From assembly GCA_016929595.1 (NCBI GenBank), contig JAFGIN010000177.1, forward strand, positions 1 through 48,861: a stretch of DNA of 48,861 nt, read 5' to 3'. The position numbers were made by a program, and so were the translations under genes. Source of the DNA: Chitinispirillaceae bacterium (GTDB lineage: Bacteria > Fibrobacterota > Chitinivibrionia > Chitinivibrionales > Chitinispirillaceae). This document shows, in pieces, positions 1-48,861 of the stretch. The notes below the pieces were generated by a model. The model worked only from the letters and a program-made list of their open reading frames with translations, did not search any database and was not told the DNA's origin. Numbering within the stretch: the first letter of the stretch is position 1; the number at the start of each line of letters is the position of its first letter.

Positions 1-77
1 CCTTCTACCTTCTACCTTCTACCTTCTACCTTCTACCTTCTACCTTCTACCTTCTACCTTCTACCTTCTACCTTCTA
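1..77. repeat. Heptanucleotide tandem array, 11 perfect copies of CCTTCTA
   Basis: The window opens with eleven perfect head-to-tail copies of CCTTCTA. The array is cut by the window edge, so its true length is unknown. The stop codon (TAG) and last residues of the minus-strand small-subunit gene lie inside it. It resembles the short tandemly repeated repetitive (STRR) heptamers described in cyanobacteria. Confidence 0.95.
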
Positions 78-850
78 TCCACCGTGCCGTCAATTCGCCC
101 TATCACCTGAAGCAACCCGTTTAAAATTGTCAATGGATGCGGCGGACACCCGGGAATATACAGATCCACCGGTAGCAGATCCCCTGCTCCATCACACACT
201 TCATCATGCCCGGCAAAAATTCCCCCGGAGATTGCACATGCACCAACAACGATTACAATTTTTGGAGCAGGTGTGGCATCATAGGTTTTCATCAGGGCAA
301 GCTTCATGTTTTTTGAAACCGGCCCCGTTATCAGTACTCCGTCCGCATGGCGCGGTGATGCAACAAACTGAATACCGAAACGGCCAAGATCCCATCCGAC
401 TGTAGTTAAAACGTTTACATCAGATTCACAGGCGTTACAACCTCCTGCGCTTACCTGACGCAACTTGAGCGATCTCCCGAAGAGCGCTTTGATTTTTTTA
501 TTAAGTTGTGCAGCAAGAACCATCTCCTGCTGATCTGCAGGAACAATAAGATCGTCACGTTTACTTACTGAAAGACGGTAATCGTTTGAGTAGCTGATCG
601 CACCGTTTGGACAAACGTCAACACAATCGGTACAGAAAAGACATTTTCCAAGGTCAATGATCTTTTTATTTTCAATAGTAATCGCCCCTGTTGGGCAGCT
701 TTCTGCGCACTTAATGCAGTTATCACTGCACTTAGCCGCATCAATAACCGGTCGTCCTCTGAAACGGTCCGGCACCGATGGTGGCGGGGCATCCGGATAC
801 TTAATCGTTCTATGCTTCTGCTGTAAACGAGCCATCACTACTTTTAACAT
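68..850 (-). CDS. Ehr complex small subunit: ferredoxin fused to NuoB/HyfI-like domain
   Basis: Electron-transfer subunit of a membrane-bound hydrogenase/complex I-related enzyme (260 aa). Residues 35-90 form a two-[4Fe-4S] ferredoxin domain with C41, C45, C48, C52 and C70, C73, C76, C80. Residues 125-255 are a NuoB/HyfI-like 20-kDa domain with C138, C141, C205 and C235 as ligands of the proximal cluster. In E. coli hydrogenases 3 and 4 these are separate proteins (HyfH and HyfI); here they are one chain. It is the last gene of the operon, 145 bp after the large subunit, and its stop codon sits inside a heptamer array. The iron-sulfur ligands are all present, so electron transfer should be intact. 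It should act on the cytoplasmic side of the inner membrane. Confidence 0.9.
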   Translation of the reverse strand: MLKVVMARLQQKHRTIKYPDAPPPSVPDRFRGRPVIDAAKCSDNCIKCAESCPTGAITIENKKIIDLGKCLFCTDCVDVCPNGAISYSNDYRLSVSKRDDLIVPADQQEMVLAAQLNKKIKALFGRSLKLRQVSAGGCNACESDVNVLTTVGWDLGRFGIQFVASPRHADGVLITGPVSKNMKLALMKTYDATPAPKIVIVVGACAISGGIFAGHDEVCDGAGDLLPVDLYIPGCPPHPLTILNGLLQVIGRIDGTVDRR

Positions 851-862
851 AATTTATTCCTT

Positions 863-907
863 CAGTAGTCAGTAGTCAGTTGTCAGTAGTCAGTTGTCAG
901 TAATCAG
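863..907. repeat. Degenerate heptamer array CAGTAGT/CAGTTGT, six units
   Basis: Between the large- and small-subunit genes there are six consecutive 7-bp units: CAGTAGT, CAGTAGT, CAGTTGT, CAGTAGT, CAGTTGT, CAGTAAT, followed by CAG. The array lies in the 5' untranslated region of the small-subunit gene. Confidence 0.85.
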
Positions 908-938
908 AGTATCTGCGTATCTGAAACAATTCTCTTTT

Positions 939-995
939 GCTGTTGGTTGTTGGCTATTAGCATTCCTCATTCTTAATTCCTCATTCCTCATTCTC
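939..995. repeat. Two further degenerate heptamer runs
   Basis: Positions 939-959 read GCTGTTG, GTTGTTG, GCTATTA. Positions 961-995 read CATTCCT, CATTCTT, AATTCCT, CATTCCT, CATTCTC. The last unit touches the stop codon of the large-subunit gene (995-997). Confidence 0.7.
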
Positions 996-2548
996 TAAAG
1001 GTCATTCCCGCAATATGAAAGATTAAAGCTCTTATTGCAGATAGGGAAATCGGATATCTGTTGATTTCTCAGTGCCATCGCCAGTCCGGTCCAGTTGTGA
1101 AATGATGGGTCAACCACTTTATAGCGCGTAAATTGTCCATTTTTATCGGTCAAAGCCACATGACACACTTCCCCGCGCCACGCTTCATTTAATGATATCA
1201 CAATACTTTCCGGAGCCAGTGAGCCGCAGGAAACTGAAATTTTTCCTCCAGGCAGAGCACGAACCTGTTCAATAACGAATTTCAGTGATTGCTGTATCTC
1301 AAGCCAGCGAACATAAGCACGTGCAAATACATCACCGGTCTGACATGTTGACACTGGAATATGCTTGAAACAGTAAATACCCGAAGCGTGATCCTGCCTG
1401 ACATCCCTTATAAGCCCGGCAGCCCGTGCAGCTGGCCCCACCAGACCAAGTTCAGCTGCAGTCTTTGTTGAAACAGTTCCCGTATGTTCAAACCGTGCCA
1501 TCACCGTCTGAGCTTCCCACAGAAGATTTATCGCGACATCAACATCCTTCTCAGCAGCTTTGAATCGTTTTAAAAGGTCGTCAACTCTTGACTGTTCTAT
1601 GTCATGACGGACACCGCCGGGACAGACGAGTCCACGGCCGAATCTGTTTCCGCATATTACTGCGGACATGTTAAGAAAATCTCCTCTGATACGCCCGCAA
1701 TAACTTGACGTAGGTAAAAAACCGATATCAAGTGCCAGCGCTCCAAGATCTCCGACATGATTTGCAAGACGTTCAAGTTCGAGAGCTATTCCTCTTATTG
1801 CCATTGCCCTTGGTGAAACCCTTGCATCCGCAAGAGTTTCGATATTTTGACAATAGGTAGACGCATGACCAATAGCTGTATCTCCGGCAATGTTTTCAGC
1901 GTAATGAAGCGTACGTGCTCCGGGGCCGCCAATAAGTGCTTTTTCGATACCTCTGTGCTGATACCCCAAAGCAATTTCCAGGTGAAACACCTCTTCACCA
2001 TGGCATTGAAACCGAAAGTGGCCGGGTTCTATAATACCGGCATGCACCGGTCCAACCGCCACCTCATGAACCTGTTCACCCTCTACGGTATAAAAATCAC
2101 CGGTTGCCGGAAGAATATCCTCTGCCCCATCCGGGTTCCATATATCGCGTTTTATAAATGATCGATGCCAGCGTACTGGTTTGAACCATGGATGACCGAC
2201 AGGTTTGAGTCCATACTGTTCAGCAATCTCCCTTTCGAACATGTGCACCTGAGGACAGCGTGGTGTCAAAGATGGATACTCATCACCCTGTAGTACAACC
2301 CGCCCAACCGAAAGTTCATTATCTTCATCATCAGCCAGCACCACATAAAGGTCTGTTTCAGAAGCATTCTTTCCGGAAAGAGCGAAGAGTGCAGATACTC
2401 GTTGACCAAACGCAACATTTGTAAGGATAGCCTGACCGAACTGTTCAATTGAAAGCTCCGGTATATCATCCAGTTTAAGAGCCGCGCCGTTATTGGTTAT
2501 TGCCAGAGTTGAATTACTTTTTATTGCCGTTGCAGAGACAGTCATCAT
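995..2548 (-). CDS. Ehr complex large subunit (NuoCD/HyfG-like, lacks Ni-binding cysteines)
   Basis: Fusion of a NuoC-like 30-kDa domain (about residues 1-150) and a NuoD/HycE-like large-subunit domain (517 aa). True [NiFe] hydrogenases carry two CxxC motifs that hold the metal centre. Here the first site reads AENIAGDTAIGHASTYCQN instead of the CGICG-type motif. The C-terminus reads DFPICNKSFNLSYCGNDL with no DPCxxC motif. This pattern matches the energy-converting hydrogenase-related (Ehr) complexes, in which the large subunit has lost the nickel site as NuoD has. No C-terminal extension for protease processing is present. The gene overlaps the preceding HyfF-like gene by 4 bp, showing translational coupling. 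The substrate of the complex is unknown. Confidence 0.9.
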   Translation of the reverse strand: MMTVSATAIKSNSTLAITNNGAALKLDDIPELSIEQFGQAILTNVAFGQRVSALFALSGKNASETDLYVVLADDEDNELSVGRVVLQGDEYPSLTPRCPQVHMFEREIAEQYGLKPVGHPWFKPVRWHRSFIKRDIWNPDGAEDILPATGDFYTVEGEQVHEVAVGPVHAGIIEPGHFRFQCHGEEVFHLEIALGYQHRGIEKALIGGPGARTLHYAENIAGDTAIGHASTYCQNIETLADARVSPRAMAIRGIALELERLANHVGDLGALALDIGFLPTSSYCGRIRGDFLNMSAVICGNRFGRGLVCPGGVRHDIEQSRVDDLLKRFKAAEKDVDVAINLLWEAQTVMARFEHTGTVSTKTAAELGLVGPAARAAGLIRDVRQDHASGIYCFKHIPVSTCQTGDVFARAYVRWLEIQQSLKFVIEQVRALPGGKISVSCGSLAPESIVISLNEAWRGEVCHVALTDKNGQFTRYKVVDPSFHNWTGLAMALRNQQISDFPICNKSFNLSYCGNDL

Positions 2549-3978
2549 TGCCCTCCCAGGAAACGAACCGCATCATTGAGCAGATCTCTTAAAGGTGCAG
2601 GTATATAGACACCCAGGAGCAGCACCAGTGCCATCAGTCCAAGTATTGGTGCCCCGGTGATCAATCCATCCCGGAAAATTTTCTTTTCCGTAACCGATGC
2701 CGGAGTTTTCCCCTGAACAGCCGATAATACTGTCGCACCCATTCCAATAAACACCAGCAGCAGCAACGCAAGGTATCCACTGCCAATCAGATATTTTTGT
2801 GCCGAAAAAGCCCCGTTAAGAATTGCAAATTCACTGATAAACGGGCCAAATGGCGGAGACCCGGTGATAGCGAAAAATCCAAGCAGAAACATCGATCCGC
2901 TAAGAGGTAATAAACGCAAAGCACCCTGAACATGATCAATATTCTTACTTCCGTATGCCCGGTGAATATTACCCACCGACAGGAAAAGTACACCTTTTGT
3001 CAAACAGTTTGTAATTACATGAAGCAGAGTTCCAAAGAGTGCCGGTACACCTATGCCAAGCCCGATGACCAGTATTCCCATATGTTCAATACTTGAATAC
3101 GCAAGCATCCGTTTGAGGTCTCTCTGACGTATCATAAACAGTGCCGCAGTCGCCATGGATAAAAAACCAACTACCAAAAGTAGTTTTGAAACATAAGCAC
3201 CCTCATTTGCAGCACAGCAGATATGATAAATTCTCAAAAGTGCCAGAAATGCGCAACTGGTAATTCCACCGGCGAAGATAGCTCCGACAATACCGGGCGA
3301 TTCGCCATAAGCATCAGGTTTCCAGGTGTGCATCGGTGCAAGTCCCATCTTTGTACCGTAACCGACCAGCAAAAGTATGAACGCAAGGTGTAACCATATT
3401 TTTGATAAATGAGGAGCATTTTTCAGAATCGTCGCATAGTTGAGCGTTACATCTAATCCGGCATGCAGTGATGCGTATGCCATGAAAAATGTGCCCAGTA
3501 GTGCCATCGCAATACCAACAGAACCAATCAGAAGATATTTCCAGGTAGCTTCAATACTGAATTGAGTGTGATTGAAATAGATCAGCGGTGCAGTGATCAG
3601 TGTTGTAGCCTCAATAGCCACCCATATCAACCCCAGATGCTGAGCCCATGTCACCAGACTCATCGTGCTTAAAAAAGCGATCATACAAACGATAAACAGA
3701 CGATTTGGACGTTCTTTGCGATGCATAAGATACGGGACCGCATACAATGAACAAAAAAGAAAGAGTATACTTACCACAAGCAGAATAAGTTTTCCCGGAG
3801 GATCAAGCTGTAACCACTCACCGGTATAGGCCATCTTTGGCGTTACAAGTGCATACAGTGTCATACCCATATGCGGAATTGCCGCAACAGGCAATAATAA
3901 CGGTCTCCATTTGTTTGATTTGATCAGGGCGGCAATCCCTGCCATCAGCAGCGGAAATAGTATCTGCAAATACGCCAT
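2545..3978 (-). CDS. HyfF-like antiporter-type membrane subunit (NuoL/M/N family)
   Basis: Polytopic proton-pumping-type subunit of the Ehr complex, about 477 aa. I chose the ATG at 3978, which gives MAYLQILFPL with a GGAG ribosome-binding site 5-10 bases upstream. A longer reading frame would start inside the upstream gene. The sequence has the Mrp-antiporter core: a GLIWVAIEATTLI segment near residue 120, a lysine-containing GYGTKMGLAPMHTWKPDAYG segment, and KRMLAYSSIEHMGI. The pattern of hydrophobic stretches suggests 14 or so membrane spans. It lies 5 bp after the HyfE-like gene and overlaps the large subunit by 4 bp. Confidence 0.88.
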   Translation of the reverse strand: MAYLQILFPLLMAGIAALIKSNKWRPLLLPVAAIPHMGMTLYALVTPKMAYTGEWLQLDPPGKLILLVVSILFLFCSLYAVPYLMHRKERPNRLFIVCMIAFLSTMSLVTWAQHLGLIWVAIEATTLITAPLIYFNHTQFSIEATWKYLLIGSVGIAMALLGTFFMAYASLHAGLDVTLNYATILKNAPHLSKIWLHLAFILLLVGYGTKMGLAPMHTWKPDAYGESPGIVGAIFAGGITSCAFLALLRIYHICCAANEGAYVSKLLLVVGFLSMATAALFMIRQRDLKRMLAYSSIEHMGILVIGLGIGVPALFGTLLHVITNCLTKGVLFLSVGNIHRAYGSKNIDHVQGALRLLPLSGSMFLLGFFAITGSPPFGPFISEFAILNGAFSAQKYLIGSGYLALLLLVFIGMGATVLSAVQGKTPASVTEKKIFRDGLITGAPILGLMALVLLLGVYIPAPLRDLLNDAVRFLGGQ

Positions 3979-3983
3979 AAAAG

Positions 3984-4625
3984 TTACTCCTTCAGCGAAC
4001 TGAGAATGCGTGTATCCATAGATGAAAATGACTTGTTGATCTTGCTGATGATAATGCAACTGACAAAAATAGCAACAAAAAGATCGAGCAGCACACCCAT
4101 CTCAACAATCATCGGCATTGCACCCATAAGCAGCAATCCGAAAATGAAAATTCCGTTTTCGAGAATCAGGTAGCCTATAACCTGCGAAAGTGCCTTGAAC
4201 CTGGTTGTAACGATGATAAAACCGATTAGAATTGTCGCGATCGATGATGGTACGATGAGTGTTCCTGTATGTTCCTGTGCAAGAGGAATATGACTTGTAA
4301 AAAGAAGAGCAAACACTGTTGCCAGTGCACCAAGAATTATTGATGGGAGAATGCCGATAAGCGGTTCAAATTCACGTTTGATCTGAGCATCCCGCAGCGC
4401 CTGAGACATCATGGATGGAATCACAAAAGCCTTCAGTATCATCGTTGTAAGAACAATCAGAATAGAGGCTAACGAGAAGTGATTATGCGCTAGAAGTGGA
4501 AGAAACCCCAGAAGAAATCCCTGGATTGCAACAATACGGATAACGGTCAGGATCCGGCTTGTTCCTAATGTAAAAAGATTCAGTACCAGAATAATAACCA
4601 GTATTGCGTTTAGAATATTTGTCAT
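3984..4625 (-). CDS. HyfE-like membrane subunit (NuoK-related)
   Basis: Small hydrophobic subunit of 213 aa with about six membrane segments. The segment QVIGYLILENGIFIFGLLL (about residues 145-165) carries the membrane-buried glutamate region shared with HyfE and NuoK. HyfE proteins of hydrogenase-4 complexes are of this length. The gene follows the NuoH-like gene with a 4-bp gap and precedes the HyfF-like gene by 5 bp, as expected for one operon. It probably forms part of the proton path next to the antiporter-like subunits. Confidence 0.88.
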   Translation of the reverse strand: MTNILNAILVIILVLNLFTLGTSRILTVIRIVAIQGFLLGFLPLLAHNHFSLASILIVLTTMILKAFVIPSMMSQALRDAQIKREFEPLIGILPSIILGALATVFALLFTSHIPLAQEHTGTLIVPSSIATILIGFIIVTTRFKALSQVIGYLILENGIFIFGLLLMGAMPMIVEMGVLLDLFVAIFVSCIIISKINKSFSSMDTRILSSLKE

Positions 4626-4629
4626 TATA

Positions 4630-5538
4630 TCACCTTACCAGAAGAATGAAACCAAATGCACAAAAAAGAAGTGCACTGACCAACAGATACGGAACATGCT
4701 GCATCTGCAGCCGCGCCATCACCGATTCCACCACACCAACGAGCACCGCAATTCCCATAACACCGAAAATCTGCAGAAGCCAGTTTATCCAGTCGGACTG
4801 TAATTGAAAAGGCATTAATATATGTAGAAGCACCGTACTGAGAATGAATAGCTTAACTGCAGCAGTATAGGAGATCACACCGAATAATGGTCCGCTGTGA
4901 TCCAGCACCATCACTTCATGAATCATTGTCAGCTCCAGATGTGTATTAGGATCATCAACAGGAATCCTGCAGCTTTCTGCAAGCATTATAATAAATAATC
5001 CTATTGCAATCAAAACTACAGGAGCCGCGATAGCAACAGAAAATCCCTCCATCGGTCCATGCAGCATCGGTGTCAGTGAAAATGCTCCCGATATTTTAAT
5101 CAACACTAAAAATACAAAGAAAAGTGCAGGTTCGGAAAAACAGGCAAATGTTACTTCACGTGCCGACCCCATCCCTTCAAAAGCAGATCCCGTATCAAGA
5201 GCCGCTGCGGTAGTAAAAAACCTTGACAACCCGAACAGATACGCAAACAGGATCAGATCACCTGTAAATGTAACAGGAGCACTGAACGGTCCCATTGGCA
5301 CCAGCAACCCCGCGATGAGAAGCGCAACAAGTGTAACAATCGGACCTATACGAAAGATCCAGGTTGTAGTGGTGCTGTATACCATGCCTTTACGCATCAA
5401 TTTGATAATATCATAATATGGCTGCAGAAATGACGCGCCGACTCTACCACCAAACCAGGCTTTGGTTTTATTGATGATACCCATCAGCAGCGGAGGCATC
5501 AGTAATAATAACAATACATGAATAATACTTGTAATCAT
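4630..5538 (-). CDS. HyfC/NuoH-like membrane anchor subunit
   Basis: Membrane subunit of 302 aa that in complex I-type enzymes docks the peripheral arm and forms the entrance of the proton channel. NuoH/HyfC hallmarks are visible: KAWFGGRVGASFLQPYYDI near residue 30, GSAREVTFACFSEPALFF in the middle, and AESCRIPVDDPNTHLELTM near residue 190. It lies between the second HyfB-like gene and the HyfE-like gene with gaps of 3-4 bp. This subunit should contact the cluster-bearing small subunit. Confidence 0.92.
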   Translation of the reverse strand: MITSIIHVLLLLLMPPLLMGIINKTKAWFGGRVGASFLQPYYDIIKLMRKGMVYSTTTTWIFRIGPIVTLVALLIAGLLVPMGPFSAPVTFTGDLILFAYLFGLSRFFTTAAALDTGSAFEGMGSAREVTFACFSEPALFFVFLVLIKISGAFSLTPMLHGPMEGFSVAIAAPVVLIAIGLFIIMLAESCRIPVDDPNTHLELTMIHEVMVLDHSGPLFGVISYTAAVKLFILSTVLLHILMPFQLQSDWINWLLQIFGVMGIAVLVGVVESVMARLQMQHVPYLLVSALLFCAFGFILLVR

Positions 5539-5541
5539 GAA

Positions 5542-7515
5542 TCAAAACCCCACAATCAAAAGCACAATAATAATTATCAAAATATATAACACATACGTAT
5601 GCGTCTGTCCCATCTGAAACACACGCACCATTGGCAGGTAATGACCGGCAAAACGGAAAAACGGAAGAATTATTTTATCAAGAATAGTATCATTAACCAC
5701 AGATTTGAAGCTGAAACGTCGTGGAAATGCACCACTTATTTCAGGTTTTTGACTTACAGGCCACAAAATGAATCCGAACAATTTGACAAGAGTATCTCCC
5801 GTGGAAGATCCGGTATATTGCATTTTATCAGTCGGCCGTGCATAACCACAATCCCAGGTACCTTTAGCGATATCATTTTTGCCGGGCCAGAGTCTGAAAA
5901 CAAGTAAAAAGAAAATAATTGCTGATAACAACACTGCAGCAATTATGCAAATCAACTGCAGTGGTGCAATGTGCAAAACAGACATCGCAGGTTCAGTACT
6001 GCGGGCCCAGAGATTTGTTGCACCTCCAAGAACATTCACAACTGGAAGTGGGTACACCCCGATAAAGAGGCACAACACCGCACAAATACACATCGGAACC
6101 AGAAGGACCGGAGAAGATTCTTCTGCATGGTTGATCAACTCGTTTCGCGGATTTCCAAGATAGACAGCCCCTGCCAGTTTAACAAATGCAGCAACAGCCA
6201 AAGATCCAATGGTCGCCAGAGCTACAGCACCAAGCGCAGCAAAAGGTAAGCTTTGAACGGCATCTCCCGTAATAGTTTTAAATAATCCTATGTATATCAG
6301 CCATTCACTCATAAATCCATTCATCGGAGGGAGTGCGCAAATTGCAATGGCCCCAAGAACAAAAAGGATCATTGTCAGAGGCATCTTTTTCGCAAGTCCA
6401 CCCATCTGGTTGATATCTCGTGTATGCATGACATGAATGACTGTCCCGGCATTGAAAAAGAGTAGTGATTTAAACAGGCCATGATTTACAACATGCAACA
6501 AAGCTCCACCAAACCCTAAAAATACCCAGTCGCTGCGTCCCTGGTAACGTCCAAGAAGTGCAAGTCCAAGTGCTATACAGATAATGCCGATATTTTCAAT
6601 ACTGCTGTAAGCAAGCATTTTTTTGATGTCATTCTGACTGATTGAAAAAACAATTCCAGCAACACCGCTGATAATCCCAATAATCAGAAGCACACTACCC
6701 CACCAGATGTCTGTCACTGGTATCAGCTGAGTCATTCTTACTATTCCGTAAATTCCCATTTTCAACATTACCCCGGACATAAGGGCAGACACGTGACTTG
6801 GAGCATTCGCATGCGCCCCCGGCAGCCACACATGAAGAGGCATGATTCCGGCTTTGAACCCAAATCCGATCAGCGCAAGAATAAACAGTGTGCCTGCGGC
6901 TTTAGAGGACATGGTGAGAACCGGACTCAATTCAAAAGATCCGGTAAATTGGCTCCATAAAATAAACATTGCAAAAAGACATAGTGTTCCGATATGTGTA
7001 GCGATCAGATAAACCCACCCGGCCTGCCGCACACTGCAGTTGTCATCCTCTACTGTCGCAGCAAAAAATGCTGACAGAGCCATTATTTCCCATGCAACAA
7101 TAAAGAGTATACTGTCCCGGGCCACAACAACAAGCGCCATTGATCCCGCAAGTAAACCAAAAAAAACTCCCAGTTTCTGTCCATTTTCAGGATGTTCAGA
7201 CTGCTTCCAGTACTCAAGACCATACACCGATCCAAGCAGCGGAACTATGAATATCAAACTGAGAAACACGACACTGAGAACATCCAACGCAGCTGAAAAA
7301 TTACCCCAGGGCAATTGCCATCTCAGTTGTATCGAGACTGCGTTTCCAGAAGCAAGAAACAATCCTGCACCAGACAACCCCAGAACAGAACCCACCGCTA
7401 TCAAAAATGTTGTCAGCCTCTGCCCATGATTTGACCTGGAAGAAAACAATAACGCTGGAAAACCACTTACGCACAAAATTGCGATTGCACCAAGAATCAG
7501 ATTAAGACTTACCAT
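5542..7515 (-). CDS. HyfB-like antiporter-type subunit, copy 2
   Basis: Large polytopic protein (657 aa) of the HyfB/NuoL family. The core shows WEIMALSAFFAATVEDDN near residue 140, GFGFKAGIMPLHVWLPGAHA near 220, and KKMLAYSSIENIGII near 300. The C-terminal part has the motif GTWDCGY followed by MQYTGSS, typical of HyfB-like proteins. It is a diverged paralogue of the neighbouring upstream gene and of nearly equal length. The ATG at 7515 is the natural start. There is a 29-bp gap to copy 1 and a 3-bp gap to the NuoH-like gene. Confidence 0.92.
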   Translation of the reverse strand: MVSLNLILGAIAILCVSGFPALLFSSRSNHGQRLTTFLIAVGSVLGLSGAGLFLASGNAVSIQLRWQLPWGNFSAALDVLSVVFLSLIFIVPLLGSVYGLEYWKQSEHPENGQKLGVFFGLLAGSMALVVVARDSILFIVAWEIMALSAFFAATVEDDNCSVRQAGWVYLIATHIGTLCLFAMFILWSQFTGSFELSPVLTMSSKAAGTLFILALIGFGFKAGIMPLHVWLPGAHANAPSHVSALMSGVMLKMGIYGIVRMTQLIPVTDIWWGSVLLIIGIISGVAGIVFSISQNDIKKMLAYSSIENIGIICIALGLALLGRYQGRSDWVFLGFGGALLHVVNHGLFKSLLFFNAGTVIHVMHTRDINQMGGLAKKMPLTMILFVLGAIAICALPPMNGFMSEWLIYIGLFKTITGDAVQSLPFAALGAVALATIGSLAVAAFVKLAGAVYLGNPRNELINHAEESSPVLLVPMCICAVLCLFIGVYPLPVVNVLGGATNLWARSTEPAMSVLHIAPLQLICIIAAVLLSAIIFFLLVFRLWPGKNDIAKGTWDCGYARPTDKMQYTGSSTGDTLVKLFGFILWPVSQKPEISGAFPRRFSFKSVVNDTILDKIILPFFRFAGHYLPMVRVFQMGQTHTYVLYILIIIIVLLIVGF

Positions 7516-7544
7516 GTAAAGAAAACCCTGAATTCAAATACCAG

Positions 7545-9551
7545 TCAATGAATAAACCATTTCTCAAACAACTCTTTGAACGGTATTTGAGTACAAAACA
7601 TCAGAAACAAAGCTATTAAAATGTATAAAATATACTGTTGAATAAGCCCCTGCTGAAACCAGTGGAACCACCCGCTGCTGCGTTTTACAACGTTGCTTAA
7701 AGGAAGCAGCAATCGATCGAGCACCAGCTCATTGACATGACTGCTGAACGTAGCAGATTCCGCGAATACATTGGTGATATGTGGTTTATGTTCACGCGGC
7801 ATGACCACCCATCGAAACATACTAACTACTGAATGTGCAAATGAAGATGCTGTATACTGCATTTTTGGTGAAGGCATCGCATAACCACAATCCCAGGTAC
7901 CGGCTTGCGGTGTCCGTTTATTCAGATTCCGCACAATGAGAAAAATCACTCCTGTTACAAATACCAGCACAACAGCAACAAGTGAAACTGTTGACAGTGG
8001 AGCGACTGCAGCAGGATTGCACAAACTGACACTTTCTATTCCACTCCATACAGAAACAGCCTGAGCAAGAATATTTGTAAAAAGCACAGGTACGAGCCCT
8101 ATAATTATACACAATGCCCCCAGAATTATCATTGGTAATAGCATCACTATCGAAGATTCACGAAAATGGCCGGTTTCATTATTACGCGATAACCCAAGAA
8201 ATACCGCTCCGTACACCTTCACAAAACAAGCTGTTGCCAGTGCGCCGATCATCGCAAGGGCAATAACACTGATCGCAGCGACAAGTCCACCGGGATAGGT
8301 GGCAATGGTATTGAAAAGTCCAAGGTAGATAAACAGTTCACTGATAAAACCGTTCAGAGGTGGTAAACCACAGATTGCTACAGCACCAATTAAAAAGAAC
8401 AGTGCTGTCCATGGCATCACTTTACTGAGCCCCCCCATCTGATCTATCTGACGGGTATGGGTAGAGTGGATTACAGATCCGGCACACAAAAAAAGAAGTG
8501 ACTTGAAAAAGCTGTGGTTCCATACGTGAAGCAGACATCCGGACAATCCCAGGACTGTAATTACAGGTTGATTACCAGCTTGTCCCAGCATGGCAATACC
8601 CAGTCCCATAAGAATTATACCTATGTTTTCCACACTGTGATAAGCAAGAAGACGTTTAAGATCATGTTGTGCAAGTGCAAAAACAACACCCAGTATACCA
8701 CTGACAAACCCAAGTACCAGAAGTATCCCTCCCCACGCGTAAGGCGGATTGGGAAAAAGGGAAAGCCAGCGCACCAGTCCATAGATACCCATTTTTAAAA
8801 CGACACCGGAGAGCATCGCAGAAACATGACTGGGAGAGGTCGCATGTGCAGCCGGTAACCAGAAATGCAGAGGCATTATTCCAGCCTTTAAACCAAACCC
8901 TGTAAGGGCAAGGAAAAAGAAAGTATTCATTACAGCAAAACTCACGCTGCTTTCTGCAACTGTTTGAAGCATATATGAACCGGTCACTAACTTCCAGAGT
9001 GTAAACATTGCAAAAAGAGCAAGTGTACCGATATGAGCTGAGATGAGATAGATCCATCCGGCATCCCTGCTCTCACGATTACAATCCTCTATTGACACAA
9101 GAAAAAATGCTGCGAGCGCCATGATTTCCCACCCCAGCAGAAAGGCCATTGCGTGTTTACTGACAACCAGCAGAGCCATCCCTGCGACCAGGAGTCCCCA
9201 GAAAATTGCCAGCTTACGGGAATTTGACGGATGCCTGTCATGTGCCCAGTATTCAAGTCCGTAAATGGAACCAAGCATTCCCATAAGAAAAACCGGTATA
9301 AGAAAAAATGCACTCAAAGTATCAATACCAGTATAACAGGAGCCCATATTCAACCAGGGAAATGAAACCATATCGCTACTGGTCTGCGAAAAAAAAGTTG
9401 TCAATGCACCATAAATTCCTGTCAGTGCACCAGCGCTCATCATTGCAACGGAGATCCTTTGCGCGATTAATGATCCTCGCCTGAGGAACAGCCCTGGTAC
9501 TCCGCTAAGAGCAGTAATGATAAAAGCGATATGAACGAAATAGATAGGCAT
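7545..9551 (-). CDS. HyfB-like antiporter-type subunit, copy 1
   Basis: First gene of the Ehr operon, 668 aa, HyfB/NuoL family. It has the same signature blocks as copy 2: WEIMALAAFFLVSIEDCN, GFGLKAGIMPLHFWLPAAHA, KRLLAYHSVENIGII and the C-terminal GTWDCGY...MQYTASS. The start ATG at 9551 has an AGGTAA element 8 bases upstream. Two HyfB-like proteins plus one HyfF-like protein give three antiporter-type modules. That number matches Hyf of E. coli (HyfB, D, F), but here the second HyfB stands where HyfD would be. Confidence 0.92.
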   Translation of the reverse strand: MPIYFVHIAFIITALSGVPGLFLRRGSLIAQRISVAMMSAGALTGIYGALTTFFSQTSSDMVSFPWLNMGSCYTGIDTLSAFFLIPVFLMGMLGSIYGLEYWAHDRHPSNSRKLAIFWGLLVAGMALLVVSKHAMAFLLGWEIMALAAFFLVSIEDCNRESRDAGWIYLISAHIGTLALFAMFTLWKLVTGSYMLQTVAESSVSFAVMNTFFFLALTGFGLKAGIMPLHFWLPAAHATSPSHVSAMLSGVVLKMGIYGLVRWLSLFPNPPYAWGGILLVLGFVSGILGVVFALAQHDLKRLLAYHSVENIGIILMGLGIAMLGQAGNQPVITVLGLSGCLLHVWNHSFFKSLLFLCAGSVIHSTHTRQIDQMGGLSKVMPWTALFFLIGAVAICGLPPLNGFISELFIYLGLFNTIATYPGGLVAAISVIALAMIGALATACFVKVYGAVFLGLSRNNETGHFRESSIVMLLPMIILGALCIIIGLVPVLFTNILAQAVSVWSGIESVSLCNPAAVAPLSTVSLVAVVLVFVTGVIFLIVRNLNKRTPQAGTWDCGYAMPSPKMQYTASSFAHSVVSMFRWVVMPREHKPHITNVFAESATFSSHVNELVLDRLLLPLSNVVKRSSGWFHWFQQGLIQQYILYILIALFLMFCTQIPFKELFEKWFIH

Positions 9552-9659
9552 ATCGCTGTTACCTGTCCGGGAAAATATCTTTAGTCAACATTACTTTTAA
9601 TTCATGCATTTGATAAACACCATCCTGCTTTAAGGTGCAGACTTACCCGTTTGTATTGA

Positions 9660-10337
9660 TCAGGAAGAAATGACTCTCTGAGCCTTTTGCAGTATTTCGA
9701 GAAGAGTTTCGCGAGAAGCCTTACTTTGAACAGCCGCCTTAAAAGCTGCATTCTGAAGGGAATAACTGAGATGTGACAGCAGTTGCAGATGTACCTTGAC
9801 GGTCGGGCTGATGATCGTAAAAAGAATCGATACCGGGATTCCATCTGCAGCATTGAATTCAACTGGTTGCTTTAGAAAACAAAGGGAAATTGCAGGTTTT
9901 GACCCGTTAAGAATAAGCGGATAACGTATATGAGGAATTGCGATCCCTTCACCGATTCCGGTAGATCCCATTTTTTCCCGCGCGAGCAGAATCTCAAGTA
10001 GAAACTCAGGATCGAAATCAACAGGTAGTTTAAATGTTTTTACAACATTCCGCAGCACCGATTCTCTGTCGGTTCCCGAGACGTCGTAAGTTATGCTTCC
10101 ATCTTTGAGTGCATCAAGGAAAACTGAAGTTGACAAATAGCTGTCATTATTTTCCTTAAACGTTTCCGTTGAGACTTTTATCCCCATCATAGTCGCCCAT
10201 TCGAGCAGTTCGACCCGATTGAACTGGTATTCTTCACCTATTTTGTAGTAAGGGACACTGTTCTGGGCGATTAAACGATAGACTTTTTTTTCAGAAACAC
10301 TTAGAAGTCTTGCGACATCTTTAACATTGATCATCAT
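9660..10337 (-). CDS. HTH (excisionase-type) domain fused to PTS EIIA-like domain
   Basis: About 225 aa if started at the first of two adjacent ATG codons (10337); an in-frame TTG at 10370 is also possible. Residues 1-50 form a MerR/excisionase-type DNA-binding domain (INVKDVARLLSVSEKKVYRLI). The remainder is a fructose/nitrogen-type PTS EIIA domain with the segment GEGIAIPHIRYP, whose histidine (about residue 136) would be the phosphorylation site. No transporter EIIB/EIIC lies nearby, so a regulatory role is more likely than sugar uptake. It lies 108 bp upstream of the Ehr operon on the same strand and may control it or be co-transcribed. Enzyme I of a PTS is encoded at 35-37 kb. Confidence 0.82.
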   Translation of the reverse strand: MMINVKDVARLLSVSEKKVYRLIAQNSVPYYKIGEEYQFNRVELLEWATMMGIKVSTETFKENNDSYLSTSVFLDALKDGSITYDVSGTDRESVLRNVVKTFKLPVDFDPEFLLEILLAREKMGSTGIGEGIAIPHIRYPLILNGSKPAISLCFLKQPVEFNAADGIPVSILFTIISPTVKVHLQLLSHLSYSLQNAAFKAAVQSKASRETLLEILQKAQRVISS

Positions 10338-10768
10338 ATACAGCAGGCCATTCCAAACCTTAAACCGCAATGTGCAAAATAGAACAATTTTTGCCCGTTT
10401 AACAGACGTTTAGCTTCTTCCAGAGATCTTTTCGGGGATCAGAGTTTTAGCGTTTTCCAGTTGTTTTGAGTTCTGTTCAAAACCATTGCGATTGAAGCGA
10501 TAATATACATCCAGGCAAAATTCAAATAAAGAAAATACTCTGAACAACTGGTACATTTTCTGGTAATTTTCCATCCAGAATGAATTTTAACGTGAAATTG
10601 CAAGGCATTTAGATTCCTTGTGATTAAAAAAACCTCTTAATTTGATGGGTTCCATACTATGCATTTAATATTTTCTATCGTTTGAAAGATGTTTTTTTAT
10701 CCGGACAGCATTAATAATATGCAGGTGCTATTCGAAATCTGGATTTTGAACTTTCCAGGGAACTTTGA
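10338..10768. other. Divergent intergenic region, 431 bp
   Basis: AT-rich spacer between the leftward EIIA-like gene and the rightward redox gene, expected to hold both promoters. I see no convincing paired -35/-10 boxes, no riboswitch motif and no open frame worth calling. Confidence 0.5.
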
Positions 10769-11911
10769 ATGAATTACAAAATTTTTACCATTATTCTCCT
10801 CCTTGCATTATTTGTATCTGGAAATGAAGTTACCTCATCAAAGCTGATCGCATTTTATTTTGGTTCTTCCACCTGTGCTGAATGCAATCAGATTAAAACA
10901 GATGTTCTTAATCCTCTTGTTTCAAAAAATGCTGATAAATTTGAATACAAATTCCTTGATATAGACACCGACTCTGGTTTGACCCGATTAATTGCCCTTG
11001 AAAGACAATTTAAAGTTACGACAAATGCCCCCCAGACACTTTTTCTTCCAGATACCTTCCTCAGCGGTTTTGAAGATATCATGAAATACGGTAAGGATCT
11101 GATAACAGCTCGATTAGAGTCTGGTAACTTCGCTGTAATCACTGCAGACAGCACTGCGGACCTCTCGGAGGTACTTCGTCAGAAAGCATCATCATGGGGA
11201 TTTCTACTGGGAACTCTTGTTGCGGGACTTGCGGACGGAATTAATCCCTGCGCAATTGCAACAATGGTCTTTCTGATCTCTTTTATGGCAACACGTAAAC
11301 GATCCAGAACAGAAATACTGACGATCGGCCTCACCTATACAGCGACTGTTTTTATTACCTATTTTGCTATGGGGGTTGGACTTAAAAGTGTAATTGAAGG
11401 TGTATCACACTACCATTTTATTGCAAAAATAATCCGATGGGCAGCAGCTGGAACTGCAGCTTTAGTCTCTATCCTGAGTTTCAGAGACGCAATCATTTTC
11501 AGCCGGACGAAAAAGACCGATTCAATTGCGCTCCAGTTGCCAAAACAGGTAAAACTTCGTATCCATAAAATTATTTCCGGAAATCTAAACGGAACCAGTC
11601 TGGTGATAGGTGCTGTCGTAACCGGTTTTTTTGTGACACTTCTTGAAGCGATCTGTACCGGTCAGATGTATGTACCGTTTATTGTAGCTATGACCACAGA
11701 AAAATCTCTTAGAATTACCGGCTACCTGTATCTGGGTTTATACAACTTCCTTTTTGTGCTTCCGTTACTTATCGTGATGGTTTTTGCTTATTATGGTATG
11801 AAATGGAACGAATTGGCAAAGAAGACACAAAGTAACATGGTAAAAATAAAAATAATTTTAGGCATTGTGATGGCTGGACTTACCGTTTACCTGATCAACG
11901 GTATTTTGTAG
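10769..11911 (+). CDS. Thioredoxin-fold domain fused to DsbD/CcdA-type membrane electron carrier
   Basis: Protein of 380 aa. A signal-type hydrophobic N-terminus (residues 3-18) is followed by a thioredoxin-like domain with the redox pair C36-A-E-C39. From about residue 143 there are six or so membrane spans of the CcdA/DsbD type. The spans carry C161 in GINPCAIATMVF and C296 in EAICTGQMYVP, the pair that shuttles electrons across the membrane in DsbD/CcdA. The thioredoxin part probably faces the periplasm and reduces disulfides there. The domain order is the reverse of E. coli DsbD, whose thioredoxin domain is C-terminal. The next gene is an Fe-S scaffold. Confidence 0.85.
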   Translation: MNYKIFTIILLLALFVSGNEVTSSKLIAFYFGSSTCAECNQIKTDVLNPLVSKNADKFEYKFLDIDTDSGLTRLIALERQFKVTTNAPQTLFLPDTFLSGFEDIMKYGKDLITARLESGNFAVITADSTADLSEVLRQKASSWGFLLGTLVAGLADGINPCAIATMVFLISFMATRKRSRTEILTIGLTYTATVFITYFAMGVGLKSVIEGVSHYHFIAKIIRWAAAGTAALVSILSFRDAIIFSRTKKTDSIALQLPKQVKLRIHKIISGNLNGTSLVIGAVVTGFFVTLLEAICTGQMYVPFIVAMTTEKSLRITGYLYLGLYNFLFVLPLLIVMVFAYYGMKWNELAKKTQSNMVKIKIILGIVMAGLTVYLINGIL

Positions 11912-11971
11912 TATTTACCTTAATCGTGATTGTATATTCAATGAATTGATTACAAAAGAAAGGGTCATAAA

Positions 11972-12196
11972 ATGAAAGAAAAAGTGCAGGAATTAATTGA
12001 GCAGATACGCCCGAATCTTCAGGCTGATGGCGGTGATATTGAACTGGTTGATGTCACTGCGGATGGAATTGTAAAAGTCAGACTTCGTGGTGCCTGCCAT
12101 GGATGTCCCGGAGCAGCAATGACTCTGAAAATGGGTGTGGAACGTCTGCTCAAATCAAAACTCCCAGAGGTAAAAAGTGTAGAAAACGTTGGATAA
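11972..12196 (+). CDS. Nfu-type (NifU C-terminal domain) Fe-S scaffold
   Basis: Stand-alone NifU C-terminal domain of 74 aa. The motif RGACHGCPGAAMTLK contains C42 and C45, which bridge a [4Fe-4S] cluster between two monomers and pass it to client enzymes. An AAGGG-type ribosome-binding site lies upstream of the ATG. The gene follows the DsbD-like gene by 60 bp and is followed by a hairpin that may end the transcript. Confidence 0.92.
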   Translation: MKEKVQELIEQIRPNLQADGGDIELVDVTADGIVKVRLRGACHGCPGAAMTLKMGVERLLKSKLPEVKSVENVG

Positions 12197-12213
12197 CAGT
12201 TGTCAATCAACAA

Positions 12214-12256
12214 GTTGCAGTATAATTTTGAAAAATCGTACTGCAACCATTTTTAT
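12214..12256 (+). terminator. Probable rho-independent terminator after nfu
   Basis: GTTGCAGTA (12214-12222) pairs with TACTGCAAC (12239-12247), giving a 9-bp stem with a 16-base loop. CATTTTTATT follows. The loop is long, so this is a moderate call. Confidence 0.5.
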
Positions 12257-12279
12257 TCACTTATTGTAAATTACCTCCA

Positions 12280-13131
12280 ATGACTCCTATAGAAACAATC
12301 AATTCAACCGTAAAAATGGATGATGCCACAAAACTTAAAGAGGCATCAAAATGGCAACAGGCATGGACTAAGGCAACATTTCTTGTATTCTGCTGGCTTG
12401 GACTTTTTTTGTTCGCTTCGGTAATCGGTCTTATATTCTATCTCATTCATCCTCGCTTGTTTTCATTATCACCAGTCCTTGATCTGATAGTGGCTCTGCT
12501 GCTGGGTGGCGCGGTATTCATACTTGCAAGTGGTTTGTTTCTGATTTCAATAACAGCTCTTACCGGCATAGATCTTCTCTATCCACATAACGGAAAATCG
12601 ATCACCGTTACCCTTTTGTTCCCCTTTGCCGTTTTTCTGGCACAGATGTTCAGGATCAACAGAAACAGTATACGCATCTCATTTGTTAAAGTTAATAATG
12701 CGATGACCATTGCTCAGTCAAAAAGAATCAAGGGCGAAAGGCTACTCATCCTTCTTCCCCATTGCCTTCAGATCGATAAATGCAACCGGAAAATTACCAA
12801 TGATGTAAACAACTGTGCCCGTTGTGGTAAATGCCCGGTTTCCGGCCTTCTCGAGATTGGTGAAAAATACGGGTTATTTATTGAAGTCGTTAACGGTGGT
12901 ACATTGGCCCGAAAACGGGTTGCATCATTTAAACCAGATGGAATCGTTGCAGTAGCATGTGAGCGTGATCTTACATTAGGTATACTCGATGTTTATCCTA
13001 TTCCAGTATACGGTGTGATTAACGATCGCCCGAATGGTCCCTGTTACAATACCAGCGTAGATTTGTCAATGGTGGAAACAGCCGTTCAATTTTTCACGAA
13101 AAATAAAAATCATTCAAATTCGCGGTATTGA
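12280..13131 (+). CDS. DUF116 family membrane protein with cysteine cluster
   Basis: Protein of 283 aa. Two hydrophobic segments lie at about residues 30-52 and 62-90. The rest is the DUF116 domain: LLILLPHCLQ followed by C...C..C..CGKCP, a cysteine set that could hold an iron-sulfur cluster, then VACERDL and RPNGPCYN. The function of DUF116 is not established. It lies downstream of an Fe-S scaffold gene, which fits a metal-binding protein. The last 22 bases overlap convergently with the 3' end of the helicase gene. Confidence 0.85.
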   Translation: MTPIETINSTVKMDDATKLKEASKWQQAWTKATFLVFCWLGLFLFASVIGLIFYLIHPRLFSLSPVLDLIVALLLGGAVFILASGLFLISITALTGIDLLYPHNGKSITVTLLFPFAVFLAQMFRINRNSIRISFVKVNNAMTIAQSKRIKGERLLILLPHCLQIDKCNRKITNDVNNCARCGKCPVSGLLEIGEKYGLFIEVVNGGTLARKRVASFKPDGIVAVACERDLTLGILDVYPIPVYGVINDRPNGPCYNTSVDLSMVETAVQFFTKNKNHSNSRY

Positions 13132-14783
13132 ATATCATATGCATATCCCTGCTCAGTTAAAAACAATTGGCGTTTCATGGCAAAATCGAGTTCTTTGGAT
13201 TCTCGCGTAACGATAGAATAGAATATTGCCTGCTCTCCCGACTTTTTTGGTCTGAGGACTCGCCCCAAACGCTGAGCCTCTTCCTGACGTGATCCAAATG
13301 ATCCTGAAATCTGAATAGCAACGGTGGCATCAGGTAAATCTACAGCAAAATTTCCTACCTTGGATAAAATCAATGTCTTAATAACACCGGTCCTGAAATC
13401 TGCATACAGCTCATCACGGCGTTTATTCGGAGTCGCCCCAGTAATAAGCGGAGCTCCAAATTTCTGGGAGAACGCTTCGAGTTGAGTTAAATATTGCCCT
13501 ATAATGAGAACCTGATCTCCTTTGTGCTTTTCAAGCAACTCATTTGCAACAGAGAGCTTAAAGGGATTTTCATAAGCAAGGCGAATCTGTTTTTTAGGAG
13601 TAAGCGAAAGGTAATGAAATTTGTCGGCCTGTGGGAGGTCAACGCGAATCTCGACACAGCGGGCAGTTGCAATCCACCCCTGACGCTCCAGGTCTTTCCA
13701 TGGAACATCAAACTTTTTGGGGCCGATAAGAGTAAACACATCAGTCTCATGCCCATCTTCCCGAATCAGTGTTGCTGTAAGCCCCAGGCGTCGACGAGCT
13801 TGAAGTTCCGCAGTAAATTTAAAAATTGGTGCCGGAAGAAGATGAACCTCATCATAGATGATTAATCCCCAGTTTTCCGTGTTGATGGTGGCATAATGAA
13901 GAAATGGATCATCTTTTTTCTTTCGGTAGGTAAGAATCTGATAGGTAGCCAGGGTAATTGGTCGAATTTCCTTTACCTCACCACTGAATTCACCTATATC
14001 TTCATCCCTCAAATCTGTTTTGTCCAGAATCTCCCGTTTCCACTGATGCGCAGCAGTTACATTTGTCACAAGTATCAGAGTTTTTCTCTGAAGAAGTGTC
14101 ATTGAATAGATTCCAACAATCGTTTTTCCTGCACCACAAGGCAGTACGACAACACCGCTGCCCCCGGGAGCCTGTGGATTACCGATAAAGTTTTCAGCAG
14201 CAAGACGCTGATATTCACGGATATAAAAGGGTGAACCACTCAATGATGTCGATCGCAGACCAATTGAGAATGGTGCTCCATCAACATATCCGGCCAGATC
14301 GTGAGCCGGATAACCAATGCTGATCAATACCTGTTTAATCAATCCACGTTGTTCAGCTCGCACCACAACGGTACCATCTTCAATTTTTCGAACGATAAGA
14401 GGCTTAACTAATGGATGTAATATCAAATGGTTAAGCAGTTCCTTCTCAAGTGATTTGAGAACCAGTCCATTTAAATCAGTCTGCAGGATAAGCTTCCCGA
14501 ATCTCCCCATCAACTCTTTTATATCATCTTCAACATTCTGAGGAACAGGATATTTGGAGTACGCCCGCAGCCTTTCAATCACATCTGATGCCTTCAGGCC
14601 AAGCGACGCAGCATTCCAAAGGGAGAGAGGTGTTATCGAGTAGGAATGGATGTACTCGGGGCTCTTGTCGAGATGCGCAAATGTGCTCAGAGCATTCCTG
14701 GCATCGACAAAGAGTTGATTGTTCACTTCAAGAAGAATCGTATTATTACTCTGAATGATCAGAGGATTTGCCGGATTGTACAT
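13110..14783 (-). CDS. XPB/ERCC3-type DNA helicase
   Basis: Superfamily 2 DNA helicase of 557 aa. Walker A is PCGAGKT (215-221), the DEAH-box equivalent is DEVH (311-314), and the XPB-specific RED motif is in TATLIREDG (341-343). The C-terminal RecA domain ends with QEEAQRLGRVLRPKK. The N-terminal 180 residues match the extra domain of archaeal/bacterial XPB rather than UvrB or RecQ. XPB separates damaged DNA strands in eukaryotic repair; bacterial forms are less studied. The nuclease partner Bax1 that often accompanies XPB is not next to it. Confidence 0.9.
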   Translation of the reverse strand: MYNPANPLIIQSNNTILLEVNNQLFVDARNALSTFAHLDKSPEYIHSYSITPLSLWNAASLGLKASDVIERLRAYSKYPVPQNVEDDIKELMGRFGKLILQTDLNGLVLKSLEKELLNHLILHPLVKPLIVRKIEDGTVVVRAEQRGLIKQVLISIGYPAHDLAGYVDGAPFSIGLRSTSLSGSPFYIREYQRLAAENFIGNPQAPGGSGVVVLPCGAGKTIVGIYSMTLLQRKTLILVTNVTAAHQWKREILDKTDLRDEDIGEFSGEVKEIRPITLATYQILTYRKKKDDPFLHYATINTENWGLIIYDEVHLLPAPIFKFTAELQARRRLGLTATLIREDGHETDVFTLIGPKKFDVPWKDLERQGWIATARCVEIRVDLPQADKFHYLSLTPKKQIRLAYENPFKLSVANELLEKHKGDQVLIIGQYLTQLEAFSQKFGAPLITGATPNKRRDELYADFRTGVIKTLILSKVGNFAVDLPDATVAIQISGSFGSRQEEAQRLGRVLRPKKSGEQAIFYSIVTRESKELDFAMKRQLFLTEQGYAYDIQYREFE

Positions 14784-15104
14784 TTTTAATTATTCACCTT
14801 ACCATGGTACAAGTTGTAAAATTTAATTCTTTGCTACCTTCAAGACCTCAAATTCTTCAGCAATATCTCAAGACGGACCAAACGTAACCGACTATAATAG
14901 CCAATATAACGTTACCGCTCGGTTACCGAGCGGAGCCGAGCGGTTACCGAGCGGAGCCGAGGTAACAAATTTCGGACAGTATAAAATAATATTATCCCAA
15001 CGATTGACCTAGCACCTCCCCTTAACTTAATTTTAATGCTTTGTTCCCTGGTGAAAAATCAGGTTTTAATATTTCTTTGTCTTTTTCATGGTACAGGTGA
15101 TTCG
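14784..15104. other. Divergent intergenic region between XPB and purA
   Basis: The 321-bp spacer should hold the promoters of both genes. Its centre (14911-14966) is a GC-rich nested repeat described separately. I see no riboswitch or coding frame. Confidence 0.5.
14911..14966. repeat. GC-rich nested palindromic repeat (2 x 21 bp)
   Basis: Two perfect tandem copies of a 21-bp unit occupy 14920-14940 and 14941-14961. Each begins CGGTTACCGAGCGG and ends AGCCGAG. The block is framed by GTTAC on the left and GTAAC on the right. CGCTCGGT-T-ACCGAGCG near the left end is a perfect palindrome. The GC content is far above the flanks, which suggests a REP-like element that forms hairpins. Confidence 0.8.
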
Positions 15105-16394
15105 ATGCCAAATGCAATAGTGGTGGGTACACAGTGGGGAGATGAAGGTAAAGCGAAAGTAATCGATTACCTTGCTCTAAATTCTGATATTATAATTCGT
15201 TATCAAGGTGGCTCGAATGCCGGACATACAGTAATTGTCGATGGGAAAAAATTTGTATTCCACATGGTTCCGTCAGGAATCATGTATCCCGATAAACTGT
15301 GTATCGTTTCCAACGGAGTAGTTTTCGATGCAGAGCAGTTTCTGCGTGAAGTTGATGAACTCACCCAATCTGGTATAAAAACAGAAAACCGGCTGTTTAT
15401 CTCTGATCTTGCACATCTTGTCCTGCCTTACCATAAAGCACTTGATTCAGCAAACGAATCAAATATGGGTAATGGGAAAATTGGAACAACAGGGCGTGGT
15501 ATTGGTCCCTCGTATGCCGACAAAGCCAGCCGTTGCGGTATACGGGTTGGTGACCTCCTGGATTGGGACACTTTCACGAAAAAATTCTCAGGTAATTTTG
15601 ACAATAAGCAAAAAATCATCGAAAACGTATGGGGTGCTGCATTTCGCCTTAATAAAGATGAGATAATCGAATGCTATCGTAATTTTCGCACCAGGCTGCT
15701 TCCGTATATAACAGATACTGCATTTTTGATCTTTACCGAATATAAAAAAGGTAAACGCCTTCTTTTTGAAGGTGCTCAGGGAACATTTCTCGATATTGAT
15801 CATGGTACCTATCCTTTTGTGACATCATCAAATACTCTCAGTGGATCAGCATGCACCGGCAGCGGATTAGGTCCTTCAGCAATTGACCATGTTATCGGCA
15901 TTGTGAAAATGTACACGACACGAGTCGGTAATGGACCCTTTCCTACCGAATTAAATTGTGAAACTGGTGAATTTCTTCGCAAATCCGGCGGAGAGTTCGG
16001 GGCAACGACAGGTCGCCCCAGAAGATGCGGATGGTTTGATGCAGTTCTTGTCAGGAAAGCTGTTCAAATCAATGGATTAACCAGGCTTGCACTTACAAAA
16101 CTTGATGTATTAAATGATCTGGATGAAATTAAAATCTGCACACACTACCAGATTGATGGAAAAATGACAGACCAGTACCCCTCTTCTTTATCGCAACTTG
16201 AAAAAGCAGTACCAGTGTATGAAACACTTAAAGGCTGGAAATGCAGTACTTCCGGTTGCAAATCATACAAAGAGCTGCCGAGTGAAGCACTGGCTTATAT
16301 TGAACGTGTGAAAGAACTGTGCTATTCGGTTCCGGTTTTAATTGTATCAACCGGCCCCGATCGTAATGAGACACTCACAGTAGAGACAATTTGA
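15105..16394 (+). CDS. purA: Adenylosuccinate synthetase
   Basis: Converts IMP, aspartate and GTP to adenylosuccinate, the first committed step of AMP synthesis. The ATG at 15105 gives 429 aa, the usual length, with AGGTGA 5 bases upstream; a longer frame back to 15036 lacks support. Seen motifs: QWGDEGKAK at the N-terminus (usually GDEGKGK), GGSNAGHTV with the catalytic histidine, TTGRGIGPSY, GTYPFVTSSNT, ATTGRPRRCGWFD and VSTGPDR. The Gly-to-Ala change in the phosphate loop may be a clade trait. It stands 211 bp before the nuclease-family gene. Confidence 0.96.
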   Translation: MPNAIVVGTQWGDEGKAKVIDYLALNSDIIIRYQGGSNAGHTVIVDGKKFVFHMVPSGIMYPDKLCIVSNGVVFDAEQFLREVDELTQSGIKTENRLFISDLAHLVLPYHKALDSANESNMGNGKIGTTGRGIGPSYADKASRCGIRVGDLLDWDTFTKKFSGNFDNKQKIIENVWGAAFRLNKDEIIECYRNFRTRLLPYITDTAFLIFTEYKKGKRLLFEGAQGTFLDIDHGTYPFVTSSNTLSGSACTGSGLGPSAIDHVIGIVKMYTTRVGNGPFPTELNCETGEFLRKSGGEFGATTGRPRRCGWFDAVLVRKAVQINGLTRLALTKLDVLNDLDEIKICTHYQIDGKMTDQYPSSLSQLEKAVPVYETLKGWKCSTSGCKSYKELPSEALAYIERVKELCYSVPVLIVSTGPDRNETLTVETI

Positions 16395-16493
16395 TCTCTT
16401 CTTTAAAAAAAAGAAATATGTAGAAAGTAACTTATTTTCGCCTTACAATTAAGGTATATCTGTTTCACCTTAAGCCGTGATTGTATGTTTTTT

Positions 16494-16523
16494 AAAACTG
16501 GAGTATTCAACATCTCCGGTTTT
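16494..16523 (+). other. Intergenic hairpin downstream of purA
   Basis: AAAACTGGAG (16494-16503) and CTCCGGTTTT (16514-16523) pair over 10 positions with one U-G wobble and a 10-base loop. Purine-rich GAAAAAAA follows, not a U-tract, so it may be an attenuator or a processing hairpin rather than a classical terminator. Confidence 0.4.
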
Positions 16524-16605
16524 GAAAAAAATTCAATATGGATTCCGGGTTTTCGTATTACAATCGGTTTGAGCAGATTTCACACATTTTGCACAAAGGA
16601 TTTTA

Positions 16606-17187
16606 ATGAGGATGATTCAGGTAGAAGTTACAAACGTAGTACTTGTTAACACGGGCAAAGAGTATATAGTCCTTCTTAAAAGCAGTGAAGACAGCCGCAC
16701 ATTGCCCATTTCAGTCGGACAGCTTGAGGCCCAATCAATTGCTATACACATCAATCAGGTCCCATTCCCCCGCCCCCTTACTCATGATCTGTTTATTACT
16801 GTTCTGACTGAAGTTAATTGTAAGATAGTCAGAGTTGTAATAAGAGAACTTTCAGATGAAACTTTTTTTGCTGATCTTATCCTCGAAAATAAGGGCAGAA
16901 GAGTTACACTTGACTGCAGACCAAGCGATGCTATTTCACTTGCAATCAGGCACTCAGCACCAATTTATGTTGAAGAAAATGTAATGGATGAGGCCGGTAT
17001 AATCATTCCCCAACAAGACGGACCCGAAAGCAGCGAACCTGATACAGAAGTGCCGGAAGAAGATGAAGGAGATTTAACCCCTTTGGAGCAGTTGAATAAA
17101 CAACTCCGAATTGCTGTAACAGAAGAACGTTATGAAGATGCGGCAAAGTTTCGTGATGAGATCGATCGTCTCACCAATTCCAACTGA
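16606..17187 (+). CDS. Bifunctional nuclease family protein (DUF151/BFN) with UVR motif
   Basis: Protein of 193 aa. Residues 1-135 match the BFN/DUF151 domain (YIVLLKSSEDSRTLPISVG, then RRVTLDCRPSDAISLAIRH), reported in plants and bacteria to have RNase/DNase activity. Residues 135-160 are acidic and probably flexible. The last 35 residues form a UvrB/UvrC-type UVR helix pair (LEQLNKQLRIAVTEERYEDAAKFRDEI). AAAGGA lies 6 bases before the first ATG. The role in this organism cannot be fixed from sequence alone. Confidence 0.9.
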   Translation: MRMIQVEVTNVVLVNTGKEYIVLLKSSEDSRTLPISVGQLEAQSIAIHINQVPFPRPLTHDLFITVLTEVNCKIVRVVIRELSDETFFADLILENKGRRVTLDCRPSDAISLAIRHSAPIYVEENVMDEAGIIIPQQDGPESSEPDTEVPEEDEGDLTPLEQLNKQLRIAVTEERYEDAAKFRDEIDRLTNSN

Positions 17188-17420
17188 TATCAATTTTAAC
17201 AGTACTGTTTCATTGCTGATACACCAGACTCAAAGCGAATTGCAATTACCCCATCTATTGAACATAAGTCCTGCTGTATATTTATCTGGCAGAATTTTAT
17301 TCATGTTATGTTGATTTCAATAATATATTTTTCAGGTAAAATTAACGTTTTTTGTTGCGGCAGCAATTTAACCTAAGAATAGTTCATTTTAACAACATAA
17401 CTTGGAAAACAGGAAATTTT

Positions 17421-17753
17421 ATGCTGAGAATGTTTCTCAATGGTAAAATACGGGATATCCGGATAACGGGAACAAATCTTGAATATGAAGGCAGCATCAC
17501 ATTAGATGAGGAATATCTTGAAAGAGCCGGCATTCTTCACAACGAAGAAGTACATGTATTGAATGTTGACACCGGAACACGACTGATAACCTACGCAATC
17601 AAAGGTGAAAGAAACTCTGGAATTGTTGAGCTCAATGGACCTGCAGCACGACTTGGCATGAAGGGTGACAGAGTTATGGTACTTACCTATGCGATGCTTT
17701 CTGATGAAGAAATTTCCAGTCACGAGCCAAAAATTGTCTGTGTTAATCCGTAA
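17421..17753 (+). CDS. panD: Aspartate 1-decarboxylase
   Basis: Makes beta-alanine from aspartate for pantothenate and CoA. Translation from the ATG at 17421 (AGGA 6 bases upstream) gives 110 aa, close to the family norm. The self-cleavage site is G24-S25 in EYEGSITLDE, where serine becomes the pyruvoyl cofactor. Also seen are TYAIKGERNSGIVELNG and AARLGMKGDRV. Other pantothenate genes are not in the window. It is followed 30 bp later by the LytR_C gene, probably one transcript. Confidence 0.95.
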   Translation: MLRMFLNGKIRDIRITGTNLEYEGSITLDEEYLERAGILHNEEVHVLNVDTGTRLITYAIKGERNSGIVELNGPAARLGMKGDRVMVLTYAMLSDEEISSHEPKIVCVNP

Positions 17754-17783
17754 GTATTTCTGTTTTTCTAAATAGAATAGCAG

Positions 17784-18197
17784 ATGAAAAATTTCTTTAT
17801 TCTTATACTTCTGGCATCTTTTATCGGGGCACTCATCATCATTGGATCTATGATCGCAGTTGAGAAGCCGGAAGTTTTTATGAAAGAAACAAAAACATAT
17901 CAGAATGTCCCACACCTTGGAAGTATAGAACTTCTGAATGGATGCGGTGTTGATGGAGCCGCACTCGAAGTTGCAAACTATCTACGTTCAAAAGGTTTTG
18001 ATGTAAAATATATCGGAAATGCTCCTGAATGGAACTATTCCAGTACTCTTATCGTCTCAAGAATAAAAGACACCGCCATGGCCTCCAGGGTTGCGTCTGT
18101 TCTTAAGACACAAAAAATGACTCTTATTATTAATAACAACACACTTTACGATGTAACCGTTTTCATAGGTTCAGATTACAAAGAAAGAATTCAGTGA
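17784..18197 (+). CDS. LytR_C domain membrane-anchored protein
   Basis: Protein of 137 aa. One N-terminal membrane segment (about residues 3-26) is followed by a LytR_C-type domain (GSIELLNGCGVDGAALEVANYLRSKGFDVKYIGNA). This domain is often found C-terminal to LytR-CpsA-Psr proteins and also alone, anchored in the membrane. Its last bases overlap the GTG start of rsfS by 4 bp. A LytR_C protein beside rsfS is a recurrent arrangement in several phyla. Confidence 0.85.
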   Translation: MKNFFILILLASFIGALIIIGSMIAVEKPEVFMKETKTYQNVPHLGSIELLNGCGVDGAALEVANYLRSKGFDVKYIGNAPEWNYSSTLIVSRIKDTAMASRVASVLKTQKMTLIINNNTLYDVTVFIGSDYKERIQ

Positions 18198-18547
18198 AAA
18201 AAGTTTCAAAAATCGCAATTAACTCAGAAGAGCTTGTTAAACTCATTATTGACGCAGCAGAAGAAAAACTTGCTGAAAACATAACCGTGGTTCAGATGAA
18301 TAGCGCAAACGGAATCAGTGATTTCTTTGTTATATGTCAGGGAGATACCACCGTTCACAACCAGGCAATCTGTTCCGGTGTCGTGGATTCTCTTACGGAA
18401 AAAGGGTGTAAACCATGGCATGTTGAAGGAACCGATGAGGGACGCTGGATTCTTGCAGACTTTTCAGATGTTGTATTACACGTCATGCTACCCGAGCTTC
18501 GTGACTATTACCGACTTGAAGAACTTGGGACCGTTGTCAACATGTAA
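18194..18547 (+). CDS. rsfS: Ribosome silencing factor
   Basis: RsfS (117 aa) binds ribosomal protein L14 and blocks subunit joining under starvation. Motifs: NGISDFFVICQGDTTVHNQAI and GTDEGRWILADFSDVVLHVMLPELRDYYRLEELG, the conserved end. It starts at GTG 18194, overlapping the LytR_C stop codon (GTGA). The next gene, the ArgRS-like protein, begins 19 bp downstream. Confidence 0.95.
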   Translation: MKKVSKIAINSEELVKLIIDAAEEKLAENITVVQMNSANGISDFFVICQGDTTVHNQAICSGVVDSLTEKGCKPWHVEGTDEGRWILADFSDVVLHVMLPELRDYYRLEELGTVVNM

Positions 18548-18566
18548 AAAACAGCAACGGCACATT

Positions 18567-19295
18567 ATGCCTCCATCGATTCACACCTACATTAAAACCA
18601 GACTCAATGAAGCGTTTTCCAGAGCGTTCTTTTATCTGGGTAACCCACCCCTTGTCCCTCTAACATTCTCATCGATCACACCAGATCCATCAGTTGACAT
18701 CGCAACCCCGTTTCCACTTAAAATCTCAAATGCGTTGCATATACCCGTTTTAGAAGTCAGTGATCTTCTGTTGCAAAATTTCTCCTTTGATAAGAATTAC
18801 ATTTTGAATACTGCAGAGAATCTCTACTTCAGAGGCTACTTAAATTTCAGATTAGCCCCCTCTTTGGTTTTTCATTCAGTGTATGAAACGTGCTTGTGTG
18901 ACAATCCTGCAGGTGCGAACTGCAAAGAACCGTCCTCAGATATCATAAATAAGATCAGTACGCTTCTGAAATATACTAGTCCTGAAAACTTCCCCCGATA
19001 TGATCAGTTAAAAGTTCTAACAAATAAATTAACAGGCTTTGAATTAAGAATCGCTCGACTTATCGCTGTATCGGGTGAAGATGCAATACACTCCCGGGGT
19101 GCCCATTCATTTTTTATAAAGCATCTTCTCAGTGAGGCATGCTTATTTTATAAAGCGTGTCCTGTACCCGTAAGAGATACCGGGCATTCTCTTCTCAGGA
19201 TTATCATTTTTAAGGCATTAATTAACAGGATCAGGATATTATCAGTGATGCAGGACCTGGATGAATTTTATACAGGAAGTACTGCAGAAAGATAG
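18567..19295 (+). CDS. ArgRS-like protein with N-terminal and DALR domains but no catalytic core
   Basis: Protein of 242 aa from the ATG at 18567. Residues 1-110 resemble the additional N-terminal domain of arginyl-tRNA synthetase, which reads the tRNA D-loop; FRGYLNFRLAPSLVF matches the GFINFFL end of that domain. Residues 150-238 resemble the DALR anticodon-binding domain (FELRIARLIA, then LLSEACLFYKACPV, then LSVMQDLDEFY). The Rossmann catalytic core with HIGH and KMSKS is absent and there is no room for it. The frame is intact, so a tRNA-binding protein is likelier than a relic. The eukaryotic analogue in architecture is DALRD3. It is in the rsfS operon. Its function is inferred only as tRNA binding. 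Confidence 0.72.
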   Translation: MPPSIHTYIKTRLNEAFSRAFFYLGNPPLVPLTFSSITPDPSVDIATPFPLKISNALHIPVLEVSDLLLQNFSFDKNYILNTAENLYFRGYLNFRLAPSLVFHSVYETCLCDNPAGANCKEPSSDIINKISTLLKYTSPENFPRYDQLKVLTNKLTGFELRIARLIAVSGEDAIHSRGAHSFFIKHLLSEACLFYKACPVPVRDTGHSLLRIIIFKALINRIRILSVMQDLDEFYTGSTAER

Positions 19296-19301
19296 GAAAA
19301 A

Positions 19302-19328
19302 AAGAACCGGTAAAAATTACCGGTTCTT
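19302..19328 (-). terminator. Rho-independent terminator of the tex-like gene
   Basis: AAGAACCGGTAA (19302-19313) pairs perfectly with TTACCGGTTCTT (19317-19328), giving a 12-bp stem with a 3-base loop. On the minus strand it is followed by a T-tract. The TAA stop of the minus-strand gene lies inside the stem. It lies between two convergent genes and may stop both. Confidence 0.8.
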
Positions 19329-21500
19329 AAAATGTTCAGCAAGATTATCGAGCTGTCCCTTTGACGGACGAACTTTTGGAGCCATATTTCCGAGATTTTT
19401 CATCGACAATGAAATGCGTCGTTTTTTAACGTCAACCTTTAAAATACGGACATCAACTTTATCGTTTATATGTACCACCTGCTCCGGTGTTTCAACATAC
19501 TCATCAGCCAGTTGCGAAATATGAATCAATCCATCGCACACAGCATTAATATTGATGAACACGCCGAACTGAGTAATATTTGTTACTCTTCCCGAAACAA
19601 TCGCACCCTCTCTGAGCTCGTTAAGTTTCTGTTTCCTTTTTATTTTCGGAGAAGCAATGCCTGCATATCTTGATGCAACCGATAGAAACGGTATGACTTT
19701 TTTCTGAATATAAATTTTCCTGATCGGATCATCAGTTTCGAATGAGTTGAGTACCTCGGGATCAGATGCAATCGTATCGATTGACACATTAAACTGTTCA
19801 CTCATCTCAGAGAACCATGGATAATGATCGGGATGCACAAGTGATCTATCCAGGATCTCTTCCGCATTTGGAATAATAATGAACCCGGAGATATTCCGAA
19901 AGATCAGCTCACTCACACCTTCGACTTTGAGAAGGTCGTTTTTATTTGCTATCTCCCCTCTTCCATCAGCACTGCGAATGGCACTTATAACCTCTGACTT
20001 TACAATAGGTATTTTACTGAGTGGAGATTCCAGGATCTCTTTTATCTGAATACCATTCTGCAGTTCGGCCATCGTCATTATTCGATTAACAATTTCAGTC
20101 AGCCGCTCGGGATGTATGAGATTCTGCAGAGGATGAACCGAGTAGTATTTCGTACCAAGCCGTGACAACAATGTTAACGGTTTTACAACATTGAGTGCAA
20201 CCCCGTACATTTCCTGCATCTCATCGTCAAGTAGCGTTGAAAACTCTTTTTTCATCCATTCTGAATCAACTGGATTTTCAATCCCCTTTTCCGGAGCAAT
20301 AATTTCTATTTCCGGCGCAGGTTCGATTCCTGTGATTGCAGCTTTGAGCACAGCCTCTGCAACAGGTGCCTTATCGTTATCAATAATGATAATTTTTAGA
20401 GGTTTATGTCTGCTTAAAAACTGTTTCAACCGTTCACTTGCAAAAACTTTACCTTCAGGAGGTTTTTTCTCGGATGTAGCTCCAAGGAAATTACCCTGCC
20501 CGCTTATAGCGATTAACTGAAGATTTTTTTCGTTTTTAGCATCAGCAATCAGAAGGGCACCGCGCTGTAATTCATCAATGTAGATTTTTTCAAGATCAAC
20601 AAGCAATTTCTTAATTGCCCATTCCTCTGATTCCTGTAGCAATCTAGCTTTAATGTCACGTTCTATCGCGGGTTGCAGCAACCTTACCCAGGTATCGTCA
20701 ATCGTTTCACATAAAAGATCGAAACCGACAGAATCGGGGTTAGTTATTACATGATGACGCATAAGTTCAGTAATCCTGAACAATTGCACACCAGCTTTCA
20801 AGCGAACAATCTTTTGTTCTTCATCGTGAAGAAATTTCAGTAATTGTTCTTTCGAAAGTTCAGTAAATTCAACATTTTTCCCCACATAAGCTGCATATGA
20901 CGAATCTTTTTTATTTTTTGGCGTTATATCAAAAAAACCATCCTCATATGCAAATTCACGCACCATTGCCCGTATAGTATCATCGTAAGAAATCCTTTCG
21001 GCGAGTATCTCTTTTACCCCCTGTATCACCTCTTCAACAGAGGTTAGCGATGGATCTTTTCCGATGTATTCTTCGGCAAGGATCTCTACTGGTGTTGTTT
21101 CTTCTTTCTGTTGCATGATCTTATCTGCGAGAGGATCGAGCCCCTTTTTAGATGCGACCTGACCTTTACTCCTTGGATTGGGACGCAAAGGCAGCAACAT
21201 ATCGTCAAGTTCAAACGAACTTGATGTCAGATTAACATGCTTTTCAACGTTCGGAGAAACCGTTCCCGCTTTTTTTAATGCATTAAGTATTCTTTTCTTC
21301 TTTGAAGAAAGCTCTTCCATCATTTTTAAAAAATCGAAAATTTCCCATAGAGTGGATATGGATAATTCAATGGCCGTTTCGGGATGATACTCAACTAAAT
21401 AATACGGAGTATCACCCTTACTAAAAGCATTGCACAACTGCTCAGATAGAGCTACTGGAATGTTCCATTTTTCTGATATTTGCTTTGAAAATTCTACCAT
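19317..21500 (-). CDS. Tex-like S1 RNA-binding protein
   Basis: Protein of 727 aa with the Tex/YhgF layout. It has a helical N-terminal half, a central YqgF-like region (ALLIADAKNEKNLQLIAISG ... KIIIIDNDKAP), helix-hairpin-helix segments (GEIANKNDLLKVEGVSELIFRNISGFI) and a C-terminal S1 domain at about 630-700 (EGAIVSGRVTNITQFGVFIN). It is clearly diverged from E. coli Tex: the usual glycine-rich YqgF motif and the SIGRYQHD-type segment are replaced (YYSVHPLQNL). Tex proteins bind nucleic acid and affect transcription. The stop codon is inside the terminator stem. Confidence 0.8.
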   Translation of the reverse strand: MVEFSKQISEKWNIPVALSEQLCNAFSKGDTPYYLVEYHPETAIELSISTLWEIFDFLKMMEELSSKKKRILNALKKAGTVSPNVEKHVNLTSSSFELDDMLLPLRPNPRSKGQVASKKGLDPLADKIMQQKEETTPVEILAEEYIGKDPSLTSVEEVIQGVKEILAERISYDDTIRAMVREFAYEDGFFDITPKNKKDSSYAAYVGKNVEFTELSKEQLLKFLHDEEQKIVRLKAGVQLFRITELMRHHVITNPDSVGFDLLCETIDDTWVRLLQPAIERDIKARLLQESEEWAIKKLLVDLEKIYIDELQRGALLIADAKNEKNLQLIAISGQGNFLGATSEKKPPEGKVFASERLKQFLSRHKPLKIIIIDNDKAPVAEAVLKAAITGIEPAPEIEIIAPEKGIENPVDSEWMKKEFSTLLDDEMQEMYGVALNVVKPLTLLSRLGTKYYSVHPLQNLIHPERLTEIVNRIMTMAELQNGIQIKEILESPLSKIPIVKSEVISAIRSADGRGEIANKNDLLKVEGVSELIFRNISGFIIIPNAEEILDRSLVHPDHYPWFSEMSEQFNVSIDTIASDPEVLNSFETDDPIRKIYIQKKVIPFLSVASRYAGIASPKIKRKQKLNELREGAIVSGRVTNITQFGVFININAVCDGLIHISQLADEYVETPEQVVHINDKVDVRILKVDVKKRRISLSMKNLGNMAPKVRPSKGQLDNLAEHFKNR

Positions 21501-21585
21501 GAAGTCAAACTGTTGAGGATTAATTGTTGCTGGATTGGTTAAAGATATAAAATGCCATAATAAAAAGCAATATTTTTTTTATAAA

Positions 21586-21612
21586 AAAATGGCGGACAAA
21601 ATCCGCCATTTT
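21586..21612 (-). terminator. Rho-independent terminator of the H1-like gene
   Basis: AAAATGGCGGA (21586-21596) pairs with TCCGCCATTTT (21602-21612), giving an 11-bp stem with a 5-base loop. On the minus strand a run of seven T follows (overlapping the stem end). It separates the H1-like gene from the tex-like gene. Confidence 0.75.
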
Positions 21613-21694
21613 ACCTGTAATATACTATAAAACTGAAAAAAATTCAGTTCTATTTTAATTATTTTTTTTTGCCTTTCTCAGGCCCTTTTGCTAC

Positions 21695-22012
21695 TTATTT
21701 TTTTGTTTTTTTTACTGTTTTCTTTGCAGCTTTCTTAACAACTTTTTTCACTGCAGCCTTCTTAACAACTTTTTTCACTGCAGCCTTCTTAACAACTTTT
21801 TTCACTGCAGCCTTCTTAACAACTTTTTTCACTGCTTTAGCTGCAGCCTTTTTGACAGGAGCCTTTTTTACAACTTTTTTTGTAGCCGCTTTCTTAACAA
21901 CTTTTTTTGCCTTTGGAGCGCTTTTTTTTACGGCAGACTTAGTCTTAGCCACTGCTTTTTTTGCGGCTTTTTTTACCACTTTTTTTGTTTTTGCAGGTGC
22001 TTTTTTTAACAC
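21695..22012 (-). CDS. Lysine/alanine-rich histone H1-like protein
   Basis: Protein of 105 aa made almost entirely of Lys, Ala, Val and Thr, with the unit KKVVKKAAV repeated four times and degenerate units around it. Such proteins resemble the C-terminal tail of histone H1 and bind DNA without sequence preference. The start is GTG at 22012 with a perfect AAGGAGG seven bases upstream, which decides the start. The low-complexity frame is on the minus strand; the plus-strand frame over the same DNA is an artefact. A strong terminator follows. Confidence 0.85.
   Translation of the reverse strand: MLKKAPAKTKKVVKKAAKKAVAKTKSAVKKSAPKAKKVVKKAATKKVVKKAPVKKAAAKAVKKVVKKAAVKKVVKKAAVKKVVKKAAVKKVVKKAAKKTVKKTKK
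21726..21833. repeat. 27-bp tandem repeat, four copies, inside the H1-like gene
   Basis: Four consecutive 27-bp units start at 21726, 21753, 21780 and 21807. The last three are identical and the first differs at one base. Each begins GCAGC and ends TTTTTTCACT. Being a multiple of 3, copy-number changes keep the frame. Confidence 0.9.
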
Positions 22013-22104
22013 TATAGAACCTCCTTAAAAAAAGAAAAATTAATTGTTGGAAATTAAGTCAATTAAAACCATTCTATGTCCTGTCAACTTACGTTATGCC
22101 GTCC

Positions 22105-22776
22105 TTATTCAAAATTTTCGCTCACAACCTTGGCATTTTCAAAAGTGTTTATATACTCAATGACCTCTTCAGGCTCATCTATTACCTCTAGCAAATCAAG
22201 ATCTATTGCCGCAATGTACTTGTTTTTTAACATTGTATTCTTCATCCATGCTATAAGCCCGCTCCAGTATTCGCGGCCAACAAGAATCAGTGGTAGATTT
22301 TTTACTTTGTGTGTCTGTACCAGCGTAAGCGCTTCAAACATTTCATCCATAGTTCCAAACCCGCCGGGCATAATTATTACCGCAGAAGTATACTTGAAGA
22401 ACATTACTTTACGACAGAAAAAATACCTGAAGTTAAGCATTGTTTTGATGTAAGGATTTGGATGCTGTTCGAACGGAAGCTGTATATTGAGACCAATTGA
22501 TGTACCCTTCTTTGTGAACGCACCTTTATTGGCCGCTTCCATTATACCAGGACCTCCACCGGTAATAACACCATAACCATTCTTTGATGCAAGTCGCGCT
22601 ATGTCAACTGCAAGTTTGTAGTAGGGATGACTCTTTGGTGTACGTGCCGAACCAAAAATAGTAACACATGGACCAACTTTTGACAGTGTCTCAAACCCTT
22701 CAACAAATTCTGCCATGATTCTAAATATACGCCAGGTGTCATCTGTCTTTTTTTTCTCAATGGTGCTCTCTAACAT
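22105..22776 (-). CDS. LOG family protein (TIGR00730-type nucleotide phosphoribohydrolase)
   Basis: Protein of 223 aa with both LOG signatures: GGGPGIMEAA (73-82) and PGGFGTMDE (137-145). LOG enzymes split nucleoside 5'-monophosphates into base and ribose 5-phosphate; older annotations call them lysine decarboxylases. It is the first of a leftward run, upstream of the H1-like gene but separated by about 90 bp. An AT-rich 116-bp divergent spacer precedes it. Confidence 0.9.
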   Translation of the reverse strand: MLESTIEKKKTDDTWRIFRIMAEFVEGFETLSKVGPCVTIFGSARTPKSHPYYKLAVDIARLASKNGYGVITGGGPGIMEAANKGAFTKKGTSIGLNIQLPFEQHPNPYIKTMLNFRYFFCRKVMFFKYTSAVIIMPGGFGTMDEMFEALTLVQTHKVKNLPLILVGREYWSGLIAWMKNTMLKNKYIAAIDLDLLEVIDEPEEVIEYINTFENAKVVSENFE

Positions 22777-22874
22777 AGCTGTTTTAACCTTTACACGAAA
22801 TTGAATTACTACACGTTATATTATAATTATATTATTTTTATTAAATAAAGTCCATAGTCATGCGAACTTTACAG

Positions 22875-22880
22875 TATAAT
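22875..22880 (+). promoter_or_regulatory. Perfect -10 box TATAAT before the YkuD gene
   Basis: TATAAT lies 12 bases before the ATG at 22893. No good -35 box is seen. If used, transcription would begin about six bases before the start codon and the mRNA would be almost leaderless, which fits the lack of a Shine-Dalgarno sequence there. Confidence 0.35.
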
Positions 22881-22892
22881 TTATAACTTTTT

Positions 22893-23417
22893 ATGCTAAA
22901 AAACATATTATTATCCCGTCATAACATCCTTGAAGCAGTCGGAAAGCTGCCTGAGTGCTATCTTTTTGTCGATACGACCGAACAGGAGTTGCATTACATC
23001 TCCAAAGTCTCTCCTTTACGCACTTATTTAGTATCAACTTCACAATATGGTGTTGGAAATCGGGAAAACTCCAATAAAACACCAGCTGGAGTACATTTTA
23101 TAAAAGAAAAAATCGGCAAAAACGCACCTGCAGGCAGAATATTTAAAAGCCGTATCGATACGGGAATCAATTATGACCCATACACCAGAGAAGAGAATCT
23201 TATTTGCACACGCATATTGCGACTGGAAGGACTTCAAATGGGAATAAACCATGGCCCCGGAATAGACTCTTACGAACGATACATCTACATTCATGGTACC
23301 AATCGTGAAAAAGATATTGGAACTCCGATATCACACGGCTGTGTCTGCATGAAAAATCCCGATATCATAGAACTATTTAACATCGTTGAGGAGAATACAA
23401 TTGTCGTTATTATTTAA
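22893..23417 (+). CDS. YkuD-fold L,D-transpeptidase/carboxypeptidase, no signal peptide
   Basis: Protein of 174 aa with the YkuD active site: H134 in IHGTN, then SHGC (147-150) with catalytic C150. YkuD enzymes act on meso-diaminopimelate-containing peptides of peptidoglycan. No signal peptide or membrane segment is visible, so it is probably cytosolic. Cytosolic YkuD proteins such as ElsL of Acinetobacter are L,D-carboxypeptidases that trim recycled tetrapeptides to tripeptides. The following Mur ligase gene overlaps it by 17 bp, which supports a recycling role. A periplasmic cross-linking role cannot be excluded if a non-classical export signal exists. Confidence 0.85.
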   Translation: MLKNILLSRHNILEAVGKLPECYLFVDTTEQELHYISKVSPLRTYLVSTSQYGVGNRENSNKTPAGVHFIKEKIGKNAPAGRIFKSRIDTGINYDPYTREENLICTRILRLEGLQMGINHGPGIDSYERYIYIHGTNREKDIGTPISHGCVCMKNPDIIELFNIVEENTIVVII

Positions 23418-24774
23418 CAACTGCTCGCTGCAGAAGATCCATTTTATCGGCATTTTTGGAAGTGGCATGAGTGCACTTGCACAATATCTGAGATATACAG
23501 GTTGTATAATCACCGGCTCAGACCGTTTTCTATCCAGTAATGATACGGCTGGTATTAAAAAAAATCTCATCTCCATTGGCTGTTCACTTTTCGAACAGAA
23601 CGGATCGGGAATTGACCGCTCTACAGATGCCGTCTGTATCAGCACTGCAATTGAAAATGATAATCCGGATATAAAGATTGCCAATGAACTTCAAATCCCT
23701 GTTGTTCACCGTAGTGACCTTCTTGCCGCAATTGTGAAAACAAAAAAAACTATTGCAGTCGCTGGAACCAGTGGTAAATCAACTGTCACAGCAATGATTT
23801 TTGAATTTCTTCATCACTGTGGAAAAAACCCTTCACTAATAAGCGGTGCTGCACTATTACGTCTCGAAAAAGAGAATCTCATTGGAAATGCTTTTTATGG
23901 GCAATCAGATCTGCTTATTGTCGAAGCAGATGAAAGTGATGGTACACTGGTGAAATATCATCCATATCTGTCACTATTTCTTAACATTTCAAAAGACCAT
24001 AAACCAATCCCGGAAATAAAATCACTATTCTCTACCCTGTCATCACAATCCGAATTTGCCTTTAAAAATGGTGAGGATCCTCATCTGAACGATCTATCAT
24101 CCGATTTTCAGTTCGGTCTGACAAGAAACAGTTCATGGTTCCCGGATGCAATAGATCTTCAGCCGCTTAATTCAGTTATTAAAAAATCTGATGCAACATT
24201 CAACCTTCCTCTGCCCGGCTTGCATAATGCACTCAATTGTATTGCAGCACTTTCTGTTTGCGAATTTCTCGGGTGTGACAGACAGGATCTTGTGAATGCA
24301 GTTACACAATACGAAGGAGTTGCACGCCGTTTTACTCTTCACAGAACAGATTCCGGGATTGTAGTGGTAGACGATTTTGCTCACAACCCGGAAAAAATAA
24401 AGGCTGTGGTCAATGCTGCACAGGGAATCTCTCAACGGGTTATTGCTATCTACCAGCCCCACGGATTCGGACCGACTCGTTTTCTAAAAAATGATTATGC
24501 TGAAACGTTTCGTCAGGTATTCCACAAAGAAGATAAATTGTTACTTCTCCCAATCTACTACGCTGGCGGCACAGTACAAAAAGATATTTCAAGCGGTGAT
24601 CTTCTTTCATTAACAGGTACAGTTTCATTTGAAACTTTTTTACCACAAGATCGCAGAGAAGCAATTGACATTATTAAAAGTCATGCCAGGAGAGGTGATT
24701 GTGTACTGGTTATGGGTGGGCGTGATCCATCACTTCCGGCATTTGTTCAGGATATACTCAAGAAACTGAACTGA
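23401..24774 (+). CDS. MurC/Mpl-type Mur ligase
   Basis: ATP-dependent ligase of about 457 aa. Start: TTG at 23401 with GAGGAG seven bases upstream; an ATG is not available in frame nearby. The N-terminal nucleotide fold reads HFIGIFGSGMSALAQYL, the ATP loop is GTSGKST (122-128), and later segments are VEADESDGTL, DDFAHNPEKI and YQPHGFGPTRF. It is closer to MurC (UDP-MurNAc:L-Ala ligase) than to MurD-F, but GTSGKST replaces the usual GTHGKTT. The overlap with a cytosolic YkuD gene suggests Mpl-like recycling of the tripeptide; a MurC role is the alternative. Its end overlaps the ABC ATPase gene by 17 bp convergently. Confidence 0.85.
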   Translation: MSLLFNNCSLQKIHFIGIFGSGMSALAQYLRYTGCIITGSDRFLSSNDTAGIKKNLISIGCSLFEQNGSGIDRSTDAVCISTAIENDNPDIKIANELQIPVVHRSDLLAAIVKTKKTIAVAGTSGKSTVTAMIFEFLHHCGKNPSLISGAALLRLEKENLIGNAFYGQSDLLIVEADESDGTLVKYHPYLSLFLNISKDHKPIPEIKSLFSTLSSQSEFAFKNGEDPHLNDLSSDFQFGLTRNSSWFPDAIDLQPLNSVIKKSDATFNLPLPGLHNALNCIAALSVCEFLGCDRQDLVNAVTQYEGVARRFTLHRTDSGIVVVDDFAHNPEKIKAVVNAAQGISQRVIAIYQPHGFGPTRFLKNDYAETFRQVFHKEDKLLLLPIYYAGGTVQKDISSGDLLSLTGTVSFETFLPQDRREAIDIIKSHARRGDCVLVMGGRDPSLPAFVQDILKKLN

Positions 24775-25525
24775 CTTTTTGTTTTAATCTGCAATAACAG
24801 GGCGAGAGTACGCCCCATCTCTCTGCCTTCGTTTTTTGCTCAAGCCTGATATCATCTTTAATGATACCATCAGCAATTTCTATCACACGATTACACTCCG
24901 CAGCAAGATGACGATCGTGAGTAACTATAATAAAAGTTGAATCCACATCCCGGTTAATCTCTTTTATCAATTCAAAAATATTTTCAGCTGTGTCCGAGTC
25001 CAGATTACCGGTGGGCTCATCCCCAAATACAACCTGCGGGTTATTAATCAAAGCCCGTGCAATCGCCACACGCTGTTGCTGGCCGCCGGAAAGATTTGTC
25101 GACCGATTATTCATATCTTTTGAAACCCCTACCCTCTCAAGCAACTCCTTTGCACGTGCTTTTGCTTTTGAAGATATACTGCCATTAGCAATTTGCCAGG
25201 GTATCAGTACATTTTCAAGTGCGGTAAATTCGGGAAGCAGATGGTGAAACTGAAAAATAAATCCAAAAACAGAATTCCGGAAATGAGCTCTCTGATCATC
25301 ACTCATTTTTCCTGTATCGGTATTTTCATAGAGAAATGTACCGCTGTCTGCAACATCAAGCAATCCCAGAATGTTGAGAAGCGTAGATTTACCCGATCCG
25401 GACTGTCCTATGATTGCACAAAGTTCCCCCTTTTCAATCGATAGCGAAATGTGCTTGAGAACATGTGCTTTTATGACATTTCCATAACTTTTATTAATCC
25501 CAGATAAAACAATATGACTATCCAC
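24758..25525 (-). CDS. ABC transporter ATPase (LolD/MacB type)
   Basis: ATPase of 255 aa. Walker A GQSGSGKST (40-48), signature LSGGQ (145-149), Walker B VVFGDE (165-170), H-loop in VTHDRH. The LolD/MacB subgroup is indicated by GLLDVADSG, FQFHHLLPEFTALENV and GDEPTGNLDS. It is slightly longer than LolD because of about 25 extra C-terminal residues. It overlaps the permease gene by 8 bp and energises that permease. Confidence 0.9.
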   Translation of the reverse strand: MDSHIVLSGINKSYGNVIKAHVLKHISLSIEKGELCAIIGQSGSGKSTLLNILGLLDVADSGTFLYENTDTGKMSDDQRAHFRNSVFGFIFQFHHLLPEFTALENVLIPWQIANGSISSKAKARAKELLERVGVSKDMNNRSTNLSGGQQQRVAIARALINNPQVVFGDEPTGNLDSDTAENIFELIKEINRDVDSTFIIVTHDRHLAAECNRVIEIADGIIKDDIRLEQKTKAERWGVLSPCYCRLKQKVSSVS

Positions 25526-26729
25526 GAATCACCTCCACAGGGTTCATTGAAGCAGACCGACGAGCGGGAATCGCTGCAGCCAGCAAGCCTGAAACTGTTG
25601 CGATCAGAATCGAGATAAGGTAGGTTTTAACATCAATACTGATCGGAAACAGTGCAACCCCGGTTTGAATTGATGTCCCGTAAATAAACATCGCAATAAT
25701 ACCGTAGCCCGCAACACACCCGATTACTGCTCCGGTAAATCCAAGTATCGCACCCATCAGAAGAAATACATTACTGACCATAGACCTGGTAGCACCAACA
25801 GCTTTGAGAATTCCAATCTGTCGTCTTTTTTGTATAGCAGAAACTGCCAGAACACTTGTAATTCCCATTGTTACAGCAATTAACACAAGTACCTGAATCA
25901 TACTGGATGAACTGCTCTGAGATTTAAGTGCAGCAAGTAAACTCGCATTGCTCTTCTGCCAGCTGATCCATTTAAACTGGTAAAAGGTATTTGAACAATA
26001 CGTACTGATCACCTCTGCATCAAATACATTTTTTATCTGTAACTCAATTGAAGTAACTCCATCGGAGTAATTAAACAGTGCCTGAGCTTTTCGCAGATCC
26101 ATGAAAATCCACGATTCATTGATCGTTCTATTCTGCAAATCAAAAATACCACTGACCGAAAAAAGATCCCCTCCATTTGACGGCGTAGCAATCCGCACCG
26201 TACTTCCAATTGATAATCCCAACTCCTCTGCAAGATCCTGTCCAATCAGAATATTCGTAGAAGAAACAGTTGCAGTTCCCTTTGTGATGTTTTTTTCCAG
26301 CTTGTATATCCCTGCAGCATCCCCGATTGAAACACCCCTTAACAAAACAGACCTGGACCTGTCTCCTTTAAAAATAAATGCCGATCCATCGACAACTGCA
26401 GAAACTGATGTAAACAATCCAGAACTCTTGAGTTGCTCAACCACTGGTCGCCATCCTCTTACCGGCCTCTCACTCTGAGCAAGACCGCTGACTTTTGTTA
26501 GGATCGGAACACTGTCATCAACAATCGAGAGGCCGTTACGGTCTGGAATTACAGCTGTTATATGTGATGATCTACCAACGGTTTTATCGACAAGATCAAT
26601 CTGTAATCCCGAGATCAGCGATGAGAGGAAAATCTGAACTGCAATTCCAAGTGCAATTCCCGTAAGAATCAGTATCGTCTGAAATTTTCCTTCAATGAGG
26701 AAACGCCATGCAGTCTTTAATTCAAACAT
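25518..26729 (-). CDS. ABC permease with FtsX domain (LolC/E or MacB-like)
   Basis: Permease of 403 aa: one membrane span near the N-terminus (about 17-38), a periplasmic MacB-type domain, and three C-terminal spans forming the FtsX domain (IGILKAVGATRSMVSNVFLLMG). The end PARRSASMNPVEVIRG is typical of LolC/LolE and MacB membrane parts. Together with the adaptor upstream (9-bp gap) it forms a tripartite-type exporter, not a classical LolCDE set, which lacks a HlyD protein. Confidence 0.9.
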   Translation of the reverse strand: MFELKTAWRFLIEGKFQTILILTGIALGIAVQIFLSSLISGLQIDLVDKTVGRSSHITAVIPDRNGLSIVDDSVPILTKVSGLAQSERPVRGWRPVVEQLKSSGLFTSVSAVVDGSAFIFKGDRSRSVLLRGVSIGDAAGIYKLEKNITKGTATVSSTNILIGQDLAEELGLSIGSTVRIATPSNGGDLFSVSGIFDLQNRTINESWIFMDLRKAQALFNYSDGVTSIELQIKNVFDAEVISTYCSNTFYQFKWISWQKSNASLLAALKSQSSSSSMIQVLVLIAVTMGITSVLAVSAIQKRRQIGILKAVGATRSMVSNVFLLMGAILGFTGAVIGCVAGYGIIAMFIYGTSIQTGVALFPISIDVKTYLISILIATVSGLLAAAIPARRSASMNPVEVIRG

Positions 26730-26738
26730 TGTATCTGT

Positions 26739-27932
26739 TTACTTTAACGCCTTTAGTCGTACTGTAGTACCATTCTTCAGTCCGGGAGCCAGAAGCAAAG
26801 TATCAGCGTCAATGACTCCGCTCTTAATTGTATACATGCCATTACCTGCATTACTGATTTCAACCTCAGTCTTAACAGCTTTGCCGTTGCGGAAAACATA
26901 AACAAAAGATTTTTCCTCTGTAGTGTTCTGTAGAAAAATCTGGGGTACTACAATAACCTGTTCAGTAGTATCAATAATTATTTGAGCAGAAACACTCAAA
27001 TCCGGTAGAAATCTCTCATCAGCACTCAACACGGCAAGGTTTACTGAAGCAGTTCCGCGGGACGCATCAACAAGCGGTATTATGTTCTGAACTCTCGCGC
27101 TGAACGTTTTTCCGCTTCCGACAGGAATCACTACAGCATTCTGACCCGGTTTAATTGTTCCAATATCACCTTCATCAACCTGCACTTCAACATGAAGAAG
27201 AGTATCTGCCGGAAGGAAAAAAATCGATGGAGTACCCGGCAGTACAAGCTGCCCTTTCCTGGCATCAACCTTCACCACCTGCCCCGCTTCAGGCGCCCTG
27301 AGTACTGTTCTTGACAAATTAATTTCAGCATCATTGAGCTGTGTCCGCGTCTGAAACAGTTGCGACTTTAAGAGATCCTTCTGTGCAGTAATCGATTTAT
27401 CGAGCGCATTTTCAGATTGTCTCTTCTCTGAAATTGCAACTTCATACTCTTTTCTTACCTGATCAACATTCTCCTTTGATGCTGATCCTTCATTAAAAAG
27501 AGTCTCAAGACGCTGAACTTTTTCCTGTAGTAATACAACATTCGCATCAGCCTGAACACGCCGTTCCCTGGCCTGTTCTTCATCAACAGAAAAAAGGTTT
27601 TGAAGATTGAGAGTTGCAATCTTTACAGCATTTTTTCGCTGTAAAACAGCATTAACCTCCTCACGATTATCCAGCTTTATCAGAGTGTCCCCATCCTGAA
27701 CATCCTGACGCTCCTTTATATAAATCGTATCGACAACACCACTGCGAAGAAATGACAACTGTGTAACTTTGCTGCCGGCAACTCTCCCATTGGCTATTAT
27801 TGTAGTGAGTGCCTGCTGTTTTTTCAAAACAATCCATTCAACCGTCATTCTGTTCGATTTACTTATAGTAACATATATCAGGACAGCCACAAACACAGCA
27901 AGAACAATCAGACCTATCTGTTTAATTTTCAT
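26739..27932 (-). CDS. HlyD/MacA-type periplasmic adaptor
   Basis: Adaptor of about 397 aa, using the ATG at 27932 (GGATAAG upstream); a TTG at 27947 is the other option. One membrane anchor (about residues 5-24) is followed by a barrel-sandwich half (VDTIYIKERQDVQDGDTLIKLD), a long coiled coil at about 80-200, the second half-lipoyl segment (RAPEAGQVVKVDARKGQLV) and beta-barrel domains. It links the ABC permease to an outer-membrane channel. No TolC gene is in the window. First gene of the three-gene exporter operon. Confidence 0.9.
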   Translation of the reverse strand: MKIKQIGLIVLAVFVAVLIYVTISKSNRMTVEWIVLKKQQALTTIIANGRVAGSKVTQLSFLRSGVVDTIYIKERQDVQDGDTLIKLDNREEVNAVLQRKNAVKIATLNLQNLFSVDEEQARERRVQADANVVLLQEKVQRLETLFNEGSASKENVDQVRKEYEVAISEKRQSENALDKSITAQKDLLKSQLFQTRTQLNDAEINLSRTVLRAPEAGQVVKVDARKGQLVLPGTPSIFFLPADTLLHVEVQVDEGDIGTIKPGQNAVVIPVGSGKTFSARVQNIIPLVDASRGTASVNLAVLSADERFLPDLSVSAQIIIDTTEQVIVVPQIFLQNTTEEKSFVYVFRNGKAVKTEVEISNAGNGMYTIKSGVIDADTLLLAPGLKNGTTVRLKALK

Positions 27933-28010
27933 ACCGTTCTTATCCAAAAAATACGTTACTTTTTTTCCCAGATGATTTCTCTTCTGAGGTTCAAAGGATA
28001 GTCCAATTTA

Positions 28011-28036
28011 GGTTGAGGTTGAGGTTGAGGTTGAGG
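28011..28036. repeat. Hexanucleotide repeat GGTTGA, four copies plus two bases
   Basis: Perfect 6-bp repeat in the 250-bp spacer between the adaptor gene and the GH30 gene. It is about 80 bp upstream of the adaptor start codon. Confidence 0.9.
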
Positions 28037-28193
28037 ACGGAACTGGAAGATCATAACACATCTTCTCCCTTAATACCACCCTTCATCACCAACAACTCAC
28101 CGGGTTTAGTTGTATATATATTATATAGAAGAAGATTTGTTCTCTGAAAATATATTCACCCACTATACAATAGCCAGATTAAAATTGTAACTC

Positions 28194-29921
28194 TCAGTGG
28201 TTTGCCACCGCACTGGTCATATGTTTACCATTACTATCAGATATGCGAATAATAGTAACTCCCTCAGGTAGAGTAATTTGATGCACTCCACTATTAAGGA
28301 AATTACGATAGAGCATTTTTCCACTCAAATCAAATAAGGCCAGTTCAGATTTTGAGCAATATCTGTTGTAAATAATTAAGCGACCATACTGCTTAGAAAC
28401 CGTTATTAAGCTCCCATCATAATCATCCCTGAGTTCATTTTTGTTTTGAGCAGCAACGCTTCCACTCTGGACATCTACAACAAATGTTGTAATAGATAGT
28501 TTCTTTGATGTCGCTTTGATTACGCCATCGCTGACAGCAGCGGTTCCAGTGTTAACAAAGTTTTCTGAAGCACTGGTACGCCAGACAGACACATTCTCTG
28601 CAACACTTTTAAAATTGCCAAGCTTATACTCATAGCTGACATCTGTATCTGTTGCGTTTCTCTGCACAATAATGAGTTTATCGTTTGACTTACTCACAAA
28701 TGCAACAGCATCAGGATTGTTTACATCAAGTATTATTGATCCGGGTCTGATAAATTTCGTAAACTGTTTAACAGAATAATATTTTTTTGTCAAATAAAAT
28801 TTTTCTCCACCATTGAAATCAGCGTGGATACAACCCCAGTTTTTATTCAAACTTATCTGAGCCTGCTCACTCTCGACAATCTGCCAGAAAATGATCGCAT
28901 CCGCTTGAAGCTCTTTGAGATCTTTCATAAAGCGCTCTGCTATATCCAGACCCGGAACAATATCGTTGTGATTATGTGCCCAGACATCAAATGGTTTTGC
29001 AGCCCCGCTTCCATCAAGTTCCGATTGCCACACCCTTTTCTTATCACGCAAAGCAACATCACGAATCTCCCTGCGTTTCGTACCGGAATAGCCATGGGTA
29101 TTTATCTGAGATATCAGAAATCTGGTTGTCGCATTGAACGCATTGTATGTATCGATGGTTTCATTATATCCGGTTTCATCAGAAGCAGCGATTTCGGTAG
29201 CCAGATTCTTTTCCTGTAACTTATCAGATACGTCTTTGATCAGAATCATCTGTTCATTTCTTGAAAAATGACATCCCTCCTGACCTCCATTCACCTTCCA
29301 CCAGTTAGAAATCGGTTCGTTAAAAGGCTCAAGCGTCCGAAATGTCACTCCCCATTCATCGTTAAAATGTTTTACGACATCGGTCAGATAATCCGCAAAC
29401 GCTTTATAATAATTACTTTTAAGATTACTCGCTCCATTCGTTCCACCGGAAGCACATCCACTGATGGTCATCCACCAGGGCGGTGAATTTGAAAATGCCT
29501 CGGCAATAAAATGATTTTTATCAATTTTGCTTTTAGCAGAGAACATGACCTTTCTCTGTGCAGCATCCCTGTTCCAGTCATACGCCGAAGACTCTGTCGT
29601 TTTATACCCTTCAATCTCTCTTCCTGCACCCATATGATTATGTGAAGCTGGTTCCCCACCTCCAATATTATAACGCAAAATATTCAATCCCAGACCCGAA
29701 GTATCAAAAAGAAGCGAAACAATCGAATCACATGTTTTTTCAGAATAATTACCAATAACATTACCCCACCAGCAGAGCGAAGTCCCCCACCCTTCAAAAC
29801 TTTTGACAACTTTCGATGCATCAACAGCCACAGTAACTGCACCAGCCAGAACAGGGTAGCACAATATAATCAACAATATTCCCGTTAGTTTGCCATAAAG
29901 CCGAATCCTTTTACATTTCAT
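28194..29921 (-). CDS. Secreted GH30-type glycoside hydrolase with C-terminal sorting domain
   Basis: Protein of 575 aa. A basic N-terminus and a hydrophobic segment (about 11-28) form a signal peptide. The catalytic barrel opens with FEGWGTSLCWWGNVIG, as in GH30 endo-beta-1,6-galactanase-like enzymes. The likely acid/base is E202 in LEPFNEP and the likely nucleophile is E301 in WQSELDG. A beta-rich stretch follows, and the last 75 residues (ALFDLSGKMLYRNFLNSG...) look like a T9SS-like C-terminal sorting domain. It probably cleaves beta-linked polysaccharide outside the cell. The exact substrate cannot be told. Confidence 0.88.
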   Translation of the reverse strand: MKCKRIRLYGKLTGILLIILCYPVLAGAVTVAVDASKVVKSFEGWGTSLCWWGNVIGNYSEKTCDSIVSLLFDTSGLGLNILRYNIGGGEPASHNHMGAGREIEGYKTTESSAYDWNRDAAQRKVMFSAKSKIDKNHFIAEAFSNSPPWWMTISGCASGGTNGASNLKSNYYKAFADYLTDVVKHFNDEWGVTFRTLEPFNEPISNWWKVNGGQEGCHFSRNEQMILIKDVSDKLQEKNLATEIAASDETGYNETIDTYNAFNATTRFLISQINTHGYSGTKRREIRDVALRDKKRVWQSELDGSGAAKPFDVWAHNHNDIVPGLDIAERFMKDLKELQADAIIFWQIVESEQAQISLNKNWGCIHADFNGGEKFYLTKKYYSVKQFTKFIRPGSIILDVNNPDAVAFVSKSNDKLIIVQRNATDTDVSYEYKLGNFKSVAENVSVWRTSASENFVNTGTAAVSDGVIKATSKKLSITTFVVDVQSGSVAAQNKNELRDDYDGSLITVSKQYGRLIIYNRYCSKSELALFDLSGKMLYRNFLNSGVHQITLPEGVTIIRISDSNGKHMTSAVANH

Positions 29922-30320
29922 AATACCATACCTTCATTTTATTCCAATACACATTAGTCTGTAATATAAATGATATGTAGCTCATTTTCAGGCAAAACCG
30001 CTCCCCTGACTTTATTTGCATGCCCAGGATCCGTGTGGCACTCTCAGCCCTGATAGTGAATTTACAATCAAGTTATATGATTTTTGAATAGCGAACTTTT
30101 CTCACTTCGCTATTCGCAATTTGCGCCACGCTATTCGTAATTCACAACCTCCGTCCTGGCGTGATAAAATTTAATCCTTGTGCATGTCTTCCCCAAAGTC
30201 CATTTTTTTATTCACACCTTAATTAATGCTCAATATAGGTTACAATCAGATCAATATCAGAAGCAGTAACTCGAATTAACATCAAATCACTAGCCTCAAA
30301 ATACATAAGGAGGAAACATC
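29922..30320. other. Intergenic region with imperfect CGCTATTCG repeats
   Basis: This 399-bp spacer contains CGCTATTCGCAATT at 30108-30121 and CGCTATTCGTAATT at 30129-30142, exactly 21 bp apart, with an inverted GAATAGCG at 30086-30093. Otherwise AT-rich with no coding frame. Confidence 0.6.
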
Positions 30321-30554
30321 ATGTTTACGGCTATACGTCTTCGACATCGTCCGGAAACCGACACAATAGTTATCTCAATTCCGGAATTGCGCAAACTCAA
30401 AGGAAGAGAAGTGGAGATAATCATAATGGTTGAAGGTGAACTGGAGGATACATCAGCTCCACCTAAAGCAGTTCAGGTATCATCTCATACCCCGGGGTCT
30501 CTTCACCTTGATGAAGAAGCGATCAGAGAATTCCTCAGATCAAGATTCCGGTAG
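30321..30554 (+). CDS. Small antitoxin-like protein
   Basis: Protein of 77 aa with an excellent ribosome-binding site (AAGGAGG, 7 bases before ATG). The segment TIVISIPELRKLKGREVEIIIMVEGE resembles short proteins with a LPEL-L-GK-VEI pattern that accompany PIN-type toxins, and the end REFLRSRFR is typical of antitoxin tails. No toxin gene follows: the next gene is on the opposite strand. The antitoxin role is inference from pattern. Confidence 0.65.
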   Translation: MFTAIRLRHRPETDTIVISIPELRKLKGREVEIIIMVEGELEDTSAPPKAVQVSSHTPGSLHLDEEAIREFLRSRFR

Positions 30555-30668
30555 ATTCTACAGCCCTTTGACAGGGTTTGAATAGTTTCACGATAGCTGT
30601 TGTTCAGAATGTTACTGTAGACAATCGCAATCAATCGGAGGTACAGGGATCCATCAGAAAATAAGATA

Positions 30669-32477
30669 TTACCTCCCCCCGGAATTACCCGGATATATTT
30701 TCGAATTAATGTATTCGACATTCTTTCCTCGAATGGAAAGGCAATAGACACCGGGAATATGCAATACACCAGATGGAACTGATATTGAATTACCCGTGAA
30801 TTCAATCTCTTTTTTAAGGTGTACCCTCCCTGAGATATCATTGACCTGTAAAACATACCTTCCTGCAGGCAGATTATTCGCTACTATAGATTGAATTCTA
30901 TTTCCCGATCTGGTGAATCGTATACCGGGCACATCCTTTTTGTTCTCCGGAATTCCATTTTCAGCAATTTTTGTTTTTTTATCATCGGTAATCTTTGCAC
31001 GCCATTTCAGCGTTTTTGATTTTCCTTTGAGGAGTTTTTCTTCACTTGACAACATTTGCCAGACAAGAAGGTTATCGGTAATTTCGTACTTACTTCCATC
31101 ATTGCTGATAAGTTCTACTGTTGACGGATCAATGCGAACGGGAAGAAGTTCGATGGGACGGAACTGATAACTGTATCCTTCACCAAACTCAAGATCATGT
31201 GCGACCATAGTGTAGGTATAGGTAAAATCAGTCATTCCATTATTGCCCTGTGACATTGTTATATCTGTTTTGAACGCATGTGCAGTATCTCCGAAAGAAT
31301 AAAAGTGTACATCCCCTGCAGGATCACCATAAAAGACGGTGGAATCCATATAAATCTCAACCATACGTGTGTTAATCTGTTTTCCGGAGTTGCGGATTTC
31401 AAAAAGTGCATTGTTATTGGAAAGAAAATACCCCTGTGGTAAAGTCAATTTTCCGGCACGTTTTGTAACCCGATCATAGACTCCCCAGGCCATAAACTCA
31501 TCCCCCGCAGATGCATTATTTACAAACCCAAACATTTGAACCGCATGCCCGCTTCCAAACGCTCCATATACAATATTATCTTTCTTATCAGGATTTCCCA
31601 TAAGACAATTACTTGCACACCAATAGATTTTTGGTGTTTTTGCATTAATTTCAATTGAACTTCCCGAATATGGTGCTCCCATAAGTTTTCCACCTGAAGA
31701 TCGCATGTACCCCTCTGTGCCAGCGTCCGGATAATGACACTGCCAGAGATTGACATTTCCATGTCCGCCGGTGATAATACAATCCACCGGTCCACTCAAA
31801 ATTCCATGTCCCTCAACTGAAAGATCCAAAGACTGTGCATTCAACCATTTACTTACCAGTTTAATCCGATCCTTCTGATTTTCAGGTCTTTTATCTTCAG
31901 TATAAACGATGCCCATTTTCCCCGGAAACAGATAATCCGTTTTTGTATAGCTATCGCATGTCATACCGAGAGCCTGATAAAACCGCTGAATCGGCGGTTC
32001 ATAAGAGAGATTGCCCGATGCACTAAGTACTGTTTTTACTAATAAAGACTCGGAAATCGCACGCAATGCATCCTCAGCCTTAGCACCGGTAATAATTCCC
32101 CATACTGCATCACCATAAGGATCTGCATCCAGAGCCCGGCATAACCGATGCACATTCACAATGAAAGAAGATTTACACTCACTTACAGGCCTGGCAATAA
32201 ATGCAACATAATCGGGTTTATATTCAGCCAGTGCAGTTTTCGTTTCCGCCACACCGGACTGCCATGTAAAAAGTTTCGTGCTACCATTGCGGGAATGTTT
32301 CTTTACGAGTGAGTCTGCTACAATTTTCCAGCCATTCTCTTTATATGCAGCATCACTTATCACAACAGCATAATTACAGGCTGCATTCCGGGCCTTCACC
32401 TCAATTAAAAACACTGTCAATACTGACAATACTACAACAATACCACGAAATTGAGCCACAAGGCGGCAAAAACTCAT
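30669..32477 (-). CDS. Secreted C25/caspase-fold-like protein with C-terminal sorting domain
   Basis: Protein of 602 aa. An N-terminal hydrophobic segment (about 10-29) suggests export. The central region has features of gingipain-type clan CD peptidases: ALDADPYGDAVWGIITG (115-131), a candidate catalytic histidine H239 in TGGHGN, and a candidate cysteine C287 or C291 in WCASNCLMG. The last 85 residues (AGRYVLQVNDISGRVHLKKE ... GVYCLSIRG) look like a T9SS-like sorting domain. Peptidase activity is not proven by these motifs. The gene is transcribed towards the antitoxin-like gene. Confidence 0.65.
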   Translation of the reverse strand: MSFCRLVAQFRGIVVVLSVLTVFLIEVKARNAACNYAVVISDAAYKENGWKIVADSLVKKHSRNGSTKLFTWQSGVAETKTALAEYKPDYVAFIARPVSECKSSFIVNVHRLCRALDADPYGDAVWGIITGAKAEDALRAISESLLVKTVLSASGNLSYEPPIQRFYQALGMTCDSYTKTDYLFPGKMGIVYTEDKRPENQKDRIKLVSKWLNAQSLDLSVEGHGILSGPVDCIITGGHGNVNLWQCHYPDAGTEGYMRSSGGKLMGAPYSGSSIEINAKTPKIYWCASNCLMGNPDKKDNIVYGAFGSGHAVQMFGFVNNASAGDEFMAWGVYDRVTKRAGKLTLPQGYFLSNNNALFEIRNSGKQINTRMVEIYMDSTVFYGDPAGDVHFYSFGDTAHAFKTDITMSQGNNGMTDFTYTYTMVAHDLEFGEGYSYQFRPIELLPVRIDPSTVELISNDGSKYEITDNLLVWQMLSSEEKLLKGKSKTLKWRAKITDDKKTKIAENGIPENKKDVPGIRFTRSGNRIQSIVANNLPAGRYVLQVNDISGRVHLKKEIEFTGNSISVPSGVLHIPGVYCLSIRGKNVEYINSKIYPGNSGGR

Positions 32478-32828
32478 CCACTACTCCCTTTAAAAATTCT
32501 GTATCCAGGATGATACACAATTGATTTCTGTAACTTTATTGCCTTGCCTATGGTGGTTCATTGAGCTTCACGTAATATTCCTGAAGGCTCTTTCGATAAC
32601 CTTCGTATCAGAGCCGCTCAAACACTCCCATCACCGGCAAAGTACCCCCGATCAGGCAATAACAATAATTTACTTCATTTTGGATTGGTTTTCAGCATTT
32701 TAACCGTCGGTTCTCCAAGACCCGACAGTCCGCGCAGGAATCTATAATGAGGAACGCATTAGACAAGTATACAGAAAAAAGGCACCCAGGAAAAATTAAT
32801 ATCCTGAAAACAGCAGAGCAACAGCACC
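32478..32828. other. Intergenic region, 351 bp
   Basis: Upstream region of the C25-like gene and downstream region of the response-regulator gene. Short frames here have no ribosome-binding site or family resemblance. I see no hairpin or repeat worth naming. Confidence 0.4.
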
Positions 32829-33233
32829 TCAGGCAAGCTCTGCCAGCAACGTCTCAAATTGCTCCATACTGAAAGGTTTCTTCAACACACCATCAAAACC
32901 ATATACCCTGAAGTCATCAACAACAGGATCACTCACATAACCACTGAACACAACAGCTCTTGATTGCGGATACAGCTTTTTGATCTCTCGAACAGTCTCT
33001 ACGCCACCCATACCTTCGTGGATAGTCAGATCTATCATGACAAGAGAAAAAGGTTTTCCGGCTGAATGTGCTTCGCTGTACCGGGCAATCGTTTCTTCAC
33101 CCGATTGCGTACATTTTACCTGATACCCTTTTTTCGCAAGTAACTTTTCGACAACCATCTGTATCATCGAGTCATCATCCATAAGAAGGATTTTTTTTTC
33201 AGACTCAGAACCCGTTTTCATCTCAGAATGCAT
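32829..33233 (-). CDS. Single-domain response regulator
   Basis: Receiver domain only, 134 aa. The acidic pocket is MDDDS (18-22), the phosphorylation site is D68 in MIDLTI, the switch serine is in VVFSGY, and the conserved lysine is K119 in LKKPF. With no output domain it must act by protein contact, as CheY- or Spo0F-type relays do, or inside a phosphorelay. No histidine kinase is adjacent. It is downstream of the TonB-C-like gene by 15 bp and may be co-transcribed. Confidence 0.92.
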   Translation of the reverse strand: MHSEMKTGSESEKKILLMDDDSMIQMVVEKLLAKKGYQVKCTQSGEETIARYSEAHSAGKPFSLVMIDLTIHEGMGGVETVREIKKLYPQSRAVVFSGYVSDPVVDDFRVYGFDGVLKKPFSMEQFETLLAELA

Positions 33234-33248
33234 TGAGTGTTCTCAAAA

Positions 33249-34235
33249 TTAAAATTTCAACAAATATCGAACATCTGTCGATACGCCAGATTGCCTTGAT
33301 GGAAACTTCCATGCAAGCGCTTCTTTAAGGATTACTTCCTGAAGTTTACTTTGCAGAACAACCTGATTTGGAATTGATGCATCTTGCACAACCCCGTCAG
33401 GATTCACCGTAATCATCAGAGGAATACTATCGTCAATTGAACTTAAGTAAGGAAGCGATTCAATCAGCTCAGCCTTAAGAAACGTGTCATAATAATCATA
33501 GATTATTTTACGATTATCCGGAAGAATAACTGCATCTGTCTCCAGAAAAATCTTCTCAAGAAAATTTTTTGCAAAAGGTGTAAGCTGAGTAGCCCCTTTA
33601 CATTCAGACAAATCGACTTTATCAACAAGATCGATCATCCCATGGGGAAAAAATGACTCCAGTGAACCGTTATACCTTTTGAAGCGCTTTCTGCTCAACT
33701 CAAATTCATCACCGATACGTCTTGCCCGCCACATATTATCAACCTGACTCGTTCCATAACAGGTGTCTTCACCAATAATAAAACTCTGACGTAACACGCG
33801 GATGTCACATATCACATCACTTGTATCTGAACTAAGTGAATACGGATTGAGATAACAATGCCTTATCTGGTAGAGCGTAACAGAATCCGCAGTTAAAAAA
33901 CGCAGATCCCATCGGATTACCTCCCAGATAATTCCAGATTTCTGAAGCTCCAGCATCTCTGTTACTCTCACCGCTGAGGTGGAATCACCTGTGGTGTATA
34001 CCCAGAAACCGGCAAACTCTTTTTTTATTGAATCTACCTGCGTAGAATCAAGAGCTTTCAAATTACGATAATTCTCAAATTCACCGGAAAACATCGAGCT
34101 CAGATGTGATGGCAAACCATCTTTTCGCAGATTTCTGTAAAAAAATAAAATTGCAGCAAATACAAATAACAGCAATAAGCCTTTTACTAATGAATTTCTT
34201 TGGTTACCTCTATTCACACGACCAGATCGTTGCAT
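33249..34235 (-). CDS. Membrane-anchored protein with TonB-C-like domain
   Basis: Protein of 328 aa of unknown function. A single membrane span lies at about residues 18-34. The middle has no recognised family. The last 60 residues read LMITVNPDGVVQDASI ... LQEVILKEALAWKFPS, the pattern of TonB/TolA C-terminal domains (as in AgmX- and energy-transducer-like proteins). No ExbB/ExbD genes are nearby. Confidence 0.7.
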   Translation of the reverse strand: MQRSGRVNRGNQRNSLVKGLLLLFVFAAILFFYRNLRKDGLPSHLSSMFSGEFENYRNLKALDSTQVDSIKKEFAGFWVYTTGDSTSAVRVTEMLELQKSGIIWEVIRWDLRFLTADSVTLYQIRHCYLNPYSLSSDTSDVICDIRVLRQSFIIGEDTCYGTSQVDNMWRARRIGDEFELSRKRFKRYNGSLESFFPHGMIDLVDKVDLSECKGATQLTPFAKNFLEKIFLETDAVILPDNRKIIYDYYDTFLKAELIESLPYLSSIDDSIPLMITVNPDGVVQDASIPNQVVLQSKLQEVILKEALAWKFPSRQSGVSTDVRYLLKF

Positions 34236-34583
34236 CCTGTTTCACTCCTTCAGGGTCTGTAAAAATAACTGTTGCACACTCGTGTCTTTCAGCTTAATCG
34301 CCCCGTTATTGCTGAGCACATTATGTTTGCTCCAATGACCGCCCCCGTGCACCCGAGAGAATTACACACATCCTGTGAGACACTTATTTTTCAGCCCCTT
34401 AAACATGTTATGCTAAAAATATTTTAAACCACACGGTATTTGGTAAAATTCCTGTAAATACATCATTTTTAATACTTATCTGTTTTTAAGTTCTAATTAT
34501 TACCATAAACCGCTCTTAAATAACGTATTTTAACTGCTTGTTGTTACAAAAACGTTCTCACATTTCATAGAAAAAGGGATGCA
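34236..34583. other. Divergent intergenic region, 348 bp
   Basis: Upstream region of the TonB-C-like gene (leftward) and folE (rightward). No clear promoter pair, riboswitch motif or repeat seen. Confidence 0.4.
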
Positions 34584-35135
34584 GTGGAAGAAATAATCAA
34601 AAAATTGCTTGAACACATCGGTGAAGACCCTGCCAGAGAAGGTCTGGTAGACACACCAAAACGGGTAAAACACGCCTGCGAACATCTTATGTCAGGTTAT
34701 AAAATGAATCCTGCCGAAATATTGAACAAAGCAATATTCCAGGAAGAGTGCAATCATATGGTCATCGTACGTGACATTGAAGTTTACAGCATGTGCGAAC
34801 ATCATATGCTCCCCTTTTTCGGAAAATGTCATATTGGATATATCGCAAGAAACCGTGTCTATGGTGTCAGTAAACTGGCCCGTCTTGTCGACTGCTTCTC
34901 AAGACGACTTCAGGTACAGGAGAGGCTCACACAGCAGATTGCATCATGTCTTATGGATCCAATTAATGCTGAAGGTGTCGGAGTAGTGGTTGAAGCGCAA
35001 CACCTGTGCATGATGATGCGCGGCGTCGCTAAACAGAACTCAAAAATGATCACCTCTGCAATGTTAGGCAGCTTCAGAAGTGAAAATGCCACGAGAAACG
35101 AATTTTTACGATTGATAGGAATGGAAAGAACCTGA
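34584..35135 (+). CDS. folE: GTP cyclohydrolase I
   Basis: Converts GTP to 7,8-dihydroneopterin triphosphate, the entry to folate and pterin synthesis. 183 aa, starting at GTG 34584 with AAGGG upstream. Zinc ligands C71 and H74 in MCEHHMLPF and C142 in HLCMMMRGV are present, as is the PAREGLVDTPKRV segment. Other folate genes are not adjacent. It converges on ptsI with a gap of only 3 bp. Confidence 0.96.
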   Translation: MEEIIKKLLEHIGEDPAREGLVDTPKRVKHACEHLMSGYKMNPAEILNKAIFQEECNHMVIVRDIEVYSMCEHHMLPFFGKCHIGYIARNRVYGVSKLARLVDCFSRRLQVQERLTQQIASCLMDPINAEGVGVVVEAQHLCMMMRGVAKQNSKMITSAMLGSFRSENATRNEFLRLIGMERT

Positions 35136-35138
35136 TCA

Positions 35139-36890
35139 TCACACATCAACAGAGATCGGCAACTGCTGCAGCACATTACCAAGTAAACGCCGGTTAAGCG
35201 TTTTAAGCCAGTGAGCCATGTCTTCTGTTGATTCGATTGCATCTATGTGAGAAGTACTTTCGGCAGCTTCAGCATAACTGACATTTGCGATAATCTCCTT
35301 GATCAGTGGTATGTTCCTTGGTATAACACTGAACCGTTTCAAACCAAGCCCTACCAGCAACACTGTATGCATTGGATTTCCTGCCATTTCACCGCATATA
35401 GATAATGACATACCATTGTCATTGGCACATTTAATTGTATTACGTATGATTCTGAGGAATGCCGGCTCGACAGGATTATAGAGATAATTGACTTTAGCGT
35501 TATTCCTGTCGGCAGCACTGAGATACTGTATAAGATCATTAGTCCCGACAGATGCGAAATCTATTTCACGCATGAAAGTGTTCATTTCCAGAATCGCGAG
35601 GGGAACCTCAAAAAGTACTCCAAGTCGTGGCACCGGGATGCCAATTTTACGTGCCACCTGAACGATAAAAGTCTTTGCCTCAAGCCACTCCTGAAGTGTT
35701 GTTACCATAGGCACCATTATGGAATAGTTGTACCCGACACCGGCTTTGAGAATAGCTGCAACCTGTGTTTCGAACAGATCTTTACGCTCCAGAAAAATTC
35801 GAATCGCACGCCACCCCATAAAAGGATTGAATTCCGCAGGCATATCAAAAAACTGCGGGATCTTATCTCCCCCGATATCCATCAGACGAATCACACAATG
35901 ACGTTTTCCAACCTTATCGAGAATCCGGTGGTAATATTCGTACTGAAGATCCTCTGAGGGCATCTCCTTACGATTTGACAATAAATATTCTGTCCTCACA
36001 AGTCCAATGCCATCAGCACCATAATCATTTGCTTCTACAATATCGTCCGGAAGTGATATATTCGCAAGCACTTCGATCTGCACTCCATCGGTGGTATAAA
36101 CAGGCCTTCTCCACTTTGCCTTAAGATTGTTAACCACCTCTTCATCAATACCTGTTTTTTTATAGCGGGACAGTACCGTTACCGTTGGACGAACGTAAAC
36201 AACACCCTTTTCAGCATCTACCAGGACCGGATCTCCGGGCCGTATTGAATCTGAAATATTGACAACCCCGGAAATTACCGGAATCGAATAGGATCTGGCT
36301 AAAATTGCTGCATGTGAAGTTTTTCCGCCACTGGTGGTTATGACAGCCTTAATTTTTGCTTTATCGTAGGAGAGAATATCTGATGGAGTAAACGAACGTA
36401 AAACGATCAATACCACCGGGCCGATAAACGTCTTGGTGCGTCCATCGTCTTCATACAGGTATGAGATCAGTTTTTCGCACACCTCAACCATATCAGAACT
36501 GCGCTCTTTAAAATAGGCTGTTCCCGAGGATTCAAAGCGCTTAATAAAATCCTCAGAAACCATGCGAATTGAGGTTTCGAGATCGTACATCTTGGTTGAA
36601 ATAGTCTCAACCACCTGGCCAATAAAGGCAGGATCATCTAAAATGTGCTGATAAATGTTAAGAATTGAAGCATCAATCGTGGATGAACCGCCATTATCAA
36701 CGGTTAACTGATGATAACTTTTTTTTGCTTTTTCTCGAATCTCATTGAACCGCATAATCTCATCGCCGACATCCTGCCTGGCGATGGTAACTGTCGATGA
36801 GGGCTGAACAGCTCTACCGACAAAATAAGCAGCCCCCATACCCCAGCCTGAAACAACGGGCAAACCGTTCAGGCGTATCTCTTTTCTCAT
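35139..36890 (-). CDS. ptsI: PTS Enzyme I (phosphoenolpyruvate-protein phosphotransferase)
   Basis: Transfers phosphate from PEP to HPr. 583 aa, the normal length. The phosphorylated histidine is H193 in GGKTSHAAILARS. PEP-binding segments ADGIGLVRTEYLL, RLMDIGGDKIPQF, GWRAIRIFLER, ASVGTNDLIQYLSAADR and SICGEMAGNP are all present. HPr and sugar permeases are not in the window. Its start overlaps the end of the phosphorylase-like gene by 4 bp, so the two are translationally coupled. With the HTH-EIIA gene at 10 kb this hints at a regulatory PTS. Confidence 0.95.
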   Translation of the reverse strand: MRKEIRLNGLPVVSGWGMGAAYFVGRAVQPSSTVTIARQDVGDEIMRFNEIREKAKKSYHQLTVDNGGSSTIDASILNIYQHILDDPAFIGQVVETISTKMYDLETSIRMVSEDFIKRFESSGTAYFKERSSDMVEVCEKLISYLYEDDGRTKTFIGPVVLIVLRSFTPSDILSYDKAKIKAVITTSGGKTSHAAILARSYSIPVISGVVNISDSIRPGDPVLVDAEKGVVYVRPTVTVLSRYKKTGIDEEVVNNLKAKWRRPVYTTDGVQIEVLANISLPDDIVEANDYGADGIGLVRTEYLLSNRKEMPSEDLQYEYYHRILDKVGKRHCVIRLMDIGGDKIPQFFDMPAEFNPFMGWRAIRIFLERKDLFETQVAAILKAGVGYNYSIMVPMVTTLQEWLEAKTFIVQVARKIGIPVPRLGVLFEVPLAILEMNTFMREIDFASVGTNDLIQYLSAADRNNAKVNYLYNPVEPAFLRIIRNTIKCANDNGMSLSICGEMAGNPMHTVLLVGLGLKRFSVIPRNIPLIKEIIANVSYAEAAESTSHIDAIESTEDMAHWLKTLNRRLLGNVLQQLPISVDV

Positions 36891-39355
36891 AATAATGGGA
36901 CTTTCCAGATGTTACCAGCGTATTCTCTGACAGTTCGATCGCTTGAAAACCATCCGATACGCGCAATGTTTAATATACATTTTTGTGCCCATTTATGAGA
37001 AACTTTATATTCGACATCAACCAATTCCTGTGTTCTGATATAATCACTGAAATCGGTAAGTACATAAAACCTGTCCAGATCACGCAATGTGGAAATAAGC
37101 GGTAATATCGCATTTCCATCAACCAGCGTGGATAACGTTTCGTCAAGTAATTTGAAAATTTCAACAAGCCTCGGATCAGCATTGATTATTTCACAAGGCT
37201 TAGTCTGCCCAAGCTCAGAAAGCGCACTTCCGGACATTCCGAAAATAAACATATTCTCAATACCAATTTTGCTTGAAATTTCGATATTGGTACCCGACCT
37301 GCTGCCAACAATCAATGCTCCATTGAAGGCAAACTTCATGTTAAAGGTCGCAGCAGCCTCCATCGATGAAGTTGAAATCTGCTCTGAGATATCGGCAGAT
37401 GAAACCAACGATTCAGCCCAGCTCATCCCGAAATTGGGTATAAAAACAACTTTCATGATATCTTTCATATCAGGATCATTGTTTACAAGCTCTGAAGTCA
37501 CGTTGATAAGATACACGATCTGTTTAGCAAGAAAATCACCGGGAGATGATTTACCAGCAAAGATATGAAGCCTTCGGGTTTTCGGTACCACACCCGCTTT
37601 AGCATTTAAGTAACGATAAAGGATATTGAAGATGTGTAACACCTGACGTTTATAAGGATGAATTTTGCCACATTGAATATCAAAAAGTGCCGATTCAAAT
37701 GTAGTAAAACTACTGTCGAGTTGTAATTTATCAACAAGCGCTTTCTTCGATTTTGCTTTCAGATCACAAAAAGCATCAAGGAATGAGCTATCATTACTGA
37801 AATTCTCCAGTTTCGATAACTCTTCAGGATTTGTAATCCATTTATCACCGATTGAACTATTGATCAGCTCTGATAAAGGGCTGTTTGCACAGAGCACCCA
37901 TCGACGGTGAGCAATGCCTGTTGATAAGTTACTGAATTTATAGGGAAGATATCTGCAATACTGAGGAAATATTTTCTTTTTCATAACTTCAGTTTGTTCG
38001 TTCGAAACACCATTAACGGCAAACGAACCTATTACCGCAAGATTTGCCAGTCTGATCCGTTTTACTTCTCCTTCCTCAATGAGCGACAGTTCTCTCACCA
38101 TTTCAGGATCACTAGTATAGTTTCTTCGAATCTCTTCCAGATGAACCTGGTTGATTTCAAATATGATCTGCATGTGACGAGGCAACATCTGTGCAACTTT
38201 ATAAACAGGCCAGGTTTCAAGATTTTCACGTAATACTGCATAGCTGGTATAAGCAAACACATTACGCGTTATCTGCCACGCCTTGTCCCAGGGGACATTC
38301 TCATTATCAATCAATATCCGCATAAGTTCGGGTATTGCAAGCGCACACCTGCTGCCACTCAACTGAATGATTACCTTTTGATCAAAATCAGACAGACTTT
38401 TATTTTTTACTTTGTAACGACGAATTATGTCCTGAAGTGCTGCGCTGATAAAAAAGAACTGCTGCTTCATTCGCAATTCAGTCGCCCGACGAACATCCTC
38501 TTCGGGAAAGAGTACCTTGGTAATTCTTCCCAATTGTGACTTTTCCTCACAGGCGCGAACATAATCACCGTGATTAAGATAATCCGGAAGAAACTCCTCT
38601 GATGCGCGGGCAGACCACAATCGTAATGTATTGACCACATTGTTACGGTACCCAGGAACTGGAACATCATAGGGAATTGCGTGCACCTGCTCAGCACTCT
38701 GCCACTCGAAAGCACTAAACGAGGAGGTAGTGTCAATAGGCTGACAATCCCCGCCAAAGTTAACTGTGCAGGCGTATTCCGGTCGAATTATCTCCCAGGG
38801 ATGCCCCCGATGAAGCCAGTCGTAGGGTCGCTCAACCTGATTGCCGTTCCTGATATCCTGTTGAAATTGAGCATAATCATAACGAAGTCCATAGGCCAGT
38901 GCAGGAATCCCAAGGGTTGCCATCGACTCAAGGTAACAAACTGCAGTCCGTGCCTTACCTGAGTTTCCAATCTCAAAATCATCCTCCTGACCATAAAGAT
39001 CTTCGATCGTCAGACCGAACGCTTTAACTGCAGAAGAAATCTCCTTCTCAATCCCAAGATTGATCAGATTGTTGCGTAGATTCTTACCAAAGATGTATTC
39101 CATCGACAAAAAATAAACCCGCCGAACATTACCTTCGTGGTATGCTCCCTGGGTCTTAATCCAATTATCGACCATCTCACTTCGAACCACGTATGCCAGT
39201 GCCATGTATTTATCATAAGACGTAGCGGTTGTATCATCTTTAGCCAAAAAATAACGGAGATACCTGTAATAGTTCTCCTTCAGGTTTCTATTTTCCATGG
39301 CACTCCTGAAAATGCTATAACTTTCGTAATTTAATTTTTTTGAAATACGATTCAC
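36887..39355 (-). CDS. Glycogen phosphorylase-like protein with altered active site
   Basis: Protein of 822 aa, full family length, aligned to alpha-glucan phosphorylase from end to end. The PLP lysine is kept (K674 in ATFNMKF). Many other conserved motifs are changed: GNGGLGRLAAC reads GNSGKARTAVC (130-140), PNDN reads PEED (284-287), NDTHP reads SGSRC (333-337), TNHTVL reads TSYAVL (370-375), SHAVNG reads SFAVNG, KRIHEYKR reads GKIHPYKR, and EASGTGNMKF reads EAAATFNMKF. It may therefore be a pseudo-phosphorylase or have another substrate. It is the first gene of the unit with ptsI. In E. coli, HPr binds and regulates glycogen phosphorylase, which makes this pairing notable. Confidence 0.88.
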   Translation of the reverse strand: MNRISKKLNYESYSIFRSAMENRNLKENYYRYLRYFLAKDDTTATSYDKYMALAYVVRSEMVDNWIKTQGAYHEGNVRRVYFLSMEYIFGKNLRNNLINLGIEKEISSAVKAFGLTIEDLYGQEDDFEIGNSGKARTAVCYLESMATLGIPALAYGLRYDYAQFQQDIRNGNQVERPYDWLHRGHPWEIIRPEYACTVNFGGDCQPIDTTSSFSAFEWQSAEQVHAIPYDVPVPGYRNNVVNTLRLWSARASEEFLPDYLNHGDYVRACEEKSQLGRITKVLFPEEDVRRATELRMKQQFFFISAALQDIIRRYKVKNKSLSDFDQKVIIQLSGSRCALAIPELMRILIDNENVPWDKAWQITRNVFAYTSYAVLRENLETWPVYKVAQMLPRHMQIIFEINQVHLEEIRRNYTSDPEMVRELSLIEEGEVKRIRLANLAVIGSFAVNGVSNEQTEVMKKKIFPQYCRYLPYKFSNLSTGIAHRRWVLCANSPLSELINSSIGDKWITNPEELSKLENFSNDSSFLDAFCDLKAKSKKALVDKLQLDSSFTTFESALFDIQCGKIHPYKRQVLHIFNILYRYLNAKAGVVPKTRRLHIFAGKSSPGDFLAKQIVYLINVTSELVNNDPDMKDIMKVVFIPNFGMSWAESLVSSADISEQISTSSMEAAATFNMKFAFNGALIVGSRSGTNIEISSKIGIENMFIFGMSGSALSELGQTKPCEIINADPRLVEIFKLLDETLSTLVDGNAILPLISTLRDLDRFYVLTDFSDYIRTQELVDVEYKVSHKWAQKCILNIARIGWFSSDRTVREYAGNIWKVPLL

Positions 39356-39892
39356 AGACGATTGAATATTTCAAGTATTTCATTTTATAAAAAAGTGAAG
39401 GAAAAGACACCACTTTTTTACTCAATAACGTCTGATCAGATCGCCTTATATAACATTAAAGTATACATCTGTAACAATAACAATGCACTAGAAAATTGTT
39501 TGTTTCACTTACATCCTGAAAAAAAAATTTACTCATAAAAATCTCTGTTTTACAAAAAGATCATAACTGATTGTCTGAATTAATTAAGGGGATAACAGTC
39601 CATACCAATTATGAAACCTTGATTCAGCATTTATTATAATGTTATTTTGTTAAAAAAATGATAACTAATTTTAATAGAAGCAAAAATTACTCCAACATTT
39701 TTCCCTGACGTACCTAATAAACACAGGATGAATTGCATCAAGTCCTCTTCACTTCATAAATCAGAAAACAACAACAGTTTAAGAAAATCCACATGAAAAG
39801 TTTTTTATATATCTGACCTATATTAAAATAATATTTTATTGTGTATTCGTATAACACGAAAGTATATTATGGGCCTTAACGTTCTTTTCTAT
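39356..39892. other. AT-rich intergenic region, 537 bp
   Basis: Very AT-rich spacer between the phosphorylase-like gene and tRNA-Ser. It should hold the promoters for both. No coding frame, repeat array or strong hairpin seen. Confidence 0.5.
39839..39868 (+). promoter_or_regulatory. Possible promoter of tRNA-Ser
   Basis: TTGTGT (39839-39844) and TATATT (39863-39868) are 18 bp apart and end 24 bp before the tRNA. Weak consensus in AT-rich DNA, so a tentative call. Confidence 0.3.
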
Positions 39893-39980
39893 GGAGGGGT
39901 GGCCGAGTTGGCTTAAGGCACAGGTTTGCTAAACCTGCGTAGGGGTAACCCTACCGGAGGTTCGAATCCTCTCCCCTCCG
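39893..39980 (+). tRNA. tRNA-Ser (anticodon GCT)
   Basis: 88 nt. The acceptor stem pairs GGAGGGG (39893-39899) with CCCCTCC (39973-39979), and the discriminator is G. The D-arm is GGCCGAGTTGGCTTAAGGC. The anticodon loop TTGCTAA has GCT at 39928-39930. A long variable arm (GTAGGGGTAACCCTAC) marks it as a class II tRNA, and the T-loop is GGTTCGAATCC. CCA is not encoded. A T-run follows at once. Confidence 0.97.
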
Positions 39981-40347
39981 TTTTTCCTCTTTTAACCTAC
40001 ACATTCAGTATCTTCCGCATCTAAACAGTGTCAGATCTTAAGTGAAGGAACTTTTCTGTGCCCTTTGCTTTTCAAATCGGTTCGTGTATCCCTGAATACC
40101 CCATTTTAAAACTGTAGTGACGTATAGCTTTCTCTTATACTCTCTTTCTTTGTCACTGGTAGTATCCGCCTTCCTCATTTCGCGATAGAAAGAAAAATTG
40201 CATCGTTCTTTTGTGACCATATATATGAAAAGAGGTACTTAACTGATAAATTCTCAGATTTAACACACTTTTAATTGCACTATTATAGTAGATCACATTA
40301 GTTTATATAAGTACACAAATTTAAGAAACGATTAAAGGGACATACTC
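39981..40347. other. Intergenic region between tRNA-Ser and the VWA gene
   Basis: A 367-bp spacer. A 60-codon minus-strand frame lies inside it but lacks a ribosome-binding site and a family match. No repeat of the tRNA 3' end is seen nearby that would mark an integrated element. Confidence 0.4.
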
Positions 40348-42408
40348 GTGATACATACAAATCGATTTTTTTTTGAGATAACCATCAAAATAGTGAGCCT
40401 GACCATTCTTATGACATTGCAGCTTTCTGCCAGTGAGATATGCAACATGCGCCTGCTCAAATGCCCAGAAGATTTTCATGACTCAATTATTTATGTCCCC
40501 AGGAATGTCCTGTCCATGTCATCAAACTTTTTTGTATGCATGCCAGTGAACTTTTATGAGGACGGCGAGGGAGGCACTCCACCATCCATTATGTTCGTAA
40601 TAGACCATTCCGGAAGCATGTCCGGTTTAACATCAGGTACAAGCACCCCCACAGATACAGCTGGTTCACGGTTCAGCGTAACGCGGGCATTGATCGATAC
40701 TATTAAAAACAAGTACCCCAACGCAGAAGTAGGAATGGTCATCTTTCAGAATCTTCTCTATATCGATACGCAAAATCACCCCTATGCAGTACCGTTACCA
40801 TCTGATTACCCTCATCCGGCAGGTGTAAAAACACAAGGTTACATCCCGCTCATGCCTTTGGACTCGATGTTGAATGACACTCTGAGCGTTATTGATATGT
40901 TGAAAAATCTTCTTGAAACAAAAAAGGTAGTAAGGCTCAACAGTAATGGGCGTATGTCAACTGACCTGGTTTACAGCCCCACACATGGTGAAGACAATGG
41001 CTATACTAATATCAACACCGCTTTTGATGCAGCAAGATATGCCATGCTTCAATCACGAAACCCCAAAGAAAATCAGTTTATCATTTTTCTCTCCGACGGT
41101 GAACCTATGCCCCAGAACAGAGGCCTGGAAGTACATGGAGGCAAAGAGCCCAATGATTATATGAAAGCGATAGATGTCCCTACAACTTTTACCGTTTATT
41201 TTGTTAATAAAAATACAGATCAGGTCCCTGCTAAAATCAGAACAATGACTCAAAACGTTCGTGCTAATAATTACTCGTCAAGCAACCCCCAAAGTGATGT
41301 CTGGGGAATCCGCACATCATATGATACTCTCCTCAATGTCCTTATGACCAGAGCCATTACACCAATTTTCTCCTCTATCCGTAAAGAACCAACAAAACTA
41401 GTCCTGAACAATGTAACCTATAGTCAATATAGCACCAGAGACAGCTCTTTCCATATTTCAAATCTCACCTTAAAAGACTCAGTGACAACATTTAATGCAA
41501 AAATCAACTATACTGTTCGTCAGGACTCTTCACCTGCAGTGAAAGCCAGAGACACTATCGCACAAATTAATTTCACTGTTGTACGAACAGACACCAGACC
41601 TTTGACCGAAGGGATACTGCTGGATTGTTCTGATACACTCTTTTATACAGTCAACGTCAACGCAACTACCCCGACTGCCAGTGAAAAAGGACTGTCAAAG
41701 GGCACATTTCAATTTACCCGCAATAACAGCGATCATGGCGACCTGGTCGTATACTTCAGAATAAGTGGTAGTGCTATTGCAGATCTGGATTATACCAGAA
41801 TCACTGATTCTGTTGTTTTCACCGGAAACCAGAAAACTGTAACATGCCAGGTAAACCCGATTGCGGATACTCTCAAAGAAAATGATGAGACTGTCATAAT
41901 AACCTTACTCGATAAAAAACAGGGCCGGGTAATCAACTATGCGATTGGTTCATCCTCTACCGCAACGGTCACGATCAAAGATAATTACTCACCGAAAATT
42001 ATTCCGGATACCATAACCCTCAGAGCAATACAGAATCCATTCACCATTCGGGATAAAGGCTCCGCGACACCGCTTATTGACCTTTTGCCACAAAGTAAAC
42101 GGGTCAGATATCAGAATATCATTGGCAATAAAAACGGGGTTCTTGTAAGCGTATTCTCTAATCGCAAACTAAAACCACTTTCAGATAAGTCTTTTGGTGA
42201 AGCTGTTTTATATGATGCAGTCGGCAACATTGTAAACGAACTTAATCTTCAGATCGCAGCATCAGATACCACACTGTATGGATTCGTATGGGACGGAACA
42301 AACACCTCAGGGCGGTTGGTCGGAACTGGTACCTACCTCATGAGACTAAAAGTTACCAACAGCGCAGGAAGAAAAAAGATGCTCTCTGAGAAACTGGGAA
42401 TACGGTAA
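40348..42408 (+). CDS. Secreted VWA/Calx-beta protein with FlgD-like C-terminal Ig domain
   Basis: Protein of 686 aa, starting at GTG with AAAGGGA seven bases upstream. An N-terminal hydrophobic segment (about 11-28) suggests export. The von Willebrand A domain spans about 79-340 and has the metal site D86-H-S88-G-S90 plus the later threonine and SDGE segments. A Calx-beta-type repeat follows at about 460-545 (DLDYTRITDSVVFTGNQKTVTC ... NDETVIITLLD). The last 80 residues resemble FlgD-type Ig domains found at the end of surface proteins (FVWDGTNTSGRLVGTGTYLMRLKV). An adhesive or structural surface role is likely. Confidence 0.82.
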   Translation: MIHTNRFFFEITIKIVSLTILMTLQLSASEICNMRLLKCPEDFHDSIIYVPRNVLSMSSNFFVCMPVNFYEDGEGGTPPSIMFVIDHSGSMSGLTSGTSTPTDTAGSRFSVTRALIDTIKNKYPNAEVGMVIFQNLLYIDTQNHPYAVPLPSDYPHPAGVKTQGYIPLMPLDSMLNDTLSVIDMLKNLLETKKVVRLNSNGRMSTDLVYSPTHGEDNGYTNINTAFDAARYAMLQSRNPKENQFIIFLSDGEPMPQNRGLEVHGGKEPNDYMKAIDVPTTFTVYFVNKNTDQVPAKIRTMTQNVRANNYSSSNPQSDVWGIRTSYDTLLNVLMTRAITPIFSSIRKEPTKLVLNNVTYSQYSTRDSSFHISNLTLKDSVTTFNAKINYTVRQDSSPAVKARDTIAQINFTVVRTDTRPLTEGILLDCSDTLFYTVNVNATTPTASEKGLSKGTFQFTRNNSDHGDLVVYFRISGSAIADLDYTRITDSVVFTGNQKTVTCQVNPIADTLKENDETVIITLLDKKQGRVINYAIGSSSTATVTIKDNYSPKIIPDTITLRAIQNPFTIRDKGSATPLIDLLPQSKRVRYQNIIGNKNGVLVSVFSNRKLKPLSDKSFGEAVLYDAVGNIVNELNLQIAASDTTLYGFVWDGTNTSGRLVGTGTYLMRLKVTNSAGRKKMLSEKLGIR

Positions 42409-42416
42409 AGCACCTG

Positions 42417-45251
42417 TCACGTCTGCATCTGCACCTTCAGACCCCTTGGCAGCTGCTCGCCAAACACGCTGCTTTTTTCTTCATCATCAAGATTTCCGCC
42501 ACTGGTGATCAATTCGATAAAATGGTGAGCGGCCTTATGTTTTTTCATGCTGGTTATTACATTTTCGCGGATTGTATCATCAATATCACGATACCGGTCG
42601 TTACACTTACGACAGAGCTGCATCAGAGCAAGAAATGCTGTTGCGTTTGGTTTCGCTTTATCGATTATAAATTGAGCCCATCTGCCTGCAGCCTCCTGTG
42701 AAACGAGTTCATTAAGCGGACCATACATTGGAACCCGTGCTCCGAACCGTCCAATTGCCCACACTGCCGCATCAGCCAGTACATCACCTCTCGATAGTAC
42801 CTTCTGTATAGCTAAAGAACCTAGTTCCTCTTTTTGTCCTGATTTCAGATATTCCAGCGAACCAAGCAATCTCCAGATTTCGCATTGCTCCTGAACACCA
42901 TATTTAATTTCACTTTTTGCTTTCTGTTTTCTTTTACTATCAATATCCCTGAACATGTTCCTGAACGCTGCTATAAGCGGTATCGCCAGCGCCTGCTGCT
43001 GTCCGCTGTTCAACCCTCCGGCTATCCTGCGCCATAACACCCACCATTCTGCTGTACAGGACTGGTTTTTCTGGTGAACGACTCCTTTTTGAAAAAGCAA
43101 CCATGTCTGCTTGATTCTCCAGTCATCAACAGCATAACCGTACCCCGGACGAAGTGAAAAACCAAGTAAATTCAACCAGCGTGCTTCATATACAGGATCC
43201 ACACTTCTGCACAACTGCTGGTCCAGGATAATTTCCCAGAATGCCCGCAACAAAGATGGAGGCCACTGACTCCTGTCAGCATCCGTTGCAGTCTCGAGAT
43301 TTCTCACAAGATTCTGTGGAGTGAGATTCTCGGGATTACGCCTTTGAAATGTATCAGCAATCAAAGTGCGGCACCGTTCAACCATTTCCGAATCCACAAC
43401 CCCCTGCGATTCACCATCCGCTCTATGAGCAGTGATATCAGTTCTTGTAGCTGACCGTACATCGAACTGAAGTTTCCACTCCCTGTTTCCGACAGTCTCA
43501 CTACACCACAAGTCAAGTGTTCCTATTTCTGTGAGTTTTACATTAAGAATTACTCGTGCTGTGTCCGCTTCAAGCTTCCTTCCGGAACGCAGGACAGTTC
43601 GGATCGGAGGCAGTGCATACATCTCCAGTGGATCGGGCTCGACAAGATCCCCCGGATTATCGGTTGTACGGCGACTTGACACAAACAGAGGAAATTCAAC
43701 TGGTTGTCTTATAAGAAGATCGAAGTGTCGATCCTTAAGATCAACATGCTCCCCCTCCTGAAGTCCTGCCGGAGCAAGACAGAATGCCTGCATTCCCTTA
43801 TCCGTTTCAACACCGATATAATAAGACCGGGCTAGTCCTGCGTTTATGCGGACTCCGCCCCCCCTTCTTACCAGACCATAATAGGCAGCCCCTTGCGACA
43901 CAGCCAGTTCCGGGCTCTTATTTTCAAAAACTATCGGTTCCCATGGTATTTCATTGCTGCTGTACCATGATCGTAATACGTCAAGTAATCTTCTCTTTAT
44001 TTTTGATGACGTAAGTACACCGCCATTAAAAAGTACAATGTCGGGACGGGATGGGTCGCCCTGTTTATTCTGTGAAAATTGTAATGCAATATTCCTGTGT
44101 GAAGTTAAAAAAGAGGCCAGATACCTTGTTACCGCAGCATCAGAAGCATACGGGAGACCAAACTCCTGAAACCCTGATTGACGACACGAAGGGACAGCAT
44201 TTATATCGGTAAAAGGGAAAAATCCATCGATAAGCACCTTTTCAACTTCGTCGCGATCGAGTTCCACCTGAATGCTTCCACCAATCAGGGAACTCCCGCT
44301 TCCAGGAATTGAAATGGTGTACTTCCCGGGTGCCTCATCACTAAACAGTGTTTCTTTCGCTTTCCTGCAAACACCAACAAGTGTCCCAAATTGCCGGGGT
44401 GAAAGTTTTATACTCTTTAGTTTTACCCGCTCTACATGATATGCAAGAGCCAGGTCAATATTATCACCACCAAGGATAAGATGATCTCCCACCGCAATAC
44501 GATAAAACTGCACCGTACCATCACTGTTCCCTCTTACCTGGATCATGGTGAAATCGGTTGTACCACCACCGATATCACAAATCAGAATTTTTTGACCGGG
44601 CTGCACTTTGTTACGCCAGTCTTTTGCATGAACCTGAATCCATGCATAAAAAGCAGCTTGCGGCTCTTCAAGAAGAACGATACGTTTCATCTCAGCCTGT
44701 GAAGCTGCTTCAACGGTCAACTCCCGTGCCACTTCATCAAATGATGCCGGAACCGTTATGATAAGATCCTGTTCTTCAAAGGGGTATTCAGGATAGTTGT
44801 AATTCCATGCTTCCCGGAGGTGATAAAGGTATTTCGATGATGCTGTAACCGGTGAGATCTTTTCCACATCTTCCGCCGCATGCCATGGCAGCAGCGGTGC
44901 CGTTCTGTCAACTCCTGCATGGCTCAGCCATGATTTTGCAGACGAGACCATACGTCCCGGAACTTGGGTGCCGTGCTCACGTGCGAAAATACCGGTAATA
45001 CAGTTTTTTGCGGATTTGTCCCAGGGCATTGCAAGTGAAGCTTCCGCAAACTCTGATTCTGCGACATCATAATAGAATGATGGATATAGTTGCTGCGCAT
45101 CAATCTCACCCGGAGCGATGACCTGCTTGACAAAGAAATCCTTTATCTGGATAGGCGAAGTTTCAGTATCGACATACGATACTGAAATATTTGTTGTCCC
45201 CAGATCGACTCCAATTATGTATCTGGATTTTTTCAGTTCATTTTCGTCCAT
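42417..45251 (-). CDS. Hsp70-family protein, long form with C-terminal extension
   Basis: About 944 aa from the ATG at 45251 (MDENELKKSRYIIGVDLGTTN); a longer frame would overlap the upstream gene. The N-terminal Hsp70 ATPase domain shows GVDLGTTNISVSY, ICDIGGGTTDFTMI and GGDNIDLALAYH, with VLFNGGVLTS near 420. A short beta region follows, then about 350 residues rich in helices (GFSLRPGYGYAVDDWRIKQTW) that match the DUF3731-type extension of such Hsp70 homologues. Lid and substrate regions of classical DnaK are not recognised. It lies 8 bp after the paralogous gene and converges on the VWA gene. Confidence 0.87.
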   Translation of the reverse strand: MDENELKKSRYIIGVDLGTTNISVSYVDTETSPIQIKDFFVKQVIAPGEIDAQQLYPSFYYDVAESEFAEASLAMPWDKSAKNCITGIFAREHGTQVPGRMVSSAKSWLSHAGVDRTAPLLPWHAAEDVEKISPVTASSKYLYHLREAWNYNYPEYPFEEQDLIITVPASFDEVARELTVEAASQAEMKRIVLLEEPQAAFYAWIQVHAKDWRNKVQPGQKILICDIGGGTTDFTMIQVRGNSDGTVQFYRIAVGDHLILGGDNIDLALAYHVERVKLKSIKLSPRQFGTLVGVCRKAKETLFSDEAPGKYTISIPGSGSSLIGGSIQVELDRDEVEKVLIDGFFPFTDINAVPSCRQSGFQEFGLPYASDAAVTRYLASFLTSHRNIALQFSQNKQGDPSRPDIVLFNGGVLTSSKIKRRLLDVLRSWYSSNEIPWEPIVFENKSPELAVSQGAAYYGLVRRGGGVRINAGLARSYYIGVETDKGMQAFCLAPAGLQEGEHVDLKDRHFDLLIRQPVEFPLFVSSRRTTDNPGDLVEPDPLEMYALPPIRTVLRSGRKLEADTARVILNVKLTEIGTLDLWCSETVGNREWKLQFDVRSATRTDITAHRADGESQGVVDSEMVERCRTLIADTFQRRNPENLTPQNLVRNLETATDADRSQWPPSLLRAFWEIILDQQLCRSVDPVYEARWLNLLGFSLRPGYGYAVDDWRIKQTWLLFQKGVVHQKNQSCTAEWWVLWRRIAGGLNSGQQQALAIPLIAAFRNMFRDIDSKRKQKAKSEIKYGVQEQCEIWRLLGSLEYLKSGQKEELGSLAIQKVLSRGDVLADAAVWAIGRFGARVPMYGPLNELVSQEAAGRWAQFIIDKAKPNATAFLALMQLCRKCNDRYRDIDDTIRENVITSMKKHKAAHHFIELITSGGNLDDEEKSSVFGEQLPRGLKVQMQT

Positions 45252-45259
45252 TACTACGT

Positions 45260-47047
45260 TCAATCCTTCTTGTCTCTTACACTGAACTCGAGTTTCCATG
45301 TGTCCTCTGATACTGTACTATTGCAACTCAGTTCAAACATGCCAAGTTCAGTTATCCTCGAATGGAAACGAACCGGCACATACCCTTCTGCAAATTTTTC
45401 ACTGCCCTTGAGCTGTGATTCAAGTGAGTCGGTTTCCATAAACTGCGGTTCAGTACAGTTTGGTATCAGATCACCGGGAGCATCATGTGTTCTTTCTGAT
45501 GAACTGAAAAAACGGAATTTCACCGGTTCTCCAACAACCAGCCCGATCTCATTTCCCGGCACATCTGTCTCAGTACCTTCTTCCATGCCGAAAGGAACAA
45601 CACACAATGCGTTTAACGGGCGCTCAAAACCTGGAACCGCCGGCCCTGCAGTTTCAATCCCGATATAGTAAGAGCGCGCTGTTCCTCCACGAATACGAAT
45701 ACCTTTTCCACGTTTTGCAAACGCGTAATAGGCTGCACCCCTTGCGACTGCGTAATCATAGTCAGGATTTTTAGAGAGCATATCAACAGGTTCATTACTA
45801 AACCATTGTGAAACGGTGTTGAGCAACTGCAATCTGAATACATCCGATTTGAACACGCCACCGGTAAACAGAAGGTGCGTTGGCCTGACCGGAACACCAT
45901 TCTCTCCATGGGCACCTAAAAACTGGGCCAGATGTCTTGTTATTGCTGTATCAGACTCAAATGGTAATCCTATCTCTCTGAAACCTGATGCAACTTTACG
46001 GCTCGGACGAGCATCACTGTCGCATGATGGAAAGAAGCCTTCACGAAGCAGTTTTTCAACTTCAGCCGCCACAAGATCGACCGAAACCGTTCCCCCGATC
46101 AGTTTCGAACCTCGCCCCAGAATCGCAACCGGATGTTTTTCGGGGTGTTTTTCCGATAACAACTGTTCCTTTGCAGCACGACATGCATGCCACAGTGACA
46201 CCGACTGCCATGCATCAAGCTGCACCCCTTTATCGGCAAACATCATCCGGGCGTAATGCGCAATGGTCAAATCCATATTGTCGCCACCGACAAGGATATG
46301 ATTTCCAACCGCGACTCTTTTCAGAAACAGATCGCCCTCCTCCTGATCGACACCAATCAGCGTGAAATCAGTAGTTCCACCGCCGACATCACAAATGAGA
46401 AGTATATCTCCAAGCCTCAGTTGTGAACGCCAGTTGTCACCGGCATCAGAAAGCCATGAATAAACCGTCGCCTGCGGTTCTTCAAGCAGGACAATATCTG
46501 CGGGGAAACCCGCTTTCTGCGCAGCCTCCATGGTAAGCTCACGTGCACTGGCATCAAATGACGCCGGCACTGTGAGAACAACATCCTGAATGTTAAACGG
46601 TGCATCAGGAAACTGATTATTCCACACAGCTGCGCAATATTCCAGATATCTCCTTGACGCTTCAACCGGTGAAATTTTTCGTACGTCAGCGGGAGCATTC
46701 CAGGGAAGAATTGCATCTCTCCTATCAACTTTACTGTGTGCAAGCCACGATTTGGCAGCAGTAACGGCCCGTGCGGGCACATCGGCAGTCTGTTTTCTGG
46801 CAAGTTCGCCAATGACATAATTTCTTTTCTTATCCCAGGGGAGACCATACACCCCCTTCTCCGTTTCAGCATCAGTTGCCAGATAACAAAATGACGGCAG
46901 TGATGTGCGCTGTTCAAGTGTTGATGCACTTGTTAATTGTGGGATCTGAAGAAGCTGTATTGAATGCTTCTCATCATTTTTGTCAACATACGCAATAACG
47001 GTATTAGTAGTCCCGAGATCTATGCCAATTGCATAACGGGCATCCAT
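45260..47047 (-). CDS. Hsp70-family protein, short form
   Basis: Protein of 595 aa. The ATPase domain has AIGIDLGTTNTVIAYVD, ICDVGGGTTDFTLIG, GGDNMDLTIAHYA and LLFTGGVFKSDVF. The rest is a beta-rich region homologous to the middle of the longer neighbour (GTARSYYIGIETAG, FRFFSSSERTHDAPGDL). It is much shorter in the C-terminus than DnaK and has no typical helical lid. Both Hsp70 proteins share the pattern LPWDK and KSWLAHS, so they arose from one duplication. No dnaJ or grpE gene is nearby. Confidence 0.9.
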   Translation of the reverse strand: MDARYAIGIDLGTTNTVIAYVDKNDEKHSIQLLQIPQLTSASTLEQRTSLPSFCYLATDAETEKGVYGLPWDKKRNYVIGELARKQTADVPARAVTAAKSWLAHSKVDRRDAILPWNAPADVRKISPVEASRRYLEYCAAVWNNQFPDAPFNIQDVVLTVPASFDASARELTMEAAQKAGFPADIVLLEEPQATVYSWLSDAGDNWRSQLRLGDILLICDVGGGTTDFTLIGVDQEEGDLFLKRVAVGNHILVGGDNMDLTIAHYARMMFADKGVQLDAWQSVSLWHACRAAKEQLLSEKHPEKHPVAILGRGSKLIGGTVSVDLVAAEVEKLLREGFFPSCDSDARPSRKVASGFREIGLPFESDTAITRHLAQFLGAHGENGVPVRPTHLLFTGGVFKSDVFRLQLLNTVSQWFSNEPVDMLSKNPDYDYAVARGAAYYAFAKRGKGIRIRGGTARSYYIGIETAGPAVPGFERPLNALCVVPFGMEEGTETDVPGNEIGLVVGEPVKFRFFSSSERTHDAPGDLIPNCTEPQFMETDSLESQLKGSEKFAEGYVPVRFHSRITELGMFELSCNSTVSEDTWKLEFSVRDKKD

Positions 47048-47129
47048 TATGTTTTCTCCTTTTTAATATTCGAATATGGTGATAACGGTTCTCAGGCAAA
47101 TGACACACCGCATCAGTCCTCAATCTCAA

Positions 47130-47663
47130 TCAGGGCAGTTCCACCTCTACAGGTGCAATAATAGTTGCCGATTCATCACTCCCCTGCCACTGCGGCAGTT
47201 CCAGACGTGTGGCATTCCATCCCCGGTGACGAACAACGCCATTAAAAGGTGGCTTTCCGGTCACATTTCCGCTTAAACGATAAAATGATGGATCAAAACC
47301 GGCAGGAACCGTCACCTGCTTACCTTCTTCATTTTCGGAAATTGGATGAGGAGCGCATACCCTGTCCAGTACACTTTTACAATCACGATGTACATCACGT
47401 ACCGCCGCCCCGATCTGAGCATCAGAATAAGTATCGATCGGTTCCATAAGAAAGTCGACAAGTCGTCCTTCACGCTGAAATGCAGCCAGAAGCTGAATAG
47501 AATCGCTCTGCTTTTTTTTAACTGGCTTTATCTCCTTTTTCACCACCTCCGGCTCGGAAGGAGGCAGATCAGAGAAAAACTCAGCCACTTTATCGGAAAA
47601 ACGTTTATTGAAAATTATCCAGAAAAATGATCGCAGTGCAACTTCAATGCGGTTCATATTCAT
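47130..47663 (-). CDS. DUF2760 family protein
   Basis: Protein of 177 aa. The DUF2760 pattern is clear: LLAAFQREGRLVDFLMEPIDTYSDAQIGAAVRDVHRDCKSVLD, VTVPAGFDPSFYRLSGNV, PPFNGVVRHRGW, and the end IIAPVEVEL. Such proteins are usually encoded just upstream of one or two Hsp70 homologues, as here. The function is not known; a co-chaperone or client-recognition role is only a guess from context. First gene of the module, 82 bp before the short Hsp70. Confidence 0.88.
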   Translation of the reverse strand: MNMNRIEVALRSFFWIIFNKRFSDKVAEFFSDLPPSEPEVVKKEIKPVKKKQSDSIQLLAAFQREGRLVDFLMEPIDTYSDAQIGAAVRDVHRDCKSVLDRVCAPHPISENEEGKQVTVPAGFDPSFYRLSGNVTGKPPFNGVVRHRGWNATRLELPQWQGSDESATIIAPVEVELP

Positions 47664-48170
47664 CCTTTCAATTGATGTAGAAACAGATTTCGGTTAACAC
47701 AATTATACAGATCAAAGAGAAATTGTACTAATCGTGAAATAATAAAAACGATGAAACGAATCGATGCAAAATACCGGCTAACAGAGGAGACTCTTAAACC
47801 TGATTTCCGTAGCGAGGTGGACACTGCACAGTAACATATTGAATTAATAAGATTTAAGTACGATTGTTGTAGTATCAGAATTATAAAACACAAACGCACC
47901 CGAATTGTCTATCAACCAACAGTTATTATGCCAGACCCAGCTTCAGGATTCAGGTCAACCCTTTGAACTAATCCGTCATCAGCACCGATAAAATACTATA
48001 ATGGAGTACGCATCAGCATAATTAGCAAGAAAAACAGAGAAAAAGTTTAATCAGGGATTGAACATAGCTCTTGTTGTCCACAGGAAGACATTTGTTATAT
48101 TCCATGCTTTCTGCACAATTTCATTCATCAGTGTTGATTATCATAAATAACTCTGAACAAGAGGATTGCA
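47664..48170. other. Divergent intergenic region, 507 bp
   Basis: Upstream of the DUF2760/Hsp70 operon and of the last gene. No CIRCE-type inverted repeat (TTAGCACTC...GAGTGCTAA) is present, so HrcA control of the Hsp70 operon is not supported. A possible promoter for the rightward gene is listed separately. Confidence 0.5.
48074..48101 (+). promoter_or_regulatory. Possible promoter of the last gene
   Basis: TTGTCC (48074-48079) and TATATT (48096-48101) are separated by 16 bp, about 70 bp before the start codon. Consensus match is moderate. Confidence 0.3.
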
Positions 48171-48734
48171 ATGAACCGGATCATCGAAAACTATTCCAAC
48201 AAAAAAGACATCGTTTTCTGCAAAGCATCTCTGAAACACAATGTTTATGAAATTCCGCTTTGTATGTCAGAAGTTCTCAAAAGTGATGAATTTTGTGCGT
48301 TCAAACTCATGGGCATTCCCCCAAACAGAAAATCACACGATAGTTTTGCTGTTGTCTGCACCATTAGCCATAGTACCAGTGATACAAAGCCGGATACAGC
48401 CCCGGATGCTTTTAAGCCGGAATTGAAATTAAAAGCCATTGAGAGTGACTTTGATCCGGAGAGAAAGAACTTTGGTGATCTGCTTGCGAAACAGCTGAAA
48501 TTCTCCACCAGAAACTGTCCGTTTAGAAATTACCCGATACAAATCGATATAAAAAAATCGGAAAATTTTTCGCCCGTAACAGCATTCGAAATAGCCATGG
48601 ACCTTCATGTACTCGATCAGAATTCCAATCACCTTTACAATTTTATCCTCGACTGGCCATCGAGAATTGCGATATTCAAAATACCGGAGAAAGCAGCTCC
48701 AGCTTTTATTACTTGCTATTTTTCGGATGTCTAA
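48171..48734 (+). CDS. Hypothetical protein, 187 aa
   Basis: I do not recognise a family. It starts at ATG 48171 with GAGGA seven bases upstream. The protein is soluble-looking, with no signal peptide or membrane span, and mixes charged and aromatic stretches. Two segments stand out: CRAFKLMGIPPNRKSHDSF-like polar turns near residue 45 and FILDWPSRIAIFKIPEK near 160. PilZ-like or another small beta domain is possible but not supported by a motif. The stop codon lies inside a hairpin. Confidence 0.75.
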   Translation: MNRIIENYSNKKDIVFCKASLKHNVYEIPLCMSEVLKSDEFCAFKLMGIPPNRKSHDSFAVVCTISHSTSDTKPDTAPDAFKPELKLKAIESDFDPERKNFGDLLAKQLKFSTRNCPFRNYPIQIDIKKSENFSPVTAFEIAMDLHVLDQNSNHLYNFILDWPSRIAIFKIPEKAAPAFITCYFSDV

Positions 48735-48757
48735 TTCTAAATTGTTAGAATTAGACA
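48728..48757 (+). terminator. Hairpin over the stop codon of the last gene
   Basis: TGTCTAATTCTAA (48728-48740) pairs perfectly with TTAGAATTAGACA (48745-48757): a 13-bp stem with a 4-base loop. The TAA stop is in the left arm. No T-tract follows, so it may protect the mRNA end rather than terminate alone. Confidence 0.5.
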
Positions 48758-48758
48758 C

Positions 48759-48841
48759 CGGTCGTCGATCCCGAGCTCGGGACGAGACGACCGCATCTTA
48801 AGCAAATCCCGCTTGTCATTTCGACTCCGCTCAATGACCGG
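48759..48841. repeat. REP-like GC-rich palindromic element at the right edge
   Basis: CGGTCGTC (48759-48766) pairs with GACGACCG (48786-48793) and encloses the perfect palindrome TCCCGAGCTCGGGA (48769-48782). Further on lies GTCATTTCGACTCCGCTCAA with GACCGG, a sequence type common in intergenic repeats of many genomes. It runs close to the window end, so its full extent is unknown. Confidence 0.6.
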
Positions 48842-48861
48842 GTGATGCTATTTTGGTATTC

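Follow-up and report, generated by a model that had tools for sequence, protein, structure and literature searches.

A descendant of arginyl-tRNA synthetase without its catalytic core, encoded behind rsfS in one family of Fibrobacterota, as a putative tRNA-Arg binder

To our knowledge, most of the non-catalytic derivatives of tRNA synthetases described so far are eukaryotic. Arc1p and Trbp111, which are free-standing cofactors of aminoacyl-tRNA synthetases, are OB-fold modules that bind tRNA in trans without charging it. In vertebrates, DALRD3 binds tRNA-Arg and brings in METTL2; its N-terminal part, as described, is shared only by DALRD3 homologues (PMC7237682). A20 is the main identity base for arginine, and in the arginyl-tRNA synthetase (ArgRS) of E. 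coli it is contacted by residues F82 and N84 through stacking and hydrogen bonding (PMC8975779; PMC9976931). A literature search, covering open-licence papers, returned no report of a bacterial ArgRS without its core.

We analyzed a window of 48,861 nucleotides from a Chitinispirillaceae bacterium, in which a gene directly behind rsfS had been read, from the letters alone, as the N-terminal and DALR domains of ArgRS joined by a short linker, with the HIGH/KMSKS region missing. The frame was confirmed as intact and open, and encodes 242 aa. The locus runs in the order BFN nuclease, panD, LytR_C protein, rsfS and the core-less ArgRS gene, with tex convergent, as follows:

17421-17753, plus strand: panD (PF02261, E 6.4e-40)
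17784-18197, plus strand: LytR_C-domain protein, a conserved upstream neighbour that precedes rsfS-argS elsewhere in the phylum (PF13399, E 1.1e-13)
18194-18547, plus strand: rsfS, directly upstream (PF02410, E 2.3e-27)
18567-19295, plus strand: core-less ArgRS descendant, N-domain, linker and DALR (from orthologues, HMMs and models)
18567-18899, plus strand: ArgRS N-terminal (D-loop binding) domain, residues 1-111 (orthologue above the PF03485 cut-off, profile match to ArgRS, model)
18834-18848, plus strand: A20-pocket motif G-Y-L-N-F, residues 90-94, equivalent to E. coli F82 and N84 (best-conserved block; PMC8975779)
18939-19271, plus strand: DALR anticodon-binding helical domain, about residues 125-235 (E to 7e-7 against the ArgRS of sister families f3 and f5; profile, HMM, models)
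19302-19328, no strand assigned: terminator-like hairpin between the gene and convergent tex (consensus scan only)
19317-21500, minus strand: tex, the convergent neighbour that bounds the slot (PF22706 and S1 domains)

The rsfS stop and the start at 18567 are separated by 19 nt, and by 1 nt in two other genomes (G010 and G016). The frame stays open further upstream across rsfS (18318-18566, plus strand), with a GTG at 18318; judged from the orthologues and the ArgRS N-terminus, 18567 is likely the true start. Beyond tex, positions 21695-22012 (minus strand) encode a histone-H1-like, Lys/Ala-rich repeat protein of 105 aa (KKAVKKVVKKAA...), and similar frames follow tex in G003 and G010 too.

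Searched alone, the window protein matched nothing in Pfam, NCBIfam or the PDB sequences, nor in the named genomes that were scanned with it, where the LytR_C neighbour as query gave 28 loci; therefore, relatives were needed to confirm the ArgRS reading. In a first search of 61 relatives, other genera proved to encode proteins of about 230 aa at the corresponding position. The orthologue from G008 exceeded the Pfam cut-off for Arg_tRNA_synt_N (PF03485; 26.6 bits vs 21.5) and that from G010 lay at the cut-off for DALR_1 (22.2-23.0 bits vs 22.3). The argS model TIGR00456 was matched by three of the seven short proteins, with E up to 1e-6, and a profile built from all seven matched the P. horikoshii ArgRS 2zue (E 2e-10) in two colinear stretches. 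On HMMs of rsfS-linked ArgRS, the short proteins match positions 3-123 and, further on, 458-547 (of 557); positions 124-457 have no counterpart and therefore the class I core with HIGH/KMSKS, about 335 residues, is absent. The window protein itself matched the f3/f5 ArgRS HMM over its N-part only (E 1e-4). Thus the D-loop binding N-domain is present in the short family by orthologues and profile, and the DALR domain, shortened at both ends relative to ArgRS in the window protein, draws on sequence evidence from the orthologues and on a structural match for the window protein.

We compared two AlphaFold models of the window protein, one from an alignment with ArgRS rows included (pTM 0.73) and a control from the short proteins only (pTM 0.72). 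For both models, the sixteen best PDB entries were all ArgRS. Against the chain of the E. coli ArgRS-tRNA complex, Z was 15.6 and 16.8 with about 207 residues aligned (208 for Z 16.8), spanning chain residues 1 to 571; the next rows after ArgRS dropped to Z 6.5, with 7.2 for a DALR-bearing GlyRS in the second model. Residues 1-111 aligned with the K. pneumoniae ArgRS N-domain 3gdz (Z 10.6). Foldseek also gave ArgRS in its top six places, with an E-value not under 0.001, so the second aligner decided the fold match, and the model made without ArgRS rows agreed. Taken together, orthologues, profile, HMMs and models uphold the domain reading made from the letters, and it is almost certain that the gene encodes an ArgRS N-domain and a DALR domain without the core and derives from an rsfS-linked argS.

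A full-length ArgRS (558-584 aa) occupies the slot between rsfS and tex in the sister families f3 and f5; the genomes G025, G027, G031 and G032 have no other ArgRS. We compared the short proteins with HMMs of four ArgRS groups, which are deeply separate. All seven matched the f3/f5 ArgRS colinearly (E to 5e-28); E was no better than 0.017 against the resident ArgRS of the family that carries the short gene (f1) and no better than 0.0017 against the other two types. A duplication of the resident argS is ruled out as the source, since the short proteins match the f3/f5 HMM instead, and pairwise BLAST of the window protein against the resident ArgRS returned nothing useful because the short proteins stem from a different ArgRS lineage. 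The LytR_C-rsfS-argS order was also observed in families f9, f11, f14 and at least one f8 genome. Since much of the phylum shares this arrangement, the position of the short gene is that of the ancestral argS, from which it inherited its linkage to rsfS.

In the ancestor of f1, charging was almost certainly done by another, deeply separate ArgRS, and a single internal segment, the catalytic core, was deleted from the rsfS-linked argS copy. Homology, synteny and the models show what is left: the D-loop-reading N-domain, a short linker and the DALR anticodon-stem domain. The steps can be read as an intact enzyme at the same locus in sister families, a reduction to two tRNA-reading domains, and total loss.

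Several observations concern the full-length enzymes. At loci L183-L186, L188, L189, L135, L103, L195 and L128, the rsfS-argS order is kept, usually with LytR_C upstream. Despite this conserved order, the slot ArgRS belongs to different deep lineages across the phylum, which looks like displacement in place. The sole ArgRS of f3/f5 (L171:6760-8433 of G025, L103, L128, L195) reads V-V-V-N at the HIGH position (SANPTGPMVVVNGRAAAIGD, compared with C. jejuni 3fnr) and keeps KMSKR intact; the same type is the parent of the core-less protein. A sole genomic ArgRS lacking HIGH merits separate study. The ArgRS of f8 and f11-f13 carry A-F-H-H at this position (GKELAFHHLRG) and those of f14 V-Y-H-H (loci L181, L182, L183, L185-L190).

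Seven genomes from six genera carry the short form (G000, G003, G004, G006, G008, G010 and G016, with the gene extending to the contig end in G006). All belong to the window's own family f1, a Chitinispirillaceae-like family of Fibrobacterota; neither an rsfS census in all 40 genomes from the order nor a profile search against 168 genomes from the phylum found the short form outside f1. In the other f1 genomes that keep rsfS and tex adjacent (G005, G007, G009, G013, G014, G015, G017, G021), the two genes nearly touch (gap of -10 to 192 nt), and the short gene is therefore wholly gone. In a tree of four neighbouring genes, several forks of which are weakly supported, carriers stand on both sides of the first f1 split, with G004 on one side and the other six opposite. 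These results place the short form in the f1 ancestor, with about four later losses, and such outright loss indicates that the gene is dispensable.

These independent complete losses speak for the main rival explanation, in which replacement of the enzyme left the gene a relic with little or no function, translated or drifting with weak constraint and vanishing lineage by lineage. So does its very fast divergence, with 17-34% identity between genera vs 50-60% for rsfS and tex. Saturation of dS between genera leaves the congeners G010 and G016 as the one informative pair, and the short gene's own dS is unreliable there. In this pair, dN of the short gene was 0.53 vs 0.08-0.13 in neighbouring genes, roughly four times faster, but well under the dS of those neighbours (1.6 or more), so the gene is constrained but fast. 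Moreover, the frame is open in all seven carrier lineages, spanning the depth of the family and diverged to about 20% identity, where drift would bring stops: in a neutral simulation of the short genes, almost no open frame was left at 0.5 changes per site.

The best-conserved block of five columns among the seven short proteins, G-[FY]-[IL]-[NC]-F at residues 90-94, bears on the same question. Its aromatic and Asn correspond to F82 and N84 of E. coli ArgRS, and this A20 pocket keeps the aromatic in 7/7 and the Asn in 6/7 proteins, a conservation far above the mean. The replacement of the key Asn by Cys in G006 and the missing FY pair of the DALR domain in G004 fit a relic; the conservation of the block and the continued prediction of both folds argue against one. 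Overall, we regard a relic as rather unlikely.

The tRNAs of the window's genome were also compared, and A20 was present in the five tRNA-Arg genes found and in none of 12 sampled other tRNAs. Since the A20-reading pocket is the most conserved part, binding of tRNA-Arg by the short protein is likely; it is somewhat probable that this binding is the function that was retained, and folding may also help to hold the motif. An A20 motif of its own is retained in the resident ArgRS wherever readable, which leaves no obvious gap for the short protein to fill. The core-less protein would most likely be a non-charging tRNA-Arg binder working in trans. It would still bind tRNA-Arg by way of A20 and the anticodon arm but not charge it, and could serve as an accessory factor that holds this tRNA and, for instance, presents or withholds it. 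More tentatively, and with appreciable doubt, we suggest a bacterial sensor or adaptor derived from ArgRS that acts in trans and reads both A20 and the anticodon arm of tRNA-Arg; it would have arisen by deletion of the core in place once ArgRS had been displaced, and one family would have retained it since its ancestor. As such it would be a natural minimal tRNA-Arg-binding module, in which A20 dependence is directly testable, and it illustrates the aftermath of a synthetase displacement.

A more specific role, as an adaptor for an RNA-modifying enzyme on tRNA-Arg, would resemble that of DALRD3 with METTL2 (PMC7237682), sharing the logic of a non-catalytic DALR protein. However, the conserved neighbourhood of the short gene holds no linked methyltransferase, and DALRD3 was described from vertebrates with another N-terminal part (PMC7237682). 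The comparison is fair as an analogy of logic only, and a DALRD3-like role seems improbable.

Translation control together with RsfS had also been considered in the sequence-only reading. Such a partnership, in ribosome silencing or starvation control, could be favoured by the adjacency and tight spacing of the two genes. Surveyed across related genomes, the linkage proved widely conserved, but it was inherited with the ancestral argS and gives no evidence of partnership: the LytR_C-rsfS-argS order carries a true, full-length ArgRS across much of the phylum, so that no functional tie is needed, and rsfS remains where the short gene was lost. We therefore consider this role very improbable. A further reading takes the protein as one part of a split ArgRS whose catalytic part is encoded elsewhere, with the missing core as the sole point in favour. 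We rejected it, since the only PF00750 match in the genome (assembly 95% complete) is a complete ArgRS of 560 aa (C118) with its own N-terminal and DALR domains.

The preferred reading, a tRNA-Arg binder derived from ArgRS, can be set against the known systems. With the ArgRS of the rsfS-linked f3/f5 type (TIGR00456; PF03485, PF00750 and PF05746), the short protein has in common the N-domain, the DALR domain, their order, the locus, the A20 motif and the fold, and it differs in the absence of the Rossmann catalytic core (HIGH/KMSKS) and of the C-terminal tail GVSAPERM. DALRD3 had been put forward as a protein of similar build, and both carry a DALR domain without an aminoacylation core and descend from an ArgRS gene, as is proposed for DALRD3; yet, going by its description (PMC7237682), DALRD3 has an N-terminal region of its own, METTL2 as partner and m3C as the modification, whereas the short protein has the ArgRS N-domain, so that the builds differ. 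Arc1p and Trbp111 would share with the short protein the binding of tRNA in trans without charging, but they are OB-fold modules, in contrast to the ArgRS N-domain and DALR helical bundle modelled here.

Follow-up and report, generated by a model that had tools for sequence, protein, structure and literature searches.

The phosphorylase-like gene of the window, a 48,861-nt stretch of Chitinispirillaceae DNA, encodes a protein that by its sequence is a member of a monophyletic family of GT35-derived paralogs, which we term PPL, and no degraded one-off. In all 36 genomes of the order with sequence to test, an Enzyme I (EI) gene lies directly downstream of PPL on the same strand. On balance, we favor the reading that PPL is a regulatory pseudoenzyme that acts with EI in a regulatory PTS, since it joins altered chemistry with a kept dimer surface and an obligate linkage to EI. 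These observations support the original prediction of a pseudo-phosphorylase paired with Enzyme I. In our judgment, it is far from clear what controls EI in PTSs that do not transport sugar, and a GT35-derived partner always encoded with EI would be a concrete candidate input for the relay.

Gene organization and active-site changes

The gene had originally been placed at 36887–39355. Its end and frame held, on the minus strand; the start is likelier the ATG at 39298. At full extent, the open frame begins with a GTG at 39355 and encodes 822 aa. The ATG is residue 20 of this frame and is the likelier start because AGGAG stands shortly 5′ of it and most PPL orthologs have a methionine at, or adjoining, this place. 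We thus take the shorter gene listed in Table 1 as the likelier one. The predicted 4-bp overlap with ptsI is present and recurs in orthologs: among 25 PPL–EI junctions printed, 14 have ATGA, three have TAATG, and the remainder have short gaps. This overlap would give a basis for translational coupling of the two genes, which presumably occurs. Scans of the locus for promoters and terminators gave no more matches than in shuffled sequence. Upstream of PPL, 0.6 kb contains no called gene, and a tRNA-Ser is encoded on the opposite strand (39892–39981).

Table 1. Features of the PPL–ptsI locus, in window positions
Feature	Positions	Strand	Remarks
PPL (GT35-derived pseudo-phosphorylase)	36887..39298	(-)	803 aa, likely start ATG 39298
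AGGAG, likely PPL ribosome-binding site	39303..39307	(-)	read from sequence
PLP lysine codon	37334..37336	(-)	residue 674 counted from GTG 39355 (822-aa frame); equivalent to rabbit/human K680
ptsI, Enzyme I	35139..36890	(-)	583 aa; TIGR01417 438 bits, cut-off 342; catalytic residues intact
ATGA overlap, PPL stop and ptsI start	36887..36890	(-)	4 bp; recurs in orthologs

As the original prediction had it, the protein is a full-length phosphorylase homolog (TIGR02093, 872 bits against a cut-off of 553; PF00343, 808 bits) that keeps the PLP lysine, K680. The residue changes that it named all proved real against human liver phosphorylase, our reference for changes (rabbit/human numbering throughout). 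These comprise G134S, L136K, and G137A in the glycine loop, D283E, N284D, and F285V in the 280s loop, N376S/H377Y/T378A, GSHAVNG to GSFAVNG, K568G/R569K/E572P, and S674A/G675A/G677F. We additionally detected D339G, H341R, P342C, N484T, and Y613D. Eleven positions contact PLP, phosphate, or glucose; the window protein alters seven of them (H377Y, N484T, K568G, R569K, Y648F, S674A, and G675A) and retains Y573, K574, T676, and K680. None of 107 canonical phosphorylases, E. coli GlgP and MalP included, alters any of the 11, so the altered residues are not common in this set, most of whose members are without assayed activity, and the alignment check named in the original prediction does not tell against it. 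Similarly, among 144 columns invariant in the canonical phosphorylases, 44 are altered in the window protein, compared with one in E. coli GlgP, four in MalP, 32–49 in other PPLs, and 67–88 in the f7 copies.

A predicted model of PPL matched R-state glycogen phosphorylase with a Foldseek TM of 0.89–0.90. Its mean pLDDT is 74, and the segment 659–687 falls below 50, and we therefore did not draw active-site geometry from it. We regard the window protein as a GT35 homolog by descent and do not file it as a phosphorylase by function; phosphorolytic activity is presumably absent.

Spread and evolution of the PPL family

A search of 60 relatives revealed that most genomes of the order encode two GT35 copies, one canonical and one orthologous to PPL. 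Canonical copies are about 40% identical to the window protein, PPL orthologs 48–65%, and the f7 copies less. Of the order's 40 genomes, 39 encode PPL, which persists across seven families; the exception, G013, is 82% complete. The original prediction had also asked whether a normal glgP exists elsewhere. Canonical GlgP was detected in 33 of the 40 genomes. The window's own assembly, a 6.6-Mb draft that is 95% complete, yielded no GT35 gene besides PPL and is one of seven drafts in which no canonical copy was found (G000, G006, G016, G017, G022, G024, and G030). Outside the order, 127 genomes from the phylum yielded no recognizable PPL-like copy: the best listed match scored 987 bits, compared with 1190–1450 bits for near-full-length non-f7 PPLs, the level used for this comparison, and a degenerate f7-like copy would score below the canonical copies in such a search.

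In the phylogeny, PPL and the f7 copies form one clade (SH-aLRT 100, stem 1.03), and the canonical copies of the order form a separate one (SH-aLRT 100). Both sets exclude L149, a 425-aa fragment 64% identical to the canonical copies and 43% to PPL; loci L001, L002, and L032–L036 were excluded as duplicates. A chance or assembly artifact was rejected because orthologs come from 39 genomes, and a degraded pseudogene was rejected on selection, length, and distribution.

PPL evolves under purifying selection, with dN/dS of 0.04–0.15 between close pairs where dS was computable, similar to the 0.06–0.14 of the canonical gene, and each of the five f7 species carries it at full length. PPL combines two marks of a regulatory pseudoenzyme, active-site loss and a conserved protein under purifying selection. 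To locate the constraint, we compared identities in the 18 genomes that encode both PPL and canonical copies, within catalytic, dimer, and allosteric regions whose limits we presumed from the rabbit enzyme. Mean identity over all columns falls from 0.677 in the canonical copies to 0.565 in PPL. The fall is steeper in the 91 catalytic columns, from 0.915 to 0.659 (fraction of circular mask shifts, 0.001), whereas the 135 dimer and allosteric columns hardly differ (0.646 and 0.645), which is borderline by the same measure (0.048). The glycogen storage region did not differ from background in these genomes. Within PPL, the catalytic columns keep a higher identity than the remainder (0.659 vs 0.526). 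This pattern suggests that constraint has gone from the catalytic site and, borderline as the latter comparison is, not from the dimer/allosteric surface. Since the allosteric-site positions R309 (34/34), R310 (33/34), and Q71 (30/32) are retained, a phospho-ligand site in PPL is conceivable.

The changes themselves appear to have an order. Several residues are newly fixed in deep and shallow PPLs alike: K136 (29/32), E283 (34/34), G339 (34/34), R341 (27/34), C342 (32/34), S376 (31/34), A378 (32/34), D613 (33/33), and S691 (32/32). Judged by the known phosphorylase fold, these residues sit around the cleft; they were chosen after being seen, and we therefore attach no p-value to them. The 11 PPLs outside f1 and f7 retain the chemistry better (for example, H377 in 8 and K680 in all 11), and three deep members among them retain seven of eight core residues. 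In f1, the chemistry positions drift: their mean pairwise identity is 0.53, whereas the 144 canonical-invariant columns average 0.79, and a fraction of 0.001 of the random draws in a permutation test reached so low a value. In three of the five f7 PPLs (G034, G029, and G038), the PLP lysine is replaced by arginine, and these proteins stay full length and linked to EI. Outside f7, K680 is present in all 32 PPLs covering the position, with K574 in 29 of 34 and T676 in 30 of 32. We read this as a cleft that was probably remodeled early, with catalysis released later in several lineages and the protein retained. Given the presence of K680 in every non-f7 sequence that covers it and the near-complete core of the three deep members, ancestral or residual activity is possible.

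Linkage to Enzyme I and the surrounding PTS

The 36 genomes in which EI follows PPL include G009, the last added to the other 35, where a contig break divides PPL and the C-terminal piece precedes EI; G003, G018, and G036, whose contigs stop at or inside PPL, stand outside this count. The window's ptsI product has the Enzyme I domain architecture, and the linked EIs form one clade (support 100). The catalytic residues H189, R296, R332, E431, D455, and C502 are kept in every linked EI row covering them (37 rows from 36 genomes, G022 being represented twice; C502 is covered in 28). Only one EI, as counted by N-domain matches, occurs in 12 genomes of the order, and by eye it is the PPL-linked EI in 11 of these; the exception is G013, in which PPL was not found. 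Further neighbors of the pair vary, except for GTP cyclohydrolase I and one more gene downstream (14 of 28 sequences).

The linked EI is without the N-terminal extension carried by a 785-aa paralog in G000. Tree branches to the ptsH-linked EI of other orders were long, and a direct orthologous relation to it was not placed. The residues of EI presumed to contact HPr differ in the linked EI; they differ also in ptsHI-type EIs, and therefore nothing follows from them. GlgA occurs near an unlinked EI paralog in G016, G010, G007, and G014, without forming a consistent operon.

We also considered rate covariation as evidence for a partnership between PPL and EI, and dropped it. With canonical GlgP as control, partial r was 0.82–0.97 (20 genomes). 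With RpoB as control, it was 0.77 (p 0.0015) when f7, in which RpoB is accelerated too, was included, and the signal was gone outside f7 (0.19–0.20, p 0.13–0.19). The RpoB tests covered 16, 12, and 15 of the 39 PPL genomes, according to the loci fetched. GyrB was a poor second control, its r with RpoB being −0.04 with f7 and 0.46–0.51 without.

The PTS around the pair looks like a regulatory one, judged on a search for the EII permease family PF02378 (PTS_EIIC), which was found in none of the 60 genomes. EIIA-man did not exceed its cut-off in any of the 60, EIIA_2 was present in all of them, and HPr in 58, with His15 and Ser46 kept in the full-length HPr sequences inspected. By eye, the HPr and EI genes adjoin in 19 of 20 genomes outside the order, and in each of the 38 genomes of the order that have HPr, the contig with HPr carries no EI. 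This separation, together with the linkage of EI, places ptsI apart from ptsH and with PPL. Glycogen synthase scored over its cut-off in 30 of 60 genomes, the window's included, and glycogen metabolism is therefore likely in this organism.

Candidate roles of PPL

Retention beside EI across the order, since the order arose, suggests that PPL was turned into a regulator of the relay. We envisage that the order's ancestor already carried a phosphorylase paralog, which came to be linked with ptsI and shed the need for phosphorolysis, keeping its dimeric allosteric body. Translational coupling would then have the PPL dimer made in step with EI, with which it would associate, possibly along with HPr. 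PPL could read a carbon or energy metabolite signal, either at the allosteric/dimer surface that it kept or in its remodeled cleft, and so increase or decrease phosphate transfer from PEP via EI and HPr to EIIA_2-type regulators. Binding to EI or HPr, the ligand, and the direction of control are parts of this scheme that we infer. The fuller claim, that the whole order made a glycogen phosphorylase over as an allosteric subunit dedicated to EI, through which a carbon-reserve or energy signal sets the input of the relay, is one we put forward tentatively, at somewhat less than even chances. A sensor of the glycogen reserve, as originally proposed, is possible.

PPL might instead be a working PLP-dependent enzyme whose specificity for acceptor or glucan has changed, its fixed cleft residues (G339, C342, D613, and S691 among them) forming a new substrate site. 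Since K680 is kept outside f7 and the deep members keep most core residues, we consider this the strongest competitor, and K574 and T676 are also largely retained. However, the window protein and its family have lost phosphate- and glucose-contact residues, and these vary between close relatives with no new fixed state, and most f7 copies have no PLP lysine, so that we judge an altered enzyme unlikely. Somewhat less probable still is a role in glycogen metabolism, in which PPL would titrate HPr or form mixed dimers with GlgP and the link to ptsI would set only its dose. The kept dimer region, the wide occurrence of canonical GlgP, and the binding of HPr by E. coli GlgP, described in excerpts of PMC11046441 and PMC4029488 and in the title of PDB 9s8k, argue for it; yet PPL is kept in the seven drafts, including the window's, where canonical GlgP was not found, and it is linked to ptsI rather than to ptsH or glg genes. 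The universal linkage and the overlapping or near start and stop codons would also suit a leader gene serving only ptsI translation, its protein a relic. Purifying selection like that on the canonical gene, a full-length protein in each of the five f7 species, and long persistence across seven families make this very improbable. The reading as a regulatory pseudoenzyme of EI draws on the altered chemistry, the kept dimer surface, and the linkage together.

We compared PPL with known systems. With the GT35 phosphorylases (GlgP, MalP, and the animal enzymes) it shares full-length homology, predicted fold, the PLP lysine in the window's copy, and the dimer and allosteric columns; it differs from them in its altered contact and invariant columns and in its genetic tie to ptsI. 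The control of E. coli glycogen phosphorylase by HPr, which the original prediction invoked, is borne out by the same excerpts and structure title and likewise joins a PTS protein with a phosphorylase fold. There, HPr regulates an active phosphorylase, whereas PPL has altered chemistry and is encoded with EI. If our reading is true, the E. coli link would be one case of a wider theme. PTS-Ntr and other permease-less PTSs, for example in Brucella (PMC2937029), resemble the present system in having EI, HPr, and EIIA_2 without PTS_EIIC, and in the sources consulted no phosphorylase-like partner of EI is described for them.

PPL would be a pseudoenzyme family for which we found no match in the literature: open-licence PMC papers gave no description of a Chitinispirillum PTS, of a pseudoenzyme or inactive phosphorylase, or of a ptsI–phosphorylase operon. 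PTS, HPr, and Enzyme I also go unmentioned in the main text of the paper on the Chitinispirillum genome (PMC4814513) and in that of the Fibrobacteres phylogenomics paper (PMC4704652). Gene order differs from E. coli as well. There, glgP belongs to the glg cluster and ptsHI-crr lies elsewhere, in no one operon with it; here, the HPr gene lies elsewhere than PPL–ptsI, and an MlaD-like gene precedes it in all 22 loci inspected (from 19 genomes, of which 17 belong to the order).

Phosphorylase genes in families f7 and f8

The most degenerate members of PPL, the pseudo-phosphorylase family encoded directly upstream of the Enzyme I gene ptsI, were those of the f7 genomes (loci L132-L136). These proteins have lost 67-88 of the 144 alignment columns that are invariant in canonical phosphorylases, and in three of them the PLP lysine is replaced by Arg. 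Despite this degeneration, they are full length, and ptsI is still the next gene.

In genus g33 (family f8, Fibrobacterales; genomes G064, G065, and G070-G075), most genomes gave a pair of weaker phosphorylase matches, with best E values of about 1e-156 to 1e-162, rather than one strong match, as if the phosphorylase gene were split or interrupted.

Enzyme I paralogues elsewhere in the genomes

In genome G000, we counted five matches to the Enzyme I N-domain, nine to EIIA_2, and one to HPr; the single HPr thus appears to be common to several Enzyme I paralogues. In G014, the gene directly downstream of an unlinked Enzyme I paralogue encodes a protein that we take, by its N-terminal motif only, to resemble maltooligosyl trehalose synthase.

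Other genes in the window

The HTH-EIIA_2 gene adjoins the membrane NADH dehydrogenase/Mrp-type cluster, and its product is possibly a PTS-controlled regulator of an energy-converting complex. Elsewhere in the window, two divergent Hsp70-type genes lie side by side and overlap; one product has 960 aa and carries DUF3731, the other has 595 aa.

Coordinates of the features described
Feature	Location	Strand	Remark
Unlinked Enzyme I paralogue	L205:3291-4919		G014
Gene for 939-aa protein	L205:272-3088		G014
Helix-turn-helix protein fused to PTS EIIA_2 domain	window 9660-10370	-	236 aa
Membrane NADH dehydrogenase/Mrp-type gene cluster	window 4630-9551		
Two divergent Hsp70-type genes	window 42417-47047	-	
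DUF2760 gene	window 47130-47663		upstream of Hsp70-type pair
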